In this document: in pieces, positions 1 to 41,341 of the stretch
Layout: every line of letters starts with the position of its first letter
Position numbering within the stretch: position 1 is the first letter of the stretch
NCBI GenBank assembly: GCA_030833725.1
Contig: JAURGP010000017.1
Location: 1 to 41,341 of the forward strand
Reading direction: 5' to 3'
Length of the DNA stretch: 41,341 nt
Origin: Candidatus Kapaibacterium sp.
GTDB lineage: Bacteria; Bacteroidota; Ignavibacteria; Kapaibacteriales; Kapaibacteriaceae
Program-made: the position numbers and the translations under genes
Notes under the pieces: generated by a model
Database searches by the model: none
What the model saw: the letters and a program-made list of their open reading frames with translations, nothing else
What the model was told of the DNA's origin: nothing

Positions 1-329
1 AAATGAATCGCACGGCGGGGGCGGCTACGGATGAGATCACCGTGACATTGGCTGGCACTAGTGCGTCGTACTCTGGTGTTGCAGTTTCATGCGCCAACTG
101 TCCCGCGGGCACAACAGGCGTCCCAACATTTGCCTCTGGGACTAGCTCTGCAACCCCAGCTTTCACAATCGATCCAGCTGGGTCAGGCACACCAGACAAG
201 AACCCCTACGCCTACAGTGTTGAAGGGATTGTGGTGATGAGTTCGTCATCAGGAACCATCACATTGACGATCGACGCTGATTCCGAAATGCTGACAAATA
301 GTTACCTTCTTATTACGGAGATCGACTGA
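1..329 (+). CDS. Secreted CxxCPAGTTGVP-family protein, 3' part (5' end outside window)
   Basis: Function unknown. The visible 108 residues align with the C-terminal halves of the next two genes: a CANC pair followed by PAGTTGVP, an acidic IDPAGSG stretch, a YSVEGIV strand, then a Gly/Ser-rich beta segment ending in TEID. The relatives are about 240 residues with a signal peptide, so this is most likely the end of a longer gene that begins upstream, and the ATG at position 3 is probably internal. The stop overlaps the next start (TGATG, 327-331), which indicates translational coupling. The beta-rich composition suggests a jelly-roll or tail-fibre-like domain, but that is inference. Confidence 0.7.
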   Translation, partial: MNRTAGAATDEITVTLAGTSASYSGVAVSCANCPAGTTGVPTFASGTSSATPAFTIDPAGSGTPDKNPYAYSVEGIVVMSSSSGTITLTIDADSEMLTNSYLLITEID

Positions 330-1069
330 TGAGTACCAGATCGATCATGTGGAGCGTTGTGCTCGTAGGGCTGCTGCTCTGCGTGCCGGCCCTTGCGCCC
401 GCTCAAATCAAGGTTGTTAACAAGTTGCGCATTGTCAATAACTCGACGAACGCGGTGGTCACTCTTGAAGCACCCTCAGCGTTGAGCGAAAACCAGACCT
501 TTACATTCCCCGTTGCGGCCGGTTCGGTAGGGCAAGTCATGACCACTTCGTCCAGTGGTGGTGGTTTGAACCCGATGCAGTGGACTTCAATTGGTTCAAG
601 TGCAACGGCACTGTCCGAGAGAAAAGGGGCGGATGTGGATTATCTGCCGTCGGTCACTGATAGCGCGTTGATTGTTGCCGTAGAATCCAACAAGTCGTAT
701 CGTGTAGCGGGCTTGTTGCATCTTGGCCGTCTTAACGACAATACGCCGTCCGATAACTTCCAAGTCAAGGTCACAGCACCTACGGGTTCAACACGCTTGC
801 TGTATGGACTGCGCTGCTTTGACTGTCCGGCGGGTACCACAGGCGTACCGTCAGTTTCGTCGGGTACAACCATTGTTACTTCGGGGACAATTGACCCTGC
901 AGGTAGCAGCAACGATGATTACACCACGAGGGTGTATTCCATCGAAGGAATCTTAGACACTGGGTCGACAGATGGATTTGTCACCCTCTCAATCATAGAA
1001 CCGGCCAGTGCAACGAATACTCTCCGTATCGGTGTTCAGAGCGCTCTTGTGTTGACGGAGGTAGATTAA
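329..1069 (+). CDS. Secreted CxxCPAGTTGVP-family protein (second tandem copy)
   Basis: Function unknown; 246 residues. A Sec signal peptide occupies about residues 1-26 and ends APAQ. Residues about 30-95 resemble the N-terminal module of tail-fibre-like proteins of this phylum (strands with TFTFPVAAGSVGQVM, then a Gly/Ser linker and QWTS). Residues about 100-246 form a predicted beta domain with the CFDCPAGTTGVP motif, IDPAGS, VYSIEGIL and a terminal LTEVD. The two Cys of CFDC could form a disulphide outside the cytoplasm. The gene overlaps its upstream neighbour by one base and lies 2 bases before the next, so the three are probably cotranscribed. A surface adhesin or receptor-binding role is possible but unproven. 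Confidence 0.75.
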   Translation: MSTRSIMWSVVLVGLLLCVPALAPAQIKVVNKLRIVNNSTNAVVTLEAPSALSENQTFTFPVAAGSVGQVMTTSSSGGGLNPMQWTSIGSSATALSERKGADVDYLPSVTDSALIVAVESNKSYRVAGLLHLGRLNDNTPSDNFQVKVTAPTGSTRLLYGLRCFDCPAGTTGVPSVSSGTTIVTSGTIDPAGSSNDDYTTRVYSIEGILDTGSTDGFVTLSIIEPASATNTLRIGVQSALVLTEVD

Positions 1070-1071
1070 CG

Positions 1072-1797
1072 ATGAGAACATTAACGATTTTTGCAGCTCT
1101 GTTGATACTCACAGGTTCCACACGTGCTCAGGAAGCCGCCCTGAAGGGTGTGCAGATGGTGCGCACCAGTAACGGTTCAAAGCAAACGCTCTCAAGTGCG
1201 ACGGCATCGAATCAAACCATTGTGCTTCCTACGGCAGCAGCAACAGGCACTGGGCAAGGCCTCAAGGTGTCGGCTGTGAGTGGTAGTACCATGTCGCTTG
1301 CATGGGACACTCCAGCATCAGGGTTGGCGAACACATCGTCCCAGTTAACAGCCGATGCAGAGGACGCAACGGCATGGAGTACTGGACCTCTCATTTCTGT
1401 TACGTCAGGAAAGAAATACCGAATCATAGGGTTGTTCCAAATGAAGCGCGGAACGACTACCGGGTCCACGAACGATCTGGTACAAATTCGACTGAACACA
1501 CCTGACTTAACTTACGCTCAGTTCTCCATTTCCTGTTTCGACTGTCCTGCCGGAACGACCGGAGTCCCATCGTTTGACGAAGGTCCCTCGAGTAGTGGGG
1601 CGAACCCATCTATTGATGGTCCAGTGATTGATCCAAACGGTAGTCAATCTGGGGTGGTCTACACGTATCGTATTGAAGGTTTGATCCTACCCGGTGCGAC
1701 TGGATCCACGCGACTGACGTTCAATAAATCTGGTGGCGGCGGGGAAAATGCCGTCATGCTTGCCGGCTCCTACTGGGCACTTCAAGAGATTGAATAA
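1072..1797 (+). CDS. Secreted CxxCPAGTTGVP-family protein (third tandem copy)
   Basis: Function unknown; 241 residues. The signal peptide covers about residues 1-20 and ends TRAQ. The architecture is that of the preceding gene: an N-terminal beta segment (QTIVLPTAAATGTGQGLKVS), a linker, then a beta domain with YRIIGLF, CFDCPAGTTGVPSF, VIDPNGS, YRIEGLI and the terminal LQEIE. Outside these blocks the paralogues differ strongly, which suggests old duplication followed by diversification. Directly after the stop lies a short reading-frame remnant that encodes a coiled coil, so the 3' boundary looks like a recombination junction. Confidence 0.75.
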   Translation: MRTLTIFAALLILTGSTRAQEAALKGVQMVRTSNGSKQTLSSATASNQTIVLPTAAATGTGQGLKVSAVSGSTMSLAWDTPASGLANTSSQLTADAEDATAWSTGPLISVTSGKKYRIIGLFQMKRGTTTGSTNDLVQIRLNTPDLTYAQFSISCFDCPAGTTGVPSFDEGPSSSGANPSIDGPVIDPNGSQSGVVYTYRIEGLILPGATGSTRLTFNKSGGGGENAVMLAGSYWALQEIE

Positions 1798-1901
1798 CGC
1801 AGCAGGCCGTGATTGAGCAGCAGCAGCAAACGATCAACGACCTGAAAAGCCGGATAGAGCGCTTGGAGCGCACCGTGCAGGCATTACAGGAACAGAAGTA
1901 A
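1794..1901 (+). pseudogene. Coiled-coil C-terminal remnant of a tail-fibre-like gene
   Basis: The frame opened just upstream of the preceding stop (shifted relative to that gene) reads about 34 codons to a TAA at 1899-1901. It has no start codon or other evidence of independent translation. The product is strongly heptad-like: QQAVIEQQQQTINDLKSRIE, then RLERTVQALQEQK. Such Gln/Glu-rich coils commonly end tail-fibre or chaperone-type trimeric surface proteins. It is most simply the left-over 3' end of an ancestral gene whose body was replaced or deleted. A programmed frameshift extending the upstream protein is an alternative. Confidence 0.45.
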
Positions 1902-1957
1902 CGCTGCCTCCCCGGAACACGTACTCCATGCCGTATCCCCGGGATTGTGGCGCCAGT

Positions 1958-1986
1958 GTAGGGGGCCTTGCCCATAAGCCCCCTAT
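1958..1986. terminator. Hairpin made of inverted GTAGGGGGC-type motifs upstream of rpsD
   Basis: TAGGGGGC (1959-1966) pairs with GCCCCCTA (1978-1985), an 8-bp perfect stem with an 11-base loop. TT/AA can add two pairs around a bulged C. The left arm is one of the window's repeated GTAGGGGGC motifs and the right arm is an inverted near-copy (ATAGGGGGCT on the minus strand). No strong T-run follows, so termination is uncertain. The hairpin overlaps the probable -33 region of the rpsD promoter. Confidence 0.5.
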
Positions 1987-1998
1987 ACGTTATCTTTG
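1968..1998 (+). promoter_or_regulatory. Bacteroidota-type promoter for rpsD
   Basis: TATCTTTG at 1991-1998 matches the -7 consensus TAnnTTTG. A TTG at 1968-1970 lies 20 bases upstream, the expected spacing for the -33 element. The -33 TTG falls inside the loop of the 1958-1986 hairpin. The start of transcription would be near 2004, giving a leader of about 55 bases to the rpsD start. Confidence 0.6.
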
Positions 1999-2058
1999 TG
2001 GCTCTGATTTTTCCAACATTATTGCCCTGACCTTGCGTCAGGAGCTAGGGACCACCCC

Positions 2059-2661
2059 ATGAAGTACAATGGCCCCAAGGTAAAACTCAGCCGCAAGGTT
2101 GGTTTTGCTATTACGCCGAAGGCACGCAAAGTGCTGGATCGGAAGCCGGGAACACCCGGACAACACGGTAATTCACGCCGCCGTCCGAAGCAGTCGGACT
2201 ACTCCAAGCAGTTGCTGGAAAAACAGCGTTTGCGTCTCCAGTACAACATCCACGAGCGCCAGATGACCAACACCATGGCTAAGGCATCGCGGTTGAAGGG
2301 CAACAAGGTAGACGTACTCGTGCAATTGCTCGAGTCGCGCTTGGACGCCCTGGTGCTGCGCGCTGGCTTTGCTCGCTCGATCTATGCAGCACGTCAGTAT
2401 GTGCGCCACGGCCACATCCTTGTGAACGGCAAGAAAGTGGACATGCCCGCCTACGCTGTACAGGCCAACGACGTCATCACGGTAAAAGAAGCCAGCCGCA
2501 AGCTGGAAGGCTTCCAGGAAGCGATCCGTTCGTCGGCTCCGCCACCCTACCTGGACGTAAGCAAGGCCGACTTCACGGCCAAGTACCTGTACCTGCCTCC
2601 ACGTGAGGAAGTACCGGTGGTCTGTGAAGTACCGCTGGTGATCGAGTACTACTCGCGGTAA
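2059..2661 (+). CDS. rpsD: Ribosomal protein S4 (uS4), stand-alone gene
   Basis: Small-subunit protein that binds 16S rRNA early in assembly. The 200 residues show the S4 hallmarks: N-terminal GPKVKLSRK, PGQHG near residue 35, SDYSKQLLEKQRLRLQYNI, and the S4 RNA-binding domain around residues 90-155 (ESRLDALVLRAGFARSIYAA, then GHILVNGKKVD). The N-terminal zinc-binding Cys set of some S4 proteins is absent. In many bacteria rpsD lies between rpsK and rpoA; here it is alone, with its own promoter and terminator. It could be the only S4 gene, relocated, or a second divergent paralogue. GGAGC at 2041-2045 is a weak ribosome-binding candidate. Confidence 0.95.
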   Translation: MKYNGPKVKLSRKVGFAITPKARKVLDRKPGTPGQHGNSRRRPKQSDYSKQLLEKQRLRLQYNIHERQMTNTMAKASRLKGNKVDVLVQLLESRLDALVLRAGFARSIYAARQYVRHGHILVNGKKVDMPAYAVQANDVITVKEASRKLEGFQEAIRSSAPPPYLDVSKADFTAKYLYLPPREEVPVVCEVPLVIEYYSR

Positions 2662-2712
2662 CGCCGGGCGCTGGTTCCTCCAGCTCCGTCTGATACGCAA
2701 AAAGTTTCGAAG

Positions 2713-2739
2713 AGCCCACATTTTCATGTGGGCTTTTTT
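2713..2739 (+). terminator. Rho-independent terminator after rpsD
   Basis: AGCCCACA (2713-2720) and TGTGGGCT (2727-2734) form an 8-bp stem with loop TTTTCA, followed by a run of T. This makes rpsD a single-gene transcript. Confidence 0.9.
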
Positions 2740-2831
2740 GTTGTCAAGTAGTAACATTGCCGCCAGACAGCGCCACCTGCACAGCGCCTCCGTCACACTG
2801 GTACACACGACCACAACATACTGTTACCACC

Positions 2832-4079
2832 ATGCAACGTTCGTCGGGGCCGTTTGCAGCGATGGGAATGTTGTTCTTCATGATCGGGTTCATTACCTGT
2901 CTGAACGACATTCTCGTACCACACATGAAGAGCTTGTTCGACCTGAACTACTTGCAGGCAGCGCTCATTCAGTTTAGTTTTTTCACCGCCTACTTTGTGA
3001 TCGCCTTCCCATCGTCGTGGCTGATTTCACGCCTCGGCTATCAGCGATCCATCGTTGTGGGGTTGTCGGTCTCGGCTCTGGGCGCGGCCTTGTTTTACCC
3101 AGCGTCGATCGCGCAGTCATATCCTCTCTTCCTCGTGGGGCTGTTCACGCTGGCCGCGGGGTTCGCGTTGTTACAAACGGCCATGAATCCATACGTAGCT
3201 GTGCTGGGTCCTCCAGAGAGTTCATCAGCACGGTTGGTGTTGTCGCAGGCGTTTAACTCGGTGGGGACAACCATTGCACCATTGATGGGTGGCCTTTTCA
3301 TCCTGGGTACGATTCTATCAGCAGATGACATGGCCATGCTATCACCTAGCGAGGTAACAGACTACAAGGCCACACAATCAGCAGCTGTCCAGGTGCCATA
3401 TCTCGTGTTGATGGGACTGCTCATCCTCCTTGCTGTGATCATGTGGAGACTGCACCTGCCTACGATTGCAGATGTTGAGGGGGAGGACGAGCGATCGGTA
3501 TCGTTTTGGGCACCTCTCAGGGTCCCACACACACTCAAGGGTGTGTTCGGGATCTTTGCCTACGTGGGTGCTGAAGTGGCCATCGGATCGTTTATGGTGA
3601 ACTACTTCCAAGAACAAGTTGGAATTGGCGAGCAGGATGCTTCTCAGTACGTGGCGTATTACTGGGGAGGAGCCATGGTTGGGCGATTCATCGGATCGTG
3701 GCTGCTGACGCACCTGCGACCCGGTATGCTTCTCGGCGTCATGTCGGTCGCGAATGTGCTATTGGTTAGCGGTGCGATGATGACGAACGGATTCGTCTCT
3801 GCCTCGATGCTCGTACTGTGTGGCTTGTTCAACTCTATCATGTTTGCGACCATCTTCACGCTCGCCATTAAGGATGTTGGCGTGATGACTAACAAAGCGT
3901 CTAGTTGGCTGATTGCCGCCATTCTTGGAGGTGCCATTATCCCGGCCATTCAAGGTGCAATCGCCGATTCAACGGGTACGCTTGTGCCATCATACGTGGT
4001 TCCGGCTATCTGCTACGTCTACATCGCTTACTACGGATTCCTCGGTTCTCGTCACACTACACAAGGGCGCGCCGTATGA
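2832..4079 (+). CDS. MFS sugar permease (FucP/glucose-galactose porter type)
   Basis: Inner-membrane sugar/proton symporter of the FHS group of the major facilitator superfamily. About 415 residues with some 12 hydrophobic segments. Diagnostic stretches are GFITCLNDILVPHMK near the N-terminus, AFPSSWLISRLGYQRSIVVGL in the loop 2-3 region, and LQTAMNPYVAVLGP. The start at 2832 is chosen because it places the first membrane segment about ten residues in, as in relatives; an in-frame start at 2757 would add 25 untypical residues. The gene overlaps the susC start by 4 bases (ATGA), so it is probably the first gene of the starch locus. It probably imports glucose or maltose released in the periplasm; the exact sugar is not shown by the sequence. 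Confidence 0.85.
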   Translation: MQRSSGPFAAMGMLFFMIGFITCLNDILVPHMKSLFDLNYLQAALIQFSFFTAYFVIAFPSSWLISRLGYQRSIVVGLSVSALGAALFYPASIAQSYPLFLVGLFTLAAGFALLQTAMNPYVAVLGPPESSSARLVLSQAFNSVGTTIAPLMGGLFILGTILSADDMAMLSPSEVTDYKATQSAAVQVPYLVLMGLLILLAVIMWRLHLPTIADVEGEDERSVSFWAPLRVPHTLKGVFGIFAYVGAEVAIGSFMVNYFQEQVGIGEQDASQYVAYYWGGAMVGRFIGSWLLTHLRPGMLLGVMSVANVLLVSGAMMTNGFVSASMLVLCGLFNSIMFATIFTLAIKDVGVMTNKASSWLIAAILGGAIIPAIQGAIADSTGTLVPSYVVPAICYVYIAYYGFLGSRHTTQGRAV

Positions 4080-7000
4080 TACGTTGGTTCGTCTTCGTTC
4101 TTTGTACGCTACTTTTTCTGCCCGCAGTTGGGCACGCTGCCGACGCATCGATCTCCGGCACGGTACGCTCAAAGGATGGTAAGGGGCTCGAGGGAGCTAC
4201 CATCCGCGTTGTTGGAACCGCACTTGGAGCCATTTCCAAGAAGAATGGATCATTTGTGATTCCGCTGGCCAAGGCTCAGGATGTTACGTTGAACGTGACG
4301 ATGATCGGCTTTGTGCAGCAGACCGTGACGGTGAAGGCCGGAGCACTCGATCAGCCCCTTACCATTAGTCTAGAACAGGACATGCTGAAACTTCAGGAGG
4401 CCGTGGTTGTAGGGTACGGAACCAAACAACGTCAGGACCTGACTGGTAGTATTGCCCGTGTAGACGCTCAAGAGATCGCCCAGAACACCTACGGCAACTT
4501 CGAGAATGCCATTGTTGGCAGAGCTCCGGGCGTGCAGGTGATCAGCTCCAATGGCATGGCCGGCAGCTCCATGACGATTCGCGTGCGGGGTGTGGGCTCG
4601 TTGACAGCTTCGGGTGAGCCTTTGTACGTGATTGACGGCGTGCCGGTAACCCAAGGCGACTTTGGTGGCACGAACCGCTTGGCGACACAGACGAATGCGC
4701 TGGCATCGATCAATCCGAACGACATTGAGTCAATCGATATTCTCAAGGATGCCGATGCCGCTGCGATCTATGGATCTCGTGGTTCGAATGGTGTCGTGCT
4801 GATTACCACGAAGCGAGGACGGACCGGTTCGACGAAGTTCAACGTGAGCTTGTTTGGTGGTAGCGCGCGCGAAACGCATCGACCTACCTACCTTTCAGGC
4901 GACGAGTTCCGTGAGCTCTGGGCTGAGGCCAACCGCAATGACTCCATTGCACTCTCGATCCTGCGGCCAGCATCCCGATTCACAGCAAAACCCCTGCCGG
5001 GTGCGATGGATCCTGCGCTCTATACCAACACAAACTGGTTGGATCAGACGATGCAGGTCGGTCGGATTCTTGATGCGAACATCTCAGCTTCTGGTGGATC
5101 CGAGTTCGCGAGCTTTTTCTCAAGCCTAGGCTACCGCAAGGAGTCGTCGTACGCCGTGGCCAATGAGTTCGAGCGCATGACGGCACGCACGAACGTAGAG
5201 GTCAACGCCTCCGACAAGGTCAAGATTGGACTCAATGCCAACCTGAATTACGCCGTGAATGACCGCGTACCCGTGGCGTGGGCCGGTGGTATCGGAGCGG
5301 CCCAGAGCAGTGCACTTCCGTATTTCCCGATCTTCAATCCCGATGGAACGTACTTCGAGCCGCAGCGGCCGTGGTATGCCATGTACAACCCAGTGGCGCA
5401 ACTCAACGAGAACACGTTTACGAACTCGGAACAGCGCGTGCTGGCGAACCTCTATACATCGATTCAGCTCCCGGCGAATTTCTCTGTTCGAGTTCAAGGA
5501 GGTGTGGACCTCTTCAACTTTACTGACCGACGATACACGTCGCTGGTGGTGCAATCGGAGGCCGAAGCCGAAGTTCGGAAGGTGGGGGTTGCCAACTGGG
5601 TGGTGAACGGATCGCTCAACTACTCCAATAACGAGTTGACACCAGACTTGAAGCTGTCGGCTCTGGCGGCCATCGAGGCACAGCGGTCTGATCAACTGGT
5701 CACAGGGCTGGTTGGTCGCAACTTTCCAAACCCTGCCTTTGAGAACCCCACGTCGGCTGTCGTGCGCGAGGGATACTCATTTGAAACAGGATTTTCCTTC
5801 CTCTCCTTTATCTCCCGGTGGAATTTCACCTACCGCGACCGTTATCTGCTGAGCATCTCAGGAAGAACAGATGGATCGTCACGGTTTGGAAGTGATAATC
5901 GCTTCGGCTTCTTCCCTTCTGTTGGTGCGGCTTGGATCTTGAGCAATGAGGATTTTCTCAAGGGCAACGATGCCATTTCGCTGTTGAAGCTACGAGCGAG
6001 CTATGGTTTGACTGGTAATGCCGATGGTATTGGCGATTACCAGTGGCAGGGCACATACCGGGCAGGCGCCGACTATGCCGGCACACCCGGTTTGCGCCCC
6101 GATCGTCTTGCCAACCCCTTACTCGGCTGGGAGCAGACGGCACAGTTAGACATAACCGGTGAGGCAGCATTCTGGGATGGACGCCTGCAGGCAACGGTTT
6201 CATACTATTCCAAAGTGACGTCAAACGTCTTACTCAATGTGTCGGTGCCGGCGTCTACCGGCTTTTCGTCGATTCTGAAGAACGTTGGATCGTTTGAGAA
6301 TCGTGGTGTGGAAGTTGTGCTGTCGGGATATCCGGTGAGCAATGAAACCTTGACATGGCGGGCAGATCTGTCGATTGCGCACAACGTCAACGAAGTGCTT
6401 GATAACGCGGGCCTACCACCAGATGCAATTGGCGGTCCAGGGGAGACCCGGATTCTGGTGGGATACCCGGTAGGTACGTTTTTCATCAACCGTTCTGCAG
6501 GTGTGCAGAGCCGCACCGATACCGTTACGGTGCAGCGCCGACGCTCCGGGAACAACGTGTCATTCGGTACCGATCCCGATGATACTAGATGGGCGCAATT
6601 CTACGACACCACGGTGGTGATCCTAGGGGGCAGTCAGTTGTTCTACAACATTAATGGTCGAGTGACAGATCTCTACGATTTGAGCGATCGTGTGCCGCTG
6701 GGGAATCCGTACCCGACGTTCTTCGGTTCGTTGACGAACACGATCACAATCGGTGGATTTGATATCACTGCCATGGTGTACTTCCAGTTTGGCAACCAGA
6801 TCTACGATGATGCTGCCAAGCGTCAGGTGGGTAATCTGGCATCGAACTTCAATCAAGATCGCGATCAAACCCTACCTCGATGGCAGCAGGATGGAGATGT
6901 TACGGACGTACCACGACTGTCATTGACGGAGAACTACGACATCAACACAGACCGATTTATCTATGACGGATCATTCGTGCGATTGCGCCAGCTGACGGTT

Positions 7001-7225
7001 GGCTATACGCTTCCAGCGGACGTTGCAAGTGGTATGGGGCTTTCCACGATGCGTGTGTACGTTACTGGACAGAACCTCCTCACCTGGACGAACTATCCAG
7101 GTTGGGATCCAGAGATCATGCGCGATCAAGATGGAGCGCAAGGAAGAAACCTAGGGGCTGGAGTCACGTACCTGACTCCGCCTCAGGCACAGCAGTTGGT
7201 TTTTGGCATTAACGTGGGATTCTAA
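4076..7225 (+). CDS. SusC/RagA-type TonB-linked outer-membrane transporter
   Basis: Outer-membrane barrel that imports oligosaccharides with a SusD lid, powered by TonB. 1049 residues. Signal peptide about 1-21 (ends VGHA). A carboxypeptidase-regulatory-like domain spans about 24-105 (SISGTVRSKDGKGLEGATIR). The SusC-type plug starts VVVGYGTKQRQDLTGSI and includes YVIDGVPV and SIDILKDADAAAIYGSRGSN. The rest is barrel, ending in aromatic GINVGF. The start at 4076 overlaps the permease stop; an upstream in-frame extension to 3905 lies inside the permease gene and is rejected. susD follows after 3 bases. The neighbouring amylase and glucosidase point to starch or maltodextrin as substrate (inference). 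Confidence 0.95.
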   Translation: MIRWFVFVLCTLLFLPAVGHAADASISGTVRSKDGKGLEGATIRVVGTALGAISKKNGSFVIPLAKAQDVTLNVTMIGFVQQTVTVKAGALDQPLTISLEQDMLKLQEAVVVGYGTKQRQDLTGSIARVDAQEIAQNTYGNFENAIVGRAPGVQVISSNGMAGSSMTIRVRGVGSLTASGEPLYVIDGVPVTQGDFGGTNRLATQTNALASINPNDIESIDILKDADAAAIYGSRGSNGVVLITTKRGRTGSTKFNVSLFGGSARETHRPTYLSGDEFRELWAEANRNDSIALSILRPASRFTAKPLPGAMDPALYTNTNWLDQTMQVGRILDANISASGGSEFASFFSSLGYRKESSYAVANEFERMTARTNVEVNASDKVKIGLNANLNYAVNDRVPVAWAGGIGAAQSSALPYFPIFNPDGTYFEPQRPWYAMYNPVAQLNENTFTNSEQRVLANLYTSIQLPANFSVRVQGGVDLFNFTDRRYTSLVVQSEAEAEVRKVGVANWVVNGSLNYSNNELTPDLKLSALAAIEAQRSDQLVTGLVGRNFPNPAFENPTSAVVREGYSFETGFSFLSFISRWNFTYRDRYLLSISGRTDGSSRFGSDNRFGFFPSVGAAWILSNEDFLKGNDAISLLKLRASYGLTGNADGIGDYQWQGTYRAGADYAGTPGLRPDRLANPLLGWEQTAQLDITGEAAFWDGRLQATVSYYSKVTSNVLLNVSVPASTGFSSILKNVGSFENRGVEVVLSGYPVSNETLTWRADLSIAHNVNEVLDNAGLPPDAIGGPGETRILVGYPVGTFFINRSAGVQSRTDTVTVQRRRSGNNVSFGTDPDDTRWAQFYDTTVVILGGSQLFYNINGRVTDLYDLSDRVPLGNPYPTFFGSLTNTITIGGFDITAMVYFQFGNQIYDDAAKRQVGNLASNFNQDRDQTLPRWQQDGDVTDVPRLSLTENYDINTDRFIYDGSFVRLRQLTVGYTLPADVASGMGLSTMRVYVTGQNLLTWTNYPGWDPEIMRDQDGAQGRNLGAGVTYLTPPQAQQLVFGINVGF

Positions 7226-7228
7226 GTC

Positions 7229-8575
7229 ATGCGTACACGTTTTCCTGCGATAGCTGTCACGGCACTTCTCAGCCTAACGGTAGTGTCATGCGATAGCTTT
7301 CTCCAGACAGAGCCACCACTGGACATCTCCAATGATGTGGCCCTTTCAACTCCAGCTGGGATCGAGGCGGTAATGGTTGGAGCGGCAGATGCCATGCAGT
7401 CGGGCGCCCTCTTTGGCGGTAATGTCATGTCGATGGGGGAGCTGTGGTCCGACAACGTGGAGTCGAACGTAGGAGCAGACTTCGGGCGATTGCAGATTCT
7501 CACCTACAACCTGAACATCTTCAACCCTGAGGGACGGAGCATGTGGGGTGATGGCTATGGTGTGATCAATCGTGTAAACAACGTCCTCGCGGCGCTAGAC
7601 AACGTCCCGTTCGACAATCCTGCACGGGCGCAACAGTTGAGGGGCAGAGCATTGGCCATGCGAGCGCTTACGATGTGGTCGCTGTGTATGTACTTCGCCC
7701 AACCATGGGGCTTTACAGAGGACAACAGTCATCCAGGAATCATCATTCGCACGGAACCGACGCTGGGAGATGTTGGTACGCAGAAAGCTCGTGCCACGCT
7801 GGCAGCGTGCTACCAGCAGATCATCGCAGACTTTCAGGCAGCACGTACGCTGTTGCCCCCTACCGATGCCCCATACATGGGGAGTTTGGCAGTGACCGGC
7901 TTGCTAGCGCGCGTGTACTTCCACATGGGTGATTGGGCAACAGCCGAGGCACTGGCAACGGAAGTCATCGAAAGCGGTGTGTATCGCCTCAACCCAGATG
8001 TGACGTCGGTGGTGACTACCAACAGCACACCCGAGGTGATGTACGAGATTGTTAACCTGGCGAACGACAATGCATCGTCGATCGTGTTTGATTTCCGGCA
8101 GGCTGATAACGCCTCGCCACGGTACTGGGCAGGGACACCCTTTGTCAACACGATCTATCGAAATGCTACAGATGGTCGGTTGGCACTGTACGTGTATCGG
8201 AACAATCGCCTGTACGTTGCAAAATGGGATCGGATTGTGATGAACATCCCGATCCTACGCTATGCAGAAATGTACCTCACGCGTTCAGAGTGCCGATTCC
8301 AACAGGGGAATACTGTTGGTGCAGTCGAGGACGTGAACGTGATCCGTGAGCGGGCGGGTCTTGAGCCCCTTCCTACCAGCCAGGCAGGGAACACCCTGCT
8401 CAATAACATCCGGCGTGAACGTAACGTGGAGCTGGCATTTGAAGGAGACATCTTCTTGGAGCGCAAACGTCAACGCCGAGATCTTAAGGACAAACCCTGG
8501 AACGATGCTGCCCTGATCTTCAAGATTCCCGATATCGAAATGAACGCCAATACGTTGTGCGCTCAGAATCCATAG
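7229..8575 (+). CDS. SusD/RagB-type glycan-binding lipoprotein
   Basis: Surface lipoprotein lid of the SusC transporter, 448 residues. The lipobox VVSC places the lipidated cysteine at residue 21. N-terminal SFLQTEPPLDISNDVALSTP is typical of the family. The TPR-like helices and C-terminal signatures are visible: PILRYAEMYLTRSECRF, VNVIRERAGL and NIRRERNVELAFEGDIFLER. It is directly downstream of susC and the pair is presumably stoichiometric. Sugar-contact residues cannot be identified from sequence alone. Confidence 0.93.
   Translation: MRTRFPAIAVTALLSLTVVSCDSFLQTEPPLDISNDVALSTPAGIEAVMVGAADAMQSGALFGGNVMSMGELWSDNVESNVGADFGRLQILTYNLNIFNPEGRSMWGDGYGVINRVNNVLAALDNVPFDNPARAQQLRGRALAMRALTMWSLCMYFAQPWGFTEDNSHPGIIIRTEPTLGDVGTQKARATLAACYQQIIADFQAARTLLPPTDAPYMGSLAVTGLLARVYFHMGDWATAEALATEVIESGVYRLNPDVTSVVTTNSTPEVMYEIVNLANDNASSIVFDFRQADNASPRYWAGTPFVNTIYRNATDGRLALYVYRNNRLYVAKWDRIVMNIPILRYAEMYLTRSECRFQQGNTVGAVEDVNVIRERAGLEPLPTSQAGNTLLNNIRRERNVELAFEGDIFLERKRQRRDLKDKPWNDAALIFKIPDIEMNANTLCAQNP
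7855..7863 (-). repeat. GTAGGGGGC motif copy in susD
   Basis: Nine-base core of the repeated motif on the minus strand (tenth base A). In the susD frame it is read as Pro-Pro-Thr codons. Confidence 0.5.
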
Positions 8576-8617
8576 TGTTTCAATAGTGTACTGATTTCAC
8601 ATTCATTTTCTTATCCC

Positions 8618-8624
8618 GGAGGAG
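8618..8624 (+). promoter_or_regulatory. Strong Shine-Dalgarno site
   Basis: GGAGGAG lies 7 bases before the ATG at 8632. It is much stronger than the other ribosome-binding sites in the window, where purine-rich sites are weak or absent. It fits high expression of the downstream surface protein and fixes its start. Confidence 0.6.
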
Positions 8625-8631
8625 TATCGAC

Positions 8632-10743
8632 ATGATGCGACTACTATGTATGGCTCTGGTCATGTTGGGCACTGTTGCTCAAGCATGGTCGCAGAGCGTC
8701 GTGACGGCCGACCCCGCTCGGCCTCGCGAAGATGGTGGGGTTACGATTACGTACCGTCCAGATCTGGACGATCGTAATGATGAGTACCCGATGACGAACG
8801 TCACGGAAGTATGGGCCTACACAGGTGCCCGCGAAGCTGCCATAGCGCAAGATCCCAACGCCACGTACTATGAAAAAGTTGGCTGGAACGATCTGAAGAA
8901 TTCACCAGAGATGCAACTCACGAACAATGGTGATGGCACCTACACCTTGGTGATTGAGAACATTCGTGCCTTCTACAATGTGCCGGACGATCGTCCAGTG
9001 CGCGAACTATTGTTCGTGTTTCGCAATGCTGACGGAACCGTTCAAGGCAGCGACCGTCTAGTAGCTGTTGATCCTGCTGGTGGAGCATCAACGGCAGGTC
9101 TGCGCTTGATTAACGGAGTTGCTACGAGTACAGCAATCGATATTGTGGCAGCTCAGGCAGATGAAGCACAAATCACAGAGATCGGCTTCCAGCTGGCTTC
9201 GGTGTACAAGGAAGTTCCCAGCGGTGACGCTGTCAATGTGAAGGCAAAGGCTTCCGGCGCTCCTGCGCCCATCTATGCAGACCTTGATGCGAACATGGCA
9301 ACGAACGGCAAGTACACGCTGCTTGTCGGTGAAAGCGGTGACGAGTACACCTCGAAGTTCCTCACCGACGGTGTTGAGACGGCCGATGGCATCACGAAGC
9401 TGCGCTTCGTCCACTGGTCCCCAGCAACTCCTGCGGTAGACGTCTTGGCGTTGCTCCCAACCGGTGGCTCGGCTGTAGTTATTGCAAATGCAAGCTATGG
9501 CGACGTGGTAGAGTACATGGATGTTCCAGCTGGTACGTATAAGCTGGCCGTGGCTGCTGCTGGCAGCAGCGATCCACTCATCACCTTCAACGCGATTGAC
9601 CTTCCTGGTAACACCGCGTTGACGGTGGTTGCATTCGGTGATGCCGATGCTTTGACACGTGTACGTGCCTTCATCGACAATGGTAATGGTCGTGACTTTG
9701 TTGATCTGCTGCCTCTGGGTGAGGGATGGGTCGTGAAAGCCGATCCTGTTACGCCAAGCGCCACCACTGAAGGTGTAACCATTACCTACAACCCCGAGAA
9801 CGACGTCAAGGATGGCCAGTTCAAGATGGTTGGTGTTGAAGAGGTGTTCGTGTACACGGGTGCCCGTGACTACAGCGGAGGATACTATGAGAAGGCAGGC
9901 TGGGGCGATGTTGGCTCTACGGATGCCTTGAAGCTGACGAAGAATGCCGACGGTACGTTCTCGTGGACGATTCCTTCTCCGATTGCAGACTTCTATCCAG
10001 GAGCTGCAGGTAACAATCTGAAGGAGCTGTTGATGGTGTTCCGCAACGCCGACGGTACTGCGCAGGGCTCGGACGTAACGCTCTACGTTGGTGATGGTAC
10101 GGGCGATATCGCCACTACCGAGCCTGGTGATGTTACAGCAGCTGCTCCAGTAGCTGTAACCTACTTCCCATGGAACGATCGCAAGGACGGAGAGTTCAAG
10201 ATGGTAGGCGTATCCGACGTCTACGTGTACACTGGTGGTATCTGTGAGGATGGCACCTATCTTGAGAAAGCGGGTTGGGGTGACGTAGGTACGACACCGG
10301 AACTCATGCTTACCAGTAACGAGAACGGTACGGCTACGTGGAATGTAACCGACCTCAATGCCTTCTACAACGTACCTGCGGACAAGAAACTGAAGGAGCT
10401 GCTGCTCGTGTTCCGTAATGCCGAGGGAACGAAGCAAGGTGTAGACGTCAAGATTCCGGTAGACCAAACCAGCTCGGTCGAAGATGATCGGCTTGCAGCT
10501 GCCATTCGCGTATTCCCGAATCCGTCATCGTCGGCTATCCAGCTGGTTCTGCCAGAGGCAACCGTCGCTACGATCACGATCGTAGATGCGATGGGCAACC
10601 TGGTGTCGACGCTGAGTGGAGAGGGTGTGATGGAATGGAACGGACGTACAACGGCAGGAGCATCGGTGGCGCCTGGCACGTACTACGTGCAGTTCCGCAC
10701 AGCCACGGCAACAGCGGTTACACCAGTGACGATCATCCGTTAA
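8632..10743 (+). CDS. T9SS-exported surface protein with three SusE/F-like modules and a DUF4397 domain
   Basis: Probably a cell-surface starch-binding protein; 703 residues. Signal peptide about 1-21. Three related modules lie at about 23-146, 366-490 and 494-612. Each shows VTITY or VAVTY, then D-[DE]-x-K/N-D, VWAYTG or VYVYTG, a Y-x-EKxGWxD block, and ELLxVFRNADGT. Between modules one and two, residues about 156-362 resemble DUF4397 (RLINGV, LRFVHWSPATPAVDVLA, VPAGTYKLAV). Residues about 613-703 are a type A T9SS sorting domain (VFPNPSSSAIQL, ITIVDAMGNLV, PGTYYVQF). It stands where susE/susF stand in Bacteroides, but export here is by T9SS rather than lipidation. Carbohydrate binding is inferred from the module's reuse in the next enzyme. 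Confidence 0.8.
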   Translation: MMRLLCMALVMLGTVAQAWSQSVVTADPARPREDGGVTITYRPDLDDRNDEYPMTNVTEVWAYTGAREAAIAQDPNATYYEKVGWNDLKNSPEMQLTNNGDGTYTLVIENIRAFYNVPDDRPVRELLFVFRNADGTVQGSDRLVAVDPAGGASTAGLRLINGVATSTAIDIVAAQADEAQITEIGFQLASVYKEVPSGDAVNVKAKASGAPAPIYADLDANMATNGKYTLLVGESGDEYTSKFLTDGVETADGITKLRFVHWSPATPAVDVLALLPTGGSAVVIANASYGDVVEYMDVPAGTYKLAVAAAGSSDPLITFNAIDLPGNTALTVVAFGDADALTRVRAFIDNGNGRDFVDLLPLGEGWVVKADPVTPSATTEGVTITYNPENDVKDGQFKMVGVEEVFVYTGARDYSGGYYEKAGWGDVGSTDALKLTKNADGTFSWTIPSPIADFYPGAAGNNLKELLMVFRNADGTAQGSDVTLYVGDGTGDIATTEPGDVTAAAPVAVTYFPWNDRKDGEFKMVGVSDVYVYTGGICEDGTYLEKAGWGDVGTTPELMLTSNENGTATWNVTDLNAFYNVPADKKLKELLLVFRNAEGTKQGVDVKIPVDQTSSVEDDRLAAAIRVFPNPSSSAIQLVLPEATVATITIVDAMGNLVSTLSGEGVMEWNGRTTAGASVAPGTYYVQFRTATATAVTPVTIIR

Positions 10744-13538
10744 TGATGGACTCGCGTATACCAATGATGAGAGAAACGTGCCTTCGTCTTGTGACGAAGG
10801 CACGTTTCGTTCTGTTATGGGTGGTAGCTACAGCTACACCATTGCTGGCACAGGTGGAAACAACACCGTTCTTTGCCGCGGCGGCAGACTCCATCGTGAT
10901 TGAGTATGATGCCACTGCCGGCAACGGCGCGCTTCGCGGAGTGCAAGGCGACGTGTACGCACACACGGGAGTGATCACCGCGCTGAGCACATCTCCAACT
11001 GATTGGAAGTATGTTCGAGCCGGATGGACAGAGAACACTGCTGCATGTAAAATGCAGAGAGTTGACCAGGATCGGTATCGCCTAGCTATTGGCCAGCCAC
11101 ATGAGTTTTACGGTGTACCTCCGAACGAGCAGATTCGTCAACTCGCCTTCGTCTTCCGCACGGCAGATGGCTCCGTCGTGGGCCGTGCAGAGGACGGGAG
11201 CGATCTGTTTGCGCGCGTGTACATGCCCGGATACTACGTCCGTACGCTAGAGCCCCTTCCTCAAGACCGACTTGTCGACTCCGGAACCGTTGTGACCATC
11301 CGAGCTGCTGCATCAAGCAACATCGTGTTGCTGCAGATCGTAGCCGATCAGCAAGAGATTGCACGAACCACGTCGGATCGGATTGAGGCCACATACATGC
11401 TACGTGCTTCAAGCAAGATCGAGATTGTGGGATTCAACAGTCTTGGTGGTGCTATTCGCGATACGTTCACGATCCGCGTCCGAAAACAACCAGAGATTCG
11501 ACCGGTGCCGCAAGGGTTAGCCGACGGGATCACAGTTACCTCGGATTCCACAGCTACACTAGTACTCTATGCGCCAGGTATTCGGGAAGTGTATGCCGTT
11601 GGTCCCTTCACCCAGTGGCGCCGGGACGATCGTTACTACGCCTACCAATCAGATGACGGCGACCGCTGGTGGATCGAGATTCCACTTGATCCAAGAGGTC
11701 AGACGCTGTTCCAGTGGTCCGTAGATGACGATGACCGCATGAGCGATCCGTATTCTGAGCAGCTCTGCGATCCACAGGACGCTTCGATCCCTGCCGGACG
11801 ATTCCCTGATCTACCACCGTATCCAACCGGACGTACTACTGGACTTGTGACCGTGATCAACACCACGATTCCAGAGTACAAGTGGGAAACGCAGCGATTC
11901 GTTCGTCCCGACCCTAGAACCATGGTGGTGTATGAACTCCTGGTACGGGACTTCACCAGTGAGAGCAGCTTCCAGGGTGTTATCGACTCTCTCGACTACT
12001 TGAAGCGCTTGGGTGTGCAGGCCATCCAGCTGATGCCTGTGCAGGAGTTCGAGGCCAATGACTCATGGGGGTACAACCCGAGCCACCTGTTTGCTGTTGA
12101 CAAGTACTACGGTACGAAGAACGATCTGAAACGCTTGATTGATGCGGCTCACGCTCGTGGGATCGCCGTGATTCTGGACATCGTGTTGAACCATCAGTTT
12201 GGTCAGTCACCCTTGGTGCAGTTATGGGGCTCCACGAGTGGTCCCACGCCAGAAAATCCCTACTTCAACGTTGTGGCGCGGCATCCGTTCAACGTGGGCT
12301 ACGATATGAACCACGAGAGTTCCGCAACGAGGTCCTATAGCAAGCGATTCCTACAGCATTGGATGCGCGAGTACCGCATTGACGGTTATCGATTCGACTT
12401 GTCGAAGGGCCTGACGCAGACTAACACTGGCAGTGATGTTGGAGCCTGGGGGCGCTACGATTCCAGTCGCGTGCGCATCCTGCGGGACTACATCGACGCG
12501 ATTCGAGACGTTGATTCAACCTTCTACATCATCTTCGAGCACTTTGCTGACAACAATGAAGAGGTAGCCCTGGCGCGGCTTGGTGCCATGATGTGGGGCA
12601 ATGCTCACGGGGCGGGAAGCAACGCTATGAAAGCATCGTCTAATCAAGACGTTGCTGGCGCAATGAGTGCTCAACGGCGAGGGATGGACCGTCATGGCGT
12701 GGTTGGATACGTCGAGAGTCACGACGAGGAACGGATGTTGGTGGCTGGCGTTACCGTCTTTGACACCACAACCACGATCCGGCGTCTCGAAGCCCTGATG
12801 ATGACCATGCTGTGCATTCCTGGTCCAAAGATGCTGTGGCAGTTCAATGAGGTTGCCTATCCCTACTCCATCAATCTTAATGGCAGACTCGGCCGCAAGC
12901 CCCTTGCATGGTTCCTTCTGAATGATCAGCGAAGGGAGAACCTCCGATTGGCTGTTGCTGACTTGACCGCTTCCCGCGCCCTCTTTGACGCATTTGCTAC
13001 GATGAAGGCAACGACACTCTCGACGAGTGATCAACTCAAGACGATCGTACTTGAGGGGAGTGACTGCGACGTGGTCCTACTCAGCAATCTCGGCGGCGCC
13101 TCACGGATAGTGTCGGCAATACCGTTTACACGCAAGGGCCTCTGGCACGAGTTTTCGGCCGATAGTGCGTGGGCGATTTACCAGGATGGCGCTACGTCCA
13201 TCACGCTGCAGCCGGGAGCGTACCGCCTGTGGAGCACACGCCGATTTCGTGGTCAGGCGGTTGTCTCGGTAGGTACGGAGTCGTCGCGTCTGGAACCTAC
13301 TGGTGCTCTCGTATGGCCAAATCCTTCACATGGTGTAGTCACCATTCATGTGCCTGAACACACCCAATCAGTTCGCATTGTTGATCCATTGGGTGGTATC
13401 GTCAATTCCTGGACCATCACCGATCCAACTGCCCATGAGCTGCCGATCTCGGCACATGATTGGGCCCCTGCGCGGTACGTCGTGGTGATTACTACTACGA
13501 CAGCCGTTCAGACGACGTCGTTTATTCATCTGCGATAA
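10743..13538 (+). CDS. T9SS-exported GH13 alpha-amylase-family glycosidase
   Basis: Hydrolyses alpha-glucans outside the cell. About 931 residues from the ATG at 10743, which overlaps the upstream TAA by one base; a start at 10767 gives a more compact signal peptide. Signal peptide ends TPLLAQ. An N-terminal module (YVRAGWTE, FYGVPPNEQIRQLAFVFR) is the same type as those in the preceding protein. Next comes an E-set/CBM48-like domain (YAVGPFTQW), then the GH13 barrel. The four conserved regions are DIVLNHQ (about 479), YRFDLSKG with nucleophile D552, FEHF with acid/base E599, and ESHDEE with D661. A T9SS sorting domain (VWPNPSHGVVTI) closes the protein. It takes the place of a SusG-like amylase. 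A 14-bp hairpin lies in its first codons. Confidence 0.93.
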   Translation: MMDSRIPMMRETCLRLVTKARFVLLWVVATATPLLAQVETTPFFAAAADSIVIEYDATAGNGALRGVQGDVYAHTGVITALSTSPTDWKYVRAGWTENTAACKMQRVDQDRYRLAIGQPHEFYGVPPNEQIRQLAFVFRTADGSVVGRAEDGSDLFARVYMPGYYVRTLEPLPQDRLVDSGTVVTIRAAASSNIVLLQIVADQQEIARTTSDRIEATYMLRASSKIEIVGFNSLGGAIRDTFTIRVRKQPEIRPVPQGLADGITVTSDSTATLVLYAPGIREVYAVGPFTQWRRDDRYYAYQSDDGDRWWIEIPLDPRGQTLFQWSVDDDDRMSDPYSEQLCDPQDASIPAGRFPDLPPYPTGRTTGLVTVINTTIPEYKWETQRFVRPDPRTMVVYELLVRDFTSESSFQGVIDSLDYLKRLGVQAIQLMPVQEFEANDSWGYNPSHLFAVDKYYGTKNDLKRLIDAAHARGIAVILDIVLNHQFGQSPLVQLWGSTSGPTPENPYFNVVARHPFNVGYDMNHESSATRSYSKRFLQHWMREYRIDGYRFDLSKGLTQTNTGSDVGAWGRYDSSRVRILRDYIDAIRDVDSTFYIIFEHFADNNEEVALARLGAMMWGNAHGAGSNAMKASSNQDVAGAMSAQRRGMDRHGVVGYVESHDEERMLVAGVTVFDTTTTIRRLEALMMTMLCIPGPKMLWQFNEVAYPYSINLNGRLGRKPLAWFLLNDQRRENLRLAVADLTASRALFDAFATMKATTLSTSDQLKTIVLEGSDCDVVLLSNLGGASRIVSAIPFTRKGLWHEFSADSAWAIYQDGATSITLQPGAYRLWSTRRFRGQAVVSVGTESSRLEPTGALVWPNPSHGVVTIHVPEHTQSVRIVDPLGGIVNSWTITDPTAHELPISAHDWAPARYVVVITTTTAVQTTSFIHLR
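10774..10807. repeat. 14-bp perfect inverted repeat at the start of the GH13 gene
   Basis: AAACGTGCCTTCGT (10774-10787) pairs perfectly with ACGAAGGCACGTTT (10794-10807) around the loop CTTGTG. It starts 31 bases after the upstream stop and encodes part of the amylase signal peptide. Its form (A-rich left flank, TTT right end) is like a bidirectional terminator, but no T-run follows. It may attenuate transcription, protect the upstream mRNA's 3' end or occlude translation starts. Confidence 0.75.
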
Positions 13539-13553
13539 CACACGGAAAAGGTC

Positions 13554-16004
13554 ATGCATACTCTGTTCGTACTCCGTACACTGCTCATTGTCCTGTTCAT
13601 GGGAGCATCGTCGATGCAGGCGCAGCGTCTTGGTATCGACCGATTGGGCGACGTCCAACAGGTGCGCTTGCGTGCAGACGGTGTTGAACTCCAGTGCACG
13701 AATGCTTTGCTGCGAGTGCAGGCTATCACTCCGCAGATGGCTCTTATTCACCTATCGACGTCTGGTGTGTTTGATACGCTGTCGTACGCTGTGGCTGGCG
13801 AACGCACGGTGGTGCCCACATTTCGCGTAGAGCAGACAGCCACCGCTGTTACGCTGCTGTTAGATTCAGTTGCCGTAGAGGTTTCTCGGAAGCCAGCCTC
13901 CGTTACGGTCAGGGATCGTCGAGGAAATGTGTTACTTGAGGATGATCCTACGTTGGGTGTTTCGTGGGCTGGATCTCACATCACGAACTACAAGCGACTT
14001 CAACCTTCGGAGCGGTTTATTGGTCTTGGAGAGAAAACAGGACCTCTCGACCGCCGCGGGAATGGCTACACGCACTGGAACACGGACTTCTTTGGCTATC
14101 CGAGCAACGCCGATCCCATCTACATGTCCACGCCATTCTATATCGGCCTTCACAGCGATTCGCTGATGTACGGACTGTTCTTGGATAACTCATCACGAAC
14201 GCGCGTCAACTTTGGCGCGTCGAACGATCGATTCTCGTCCTTCGGGGTTGAGGATGGTGATCTCCGGTACTACGTTATTGCTGGTTCGACAGTCCCTCAG
14301 GTCATTCAACAGTATTGCGTTCTGACGGGCACGTCGCCCTTACCAGCCAAATGGTCGATAGGTTTCCAACAGTGTCGCTACTCGTACTATCCAGAATCAC
14401 AAGTCCTGAACATTGCCCGAACCTTCCGTGAGCGAAAGATCCCGGCTGATGTGATCTATCTCGACATTCATTACATGCAGGACTATAAACTCTTCACGTG
14501 GGACTCACTCCGCTTTCCAGAACCCAAGCGCATGATTGAGCAGCTGAAGAAGATGAACTTCACCACGACGGTGATTGTCGACCCGGGTATCAAGATCGAG
14601 AAGGGCTACGCTCCCTACGAAGACGGAGCGCGCAAGGATCTGTTCCTAAAGTACAGCGACGGCTCTGTGTACAGCGGTCAGGTATGGCCTGGATGGTGTG
14701 CGTTTACCGACTTCACCAAGAGCGATGGACGTCGATGGTGGGGTACACAGTTCAAGGGCCTCGTTGATGTTGGCGTTCGTGGCTTCTGGAATGACATGAA
14801 TGAGATTGCCACCTGGGGTCAGTTCATGCCCGACAACATCCTGTTCGACTTTGAGGGAACAGGTGCAACGCACCTTCTCGGACGGAACGTGTATGGGATG
14901 CAGATGTCCAGAGCAACGTACGAAGGCACGCGTGCGCTGCTCGGAAACGAGCGTCCCTTCGTCCTGACGCGAGCCGGATACAACGGTATCCAGCGCTATA
15001 GTGCCGTGTGGACGGGCGACAACCAATCGAACGACGACCACATGATGGCCGGCATTCGCCTGCTCAATAGCATGGGCTTAACCGGCATCCCAAATGTTGG
15101 AATGGATGTTGGAGGCTTTACGGGTGGGCCCAGTAAAGAGTTGTTTGCACGCTGGATGAGCATTAGCGCGTTTACGCCCTTCTTTCGTGCCCACGTTGCC
15201 ATCGACAACAAGAGTCAGGAGCCATGGTCCTTCGGAGAGCGCGTAGAACAGATCTGCCGAAACTACATTGGTCTGAGGTATCGCTTGCTGCCGGATCTCT
15301 ACTCTACGTTCTACGAGGCATCACAGACCGGCATTCCTGTGATGCGATCGCTGGCCTTGCAATATCCATTCCACAGCAATACCTACGACTGGCAGTATCT
15401 GCATCAATTCACCGTTGGTAGCGACCTGATGATCTGCCCTTCGCCGAGCTATGAGCGCTACACCAAGGTATGGTTTCCACCTTCAGGAGACTGGTATTCC
15501 TTGCATGATGATGCTCGGTACGAAGCCGGCTCTACGCACGTTGTGGAGTCGCCGATTGATCGTCTGCCGGTGTTCATTCACGCCGGTGGTATGCTCGTAA
15601 TGCAGTCGCTCGTGCAGTCTGCTCGAGAAACTCCATCCGACACGCTGGTCGTGCACGTGTACCAGGGATCAGCGACACGTTCCAAGCTTTTGTATGAGGA
15701 CGACGGAACAACCTACAACTACGAGCGTGGTTCCTATGGCAAGCGGATGCTTGTGCATCAAGCAGCGAAGCGTACTCTGGAGGTAGGGCAGCGAGAAGGC
15801 ACCTACCGCAGCCCCTTCACAAAGCTGAAGGTCGTCCTGCACGGATATACGTCAGTGGCAGGTGGGGCGAAACCGGCACGGGCGTCGATGCTCAGTGGCA
15901 TTGAACGATTCGATCCTCTCGGAGGAGCAACGCAGGATACGTCCGTGCCTGTATACGAGATCGTGGTGCCGCTTCCAGATCGTGCGTTTAACGTTCAGTG
16001 GTGA
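13554..16004 (+). CDS. GH31 alpha-glucosidase
   Basis: Releases glucose from the non-reducing ends of maltodextrins; 816 residues, probably periplasmic. Signal peptide about 1-23, ending MQAQ. The N-terminal beta domain contains the GLGEKTGPLDRRG loop typical of GH31. The catalytic barrel has FQQCRYSYY and DVIYLDIHYM, then the nucleophile D414 in GFWNDMNE and acid/base D489 in WTGDNQSNDDHM. C-terminal beta domains include LLYEDDGTTYNYERG. There is no T9SS sorting domain, in contrast to the GH13 enzyme, which supports a periplasmic site. It lies 15 bases after the amylase and 4 bases before the kinase, so the genes are cotranscribed. Confidence 0.95.
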   Translation: MHTLFVLRTLLIVLFMGASSMQAQRLGIDRLGDVQQVRLRADGVELQCTNALLRVQAITPQMALIHLSTSGVFDTLSYAVAGERTVVPTFRVEQTATAVTLLLDSVAVEVSRKPASVTVRDRRGNVLLEDDPTLGVSWAGSHITNYKRLQPSERFIGLGEKTGPLDRRGNGYTHWNTDFFGYPSNADPIYMSTPFYIGLHSDSLMYGLFLDNSSRTRVNFGASNDRFSSFGVEDGDLRYYVIAGSTVPQVIQQYCVLTGTSPLPAKWSIGFQQCRYSYYPESQVLNIARTFRERKIPADVIYLDIHYMQDYKLFTWDSLRFPEPKRMIEQLKKMNFTTTVIVDPGIKIEKGYAPYEDGARKDLFLKYSDGSVYSGQVWPGWCAFTDFTKSDGRRWWGTQFKGLVDVGVRGFWNDMNEIATWGQFMPDNILFDFEGTGATHLLGRNVYGMQMSRATYEGTRALLGNERPFVLTRAGYNGIQRYSAVWTGDNQSNDDHMMAGIRLLNSMGLTGIPNVGMDVGGFTGGPSKELFARWMSISAFTPFFRAHVAIDNKSQEPWSFGERVEQICRNYIGLRYRLLPDLYSTFYEASQTGIPVMRSLALQYPFHSNTYDWQYLHQFTVGSDLMICPSPSYERYTKVWFPPSGDWYSLHDDARYEAGSTHVVESPIDRLPVFIHAGGMLVMQSLVQSARETPSDTLVVHVYQGSATRSKLLYEDDGTTYNYERGSYGKRMLVHQAAKRTLEVGQREGTYRSPFTKLKVVLHGYTSVAGGAKPARASMLSGIERFDPLGGATQDTSVPVYEIVVPLPDRAFNVQW

Positions 16005-16008
16005 TGCC

Positions 16009-16869
16009 ATGCTTCTAGGAATTGATGTTGGCGGCACGTTCATTAAGCATGGTGTGGTTCTGCCAGACGGAACAATCATCGAGCAGCACCAGACACCAAC
16101 GCAAGCCGCAGAGGGGCGTGATGCTCTTGTAGCTCGGATCATTCAGATTGCACAAGAACTATCCGATCGCTATCCCGGGTTGGCAATCGGCATTGGTGTG
16201 CCAGGTGTCGTTGACCCCCACACCAAACACGTGCAGTCGCCGCCCAACCTGCCGGGCTGGGACCGTGTTCCGCTGCAGGCCATTGTGTCCGAGGTGCTAG
16301 GCGTGCCGGTGGTGGTAGAAAACGATGCCAATGCCGGAGCTGTCGCTGAGCTACGCGCCGGGGCGGGGAAGATGCTACGGGACTTCTTGTACGTAACACT
16401 TGGTACGGGGGTGGGGGGAGGCATCGTGATCAACGACCAGCTCTACACGGGGCCGCATGGCGACGCCGGCGAGATCGGTCACATCTACCTCGGCACCGAT
16501 GATTCTGCCGTCGTCCTGGAACAGGTGATCGGACGCATGGGCATCCTTCATCGATACGGTGGTGGTCCTGAAGTTGACGTTGCCGATATCGACAGCCGCG
16601 CATCTGGCGGTGAAGAATACGCCATTCGCGTGATGATCGACACAGGTCGGCTTCTTGGGATGGGGCTTTGCAGCATGCTGGCCGTACTGGGTCTGCGGAA
16701 CGTGGTTGTTGGCGGTGGAATCTCTCGATCGGAGCTGATTCTTGAGACGGCTCGCAGAACGGTGCAGGAACGCGCCATTCCTACGATTGCGCGCAGTGCA
16801 CAGATCGTCCCGGCACACTTCCTGAACGATGCCGGCCTTGTTGGTGCGGCGATGTTGAGTGCCTTATAG
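16009..16869 (+). CDS. ROK-family sugar kinase (probable glucokinase)
   Basis: ATP-dependent cytoplasmic kinase, probably phosphorylating glucose imported by the locus. 286 residues. The ATP site DVGGTFIKHG lies near the N-terminus, the catalytic aspartate D106 in ENDANAGA, then LGTGVGGGIV, the GEIGH motif, and VVGGGIS near the C-terminus. The Cys-rich zinc motif that follows GH in most ROK proteins is missing here: the sequence runs GHIYLGTDDSAVVLEQVIG. The start at 16009 is chosen because it directly precedes the DVGGT strand; the frame extends upstream only inside the glucosidase gene. Glucose is inferred as substrate from the neighbours. Confidence 0.88.
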   Translation: MLLGIDVGGTFIKHGVVLPDGTIIEQHQTPTQAAEGRDALVARIIQIAQELSDRYPGLAIGIGVPGVVDPHTKHVQSPPNLPGWDRVPLQAIVSEVLGVPVVVENDANAGAVAELRAGAGKMLRDFLYVTLGTGVGGGIVINDQLYTGPHGDAGEIGHIYLGTDDSAVVLEQVIGRMGILHRYGGGPEVDVADIDSRASGGEEYAIRVMIDTGRLLGMGLCSMLAVLGLRNVVVGGGISRSELILETARRTVQERAIPTIARSAQIVPAHFLNDAGLVGAAMLSAL

Positions 16870-16921
16870 TGCCTCCTACTGAGTCTCTTGAGAAGACTCT
16901 CACCGCATCCTCAGAACATCC

Positions 16922-16929
16922 TATCTTTG
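16922..16929 (+). promoter_or_regulatory. Bacteroidota-type -7 promoter element for the DUF2723 gene
   Basis: TATCTTTG matches TAnnTTTG, with no clear -33 TTG at the usual distance. It lies 29 bases before the ATG at 16959 and separates this gene from the starch locus. It also argues against the longer in-frame start at 16869, which would be upstream of the promoter. Confidence 0.55.
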
Positions 16930-16958
16930 CCCGTTCGTCCACCCTCATTGATAGGACC

Positions 16959-19900
16959 ATGCAGAACACCTCTCGCACGATCCATTATGCCTTTGCCACG
17001 CTAGCCTTCCTGGCAGCGCTGGTAACGTACATGCTGACCGTACAGCCAACAGTGCCCTTCTGGGACTGCGGTGAGTTTACTGCGGCAGCAGTTCAACAGC
17101 AGGTTCCACACCCACCAGGAGCTCCGTTATTCCTGATGCTGGGCAAGGTTTTTCACCTGCTTCCGTTTGGCGATCCGGGCTGGAGGGTGAATCTGTTGTC
17201 GGTGTTCAGCAGCGCAGCTACCGTGCTCTTGTTGTACTTGATCACCGTTCGTGTGATCCGCAACTTCTTCACGGAGAGCTTGGACGACATGGGGAATGCC
17301 TTTCTCGTCTATGGCTCCAGCGCTATGGCGGCCCTGACGTATGCCTTTTCGGATACGTTTTGGTTCAATGCCGTCGAGAGTGAAGTGTATGCAGCGTCGT
17401 CGTTGTTCGTGGCGCTAATCGTATGGCTGATGATGGTGTGGAATGAAAAGGCCGACGATACCGGTAGTGAGAAGTACCTTTTGCTGATTGCCTACCTCAT
17501 CGGTCTGTCGATTGGCGTCCACCTGCTCTCGATTTTGACGATCTTTTCGCTGACCCTGTTGATCTACCTCCGGAAGTACCAGTACTCTACCAAGGGACTA
17601 CTCATAACGATGGGTGTTGGTCTGGCCACGTTCTACGTGGTGTACAACGTGCTGATCATGAAGTTTCCGGCCTTCTTGGCCGGTCACTTCCCGTTCTTCA
17701 CAAGCGAGGCGGGCGAGTATCCCATCAGCGACAACATGCTGATGACGCTGCTGGCCCTGGGTGCCCTAGGTGCCGCCGGTTGGGCGGTATGGTACGGACG
17801 GAAGGCCAACCACGGATTGCTGAGCTTGACGATGGCAGCACTGCTGCTGATCACCGTGGGGTATTCCTCCTACACGCACCTGCTGATCCGCGCGAACAGC
17901 AATCCTCCCATGAACGAGAACAAGCCAGATAACTTCGACAAGCTGGTGAGCTACCTCGGTCGGGAGCAATATGGACAGGCACCGAACTGGCCACGTCGGT
18001 ACCAGACCGAAGGTCGATTTGTGCAGAATTACCTGAACTACGGTCCGTGGGAACGCCCGCCGATCAAGTACGTGACCAAGGACGGTTTGACCTATCCACG
18101 TCCCGACTACGCCAACTGGAAAACAGATACGGGTGCAGAGCTTGCCTACCTGTGGGACTACCAGATCAACCACATGTACATCCGCTACTTCCTATGGAAC
18201 TTCATGGGTCGTACCAGCGATGTGCAGGACGCTCCTGCCTACAGCCCGATGACCACGTCCACGACCGTAGAATACTGGAATCACAAGTCTGGCTTTGATG
18301 ATCGCTGGCCAACGAACTTCTGGGCGCTACCACTCGTGTTGGGATTGGTGGGTCTGTACATCCACTTTGCCAAGGACAAGCGTATGGCGTGGGTGTACCT
18401 CGTGCTCTTCCTCATGACCGGTGTGCTGGCCGCCATTCAGCAGAACCAGCAGAATCCGCAACCGCGGGAGCGTGACTACTTCTACGTGTCGAGTTTCATG
18501 GTATGGGCCATGTGGGTGGGTATCGGCACCTTCGGCATTCTTGAGCGGCTGCGGAAGCAGGCACCGCTTGTGGCCGGTGGTGTGTTGGCCGCCCTGGTGG
18601 TGGCACCCGTGAACATGGCATGGCAGGGTTGGGGTGTGCACTCGCGCGCCGGCAACTACCTGGCCTTCGACTACGCCTACAACATTCTGCAAAGCGTTGA
18701 ACAGGATGCTATCGTGTTCACGAACGGCGATAACGATACCTTCCCTGTGTGGTACCTGCAGGACGTTGCTGGTATTCGTCGCGACGTGCGCCTGGTGAAC
18801 TTGTCGCTCGGTCAAACCACCTGGTACATCGAGCAGCTCAAGAATCAAGCCCCCTTCGGCGAGGACGTATCACCGAAGATTCCGCTCTCGTTCTCCGATG
18901 AGTCCCTCCTGGTTGCCGAGGACAATCCAAAGGCTCTGTCGTACTCCTTTGGTCCGGCAGAACAGGTGGTGATCTACGTGGAGCCGGATGTGATGCGTCA
19001 GTTCACGACCGACGAAGCACTTATTGCCAATGGCAAGATGAGCTGGTCCTTTAAAGGTGGAGATCGCGGTCAGGAGCAGGATGGTTCGAAGAGCTACTTC
19101 TTCGGTGTACAGCACAAGCTGGTGAAGGACATCCTGGTGCAGACGAAGTTCGAGCGCCCAGTATACTTCAGCACGTCGGTTGGCGACCCGTCCTATGCCG
19201 ACGAGTTTGTAGGACTGGACAACTACCTGCGCCTCGAGGGCCTCTGTTTCCGTGTCTGCCCGGTACCTCAGAGCTCCTTTGTGGGTGAGGGTCTGGATCC
19301 GGAGATCATGGAACAGAGCTTGATGGAGTCTATCGACGACGACACGTACTTCACCGAACCTCACTACGGCTTGAAGTTCCGCAACCTCGATGGAACCACG
19401 CCAACGTACTTCGATGATGTGAACAGGAACTACATCACATCGTACCGCAACGTGTTCTACAAGTACGCCACGTACATGCTCTACGACCGCAAGAATCCGA
19501 AGAAGGCGGCCGAGATCATGGCACGGATGAATCAGAAGTTGTCCCTTGATCGTTTCCCCGTAGGTATCGGCTTCGAGATCCAGATGGCCCGATTCTTCGA
19601 GGTGTGCGGCGACTCCGCCAACATGCGCACGCTGGCCGATCGCTCGTTGGCCAGTGCCAAGCTACTCTTGAGCAAGCCCGAGTTGGAACAGCGTGAACCA
19701 AGACTCACCGAAGCGATCCGCCCAGCCCGCGTGGCAGCGGAAGCTGCCTTGATGTTAAGCGATTGGGAGGGTGCAAAGAATTACTACCGCACCTTCTCCA
19801 ACGGGTCCACCAGCGATGCTCTGCTGAACTACACGATCGCCGAAGTGGACATCATCCGCCTCGAGCGCACGGGCGACCTGCAGGGGGCTCTGGCAGCAGC

Positions 19901-20057
19901 TGAAGCACTACGCGCGACCTACTCCATGCAGTCGTCTGACAGTCGTGTTCAGCAGGCGGCCATGGAGTTGGAGAGCAAGATCTCGGAACTGAAGGCGAAG
20001 CTCACTCCTGGATCTGTGCAGGTCCAGGCAGTGTCCAGTGCGGAAGGAGCTCAGTAG
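16959..20057 (+). CDS. DUF2723 polytopic membrane protein (TMEM260-like putative glycosyltransferase)
   Basis: Large inner-membrane protein, 1032 residues. DUF2723 proteins are related to eukaryotic TMEM260, a protein O-mannosyltransferase; a GT-C-type glycosyltransferase role is therefore inferred. N-terminal signature: TVPFWDCGEF after the first membrane segment, then PHPPGAPLFLMLGKVF. Roughly 10 membrane segments run to about residue 560, with a conserved RERDYFYVSSF segment near 505. The C-terminal half is soluble and begins FTNGDNDTFPVWYLQ; its end is helical and TPR-like. In Bacteroidota such proteins have been connected with glycosylation of secreted proteins, which would fit the T9SS cargo here, but nothing in the sequence proves it. 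Confidence 0.85.
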   Translation: MQNTSRTIHYAFATLAFLAALVTYMLTVQPTVPFWDCGEFTAAAVQQQVPHPPGAPLFLMLGKVFHLLPFGDPGWRVNLLSVFSSAATVLLLYLITVRVIRNFFTESLDDMGNAFLVYGSSAMAALTYAFSDTFWFNAVESEVYAASSLFVALIVWLMMVWNEKADDTGSEKYLLLIAYLIGLSIGVHLLSILTIFSLTLLIYLRKYQYSTKGLLITMGVGLATFYVVYNVLIMKFPAFLAGHFPFFTSEAGEYPISDNMLMTLLALGALGAAGWAVWYGRKANHGLLSLTMAALLLITVGYSSYTHLLIRANSNPPMNENKPDNFDKLVSYLGREQYGQAPNWPRRYQTEGRFVQNYLNYGPWERPPIKYVTKDGLTYPRPDYANWKTDTGAELAYLWDYQINHMYIRYFLWNFMGRTSDVQDAPAYSPMTTSTTVEYWNHKSGFDDRWPTNFWALPLVLGLVGLYIHFAKDKRMAWVYLVLFLMTGVLAAIQQNQQNPQPRERDYFYVSSFMVWAMWVGIGTFGILERLRKQAPLVAGGVLAALVVAPVNMAWQGWGVHSRAGNYLAFDYAYNILQSVEQDAIVFTNGDNDTFPVWYLQDVAGIRRDVRLVNLSLGQTTWYIEQLKNQAPFGEDVSPKIPLSFSDESLLVAEDNPKALSYSFGPAEQVVIYVEPDVMRQFTTDEALIANGKMSWSFKGGDRGQEQDGSKSYFFGVQHKLVKDILVQTKFERPVYFSTSVGDPSYADEFVGLDNYLRLEGLCFRVCPVPQSSFVGEGLDPEIMEQSLMESIDDDTYFTEPHYGLKFRNLDGTTPTYFDDVNRNYITSYRNVFYKYATYMLYDRKNPKKAAEIMARMNQKLSLDRFPVGIGFEIQMARFFEVCGDSANMRTLADRSLASAKLLLSKPELEQREPRLTEAIRPARVAAEAALMLSDWEGAKNYYRTFSNGSTSDALLNYTIAEVDIIRLERTGDLQGALAAAEALRATYSMQSSDSRVQQAAMELESKISELKAKLTPGSVQVQAVSSAEGAQ

Positions 20058-20063
20058 CAAGAC

Positions 20064-21278
20064 TTGAATGAATCGTTGAATCAGGACGGCTGGAAGCGGA
20101 ATCTCCTTGTACTCTGGATCGCGCAATTCATTGCGATGATCGGCATGACGGGAGTCATCCCGTTCCTTCCGCTCTATGTTCGTGAACTTGGTGTGAGCCC
20201 CGATCAGACATCGCTCTGGTCGGGGTTCATTATTGCTGCTCCATTTGCCACAGCGGCACTGCTTACTCCACTCTGGGGTTCCATAGGCGACCGCTACGGT
20301 CAGAAGCTCATGGTGATGCGCGCTGTAGCTGGCCTAGGCCTTACGGTAGCCGCCATGGGGCTGGCAACGAACGTGTGGGTGTTATTCGTGCTACGTATCC
20401 TGCAAGGTGCGGTTAGTGGATTTATTGCCAGCACCAATGCCTTCGTGAGCTCCAACACACCCAGCGATCGCGCTGGCTACGCCTTGGGTACCCTGCAAAC
20501 ATCCATCAGCGCTGGAGCCATTGTGGGTCCTCTCGTCGGTGGTGCCATCAGTGATGCCTTCGGATTTCAGATGGTCTTCTTTGTGGTAGGGGGCTTGTGC
20601 ACGCTCAGCCTCGTCACCGTCTATGCGGGCGTGCGCGAGCAACCGGTACGATCATCCGGCCGCAGCGGTCGGGTGCTCAAGAACCTGGTCTACGTCCGTA
20701 ATGACCCTACGCTGATGCGCCTGCTGCTCATCCTGTTGATTGGCCAGACCGGTGTGGTGCTTACTGGTCCGATCTTTCCATACTACCTCGAGCAACTGGG
20801 AGCCCCCTCCCAAAATCTCGGAACCCTTGCTGGCATGGTGGTGAGTCTGGTAGGCCTGGGTACCATTGCCAGTGCGTCATGGTGGGGCAAGCGCAGCGAT
20901 CGCTACGGCTATGCCGCTACGATGCGAATCACCACGGTGATCGTGGCTGCCGGTATGCTTGCGCAGGTAGTGGTGCCATCCTATGAGTGGATCTTTCCGA
21001 TTCGTGGTACGATTGGCCTTGCTGTAGGAGCGCTGCTGCCACTGAGCTACTCGGAGCTTACTCGACGCGCACCGGTGGCTAACCGCGGCGGTATCATGGG
21101 CCTTGCCAGTAGCGCTACGCTGTTGGGCAATCTGCTGGGGCCGATCCTATGCGCAGGGTTTGCCAGCGTGATTCCACTCCAGTACATCTTTCTGGTGTCG
21201 GCGTCGCTCATCATCACGGTGCATATGATGAGCCGGGGAGTGGGTAGGGAAGTGGGCACGGGAGATGAAACGCCCTAA
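20064..21278 (+). CDS. MFS transporter, drug-exporter type
   Basis: Inner-membrane proton-driven transporter of the DHA1-like group; 404 residues with about 12 membrane segments. Motif A (GSIGDRYGQKLM) is near residue 75 and a related GKRSDRYGYAAT in the second half. The start is uncertain: the frame opens with TTG at 20064, 6 bases after the upstream stop, with AAGGAGC about 14 bases before it. No ATG exists in frame until the first membrane segment. The substrate is unknown; export of a drug or metabolite is a family-level guess. Confidence 0.85.
   Translation: MNESLNQDGWKRNLLVLWIAQFIAMIGMTGVIPFLPLYVRELGVSPDQTSLWSGFIIAAPFATAALLTPLWGSIGDRYGQKLMVMRAVAGLGLTVAAMGLATNVWVLFVLRILQGAVSGFIASTNAFVSSNTPSDRAGYALGTLQTSISAGAIVGPLVGGAISDAFGFQMVFFVVGGLCTLSLVTVYAGVREQPVRSSGRSGRVLKNLVYVRNDPTLMRLLLILLIGQTGVVLTGPIFPYYLEQLGAPSQNLGTLAGMVVSLVGLGTIASASWWGKRSDRYGYAATMRITTVIVAAGMLAQVVVPSYEWIFPIRGTIGLAVGALLPLSYSELTRRAPVANRGGIMGLASSATLLGNLLGPILCAGFASVIPLQYIFLVSASLIITVHMMSRGVGREVGTGDETP
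20586..20595 (+). repeat. GTAGGGGGCT motif copy in the MFS exporter gene
   Basis: Exact 10-mer, read in frame as Val-Gly-Gly. Confidence 0.6.
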
Positions 21279-21282
21279 TGTC

Positions 21283-21290
21283 TATCTTTG
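21283..21290 (+). promoter_or_regulatory. -7 promoter element for tRNA-Pro
   Basis: TATCTTTG matches TAnnTTTG and ends 9 bases before the mature tRNA 5' end. Transcription would therefore start only a few bases upstream of the tRNA. No clear -33 TTG is seen. Confidence 0.65.
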
Positions 21291-21299
21291 TACCCGCAT

Positions 21300-21373
21300 C
21301 GGCGTATAGCGCAGCCCGGTAGCGCACCACTTTGGGGTAGTGGAGGTCGTGGGTTCAAATCCCGCTACGCCGA
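21300..21373 (+). tRNA. tRNA-Pro (anticodon GGG)
   Basis: A complete cloverleaf can be drawn. Acceptor stem CGGCGTA/TACGCCG, D stem GCGC/GCGC, anticodon stem CCACT/AGTGG around loop TTGGGGT (anticodon GGG), variable loop AGGTC, and T arm GTGGG-TTCAAAT-CCCGC. The discriminator is A. CCA is not encoded. It reads proline codons CCC and, by wobble, CCT. Confidence 0.95.
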
Positions 21374-21387
21374 CACCGATAACAAGA

Positions 21388-21424
21388 AAGCCCGTCCAAC
21401 GAGACCGTTGGGCGGGCTTTTTGG
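21388..21424 (+). terminator. Rho-independent terminator after tRNA-Pro
   Basis: AAGCCCGTCCAAC (21388-21400) pairs with GTTGGGCGGGCTT (21407-21419) with one T-G wobble and the loop GAGACC, followed by TTT. Confidence 0.9.
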
Positions 21425-21434
21425 TTGAGGTGGT

Positions 21435-21476
21435 GAGGTCCGTTGCGTCATCCTCGAGCGAAGCGAAGAGGACCTC
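21435..21476. repeat. Intergenic inverted repeat containing GAGCGAAGCGAAGAGGA
   Basis: GAGGTCC (21435-21441) and GGACCTC (21470-21476) can pair. An alternative inner stem uses TCCTC (21451-21455) and GAGGA. The core CCTCGAGCGAAGCGAAGAGG resembles the GAGCGAAGCGAAG-type intergenic elements I recall from many bacterial genomes. It lies between converging transcripts and could terminate the minus-strand cluster. Only one copy is present in this window. Confidence 0.45.
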
Positions 21477-21487
21477 CAGCGTCTTCC

Positions 21488-22129
21488 CTACCGTCCAAAG
21501 TGCAGTAAGGCCTTCAAGCCGATGTAGTTCTGGTGGTTGTCGGTGCGGCCGAAGACGTTGGTGCCGCTGGAGAGGGCGGCATTGTAGTCTACCTGGAGGA
21601 GCAGGTTGTTGCGGTAGCCGAGGCGGAAGTTCAGGCCTACGGCCGGCATGAAGCCGAGGTGGACGTTGGTGGAGCTGAACTCGTAGAGGCCCACGTCCAT
21701 CACTTCGGTCACCACGTAGGCACCGGCGCCAAGGGAGAGATAGGGGCGGATCTTTTGGATCGGATCGCCGATGGTGTGCGTAGCCTTGATGAGCAGGGGG
21801 ATAGCCGTGATGGACCGCACTTGGGTGCCGTAGACGGCGCCACCAGCGAATTCCGAAAGGGCATCACGGTATAGGCCGTCGAAGCGCTGCCAACCGGCCG
21901 CAAAGCCGATGTGATCCGACTCCGTTGCCAGATAGGTCACCTCGCCGCCCAAGCCCTGCCAAGAATACCGATCAACGAAGTCGTGCATGGCACTCACCGG
22001 AATGGCCATGTAGTAGCCAAGGGTGAGACCCCATTGGTCGTTGTTCGCGCGAAGGGTGGGTAGGGGGCTCATGCACAGTGCGGTGACGGCCAGCACAATC
22101 GATACGAAACGTCTAGTGGACATGGTCAT
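21488..22129 (-). CDS. Porin-like outer-membrane beta-barrel protein
   Basis: About 213 residues. The signal peptide is at the N-terminus (FVSIVLAVTALCMSPLPTLR). The remainder alternates hydrophobic and polar residues as in small 8-stranded barrels: WGLTLGYYMAIP, SDHIGFAAGWQ, IRPYLSLGAGAYV, FMPAVGLNFRLGYRN. It ends in IGLKALLHFGR. No catalytic motif is seen, and the function is unknown. It is the last gene of a four-gene minus-strand cluster and starts 15 bases after the DUF4136 gene. A start at 22123 is equally possible. Confidence 0.75.
   Translation of the reverse strand: MTMSTRRFVSIVLAVTALCMSPLPTLRANNDQWGLTLGYYMAIPVSAMHDFVDRYSWQGLGGEVTYLATESDHIGFAAGWQRFDGLYRDALSEFAGGAVYGTQVRSITAIPLLIKATHTIGDPIQKIRPYLSLGAGAYVVTEVMDVGLYEFSSTNVHLGFMPAVGLNFRLGYRNNLLLQVDYNAALSSGTNVFGRTDNHQNYIGLKALLHFGR
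22060..22069 (+). repeat. GTAGGGGGCT motif copy in the porin-like gene
   Basis: Exact 10-mer on the strand opposite the gene. It is read as Ser-Pro-Leu-Pro in the signal-peptide region, the only copy in this frame. Confidence 0.6.
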
Positions 22130-22144
22130 ACAAGTGCTGTTCGG

Positions 22145-22834
22145 TTACGGTTGAAGAGGAAGAGCAAGGTAGGGCGACTGCGTGAACATCTGCCGAAGCT
22201 CCACACTGAGCATGTTGATGTTGGACTGCTGATCGCTGGTGAGCAGACCGTTGCTGGTTCCCAGCCAGATGGGATGCAACGCAGCGGTGTCGGATGGATT
22301 TGATGCCGGTACGATGCGATCCTGTTGCACGAAGAGCGAGCCGGTAGCATACGTGTACCTGCCACTGCCACCCCAGTACGGAGGATACCATCCGCCCCAG
22401 CCCCATCCAGGATAGCCCCACCAACCGCCACCCCAATAGGGATCCCACGTGTTCCAGCTGTTCAAGTAGTAGCCAATGTTGGTTTGGGTACTGACTGAGA
22501 CACGGATGATCGTCGAGGGCTCGACACCGCCAGCGGTGTCAGTAATCTGTGTCCAGTTGAGCGATCGGAAGTTGCTGGCAACGAACGACAACAGCTGACG
22601 ATCGTAGGCTCGTGTGATCGTGTCCTTGCTGTTAGGATCGATCACATGGAACACGCTATCTACGAGGTAGAAGGAGCGCAGTTCAGCTTTTGCAGCGGGA
22701 TTGTCGTAGACGGCCGTGTCATACTGTGTAAACACTGCACGGTAGTCTTCAACATCCAAGCCGTAGTCTGGAAAGCAGGATGGCAGCACCATCATCGTGA
22801 TCACAACAGGAATGAGCAGTGATTTCATGAGCAT
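22145..22834 (-). CDS. DUF4136 lipoprotein
   Basis: 229 residues, envelope lipoprotein of unknown role. The lipobox LPSC gives the lipidated cysteine near residue 20. Family features are a short ORF beginning with D-x-D after the lipobox, an aromatic/Gly-rich insert at about 130-155 (DPYWGGGWWGYPGWGWGG), GSLFVQQD, PIWLGTSNGLL and a terminal QMFTQSPYL. DUF4136 proteins are common in Bacteroidota. The W/G/Y-rich stretch is low complexity. It is probably cotranscribed with the upstream beta-barrel gene; the gap holds an 11-base tandem repeat. Confidence 0.85.
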   Translation of the reverse strand: MLMKSLLIPVVITMMVLPSCFPDYGLDVEDYRAVFTQYDTAVYDNPAAKAELRSFYLVDSVFHVIDPNSKDTITRAYDRQLLSFVASNFRSLNWTQITDTAGGVEPSTIIRVSVSTQTNIGYYLNSWNTWDPYWGGGWWGYPGWGWGGWYPPYWGGSGRYTYATGSLFVQQDRIVPASNPSDTAALHPIWLGTSNGLLTSDQQSNINMLSVELRQMFTQSPYLALPLQP

Positions 22835-22838
22835 CTTT

Positions 22839-22868
22839 CGTGAGCTTATCGTGAGCTTATCGTGAGCT
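22839..22868. repeat. Tandem repeat CGTGAGCTTAT, 2.7 copies
   Basis: Two perfect copies of the 11-base unit (22839-22849, 22850-22860) and a partial third (22861-22868). They lie in the 39-base gap between two minus-strand genes, just upstream of the DUF4136 start. A copy-number change would alter the leader spacing. Confidence 0.8.
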
Positions 22869-22873
22869 GCTGG

Positions 22874-23500
22874 TTAGAACGAGAAGAACAGACCGCCTGA
22901 GAGCTCCCCCTCTACCGTGCCAGAGCCCCCTGCACCAGCACTGCAACCACCGGATCCACAGAAGAACCCAAGGCTGCCCCAGAAGATGGGCATGAGCAAT
23001 CGCCCCTGGAGCCGCACACCGATGTTGTCGGTGAGGTAGATCTTCGCGCCACCCACACCAGAGACTGCCAGGAAGACGTCGGTGCTGGTACCTTGAATCG
23101 TGGACGTAAACCACGACAGACCCACGTTACCACCCACGAACGGGACAACGGCGTTGGAACTGCTGTGGAAGGTCTTGATCGTACCGCCCTGCAGGTAATG
23201 CGTTTCTAGGTTGCCGATCACCGCTGTGCGCCCCGGCTGCCACGGCGAACCTGTGCGCTCGGTGATCGTACCGTGGCGATACACGTACGACACCTCGAGC
23301 TGGACATCACGACGCAGGTGATAGTCTACCACAGCCCCGTACCACTGTCCAGGATCGAGTCGGACCTGTTCGTAGGGAGTGGAGACGAGGGCCCCAAACG
23401 AGTACCCTGTTTGCAGGCCAACCTCTACCTGGGCGTGCGATGCCGGCATGATGGCAAGAAACGCCGCAAGTGCTATCAAACAACGTGGTGCCAGCTTCAT
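22874..23500 (-). CDS. Outer-membrane beta-barrel protein
   Basis: 208 residues, function unknown. The start at 23500 gives a good signal peptide (CLIALAAFLAIMPASHA); an extension to 23602 would overlap the upstream gene and has no signal-like features. The mature part reads as a small barrel: VEVGLQTGYSFGAL, YGAVVDYHLRRDVQLEVSYV, FVGGNVGLSWFTS, VGVRLQGRLLMP-like strands and a terminal GGLFFSF with aromatic end. A Gly/Cys-rich loop (CGSGGCSAGAGGSG) near the C-terminus may be surface exposed and disulphide bonded. It follows the TonB-type receptor by 31 bases, which suggests a partner role. Confidence 0.75.
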   Translation of the reverse strand: MKLAPRCLIALAAFLAIMPASHAQVEVGLQTGYSFGALVSTPYEQVRLDPGQWYGAVVDYHLRRDVQLEVSYVYRHGTITERTGSPWQPGRTAVIGNLETHYLQGGTIKTFHSSSNAVVPFVGGNVGLSWFTSTIQGTSTDVFLAVSGVGGAKIYLTDNIGVRLQGRLLMPIFWGSLGFFCGSGGCSAGAGGSGTVEGELSGGLFFSF

Positions 23501-23531
23501 ACGATGTGCATAGTGTGTGTTAGCTCGATCA

Positions 23532-26378
23532 TTACCGCCGTGGGCGCATGCCCGGTGGGCCGAATCCCGGTGCTGGAGGGGGCGCCCCACCAGCGAACGC
23601 ACGAAGATCGTAACTAAACGTCAGCATAAAGTACTGCTGCAACAATTCAGTCGTACGGGTGCTCTCTTGGAAGATGTCGTTGATCGTGCGATTTAAAGCG
23701 TTGTTCTGTCGGAGGATGTCGAAGACCGTCAGCCGCACTTCCGCTTGTTTGTTCTCCAAGAAGCGGTAGCCAATGCCAGCATTCCAGATCGTGAAGACGC
23801 GGTCGAACTCGTCGCCGAGACCACTGTAGAGCGAGTTGGCCACGTCGGTACTACAGGCCACCGGACCAATGTTCCAGATCAGACGGGCCGTTGCCACTTG
23901 CGTAAAGTAATTCAGGTCACGATCTGCCTGAATCGTGTTGGCAACAATGTTGTAATTGCCCGTGTACGATACCGAGAAGTCGATATCCTCGGAGATATTC
24001 GAACTCAGGTAGAGGCCACCGTTGATCGTGGTATTGTTGGCAACGTTCTTCGCACCATTCACGATACCCGGTGTGCGAGCGTAGGTGACGCCACCGTTGA
24101 GGTTAAGGTTGCTCTCGATAAAAGGCAGGCGAAACCCATAGGTCATGAAGGAACGCACATTCATGTAGCCCGAGAGATTTACAGGGCGGGTTACCTGGGC
24201 ACCAGGGCCCACGATGGTCGTGCCGATCACCGTGTCGCGGAGCGTGATGAAGGTTTCGTTACCGATAAAGTCCTCCACGAGCGACGCTGAAATGAACCCA
24301 AAGAGCGTCTTGCCAGCCATCCAGTTCACATCGCGAAAGCGCAGGAACAGGGAGTGCGTGTAGGTCTGATCGAGATCAGGATTGCCAGCCGTGATCTGGA
24401 TCGGATTGGTGTTATCCAAGACGTTCTGCAGTTGGGAGGCAGAAGGGGGAGCGATCGACGTACGATAGACTAGGCGCAGATCTGATGCCAGGGAGAACTT
24501 CTGGCGCCACTGAAAAGTGGGCAGAAGATTGTTGTACGTGCGCTGAATCGTAGCCACCGTGGGGAAGGTATTCTCAATGTTCAATGTGGAGTGCTGGTAG
24601 GCAGCACCAACCTGTATCTCGGTGTCGCCAAAGTTGGCCTCGTACTCCGTTTCGAAGTTGTGCGTCGTCCACGTATTCGTCAGGGTGTTCGATAGTGCCG
24701 GCTGGATGGTTGAGAACGCCTGTGTCGTACTGTCGAAGCTGGTGGTCTGCCGATCCGAGAAGGATCGTGTCACACTTGGGCGGTAGTCGAACTGCAGCTC
24801 GTCCTTGTCGCGGAAAGGCTCGGTGTAGGACAGCCGACCGTTGATCCGCACCGAGTTGGTGCTTTGAAGAGCCAGCTGATCGAGCTCTACCAAGGAATCG
24901 ATCGGAACGAAGTAGTTGTCGGCATGGAGGAGACCATCCGAAAAGCCGTTGTTCCACCCGGCGTCGCCACCTACGGACAGGACACGTCCTGGGGCAAAGC
25001 GGTGGCTGTAGCGCAGTTCGCCAGACATTGATACACCGTCCGAGGCCGATGTATTCACCGTATTCGTGGTGTTGACAACATCCTGCAGTGCCACCGTCGA
25101 GCCCTGCCGGTCGGAGACGGAAGAACCCGACTGATACGTGATGCGGGGTGTAAAGAGAATGGTGTTCACCGAGTCGATCTTACCCTCCATGCGCAGATTC
25201 ACACGGTGCGTGCGCTGTAGGGCATTGGAGACAGATGAGTCGTTGATGATGCGATCTGCATTCAGGAAGTCCTGCTCCAGAATGGTTCCGTTGTTGTTGT
25301 CGGCATAGTTGAACAGATAGGAACCGTCAAGATCCCAACCCTTGGCCAATTCCAAGCTCAGGTTCGATCCCAGCATGTGCGTGGTGGTAATGCCGTTTTG
25401 GTTGTCCACGAACAGGTCCGAGAACCCGCCACCACCACTGCGTGCCAACATGTTCGAGGCGCCCATGCGCGAAGCCATTCCGCTCATCATCCTGCCCATC
25501 GAGCCCCCTACACCCATCGAAGAGAGGATGTCGGAGATCGAGAAGTTCTGCTGGTTGATGTTGTTCGTCAGACCCAAGATGGTGATACGCTGAGGGCCGT
25601 CGAAGTAGTTATGGGTGGCACCGCCACTAAAGCGTTCGTCCGTGCCGTACCCTCCGTAGTACTTGCCGAACTGACCGGCACGCTTGTTCTTCTTTGTGAC
25701 AAGGTTGATCGTCTTATCGGTGTTGCCATCGTCCATGCCAGAGAAGCGAGATTCATCGCTTTGAGCATCGTACACCTGGACCTTGTCCACCATGTCGGCT
25801 GGAACGTTCTTGAGCGTGCCACCGGCATCGTCGCCGAAGAACCGTCGACCGTCCACCAGGACACGCTGGACGCTTTCACCTTGAGCCGTAACCTGACCAC
25901 CCTGGACCTGAATCCCCGGCATCTTCTTCACGAGATCTTCTGCCGAACCAAAGGCATTGGTTTTGTACGCTCGCGCATCGAATTGGACCGTGTCGCCCTT
26001 CATCTCCATGGCCACAACGTCGGCCTCGACCTCGATACCCCTCAAGGCAACAGTGTCGGACGTCAGCAAGACCGTACCAACGTCCACGGTGTTGTTGCGC
26101 ACGAAGACAGTCCGATTCTCGGTACGAAAACCGAGGAACGAAGCCGATAGCGTCCATGCTCCCTTGGGAACATCGGCAATCTCGAAGGCCCCCTTCTGGT
26201 TGGTAATGGCGCCCTTGATCACCGTCGAGTCCCGCATGCTCACAAGGCGAACGGTCACGCCGCGGAGTGGTTGCTTGCCATTAGCATCGGCAACCGTGCC
26301 GCGAACATCTTCTTGGGCAACGAGAAGGTAGGGGGCTAAGGCCAGCAGGGCGATAGCAAGCGAAGTGTGCAGGGGCAT
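23532..26378 (-). CDS. TonB-dependent receptor-like protein (outer-membrane beta-barrel family, PF14905-like)
   Basis: 948 residues in the outer membrane. The start at 26378 gives signal peptide SLAIALLALAPYLLVAQ. A carboxypeptidase-regulatory-like domain follows (VRGTVADANGKQPLRGVTVR, ending near residue 100). The plug contains VKKMPGIQVQGG, VLVDGRRFFGDDAGGTLKNV and VDKVQVYDAQSDESRFSG, the signature of this receptor subfamily. The barrel follows, and the C-terminus ends in an unusual Pro/Gly-rich tail (APPPAPGFGPPGMRPRR) instead of the terminal aromatic residue. The substrate is unknown. It is the first gene of the minus-strand cluster and is divergent from another TonB receptor. Confidence 0.9.
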   Translation of the reverse strand: MPLHTSLAIALLALAPYLLVAQEDVRGTVADANGKQPLRGVTVRLVSMRDSTVIKGAITNQKGAFEIADVPKGAWTLSASFLGFRTENRTVFVRNNTVDVGTVLLTSDTVALRGIEVEADVVAMEMKGDTVQFDARAYKTNAFGSAEDLVKKMPGIQVQGGQVTAQGESVQRVLVDGRRFFGDDAGGTLKNVPADMVDKVQVYDAQSDESRFSGMDDGNTDKTINLVTKKNKRAGQFGKYYGGYGTDERFSGGATHNYFDGPQRITILGLTNNINQQNFSISDILSSMGVGGSMGRMMSGMASRMGASNMLARSGGGGFSDLFVDNQNGITTTHMLGSNLSLELAKGWDLDGSYLFNYADNNNGTILEQDFLNADRIINDSSVSNALQRTHRVNLRMEGKIDSVNTILFTPRITYQSGSSVSDRQGSTVALQDVVNTTNTVNTSASDGVSMSGELRYSHRFAPGRVLSVGGDAGWNNGFSDGLLHADNYFVPIDSLVELDQLALQSTNSVRINGRLSYTEPFRDKDELQFDYRPSVTRSFSDRQTTSFDSTTQAFSTIQPALSNTLTNTWTTHNFETEYEANFGDTEIQVGAAYQHSTLNIENTFPTVATIQRTYNNLLPTFQWRQKFSLASDLRLVYRTSIAPPSASQLQNVLDNTNPIQITAGNPDLDQTYTHSLFLRFRDVNWMAGKTLFGFISASLVEDFIGNETFITLRDTVIGTTIVGPGAQVTRPVNLSGYMNVRSFMTYGFRLPFIESNLNLNGGVTYARTPGIVNGAKNVANNTTINGGLYLSSNISEDIDFSVSYTGNYNIVANTIQADRDLNYFTQVATARLIWNIGPVACSTDVANSLYSGLGDEFDRVFTIWNAGIGYRFLENKQAEVRLTVFDILRQNNALNRTINDIFQESTRTTELLQQYFMLTFSYDLRAFAGGAPPPAPGFGPPGMRPRR
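25502..25511 (-). repeat. GTAGGGGGCT motif copy in the TonB-receptor-like gene
   Basis: Exact 10-mer on the coding strand, read as Val-Gly-Gly. Confidence 0.6.
26328..26337 (+). repeat. GTAGGGGGCT motif copy in a receptor signal-peptide region
   Basis: Exact 10-mer on the strand opposite the gene. It is read as Ala-Pro-Tyr in the signal peptide. Confidence 0.6.
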
Positions 26379-26516
26379 GGTTTTTGGGGGGTGCGCGCGT
26401 GGGAGTACGGTACAAAACTGCCTATAACGTTTTTCCCGGCGAAAAGTTTGCAAAAATTCCGTTGTTTCGGTCTTCGAGGGACAAACTGTTTCTTTTCACA
26501 TTCGGGGATCTAACGC

Positions 26517-29282
26517 ATGAAGAAGAGCTTCTTCGTTATAGCCGTCCTGTTTGTTGCTGCGACGGTAGCGTTCGCACAGTCGGGGGCAACGTTACGGGGT
26601 ACGGTCACGGAGGCCGAGAGTTCGGCACCAATTCCAGGCGCGAGCGTCAAGCTCACGCCCGACGGCTCCGACAGGGTGGTGGGAACCTACACTGATGTGC
26701 GGGGTAGGTACGCGGTGAAAAACCTGCCGGCAGGGACCTATGCTGTTGTGATCACAAGTGTTGGCTACCAGACACTCGAGGCGGGAACCATAAAGGTAGG
26801 TTCGGCTGATCTGACCCAGGACTTCCAACTGGCTCCACAGATTCTCCAAACAGACGTAACCGTTGTTACGGCCTCGCGGATCGAACAGAAGGCCCTCGAC
26901 GCACCAGCAGCCATTACCGTTGTAGAACAGCGTGCTCTGCTTGAGCGCCCTGCCCAGACACCGGTCGAGTACCTCGAAGGTACCGCTGGCGTCGATCAGG
27001 CGCCAACCGGTATCTCGCAGCGTAACGTGAACGTGCGTGGTTTTAACAACGTGTTCACAGGAACGCTGCTCACACTCACCGACTACCGCATGAGTGGTGT
27101 GCCCTCTCTGCGGGCGAACATTCCGTACTTCATTCCAGCAACGAACGAGGACATCCAGCGTATCGAGCTTGTGCGCGGCCCTGGTTCAGCACTCTACGGT
27201 CCGAACGCAGCTCAAGGCGTGATGAACGTGATTACACACACGCCATTTTCATCGAGGGGCACGTCCCTGTTCATGACAGGGGGCTTTCGAAGTGGAACCG
27301 ACGTTCCAGGGGATGATGGTAACTACTACTCCCACGTTGGCGTGCGCCACGCTGGCGTGGTCGACGAGCGTTTTGGCTACAAGATCTCGGGCCAGTACGT
27401 GAATGCCTGGGACTGGGTGTACCAGGATGCAGATGAAATCGAGCCACGGGATAACATCCACCGCCACTTCAACATGGACGCCCGCCTAGACTACATCCTG
27501 AGTGACGATGCCACGGTAACGCTGTCGGGTGGCTGGAACAGGGCTGTGTCGTCCGTAGAAATGACAGACATCGGTACCCAGATGGGCCGGAACTGGGACT
27601 ACTACAACGTGAACGCATCGCTCACGTGGAGCGAGCTCTTCGCCCAGGTCTTCTATAACAAGTCCGATGCGGGCGAAACATTCAACCTGCGCACGGGTCT
27701 TCCACTGGTGGACCGCTCCAGCCTGCTGGGATCGCGTTTGCAGCATGCCTCGTACGTCGGCGACAACCTGCGCCTGACCTACGGCGGTGACTTCTTCATG
27801 ACCAATCCCGACACAGAAGGTACCATCAACGGAGCCAACGAAAACGACGACTCCTACACGGAGATCGGCGCCTACCTCCAGGCTGATTACAAGCTGATCA
27901 AGGATCGCTTGAACGTACTGGTAGCTGGCCGTATGGACAAGCACAGCGTGTTGGACGCGGCCGTGTTTTCGCCACGGGCGGCGCTGGTGTGGACGCCAAC
28001 CACGACGCAGTCCATCCGTGCCACGTACAACCGCGCGTTCACGACGCCAACGTCCGTGGACATGTTCCTTGATATCCAGAGCCGGCCCGACCTGTTTGGC
28101 TTCAGCCGGCTCAATCCTGGACAGTGGGGCGCTGTGGGTATCTGGGCTTCGGGAACGGGACGCAATGGATACAGCTTCGCTCGCGACGCCAACGGCCTGC
28201 CGCTGTTCTACTCGCAGTTCAACAACTTTGCTGCCCAGAGCTCGCTGGCCAATGCGTCCGGTAACGGTGTATGGCAGTCGGCTACGGCGGTGATTTTAGG
28301 TCGCCTAGCTGCCGACACCACACTGCCGGCCCAAACCAAGGCGCTGCTGCAGGCCTTCCTGCAGGGTATTCCTGCTCCAGAGAACATTGCCGGTATCATG
28401 GCGACGCTCAATCCATCAACGGGCAGCTTTGATCCAGTTTCTGACGTGATCGATGCACCAAAGCTCAAGCCGACGATCACCAATACCTACGAAATCGGCT
28501 ACCAAGGGAACATCGCCGACAACTTCTCGCTGTCGGTGGATGCCTACTACTCCGTCGTAGAGAACTTCATTAGCGGCCAGGCCATCATCACGCCGAACGT
28601 CTTCTTGCGCTCCGATCAGACGTATCAGTACCTGCAGCCCCTGATGAAGGGTGCACTGATGCAGCAGGGTATTCCCGAGGCGCAAGCTGAACAGCTCTCG
28701 GCTGCCTATGCTCAGCAGCTTGCAGCAAGCTATGCCCAGATTCCAGTTGGCACCGTATCGCCATCGGAGACGCCACATAAGGGAGCCATTCTTCTTACAC
28801 CACGGAACTTTGGTGAGATTTCCTACCTCGGCACCGACGTTGCCTTCCAGTGGGTACCAACCGACTGGCTGGAACTTGGTGGTGCGTTTACGTACATGAC
28901 GAAGGTAGGGGGCTCTGATACCAGCGACACGAAGGGACTGTACTGGACAGCAGAGGAAATCGGTGGTGTCCAGGACTTTGCCTTCAATGCTCCACAGTAC
29001 AAAGCCTCGATGTATGCCAACTGGCGCGAGCCGAGCTCGGGCCTGACGGTGGGTGCACGCTGGCGTTGGACGGACGGCTTCAAGATGATTTCCGGCGTGT
29101 TTGTTGGCGACATCAACGCCATCAACATCGTGGATCTCAACGTGCAGTACCTGATTCCGGGCGTCGATGGTCTGCGCGGAACGCTGCAGGTGATGAACCT
29201 GCTGGATAACCGCGCGCAGTTCTTTATCGGTGCGCCACAGATTGGACGTTTGACGACCTTCCGGATCGACTACACGTTCTAA
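26517..29282 (+). CDS. TonB-dependent outer-membrane receptor
   Basis: 921 residues. Signal peptide about 1-20 (FFVIAVLFVAATVAFAQ). A carboxypeptidase-regulatory-like domain spans about 25-110 (LRGTVTEAESSAPIPGASV). The plug has VTVVTASRIEQKALDAPAAI, VNVRGFNNVF and IELVRGPGSALYGPNAAQGV, all typical of classical TonB receptors. The barrel ends in TTFRIDYTF with terminal Phe. An Ala/Gln-rich helical insert at about 715-745 (EAQAEQLSAAYAQQLAASYA) probably lies in an extracellular loop and is unusual. No SusD partner follows, so the ligand (metal chelate, vitamin or peptide) is unknown. A terminator follows directly. Confidence 0.93.
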   Translation: MKKSFFVIAVLFVAATVAFAQSGATLRGTVTEAESSAPIPGASVKLTPDGSDRVVGTYTDVRGRYAVKNLPAGTYAVVITSVGYQTLEAGTIKVGSADLTQDFQLAPQILQTDVTVVTASRIEQKALDAPAAITVVEQRALLERPAQTPVEYLEGTAGVDQAPTGISQRNVNVRGFNNVFTGTLLTLTDYRMSGVPSLRANIPYFIPATNEDIQRIELVRGPGSALYGPNAAQGVMNVITHTPFSSRGTSLFMTGGFRSGTDVPGDDGNYYSHVGVRHAGVVDERFGYKISGQYVNAWDWVYQDADEIEPRDNIHRHFNMDARLDYILSDDATVTLSGGWNRAVSSVEMTDIGTQMGRNWDYYNVNASLTWSELFAQVFYNKSDAGETFNLRTGLPLVDRSSLLGSRLQHASYVGDNLRLTYGGDFFMTNPDTEGTINGANENDDSYTEIGAYLQADYKLIKDRLNVLVAGRMDKHSVLDAAVFSPRAALVWTPTTTQSIRATYNRAFTTPTSVDMFLDIQSRPDLFGFSRLNPGQWGAVGIWASGTGRNGYSFARDANGLPLFYSQFNNFAAQSSLANASGNGVWQSATAVILGRLAADTTLPAQTKALLQAFLQGIPAPENIAGIMATLNPSTGSFDPVSDVIDAPKLKPTITNTYEIGYQGNIADNFSLSVDAYYSVVENFISGQAIITPNVFLRSDQTYQYLQPLMKGALMQQGIPEAQAEQLSAAYAQQLAASYAQIPVGTVSPSETPHKGAILLTPRNFGEISYLGTDVAFQWVPTDWLELGGAFTYMTKVGGSDTSDTKGLYWTAEEIGGVQDFAFNAPQYKASMYANWREPSSGLTVGARWRWTDGFKMISGVFVGDINAINIVDLNVQYLIPGVDGLRGTLQVMNLLDNRAQFFIGAPQIGRLTTFRIDYTF
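28905..28914 (+). repeat. GTAGGGGGCT motif copy in the TonB receptor gene
   Basis: Exact 10-mer, read as Val-Gly-Gly. Confidence 0.6.
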
Positions 29283-29319
29283 GCCAGCGCCACGGTTAAG
29301 GCCGATGGCTGAAGCAGAT

Positions 29320-29357
29320 GATGGGATGGCTCCGAAGGGGCCATCCCATCTCTTTTT
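29320..29357 (+). terminator. Rho-independent terminator after the TonB receptor
   Basis: GATGGGATGGC (29320-29330) pairs with GCCATCCCATC (29340-29350), an 11-bp perfect stem with a 9-base loop, followed by TCTTTTTT. Confidence 0.93.
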
Positions 29358-29393
29358 TGTTCGACGATATCGAAGTTTACTGAATACCTCGTC

Positions 29394-29417
29394 ATCTACA
29401 CAAGTTTTTGTGTAGAT
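29394..29417. promoter_or_regulatory. Palindromic operator upstream of marR
   Basis: ATCTACACAA (29394-29403) and TTGTGTAGAT (29408-29417) are a perfect 10-bp inverted repeat with a 4-base spacer. This size and symmetry suit a winged-helix MarR dimer. The centre is about 40 bases before the marR start, where it would overlap the promoter, so autorepression is likely. Confidence 0.7.
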
Positions 29418-29446
29418 TACCGCCGTTAGTCGCCACCATTCATGGA

Positions 29447-29899
29447 ATGATGGAACATAAGAAGACAGAAGCTGCCGGTTTCGTTACAGCGGGACCGGGT
29501 CTTCTTGTAACGACTGCGGCATTACGGTGGCAAAAAGCCGTAACGGAAGCCTTGGGAACGTTGGAACTGACCTACGTGCAGTACCTGCTCCTCCACGGTG
29601 TGGCCGCATTACAGGGAGACAATCCAGTATCGCAGGTTGAGGTGGCCTCGCATTGTGGCACCGACGTGATGCTTGCATCCAAACACCTGCGTGCCCTGGA
29701 ACAAAAGGGCCTCGTGCTCCGACGCCGTCATCCGACGGATACACGGGCGCGTGCGCTAGAGTTGACGCCCCACGGTGTGGTATGGCTGGGTAGAGCAGCG
29801 CGCGCGGTAGTTCGCGTAGATGCTCGTATGTTCGGGGATCCCGAACATGCCGACCGAGTCAGGATGCTCCTGACAAAGGTCGTTGGTTGGAAAGAATGA
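29447..29899 (+). CDS. MarR-family transcriptional regulator
   Basis: 150 residues; dimeric winged-helix repressor whose ligand is unknown. The winged helix lies at about residues 30-105: LTYVQYLLLHGVAAL, VSQVEVASHCGTDVMLASKHL (recognition region), LEQKGLVLRRRHPTDTRARAL (wing with the Asp/Arg pattern of the family) and LTPHGVVWL. The start at 29447 is chosen because the 24-base palindromic operator lies upstream at 29394-29417; the frame also extends back into that operator but this is unlikely to be translated. The stop overlaps nadE (ATGA), so the regulator probably controls its own operon, including NAD synthesis. Confidence 0.88.
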   Translation: MMEHKKTEAAGFVTAGPGLLVTTAALRWQKAVTEALGTLELTYVQYLLLHGVAALQGDNPVSQVEVASHCGTDVMLASKHLRALEQKGLVLRRRHPTDTRARALELTPHGVVWLGRAARAVVRVDARMFGDPEHADRVRMLLTKVVGWKE

Positions 29900-31872
29900 C
29901 GTCTGCCCTCATATCATCCTTGGGTCTGTGCCGCATCGCTGCGGCTAGTACTCCTGTACGCGTAGCCGATCCCGGAGCTAACGCAGCTGCACTCATTGCA
30001 GTGGCCGACGGACTCGTTGCCAACAACGCCGATGTGATTCTCACGCCGGAACTCAGTATTACGGGGTACACCATTGGCGACCTCGTGCGCAACGAAGATC
30101 TCCTGCGTTCCGCCCGTCATGCGCTTCGCACCATTGCGGAATGGACTGCCTCCCACGGCTGTCTTGTGGTGGTAGGGTTGCCCATGACCGTAGGGGCCCA
30201 GATCTATAACGTAGCTGCGGTGGTGCAGGGAGGAGCGGTACGTGCTCTAGTGCCGAAAACCTACCTTCCGTCGTCGCATGAGTTCTATGAACATCGCTGG
30301 TATGCCTCGGGGAGCGATGCGCTTCTCCACGGCATTCGCAGTGTACACCTCGATGGCATGGACGTCCCATTCGGGAGCGACCTTCTCCTGAGTGACGAAG
30401 ATCATCCAGACTGTGTGCTCGGTATCGAGATCTGTGAGGATCTCTGGGCCGCCGAGCCACCAAGCGGTGCGTTGGCTGCTGCAGGAGCCACATTGATTCT
30501 CAATCTCTCCGCTAGTAACGAGTTGGTTGGGAAGGCAGCGTATCGTCGGCAACTCGTGCAAGGGCAGTCGGCACGGACCCTCACGGCCTATGCGTATGCG
30601 TCGAGCGGGCCAACCGAAAGCGTTACCGACACGGTGTTCAGCGGCCACTGCATGATTGCCGAGCGGGGAACCATGCTAGTTGAATCTGAACGATTGGTGA
30701 TTGACGGTACTGCCGTAGTGACCGATGTTGACCTTCGGCAGTGCGTGCGCGATCGTCGCGCCAATGGCAGTTTTACGTCTGCAAGGATGGGTTCCGTCCG
30801 TCGCATACCGGTTCGCTTGGCGCCTTCACCGAAGGCATCACTGTTGCGCACGATCAGTCCCTTGCCATTCATTCCCTCCGATACCGCACAGCGCGAGGAA
30901 CGGTGCCGTGAGATTCTCCAGCTACAGGGGACGGCACTCGCCATGCGTTGGCGACACACTGGGTCGGAACGGCTCGTGCTGGGGCTGTCGGGAGGCTTGG
31001 ATTCTACTCTGGCACTACTTGCCTGTATGCAGGCCTGCGAAATCCTTGGGCGACCGGCTTCTCGGATTCTGGCCGTATCGATGCCTGGCCCAGGGACCAC
31101 AGAGCGCACGCGCCGCAATGCCGAAGAATTCGCCCGATCCGTTGGATGTGAGTTCCGCCAGATTCCGATTCACGATGCCGTCCAGCAGCATTTCTTGGAC
31201 ATCGGACATGACCCTAGCGATCACTCAGTAGTCTTCGAGAATGCTCAGGCACGGGAGCGCACGCAGATTCTGATGGACGTGGCAAACAGTATGTCGGGCA
31301 TTGTGGTTGGTACCGGAGACATGAGTGAATTGGCTCTGGGGTGGTGCACCTACAACGCCGATCAGATGTCCATGTACGGCGTCAACGCCGGCGTACCCAA
31401 AACGCTGGTGCGCCATCTGATTGAGTGGTACGCCTCTTATACAGAGGATGTGGCCATTCGAAAAGTATTGGCAGATATTCTTGAGACGCCAATCTCACCG
31501 GAGCTTCTGCCACCCAGTACGTCGGGTGAGATTCAGCAGCGCACGGAAGATCACCTTGGACCCTACGAGGTTCACGATTTCTTCTTGTATCACGTGATAC
31601 GGTTGGAACAGCCGATCCGGACGGTGGCGATCGAGGCCATGTTGGCGTTCGCCGGTCGATACTCCGCTGAGCAGATCCTCGAGTGGTGCGAGGTGTTTGT
31701 GCGACGATTCTTCTCACAACAGTTCAAGCGATCGGCGATGCCCGATGGCGTGAAGATCGGCTCGGTGGTGCTCTCACCCCGTGCTGATTGGCGGATGCCC
31801 AGCGACGCATCACCGTCGGCGTGGCTTCACGAGCTGTCCCGTCTACGCACAGACGTAGGAGGACATTCATGA
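29896..31872 (+). CDS. nadE: Glutamine-dependent NAD+ synthase
   Basis: Last step of NAD biosynthesis: amidates deamido-NAD with ATP, using ammonia from glutamine. 658 residues in two domains. The N-terminal nitrilase-type glutaminase has the catalytic triad E52 (TPELSITGY), K121 (VPKTYLP) and C180 (EICEDLW). The C-terminal synthase has the ATP P-loop SGGLDSTLAL at about 365, VGTGDMSELALGW and YGVNAGVPKTLV. Both catalytic sets are intact. The start is coupled to marR by ATGA, and the stop overlaps the following regulator in the same way. Regulation by the MarR protein through the upstream palindrome is inferred. Confidence 0.95.
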   Translation: MTSALISSLGLCRIAAASTPVRVADPGANAAALIAVADGLVANNADVILTPELSITGYTIGDLVRNEDLLRSARHALRTIAEWTASHGCLVVVGLPMTVGAQIYNVAAVVQGGAVRALVPKTYLPSSHEFYEHRWYASGSDALLHGIRSVHLDGMDVPFGSDLLLSDEDHPDCVLGIEICEDLWAAEPPSGALAAAGATLILNLSASNELVGKAAYRRQLVQGQSARTLTAYAYASSGPTESVTDTVFSGHCMIAERGTMLVESERLVIDGTAVVTDVDLRQCVRDRRANGSFTSARMGSVRRIPVRLAPSPKASLLRTISPLPFIPSDTAQREERCREILQLQGTALAMRWRHTGSERLVLGLSGGLDSTLALLACMQACEILGRPASRILAVSMPGPGTTERTRRNAEEFARSVGCEFRQIPIHDAVQQHFLDIGHDPSDHSVVFENAQARERTQILMDVANSMSGIVVGTGDMSELALGWCTYNADQMSMYGVNAGVPKTLVRHLIEWYASYTEDVAIRKVLADILETPISPELLPPSTSGEIQQRTEDHLGPYEVHDFFLYHVIRLEQPIRTVAIEAMLAFAGRYSAEQILEWCEVFVRRFFSQQFKRSAMPDGVKIGSVVLSPRADWRMPSDASPSAWLHELSRLRTDVGGHS

Positions 31873-32537
31873 GCATGCAGATCCTGTGTTCGGTGGTGTT
31901 TGCGCACCGCTTCGACGTTGTTCGGGCGGGCGTTCGGCGCATTGTGTCGCTTTCACCAAGTATGGAACTTGTTGCGGACGTGGCCACCGGTCCCCAAACG
32001 ATCGATTACAGTCGCACACTAGAGCCGGATGTGGTCGTGATCGACGAACTCGTACCTCATATCAGTAGTACCGAGATAGCTCGGATTCTTGTCAGCGAGG
32101 TACCGCGATCCCGACTCCTTCTGTGGGCTGATCATCTTGCTGCTGATTCGATCCGCCAGGCGATGCGGGCGGGATTTCATGGCGTAATCACGCCCGACGT
32201 CTCGGCAAGTGAACTCGTGCACCTCATCGAAGCAGCATCGCGCAAGGAACCAGCCATGAGTGCCTCGGCTCTTGCTGTGTTATCGAAGGCCGGTACGGCA
32301 CCAGTTGCCGAAAACATCCGTCACGACTTCACGAATCGTGAGCGGGAGATCGTACGCATGGTGGTACAGGGACTCACCAGCCAGCAGATTGGCAAGGAGT
32401 TGTTCATTTCGGCGCGTACGGTGGAGACACATCGCGCTCGGATCATGGATAAGATCGGTGTCAAGAAAACGGCCGGGATGGTTCGGTTTGCGTTGGATCA
32501 TCCTGCATTGTTCGAGATAGCCGATTCAGCGGTATGA
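31869..32537 (+). CDS. LuxR/NarL-type response regulator with a degenerate receiver domain
   Basis: 222 residues. The N-terminal half follows the receiver fold: VVRAGVRRI in helix 1, DVVVIDELVP with the phosphorylation-site-like D59, and MRAGFHGVITPDVSASELVHLIE. However, the acidic pair that binds Mg2+ is replaced by His-Arg (FAHRFDVVR), and the conserved Lys near the end of the domain is replaced (ITPD). Phosphorylation in the usual manner is therefore doubtful. The C-terminal HTH is intact: FTNREREIVRMVVQGLTSQQ, IGKELFISARTVETHRARIM. It overlaps nadE and the DUF58 gene by 4 bases each. No histidine kinase is nearby. Confidence 0.88.
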   Translation: MSMQILCSVVFAHRFDVVRAGVRRIVSLSPSMELVADVATGPQTIDYSRTLEPDVVVIDELVPHISSTEIARILVSEVPRSRLLLWADHLAADSIRQAMRAGFHGVITPDVSASELVHLIEAASRKEPAMSASALAVLSKAGTAPVAENIRHDFTNREREIVRMVVQGLTSQQIGKELFISARTVETHRARIMDKIGVKKTAGMVRFALDHPALFEIADSAV

Positions 32538-33454
32538 GCAACAACAAGCCCGCGCAGAAGAAACCCTCATCGCCCTACCTTCAACCGGATGTAGTTGCCA
32601 AGTTGGGCTCCATGGAGCTACGTGCTCGGCTCGTGGTGGAGGGTTTTATTACGGGGTTGCACAAGAGTCCGTTTCATGGATTCAGCGCCGAGTTCTCGGA
32701 GCATCGCCAGTACCGAGCTGGGGACGATCTCAAACATATCGACTGGAAGATTTACGGCAGGTCCGACCGCTTCTACGTGAAGCAGTACGAGGATGAAACC
32801 AATCTCCGATGCCTCATTGCCGTTGATCAGAGTGCTTCGATGGGCTATGCCTCACCAGGGATGGTCACCAAGTTTGCCTATGCCAGCTACCTTGCTGCAG
32901 CCTTGTCATATCTGATCTTACAGCAGCGCGATGCTGCAGGCCTTGCCACATTTAGTACGGACGTGGCACAGTACCTTCCGCCGAGATCGGCTCTGTCGTA
33001 CCTGCATCAGCTGATGGGTGCGCTGGAACAGGGCCAACCGTCGGACAGCACGGGTACGGCTACTGCGCTGCATCACCTAGCAGAGCGCTTCACTCGTCGG
33101 GGGTTAGTGGTTCTGATCAGCGACCTCTTCGATGATCCACAGCAGATCCTGCAAGCTCTGCGCCACTTCCGGCATCAGCGGCACGATGTGCTGGTGATGC
33201 ACGTGATGGATCCCCGTGAAGTAGACTTCAACCTCGGTAGCCCCGCCGTGTTTCGCGACCTGGAAACCGGCCTAGAGATCACCACGCAGCCGCAACAGAT
33301 ACGAGCAGCCTACGCCGCCACGGTGGAGGACTTCTGCACCACCATCAAGCGCGGCTGTTACGCACAGAACATCGACTATGTTCGTATCACTACGGATACG
33401 CCCTTTGATGTGGCTCTGCGTGAGTATCTGGTCAAGCGGCGTCGCATTCGCTAA
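32534..33454 (+). CDS. DUF58 protein with von Willebrand A-like fold
   Basis: 306 residues, cytoplasmic. The DUF58 core is clear: GLHKSPFHGFSAEFSEHRQY, RAGDDLKHIDWKIYGRSDRF and YVKQYEDETNL. It continues into a vWA-like domain with a metal-site motif DQSAS (D98, S100, S102) and LVVLISDLFDD. Such proteins usually act with a MoxR-type AAA ATPase encoded next door; none is in this window. There is no membrane segment. The 4-base overlap with the upstream regulator indicates cotranslation, but the role is unknown. Confidence 0.9.
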   Translation: MSNNKPAQKKPSSPYLQPDVVAKLGSMELRARLVVEGFITGLHKSPFHGFSAEFSEHRQYRAGDDLKHIDWKIYGRSDRFYVKQYEDETNLRCLIAVDQSASMGYASPGMVTKFAYASYLAAALSYLILQQRDAAGLATFSTDVAQYLPPRSALSYLHQLMGALEQGQPSDSTGTATALHHLAERFTRRGLVVLISDLFDDPQQILQALRHFRHQRHDVLVMHVMDPREVDFNLGSPAVFRDLETGLEITTQPQQIRAAYAATVEDFCTTIKRGCYAQNIDYVRITTDTPFDVALREYLVKRRRIR

Positions 33455-33475
33455 CTCATCTACAGTACTACTGCC

Positions 33476-34357
33476 ATGGTCATCTCTGGGCTACACACTG
33501 CACTGATTACTCCCTTTCAGGCCGACGGATCGCTGGATCTTGCCGCGGTGAAACAGTTGTTAGATCAACAACTCCATGCTGGTGTACAAGGGGTTGTTGT
33601 AGGGGGCTCAACGGGTGAGGCCGCCACGCTAACACTGATGGAGAAGGAAGTGCTCTGGCGCACGGCTGTGGATCATGTGGCGGGCAGGATGCTGGTAGTG
33701 GCCGGGACAGGCACGAATGCTACATCCACAACGGTGGAAGCATCGGTGATGGCGCAGCGTTGTGGTGCTGATGCATTGCTGGTGGTAACGCCGTACTACA
33801 ACAAACCCACCCGTAGCGGCTTGATGGCACACCACAGTGCGATTGCTGATGCAACGCCACTGCCACAGATTCTCTATAACATCCCCGGTCGGAGTGGCCT
33901 GAACATGTCGGCCGAGACACAGCTGGCGCTGGCCGAGGCCGTCCCAACCGTCGTAGCTACAAAGGAAGCCTCGGCAAATCTGGAGCAGATGGGGGAGATC
34001 ATCCGAAATGCGCCGGATACGTTCTCTCTGTTGGCAGGTGACGACGTGCTGGCCCTACCTGTGATCGCCCTTGGAGGTACTGGGGTGATTGCGGTGATGA
34101 GCAACTACGCTCCGGTACTCTACGGGCGATTGGTGCATGCGGCGCTGCAGGGCAATATCTCCGAGGCCCAACGGGTGCAGGAGATCCTCGGGCCGTGGTA
34201 CCAGGCCAACTTCATCGAAACGAATCCGTTACCGGTGAAGTACATCATGCACGTCCTGCATGGCATCGAGCTGCGCTACCGGCTGCCCCTTACCACACCG
34301 ACTGATGCCACGCAGGCAACGCTTCGAACCATGCTGGAGGGTTCCCAGCTTGCGTAG
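33476..34357 (+). CDS. dapA: 4-hydroxy-tetrahydrodipicolinate synthase
   Basis: First committed step of lysine and diaminopimelate biosynthesis: condenses pyruvate with aspartate semialdehyde. 293 residues, the usual length. The Schiff-base lysine is K163 (VVATKEAS) and the catalytic tyrosine is Y134 (ILYNIPGRSG). GGSTGEAATL near residue 45 and TPYYNKPT near 105 are the other signatures. The gene lies 22 bases after the DUF58 gene and its 3' end overlaps the next frame by 8 bases. Confidence 0.96.
   Translation: MVISGLHTALITPFQADGSLDLAAVKQLLDQQLHAGVQGVVVGGSTGEAATLTLMEKEVLWRTAVDHVAGRMLVVAGTGTNATSTTVEASVMAQRCGADALLVVTPYYNKPTRSGLMAHHSAIADATPLPQILYNIPGRSGLNMSAETQLALAEAVPTVVATKEASANLEQMGEIIRNAPDTFSLLAGDDVLALPVIALGGTGVIAVMSNYAPVLYGRLVHAALQGNISEAQRVQEILGPWYQANFIETNPLPVKYIMHVLHGIELRYRLPLTTPTDATQATLRTMLEGSQLA
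33599..33608 (+). repeat. GTAGGGGGCT motif copy in dapA
   Basis: Exact 10-mer, read as Val-Gly-Gly immediately before the STGE active-site motif. Here the protein sequence alone could account for part of the DNA match. Confidence 0.55.
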
Positions 34358-35852
34358 TACTCCGGCTCTCGTAGCGGTAGGTGCAGTTGCGGCGCTGATC
34401 CTGGTAGAACTTCTTCGAATGTTCGTCGCGGCAAACGGTCAGCTAATCTACACCCTGGACGATCCCTACATCCATTTGGCGCTGGCAGAACAGCTCCTGC
34501 ACGGAGTGTACGGCGTGAATCCGGGTGAAATGGCGGCACCATCGTCAAGTATTCTCTGGCCGTTTCTCATGGCTGCCTTCGGAGCGTGGGAGTACGCACC
34601 GCTGGTAGTGAACGTCATTGCGGCACTCGGTACAACGTGGCTCTACGGGCGGATTGCCCAACAGCTGGAGTTGTCTGCTGTCATCCAGGTGGCCGTGGTG
34701 CTGATCCTAGTGGTGTGCACCAACGTGATCGGCCTAGTGATGACAGGAATGGAACATTCGGTGCAGGTGCTGATAACGGTGGCACTGGCCTACGGTATCT
34801 GGCAAGCATCACGCGGTGAACACTTGCGATGGTTGCCGTTGCTGTTGATCATTGCCCCTCTTGTTCGGTACGAGCTGATGGCGATCACCGTACCCAGCTT
34901 GATGCTGCTCTGGTGGTGGGGACAACGCCGTACTACATTGATCGCAGTGGTGGGAACGATCGTGGGAGTAGGGGGCTTCTCCGCCTTCCTTGTAAGCATC
35001 GGTATGGGAGCACTGCCAACGTCGATTCATGTGAAGTCCGCAGTGGTAGAATCGAGCGGAGCACTGCATCAGCTGTTCCTCACCTTCCGTGAGAATCTGA
35101 AACAGCGCCAGGCCGTTGTGCTGTTGTTCGCAGCGGTACTGGCTTGTCTGCGTCCGCGGAACGGACTCTGGTTGGCAGTAGTTGGTGCTGTACTGCTGCA
35201 CCTGCTGGTGGGGCAGTTCGGCTGGTTCTACCGCTATGAAGCCTACATGCTCGCATGGGTAGCATCACTCCTGTTGTTGATGCACCATCGCACGTTGAGC
35301 GAGGTAGTGGGGTCCTTGAACGGATGGATGACAACGATGGCTGCCGCACTACTGGTACTGGCTACCGGAGCCCCCTACATTCAGGGATTGATAGCAGTAC
35401 CCGGAGCAAGTGCAAACATCTATCTGCAGCAGTATCAGATGCATCGGTTTGTGACCGGCTGGTGGAATGATGATGTTGCGGTGAATGACATCGGCTGGGT
35501 GTCCTACCGAAACGAGCATCATGTGTTGGATCTGTGGGGACTGTCGTCGCGCAAAGCGCTGCAGATGCGCTCGCAGAGCACGGATTCCACGTTGCAGTGG
35601 ATGGATCAGCTGGTGCAGGAGCGGAACATTCGCCTAGTGATGTTGTACGAAGATTGGTTTGGCGGTGTCCCCAAGCAATGGACGCTGGTAGGTACGCTGC
35701 ATATGCATCGGCCTCGGGTGACGTCCACACGGGACTTCATCTCCGTGTACGCTACGCAGCCTGCGGCCGTTGAACACATCGCCGCAGCACTGCGCACATT
35801 TCGCACATCACTTCCGGACGGTGCCAGCCTTACGGTAGTGGGGGAGGAGTAG
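34350..35852 (+). CDS. Polytopic membrane protein, probable GT-C-fold glycosyltransferase
   Basis: About 500 residues with roughly 10 hydrophobic segments. After the first segment comes DDPYIHLALAEQLL (D37, D38), resembling the acidic first periplasmic loop of GT-C glycosyltransferases that use lipid-linked sugars. The protein ends in a soluble tail with NDIGWVSYRNEHHVLDLWGL. The start is inferred: TTG at 34350 overlaps the dapA end by 8 bases and yields a short basic N-terminus; no ATG is available nearby. A mannosyl- or arabinosyl-transferase-like role is possible. Its neighbours in lysine and folate synthesis give no functional clue. Confidence 0.65.
   Translation: MRSTPALVAVGAVAALILVELLRMFVAANGQLIYTLDDPYIHLALAEQLLHGVYGVNPGEMAAPSSSILWPFLMAAFGAWEYAPLVVNVIAALGTTWLYGRIAQQLELSAVIQVAVVLILVVCTNVIGLVMTGMEHSVQVLITVALAYGIWQASRGEHLRWLPLLLIIAPLVRYELMAITVPSLMLLWWWGQRRTTLIAVVGTIVGVGGFSAFLVSIGMGALPTSIHVKSAVVESSGALHQLFLTFRENLKQRQAVVLLFAAVLACLRPRNGLWLAVVGAVLLHLLVGQFGWFYRYEAYMLAWVASLLLLMHHRTLSEVVGSLNGWMTTMAAALLVLATGAPYIQGLIAVPGASANIYLQQYQMHRFVTGWWNDDVAVNDIGWVSYRNEHHVLDLWGLSSRKALQMRSQSTDSTLQWMDQLVQERNIRLVMLYEDWFGGVPKQWTLVGTLHMHRPRVTSTRDFISVYATQPAAVEHIAAALRTFRTSLPDGASLTVVGEE
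34968..34977 (+). repeat. GTAGGGGGCT motif copy in the GT-C-like gene
   Basis: Exact 10-mer, read as Val-Gly-Gly inside a membrane segment. Confidence 0.6.
35369..35378 (-). repeat. GTAGGGGGCT motif copy, reverse orientation, in the GT-C-like gene
   Basis: Exact 10-mer on the opposite strand, only about 400 bases from a forward copy in the same gene. It is read as Ala-Pro-Tyr. Confidence 0.6.
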
Positions 35853-35854
35853 TC

Positions 35855-36661
35855 ATGCAGGCGTTTCCACTCATTATGGGTGTGGTAAATGTTACGCCAG
35901 ATTCCTTCAGTGATGGGGGGAAACTGACCACCACGCGCCAGGCCGTGACCTATGCCATGCAGCTCGTGGGTTATGGTGCTGATCTCCTGGATGTAGGGGG
36001 CGAGAGCACGCGGCCCGGAGCGCAACCGGTTGACGTGGCTACCGAGTTGGAACGCGTGATTCCCGTGATTGAGGGTATCCGCAGTGTGGATGCGAACATC
36101 CCCATCAGCATTGATACGATGAAGGCCGACGTTGCACGGGAAGCTGTGGCTGCCGGCGCAACAATCGTGAACGACGTCAGTGCGGGAATGCACGATGCCC
36201 AGATGTTTGGTGTGGTTGCTGCTGCCCGTGTACCGATGATTCTGATGCACATGCAGGGCGAACCTCGTACGATGCAGCAAAGCCCCACGTACACCGATGT
36301 GGTGCAGGATGTTGCTACGTTTCTCGAGGAGCGCGTTGTAGCAGCAGCGCAGGCAGGCGTGCGGGACACATTTGTGGATCCTGGTATTGGCTTTGGTAAG
36401 ACACTCGAGCACAACCTCGAGCTCCTACGCAATCTGGACGTGTTCGCTCGCAGCGCACCCGTGGTGCTGGGGATTTCACGAAAGCGGTTTCTGGGTGCGC
36501 TTACGGGCATCGACAGTGCCGGTCAGCGGGATGTACCTACGGCCCTCATGCACGCCCTTCTCCTACATCAGCCGGTCACCATGATCCGCGTTCACCACGT
36601 GCAGATCCTGCGTCAACTCAGGACGCTGTGGGAGGCCTTTACCGGCCGCGGTACGTATTAA
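35855..36661 (+). CDS. folP: Dihydropteroate synthase
   Basis: Folate biosynthesis: joins p-aminobenzoate to the pterin pyrophosphate; target class of sulfonamides. 268 residues. Signatures are GVVNVTPDSFSDGG (residues about 7-20), DVGGESTRPGA, SIDTMKADVAREAVAAGA, NDVSAG, VDPGIGFGKT and a terminal IRVHHV. It begins 2 bases after the membrane-protein gene. The 3' end overlaps the convergent regulator gene by 23 bases. Confidence 0.96.
   Translation: MQAFPLIMGVVNVTPDSFSDGGKLTTTRQAVTYAMQLVGYGADLLDVGGESTRPGAQPVDVATELERVIPVIEGIRSVDANIPISIDTMKADVAREAVAAGATIVNDVSAGMHDAQMFGVVAAARVPMILMHMQGEPRTMQQSPTYTDVVQDVATFLEERVVAAAQAGVRDTFVDPGIGFGKTLEHNLELLRNLDVFARSAPVVLGISRKRFLGALTGIDSAGQRDVPTALMHALLLHQPVTMIRVHHVQILRQLRTLWEAFTGRGTY
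35993..36001 (+). repeat. GTAGGGGGC motif copy in folP
   Basis: Nine-base core (tenth base G), read as Val-Gly-Gly in the conserved DVGGEST motif, so protein constraint may explain this copy. Confidence 0.4.
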
Positions 36662-38102
36662 CGTCGATCTCGTACTTCCGGATCTTGTTGTGGAGCGTCT
36701 CGCGACTCACTCCCAACATGGCAGCAGCTTTCGACACATTGCCCTTCGTTTTTTCGAGCGTCTGCTCCACCTTGAGTTGGTCCACGCGAGCCAGGTCATC
36801 CTTGAGTGAGCGTTCACTGGAGAGGTCTATCTGGTCCAGCCCGTTCGTACTCCCGGTTTCCGTAGGCGACTTGATCTTTGGCGACGACCCTTCAGAGCCC
36901 ACCGTAACAGACTTCGATCCCGGTGCCGACGGCGAGCGCTTGAGCAGCCGATCCACATCAGCCACTTCCAGCTGATGACTCGACAGTGTCTGCAGAGCCA
37001 CGCGTAGCACACTGGTGAGCTCGCGAACATTTCCCGGCCACGGATACTGTTGCAGGTAGTCCATGGTTGCGGGTGCAATCGACTTGTGATCACCCATTTC
37101 ATTGTTGTGCACCTGAAGGTAGTGCTCAACAATGTGAGGTACGTCATCGGCACGTTCTCTCAGGGCGGGAATGTAGATCTCGCACTCACGCAGTCGGTGG
37201 TAGAGCTGATCGCGGAACCTGCCGTCAGCCATGGCTGTGACCAGGTCTCGGTCGGTGGCCGAGATGAAACGAATGTCGACCTCTTCCGTTTCCACCGAAC
37301 CAACGCGCCGTACAGCCTTCTGCTCCAGCGGCAGCAGGAGGTTGGCTTGCAGCGGCAGAGGCATATCACCAATCTCATCTAGGAAGAGCGTCCCCTTATG
37401 CGCTTGGTGGAATAGTCCGCGTTTGTTCTCCATGGCGCCAGAAAAGGCTCCTCGCACGTGACCAAACAATTCGGACTGAAACAGGTCGCGCGGAATATTG
37501 GGAATGTCCACCGTGATAAACGGATGCTTAGCGCGGCGACTTACGGCGTGGATCGCTTGTGCCACCAGTTTCTTGCCGGTTCCCGTCTCGCCGGTAATCA
37601 GTACGTTCAGGCCGGTGCGGCCAAAGCGCATGATGTTATCGGCAACGTCCATCATCGCAGGACTTCTGCCGATGATTCCCTGATGCTCGATCACCTTGCG
37701 CAGTTCAGCATTGTCGCGATCGGAGCTGATGCGCTCCATTGCCGTGGTGAGCACGCCAACAAGCGTTTCGTTGTTCAGCGTGGACTTGTCGATGAAGTTC
37801 AGCGCACCCAGCTTCGTGGCTCGTACAGCGGTGTCGATGGTTCCCTTGCCGGAAATCATCACCACCGGAATGCGGGGGAAGTGTCGAATGGAATGCCCCA
37901 ACATGTCCAATCCAGTCAACTTCGACTCCGAGCCAAACTCGATGTCTAGCAGCATCAGGCCGATTTCGCTGGCGCGATCATCCAGGATCTTTAAGGCAGC
38001 TTCCGGGCTGTGACAGACGTCCGCCTGCCAGCCTTGGTCGCGCACGACGTCGGCTAGGGTACCGCAGAAGTCACGGTTGTCGTCTACAATCAGAATCTTC
38101 AT
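36639..38102 (-). CDS. NtrC-type sigma-54-dependent response regulator
   Basis: 487 residues. The receiver domain starts KILIVDDN, with phosphorylation site D53 (MLLDIEF) and K106. The AAA+ domain has Walker A GETGTGKK (171-178), the sigma-54 contact loop as GAFSGA (218-223) rather than the usual GAFTGA, Walker B LFLDEIGDM, and FRDQLYHRL. The C-terminal Fis-type helix-turn-helix reads GNVSKAAAMLGVSRETLHNK. A charged/Ser-rich linker precedes it. The start at 38102 overlaps the upstream lipoprotein stop (ATGA); the frame extends upstream only inside that gene. Targets and sensor kinase are not visible. No convincing -24/-12 promoter was seen. Confidence 0.93.
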   Translation of the reverse strand: MKILIVDDNRDFCGTLADVVRDQGWQADVCHSPEAALKILDDRASEIGLMLLDIEFGSESKLTGLDMLGHSIRHFPRIPVVMISGKGTIDTAVRATKLGALNFIDKSTLNNETLVGVLTTAMERISSDRDNAELRKVIEHQGIIGRSPAMMDVADNIMRFGRTGLNVLITGETGTGKKLVAQAIHAVSRRAKHPFITVDIPNIPRDLFQSELFGHVRGAFSGAMENKRGLFHQAHKGTLFLDEIGDMPLPLQANLLLPLEQKAVRRVGSVETEEVDIRFISATDRDLVTAMADGRFRDQLYHRLRECEIYIPALRERADDVPHIVEHYLQVHNNEMGDHKSIAPATMDYLQQYPWPGNVRELTSVLRVALQTLSSHQLEVADVDRLLKRSPSAPGSKSVTVGSEGSSPKIKSPTETGSTNGLDQIDLSSERSLKDDLARVDQLKVEQTLEKTKGNVSKAAAMLGVSRETLHNKIRKYEIDVNTYRGR

Positions 38103-38566
38103 GGACGGAGTTCGTCGGTGGTAGAGGTTACAAGCTGCATGAGGCTGTCGAACAAACGCCGCATGTCCCGACTTTGAAACGTTTGTAGATCTGGATTCCA
38201 CACCGCCTGTAAATATACACCGGTGGTGGGATTGCTATACCGAATGTACCGAGCTCGCTCTCCGGGAGAGTGTAACGCCTGAACCTTTAGGAAGGCATCG
38301 GTCACGGAGAGTGCGGTTTCACAGTACACCTTGTGGTTGATCCATCCAAGGTTCGTGATGGTTGTATCGGGGTTGATCTGTAGTTGTGAGAGTTCTCCAC
38401 GTGCATCGAGCGTATAGGCTTCCTCGCTGACGGTTCCCCACTCGATGATCTGCGTCACCTGTGTTGGTTTGAGACAGGGGGCTGGTTCACGTGCCGATTG
38501 GGCAGTCCCGAGGCAACCCTGGAGCATGGGAACCGCGAGCAACAGCATCATGATCCGTGCCATCAT
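38099..38566 (-). CDS. Small lipoprotein, unknown function
   Basis: 155 residues. Starts at 38566, overlapping the gltX stop (ATGA). The signal peptide ends in the lipobox LQGC with a cysteine near residue 18 (MMLLLAVPMLQGC). The rest is soluble with no recognised domain; visible stretches are IIEWGTVSEEAYTLDARGEL, INPDTTITNLGWINHKVYC and YIRYSNPTTGVYLQAVWNP. Two further Cys (CLKP and YCETA) may form a disulphide. It is cotranslated between gltX and the sigma-54 regulator. Confidence 0.75.
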   Translation of the reverse strand: MMARIMMLLLAVPMLQGCLGTAQSAREPAPCLKPTQVTQIIEWGTVSEEAYTLDARGELSQLQINPDTTITNLGWINHKVYCETALSVTDAFLKVQALHSPGERARYIRYSNPTTGVYLQAVWNPDLQTFQSRDMRRLFDSLMQLVTSTTDELRP

Positions 38567-40032
38567 GCCTGCACCTCGAGGAACGCATCCAGTCGCGGCA
38601 GACACCGCTCCACGCCTAGCAGGGCAACCGTATCGTACAACTCCGCTCCAACGTCGCGATGCGTCAAGACGATGCGCAACGGTTTCATCATGGCGCCTAC
38701 CTTCATGCCGGCTTCTGCAGCACAGGAGCTAGCGAACTGCTTGAAGGCATCGGCATCGCGGAGCACATCCGCTGACAGCCCCGCTCGGAAGTGCGTGAGT
38801 GCCGTGCGCAGGGCATCGTTGGATGTTAGATCCGACCACACCGTGGGATCAACGTTGGCGAGGGTATCGCCAAACAGGTAATCGCCAAAGGTGCCGATAT
38901 CCTTGAGGAAGGTCACGCGCTCCCGCAGGAGCGTAATCACCTTGGCTACGAAGTCGCGATCAATGTAGGTATAGCCCATCTGTGCAAGGTCGGGCAAGAT
39001 CTGATCGGCATAGGTCTCTGGGTTTCCGGCCTTCAGGTACTCGGCATTCATCCAGTCGAGTTTTCGGTAGTCGAAGATGGCGCCGGCTTTGCTGACGCGC
39101 TCCAGCGAGAACGCGGCGATGAGTTCGTCGTGCGAAAAGAGTTCCTGTTCCGTGCCGGGGTTCCAGCCACAGAGCGACACATAGTTGACCAGCGATTCTG
39201 GGAAGTATCCCTTCTTGATGAAATCGGTCACCATGACGTCGCCGTGCCGCTTGCTCATCTTTGACCGATCCGGATTCAGCAAGAGCGGCAGGTGGGCGAA
39301 GGTAGGGGGCTCCCAGCCAAAAGCGCGGTACAGGAGAATGTGCTTGGGCGTAGAGGGCAGCCACTCCTCTCCACGAATCACGTGGGTGATCTCCATGAGG
39401 TGATCGTCCACGACGTTCGCCAGATGGTACGTTGGGAAGCCATCGGATTTCAGCAGAACCTGATCGTCGATCTCACGGCCGTGGACCACCACGTCTCCGC
39501 GAACGTCATCGTGAAATCGGATCTCTTCGTCCAGTGGAACTTTCAAACGAATAACGTGGTCGGCTCCCTCGTCGAGTAGTCGGCGTGTTTCGGCTTCTCC
39601 CAGCGTGTACTGGTTGCGCATGGTGGAGCGGTCGTACTTCGGAGCAATACCGGCGTTCTGCTGGCGCGCACGCATGTCGTCGAGCTCCTGGGCCGAGTCG
39701 AAGGCATAGTAGGCCGTACCGTTCTCCACGAGCTGCATGCCATACTGTCGGTAGAGGTCGAAGCGCTCACTCTGCGTGTAGGGACCGTGTTGTCCTCCCA
39801 CGTGTGGGCCTTCATCGAAGGTGACGCCAGCCCACTTCAACGACGCAATCTGCTCCTCGATAGCCCCTTCCACAAAGCGGGTACGATCGGTGTCTTCGAT
39901 GCGCAGGATGCACACACCATGATGACGGCGGGCGAACAGGTAGTTGTACAGCGCTGTACGCAGGCTACCAATGTGAAGGAAACCAGTGGGGGAGGGGGCA
40001 AATCGAACGCGTACCATAGCAGGTGTTACCAT
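38563..40032 (-). CDS. gltX: Glutamyl-tRNA synthetase
   Basis: Class I synthetase that charges tRNA-Glu; about 489 residues, full length. The HIGH-type motif is HIGS (residues 20-23) after RFAPSPTGFL, then RIEDTDRTR. The KMSKS-type loop is KMSKRHGD (from residue 258), and HVIRGEEWLPSTPKH precedes it. The length and anticodon-binding C-terminal domain distinguish it from the truncated GluQ-type enzyme of queuosine modification, despite queD and queF upstream. The start at 40032 overlaps the queD stop (TGATG). An internal ATG at 40017 (MVRVRF) is an alternative. Confidence 0.95.
   Translation of the reverse strand: MVTPAMVRVRFAPSPTGFLHIGSLRTALYNYLFARRHHGVCILRIEDTDRTRFVEGAIEEQIASLKWAGVTFDEGPHVGGQHGPYTQSERFDLYRQYGMQLVENGTAYYAFDSAQELDDMRARQQNAGIAPKYDRSTMRNQYTLGEAETRRLLDEGADHVIRLKVPLDEEIRFHDDVRGDVVVHGREIDDQVLLKSDGFPTYHLANVVDDHLMEITHVIRGEEWLPSTPKHILLYRAFGWEPPTFAHLPLLLNPDRSKMSKRHGDVMVTDFIKKGYFPESLVNYVSLCGWNPGTEQELFSHDELIAAFSLERVSKAGAIFDYRKLDWMNAEYLKAGNPETYADQILPDLAQMGYTYIDRDFVAKVITLLRERVTFLKDIGTFGDYLFGDTLANVDPTVWSDLTSNDALRTALTHFRAGLSADVLRDADAFKQFASSCAAEAGMKVGAMMKPLRIVLTHRDVGAELYDTVALLGVERCLPRLDAFLEVQA
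39302..39311 (+). repeat. GTAGGGGGCT motif copy in gltX
   Basis: Exact 10-mer on the strand opposite the gene, read as Glu-Pro-Pro-Thr. Confidence 0.6.
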
Positions 40033-40472
40033 CACAGTGTCTGGAGATCCCTGCTGACTTCAGCATAGGTCTTCTCGGTTTCATAAATCCGCACCTTGAC
40101 GTCGAAGATGCGATGGCCTGTTGGGAGCTGGTCCAACTGATGAATGATGTGCTGCAACAGGTAGGCGGCAATGTTCTCTGCCGTGGTTGGTACGTTGATC
40201 TCCACCACCTTCATGGGATGGGAGGCAAAGAACTCACGCATGAGTGTATCGTGGGTATCCAGCAGAAAGCAATGGTCGAGTTCGTCGATCAACGGCTGCA
40301 CCAAGGCTTTTACGTCGAAGTAGTCCATCACCATGCCAGTATGATCAGGTTCTCCTACGAGGATCACCTGTGCTTCGTACGAATGGCCATGAATATTCTT
40401 GCAGAGGCCAGGATGATCGGGCAGTCGGTGCCCCATCTCCCAGCGGAACTGCTTGGCAATGGACGTACGCAT
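40032..40472 (-). CDS. queD: 6-carboxytetrahydropterin synthase / PTPS-family protein
   Basis: Second step towards the queuosine precursor: converts dihydroneopterin triphosphate to 6-carboxytetrahydropterin. 146 residues from the ATG at 40472; a 13-residue extension to 40511 would overlap queF and is rejected. Zinc ligands are H15, H28 and H30 (EMGHRL, NIHGHSY). The catalytic cysteine is C24. MVMDYFDVK and LDHCFLL are further family marks, as is the PTTAENIAAYL stretch. It follows queF by 13 bases. The association with queF supports a queuosine rather than a biopterin role. Confidence 0.92.
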   Translation of the reverse strand: MRTSIAKQFRWEMGHRLPDHPGLCKNIHGHSYEAQVILVGEPDHTGMVMDYFDVKALVQPLIDELDHCFLLDTHDTLMREFFASHPMKVVEINVPTTAENIAAYLLQHIIHQLDQLPTGHRIFDVKVRIYETEKTYAEVSRDLQTL

Positions 40473-40485
40473 CGGCTTGCTCCTG

Positions 40486-40824
40486 TTACTCTTTGACGTA
40501 CTCGGCTTCAATCACCGAGTGGATGCCTCCACGAGCACTAAACTCAGCGGTAATCTTCATCCAGTTTGGATTGCACGCTGCCACCAGGTCATCCAGGATC
40601 TGATTCGTGACGGCTTCGTAGAAGATGCCCTTGTTGCGGAACTCCAGGTAGTAGTACTTCAGCGACTTGAGCTCGATACACGTAGCATCGGGCACGTACT
40701 CTAGCGTGATGGTTGCAAAATCAGGCAGGCCAGTTTTCGGGCACACCGACGTAAACTCTGGATTGACGTGGGTGATCGAAAACGTGCGCCCTGGGCGCGG
40801 ATTCGGAAAGGTTTCAAGTTCCAT
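40486..40824 (-). CDS. queF: 7-cyano-7-deazaguanine reductase, short (type I) form
   Basis: NADPH-dependent reduction of preQ0 to preQ1 in queuosine synthesis. 112 residues, the unimodular form. The nucleophile is C28 ([11 protein letters not shown]), with D35 as proton donor. The family signature [20 protein letters not shown] follows, then the C-terminal GGIHS. The start at 40824 lies only 6 bases after a probable -7 promoter element, so the mRNA may have almost no leader. No preQ1 riboswitch is present. Confidence 0.95.
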
Positions 40825-40830
40825 AGACCA

Positions 40831-40838
40831 CAAAAATA
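40831..40838 (-). promoter_or_regulatory. queF: -7 promoter element for queF
   Basis: On the minus strand TATTTTTG matches TAnnTTTG, 6 bases before the queF ATG. It lies 5 bases downstream of a hairpin made of inverted AGGGGGCT arms. The same 5-base spacing is seen at the rpsD promoter. No -33 TTG is evident. Confidence 0.55.
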
Positions 40839-40843
40839 CGCAA

Positions 40844-40876
40844 AGCCCCCTACCTAGCTGTAGCTGGCAGGGGGCT
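40844..40876 (-). terminator. Terminator-like hairpin built from the GTAGGGGGCT motif
   Basis: AGCCCCCT (40844-40851) pairs with AGGGGGCT (40869-40876), 8 bp perfect. Inner pairs CC/GG and AGC/GCT extend it. On the minus strand it follows the SppA-like stop by 24 bases and is followed by TTTGCGTATTTTT, so it can terminate that gene. The 40844-40853 arm is an exact minus-strand copy of the repeated 10-mer; the other arm is the one-mismatch copy GCAGGGGGCT. Confidence 0.75.
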
Positions 40877-40900
40877 GAAGGCGTGAAACGTGCGTGGTTG

Positions 40901-41341
40901 TTAGAAGCTCGGCACGGGTTCTGGCAACATCAGCAATGTTCGATCGGTCTTGCTAATGCTCAGCATCGAAGCAGCATAGGCAACGTTGGCACGCGCCGGA
41001 GCCGGCAGGGATGCCAAGAAGATCTCTGCTGGTGTCGTAGGACCTACCAGTTGTCGCACGATGTCGGTGGCTGTTACGCGACTACGTGCCGCTGACGCTT
41101 CGTCGTCGTCATCGTTGGAGGAACGGGAATCCAGGCCAAACATCTTGAGCAGTGCTGCGAGGTTGTCGACCTTTTCAGGATAGATCACCACGTTGGTTTT
41201 CTTCGACGGATCAACGCCGATGCGTCGCTTCATGGCTGCGATGGCATCACCCAGGTCGCCTTCCATGTCGATCAGCCCGTTCGTCTTCGCGGCTGTGCCG
41301 GTCCATACACGGCCTTTCGCCAGTGCTCGCGTTGCCTCGAA
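40901..41341 (-). CDS. SppA-like signal peptide peptidase (S49), C-terminal part
   Basis: The gene enters from the right edge; 146 C-terminal residues are visible. The S49 hallmark [20 protein letters not shown] is followed by a glycine-poor segment and [13 protein letters not shown], as in protease IV, which degrades cleaved signal peptides at the inner membrane. The catalytic Lys and Ser are outside the window. An Asp-rich stretch ([10 protein letters not shown]) lies about 70 residues from the end. The gene ends at a hairpin terminator before the queF promoter. Confidence 0.85.

Follow-up and report, generated by a model that had tools for sequence, protein, structure and literature searches.

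The first 1,797 nucleotides of the window, by which the whole analysed stretch of 41,341 nucleotides is meant, carry three adjacent and closely coupled genes. Their products are probably short secreted fibre-tip adhesins, which would place them, as a variant, among the systems of fibres with TNF-like tips, to which the MAT fibres of Bdellovibrio belong; among the roles weighed here, that of short adhesin tips is the most likely one for these proteins. The tandem family is real. Its fold and its probable function are ordinary, while the minimal architecture, the coupled triplets and a private CxxC loop are unusual.

Three closely coupled genes with a common C-terminal block

The array consists of the following genes:

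3..329, forward strand: gene 1, with the 5' end cut by the contig start; it contains most of the TNF-like C-terminal tip domain (profile match 6-326)
329..1069, forward strand: gene 2, 246 amino acids; signal-peptide-like N-terminus, short fibre-like module and TNF-like tip domain
1072..1797, forward strand: gene 3, 241 amino acids; same architecture as gene 2

Genes 1 and 2 meet in the sequence TGATG, in which the stop and the start codon share one base, and genes 2 and 3 are separated by a gap of two bases (TAA-cg-ATG). The first base of the window is also the first base of contig C8 of the genome, and as gene 1 is cut, further members beyond these three may exist. When the window's own genome was searched with gene 2, gene 3 (E 5.8e-19) and gene 1 (E 3.1e-13) were recovered, showing that the common block is not a chance similarity. 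No further match to gene 2 was found in this genome at E values up to 1, and a profile of the tip domain (A2), run over the same assembly, yielded these three genes as the sole copies. The open reading frames, the junctions and the E values of the own-genome search were thus in agreement with the original prediction, which had proposed three adjacent coupled genes with a common CxxCPAGTTGVP block. The strong divergence of the flanks, also proposed there, was evident from the numbers of identical C-terminal residues in the gene pairs (42 of 106, 40 of 105 and 47 of 146). A scan for promoters and terminators gave counts at the level of shuffled sequences.

The three copies were compared at the codon level. 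Eight of the nine positions of CPAGTTGVP use two or three different codons across the three genes, and degenerate codons of identical residues differed in 28 of 42, 23 of 39 and 32 of 47 cases between the gene pairs. These raw counts suggest that synonymous sites are near saturation. The motif looks as if it were held by selection on the protein, and the copies look old. Direct repeats of at least 15 bases were absent from positions 1-2100, and in view of this and of the heavy synonymous divergence there is no sign of a recent duplication or gene conversion. The same two observations argue against a currently diversifying surface array with phase or antigen variation, as does the fact that just three copies were found in the assembly. 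Such an array would fit the tandem paralogues and the interval between queC and rpsD, which varies between relatives (see below), and it was nevertheless regarded as highly improbable. The idea of a diversifying array with an antigenic or receptor-binding repertoire has therefore to be divided: a receptor-binding tip is plausible in the light of the predicted TNF-like fold, whereas an antigenic or currently diversifying array is not supported, as the copies look old and are devoid of repeats of this length.

The N-terminal module and apparent export

Between the N-terminus and the tip domain, genes 2 and 3 encode a short module with approximate boundaries:

404..604, forward strand: N-terminal module of gene 2 (about residues 26-92)
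1129..1335, forward strand: N-terminal module of gene 3 (about residues 20-88)

A profile built from 13 other proteins matched the modules of gene 2 (E 3.5e-13) and gene 3 (E 2.1e-7), while the best decoy had an E value of 0.13. The proposal of a tail-fibre-like N-terminal module was thereby supported, and the order has further fibre-like, secreted proteins with this module. Both genes begin with a signal-peptide-like stretch that ends in AQ, as judged by eye, and their products are therefore apparently secreted. The 'ISYQGLL' domain, which is carried by long fibres of the order, was not found in genes 2 and 3. A long tail-fibre-like gene that starts with such a domain, as ISFQGLL, is present elsewhere in the own genome G000 (locus L102, 1471-2775; contig C41, 11771-13075); it runs off the contig end, so that its C-terminal end lies outside the assembly contig.

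The tip domain belongs to an order-wide family

The C-terminal domains of the two complete genes were delimited as follows:

605..1066, forward strand: TNF/C1q-like tip domain of gene 2 (profile coordinates, predicted model and fold match)
1327..1794, forward strand: TNF/C1q-like tip domain of gene 3 (profile coordinates; by homology to gene 2)

Searches of the three window proteins against Pfam and NCBIfam yielded no family at its cut-off, including no C1q match, and a search against PHROGs gave no E value below 0.048. The names that did appear were weak and unrelated (Ephrin_rec_like, 0.08; Defensin_propep, 0.13; phrog_26259, 0.048), and a match to FimG (E 0.0039) was rejected, as its 16.9 bits compare with a cut-off of 220. 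Relatives were found in the genomes of related organisms. A search of 60 genomes, including the own genome, with gene 2 gave matches in 26 at E values up to 0.1; many of these were to the N-terminal module, and the C-terminal domains of several such relatives could be aligned with those of the window. With profile A2, which includes rows from the window, the domain was found in 27 of 123 genomes of the order (own included), representing 15 of 51 genera, at E values up to 0.01. It was also found in 15 of 395 genomes sampled from the phylum (own included) at E values up to 1e-5, with fewer candidates scored per genome than in the order survey, and all 15 belong to the same class. Many of the domain-bearing open frames exceed 500 amino acids, and several that were read are tail-fibre-like.

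To reduce circularity, an independent profile was built from 20 rows of the family alignment A3, without the window rows and without the syntenic gene of genome G019. It matched the three window genes with E values of 4.7e-11, 1.8e-6 and 2.7e-6, and the best other match among 309 window segments and 309 reversed segments had an E value of 0.23; a mild circularity persists in these values, as the 20 rows had been picked using profiles that held window sequences. A profile-profile comparison of the window domain with the 20 relatives resulted in a probability of 97.4% and an E value of 1.1e-11. By these profile comparisons, the window genes are members of an order-wide family of fibre-tip domains. 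The C-terminal domain had been described as unfamiliar; this view was given up in favour of membership in a widespread family, on the basis of the 20-relative profile and of the fold matches described below. Searches of PDB sequences were not convincing (best E 0.058 with profile A2 and 0.5 with profile A4). The bacterial lectins BC2L-C and PLTL, which are introduced below, were absent from these matches (A2 at E up to 10, A4 at E up to 1), and divergence may hide a kinship. An unannotated family of an obscure bacterial order is hereby linked both to phage fibre tips and to a fold of which some members are known to bind glycans.

A jelly roll of the TNF/C1q type is predicted

Structures were predicted as single chains for gene 2 and for one relative from G033, a genome of another family of the order, and the fold of gene 3 follows by homology. 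In the gene 2 model, the ten-residue means of pLDDT were 72-95 from residue 91 onwards, and the N-terminus was poor. Its top structural matches were PLTL (9ib6 and 9ib7, Z 11.1) and BC2L-C (2wq4, Z 11.0), with an rmsd of 2.5 over 121-122 aligned residues, followed by birnavirus capsids (Z 10.0), Pgp3 (9.7), and then spore proteins and C1q/TNF domains. Foldseek alone ranked Pgp3 first (E 1.0e-4) and 4-1BBL thereafter (2.8e-4). In a viral structure library, phage collagen-repeat, uncharacterised and tail-fibre proteins were matched with E values from 5.9e-11, among them a tail fibre of Streptomyces phage Lannister (7.8e-9). The domain of the G033 relative, modelled alone, had a pLDDT of 94; PLTL, chlamydial Pgp3 and BC2L-C all reached Z 11.0, the spike of phage phi812 had 10.1, and Foldseek placed PLTL 9ib6 first (E 1.3e-5). 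TM-scores were modest, with about 0.3 when normalised by the 246-residue gene 2 model and up to 0.55 for the G033 relative. Matches to IBDV and IPNV capsids and to BcsB were taken to reflect the common jelly-roll arrangement.

Taken together, the models provide good support for a tip that is a compact all-beta jelly roll of the TNF/C1q type with about 130-150 residues. The lectins are the nearest example of the predicted fold, and the matches fit a jelly roll, not a lectin as such. Because Pgp3 and the phage spike tie with the lectins in the case of the G033 relative, slightly less weight was placed on the adhesin reading and more on a structural or decorative role, in which the jelly roll would cap and trimerise a small extracellular assembly and bind no ligand. 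The fold is indeed used by structural surface proteins, as ExsFA/BxpB and BclA of Bacillus spores and virus capsids were among the matches. However, three diverged, closely spaced copies and the presence of TNF-like lectins among the best matches fit recognition better, and a pure cap would presumably need no repertoire. A purely structural role was thus considered a real but minor possibility.

For short adhesin tips, the proposed course would be as follows. Each product would start with a Sec signal peptide, continue with a tail-fibre-type module some 70 residues long and end in a TNF/C1q-like jelly roll with homology to the tips of phage fibres, and it would be secreted and displayed on the surface. 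Most likely, three jelly rolls assemble around a threefold axis, and the trimer would bind a glycan or another surface ligand, perhaps in pockets between the protomers. Three coupled paralogues with diverged surfaces could then provide either several binding specificities or one mixed trimer.

A lineage-specific loop within the predicted jelly roll

The conserved block was located in all three genes:

90..125, forward strand: CxxCPAGTTGVP loop of gene 1 (from the alignment)
815..850, forward strand: CxxCPAGTTGVP loop of gene 2 (residues 163-174, after model strand 156-163)
1534..1569, forward strand: CxxCPAGTTGVP loop of gene 3 (residues 155-166)

In the alignment of the three genes, C30 and C33 to P41 (i.e., the two cysteines and PAGTTGVP), IDPxGS and YxxEG were invariant. 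Of the motif as first described, CxxC, PAGTTGVP and IDPxGS held, whereas 'YxIEGI' had to be corrected to Y-[SR]-[IV]-E-G-[IL]. According to the gene 2 model the block forms a loop within the predicted jelly roll, directly after strand 156-163, and a disulfide would probably close it. CxxCPAGTTGVP was absent from every domain of a relative that was read, while several domain matches lay outside this set; the syntenic gene of G019 has a CxxC, but at a different place. An exact codon search of the collections genome_contigs and viral_contigs, with a strict pattern that would miss divergent versions, retrieved no credible protein. One stretch from Nonomuraea (genome_contigs) was an Arg/Pro-rich frame and was judged spurious, and another from viral_contigs had no open reading frame of at least 60 amino acids in the respective frame. 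A pattern scan of genome_contigs with gene 3 returned 42 stretches, none of which was a relative. As judged from the sequences read, CxxCPAGTTGVP is a lineage-specific loop.

A second coupled triplet in G033

The absence of tandem homologues elsewhere would have spoken against the original prediction, and such homologues were found. G033 contains three genes of 353, 354 and 358 amino acids with two-base gaps, each with a signal-peptide-like start, the N-terminal module (E 5.5e-9, 9.9e-10 and 1.3e-7) and the tip domain (E 1.1e-49, 1.5e-51 and 6.2e-46); these values refer to a nominal 5,000 sequences, and the tip profile includes the three rows themselves as well as the window rows. The triplet is preceded by longer domain-bearing frames.

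Complement C1q is encoded by three neighbouring genes and forms a mixed trimer. It is tempting to speculate that the triplet of the window likewise forms an obligate mixed trimer, to which each gene contributes one chain and in whose head the CxxC loops lie close together. If true, such a bacterial heterotrimer of the C1q kind would account for the G033 triplet as well as for three copies here that are coupled and have diverged to a similar extent. However, two of the G033 tips are far closer to each other (67% identity) than the third is to the modelled one (33%), which homotrimers would explain as well. An obligate mixed trimer was judged unlikely.

The domain in phages

Three of five relatives tested matched phrog_24062 (E 8.9e-8 to 2.3e-4), and so did 12 of the 24 members of A3 (best 3.1e-13), gene 2 not being among them. 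When 50,697 phage records were searched with tblastn, the G033 domain gave 11 matches, which represent eight phages, three of them recorded twice, and the domain of G009 gave three matches; all were to Streptomyces phages. The gene 2 domain had no match in these records at E values up to 0.1. In the four phage proteins that were read, the domain forms the C-terminal end, and all four have collagen-like stretches by eye. In Beuffert and SparkleGoddess the domain gene is the third one downstream of the capsid gene; in Lannister and Nanodon it is the second one downstream of a gene for a minor tail protein. When a profile was made from the domains of these four phages alone, it matched gene 2 (1.3e-4) and gene 1 (0.085), while gene 3 was unmatched up to an E value of 5. 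The phage link of the window genes thus runs mainly via their bacterial relatives.

Among these relatives, G314 of the same class has a prophage-like block, named mostly by eye, in which the second gene after that for Phage_capsid (1.9e-27) carries the domain. Besides the tip domain, this gene (locus L134, 10111-10662) encodes a signal-peptide-like stretch that follows an internal ATG, and it reads as a phage gene with an export-like product. G115 of the same order has two domain genes in a block that reads, mostly by eye, as phage structural genes. Peptidase_S74 was found in none of five genomes of the genus (own included) at E values up to 0.01, while the E. coli control was matched. The occurrence of the domain in phages hints at an exchange between phages and hosts.

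A variable interval between queC and rpsD

To the right, the array is followed by a conserved gene:

2059..2661, forward strand: rpsD, the conserved right-hand border of a variable interval

This gene was found in 18 of 22 relatives, and in five of these 18 (G002, G003, G006, G017 and G019) a domain frame is present upstream of it, after queC or a contig edge; that of G006 has 114 amino acids and is devoid of N-terminal parts. queC was visible upstream of rpsD in eight of the 18, and in the other ten the contig edge came first or queC lay outside the stretch read. The interval is shorter than 300 bases in four genomes (G007, G015, G018 and G010), holds the domain in G003 (10,252 bases) and G006 (1,837 bases), and is occupied by a long fibre without the domain in G013 and by an unrelated opposite-strand frame in G008. 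In the own genome, queC is located close to the end of contig C55, and after it begins a gene (locus L099, 3-338) that resembles, by eye, the gene after queC in G003 and is likely its counterpart. The G003 gene matched FlgD_ig (9.7e-8) and, below the cut-off, Por_Secre_tail (1e-4), and the C55 fragment had no Pfam match; this suggests that the opposite end of the queC-rpsD island encodes a cargo of type IX secretion. The island was probably broken in the assembly, with the array as its right-hand part and the join drawn from synteny. The variable interval is a place to watch tips being gained and lost.

Directly after gene 3, in another frame, positions 1800-1901 (forward strand) contain 33 codons that read as a C-terminal coiled coil (QQQQTINDLKSRIERLERTVQALQEQK). 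The best match of this peptide in the 22 searched genomes outside the own was the tail of a fibre in G025, which reads by eye as S74 type (48% over 25 amino acids, E 0.095, a weak match). The frame is perhaps a remnant of an older fibre gene. Within the own genome, a second, small match to the 1800-1898 peptide was located on C10 (E 0.012); as it overlaps the beginning of a release-factor-2-like gene, it was dismissed as chance.

The neighbours to the right of the array are rpsD and genes that appear ordinary by eye, and no injection-system gene was noticed by eye among them; the left side is missing at the contig edge. Downstream of rpsD and a transporter-like gene, positions 3905-8575 contain genes resembling those for a TonB-dependent receptor and SusD (by eye).

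The three genes could alternatively be remnant or domesticated fibre genes of a prophage without a present function for the host. The phage-structural-like blocks around relatives in G314 and G115, the Streptomyces phages and the weak resemblance of the out-of-frame piece to an S74-type fibre tail are in line with such an origin. However, the genes on the side that is present, which look ordinary by eye, two intact open reading frames with signal-peptide-like starts, a protein that was kept while synonymous sites drifted, and three closely spaced homologues that are kept in another family (G033) argue against it, and a prophage remnant was considered very unlikely.

Comparison with known systems

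A literature search for tandem secreted fibre proteins of Bacteroidetes yielded nothing specific, and the genes were compared with four known systems. The N-terminal domain of BC2L-C from Burkholderia cenocepacia and PLTL from Photorhabdus laumondii are bacterial single jelly-roll domains and were the best or tied-best matches of both models, but with just 7-16% sequence identity and no convincing profile match. Both bind fucosylated glycans (PMC12914763, PMC3164656), and PLTL is described to form TNF-like trimers that are paired into disulfide-stabilised hexamers (PMC12914763).

C1q domains have been described on fibres of extracellular contractile injection systems (PMC12923769). They share with the proposed tips a C1q/TNF-type recognition domain on fibre proteins; in contrast, the window genes have signal-peptide-like N-termini and no C1q match in Pfam. 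The phage fibre tips of phrog_24062 (Beuffert gp29 and Lannister gp23) have, by sequence, the same C-terminal domain as relatives of the window genes. Unlike gene 2, which is not matched by this family, the four phage proteins have collagen-like stretches and are encoded in virion gene blocks.

The MAT fibres of Bdellovibrio are chromosomally encoded, exported and tail-fibre-like, and form a family with varied tips, including the TNF-like tips of Bd2439 and Bd2734; the structure of Bd2439 was determined with GlcNAc, and those MAT proteins that were tested in tagged form were detected on the surface (PMC10769870). The Bd2734 tip (8okw) was among the structural matches of the G033 relative (Z 8.1). 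MAT proteins are typically about 1,000 amino acids long, the shortest named having 626, and carry a conserved domain of about 130 amino acids after the signal peptide (PMC10769870). In contrast, genes 2 and 3 encode about 240 amino acids, with about 70 residues between signal peptide and tip, and are part of a closely spaced array. As there is no room for this N-terminal domain, genes 2 and 3 are, by sequence, not MAT proteins in the sense of its defining feature, for which the 'ISYQGLL' domain of the order served as a stand-in. The array suggests that bacteria beyond Bdellovibrio also keep sets of exported fibre tips, here in a minimal form and without a long shaft.
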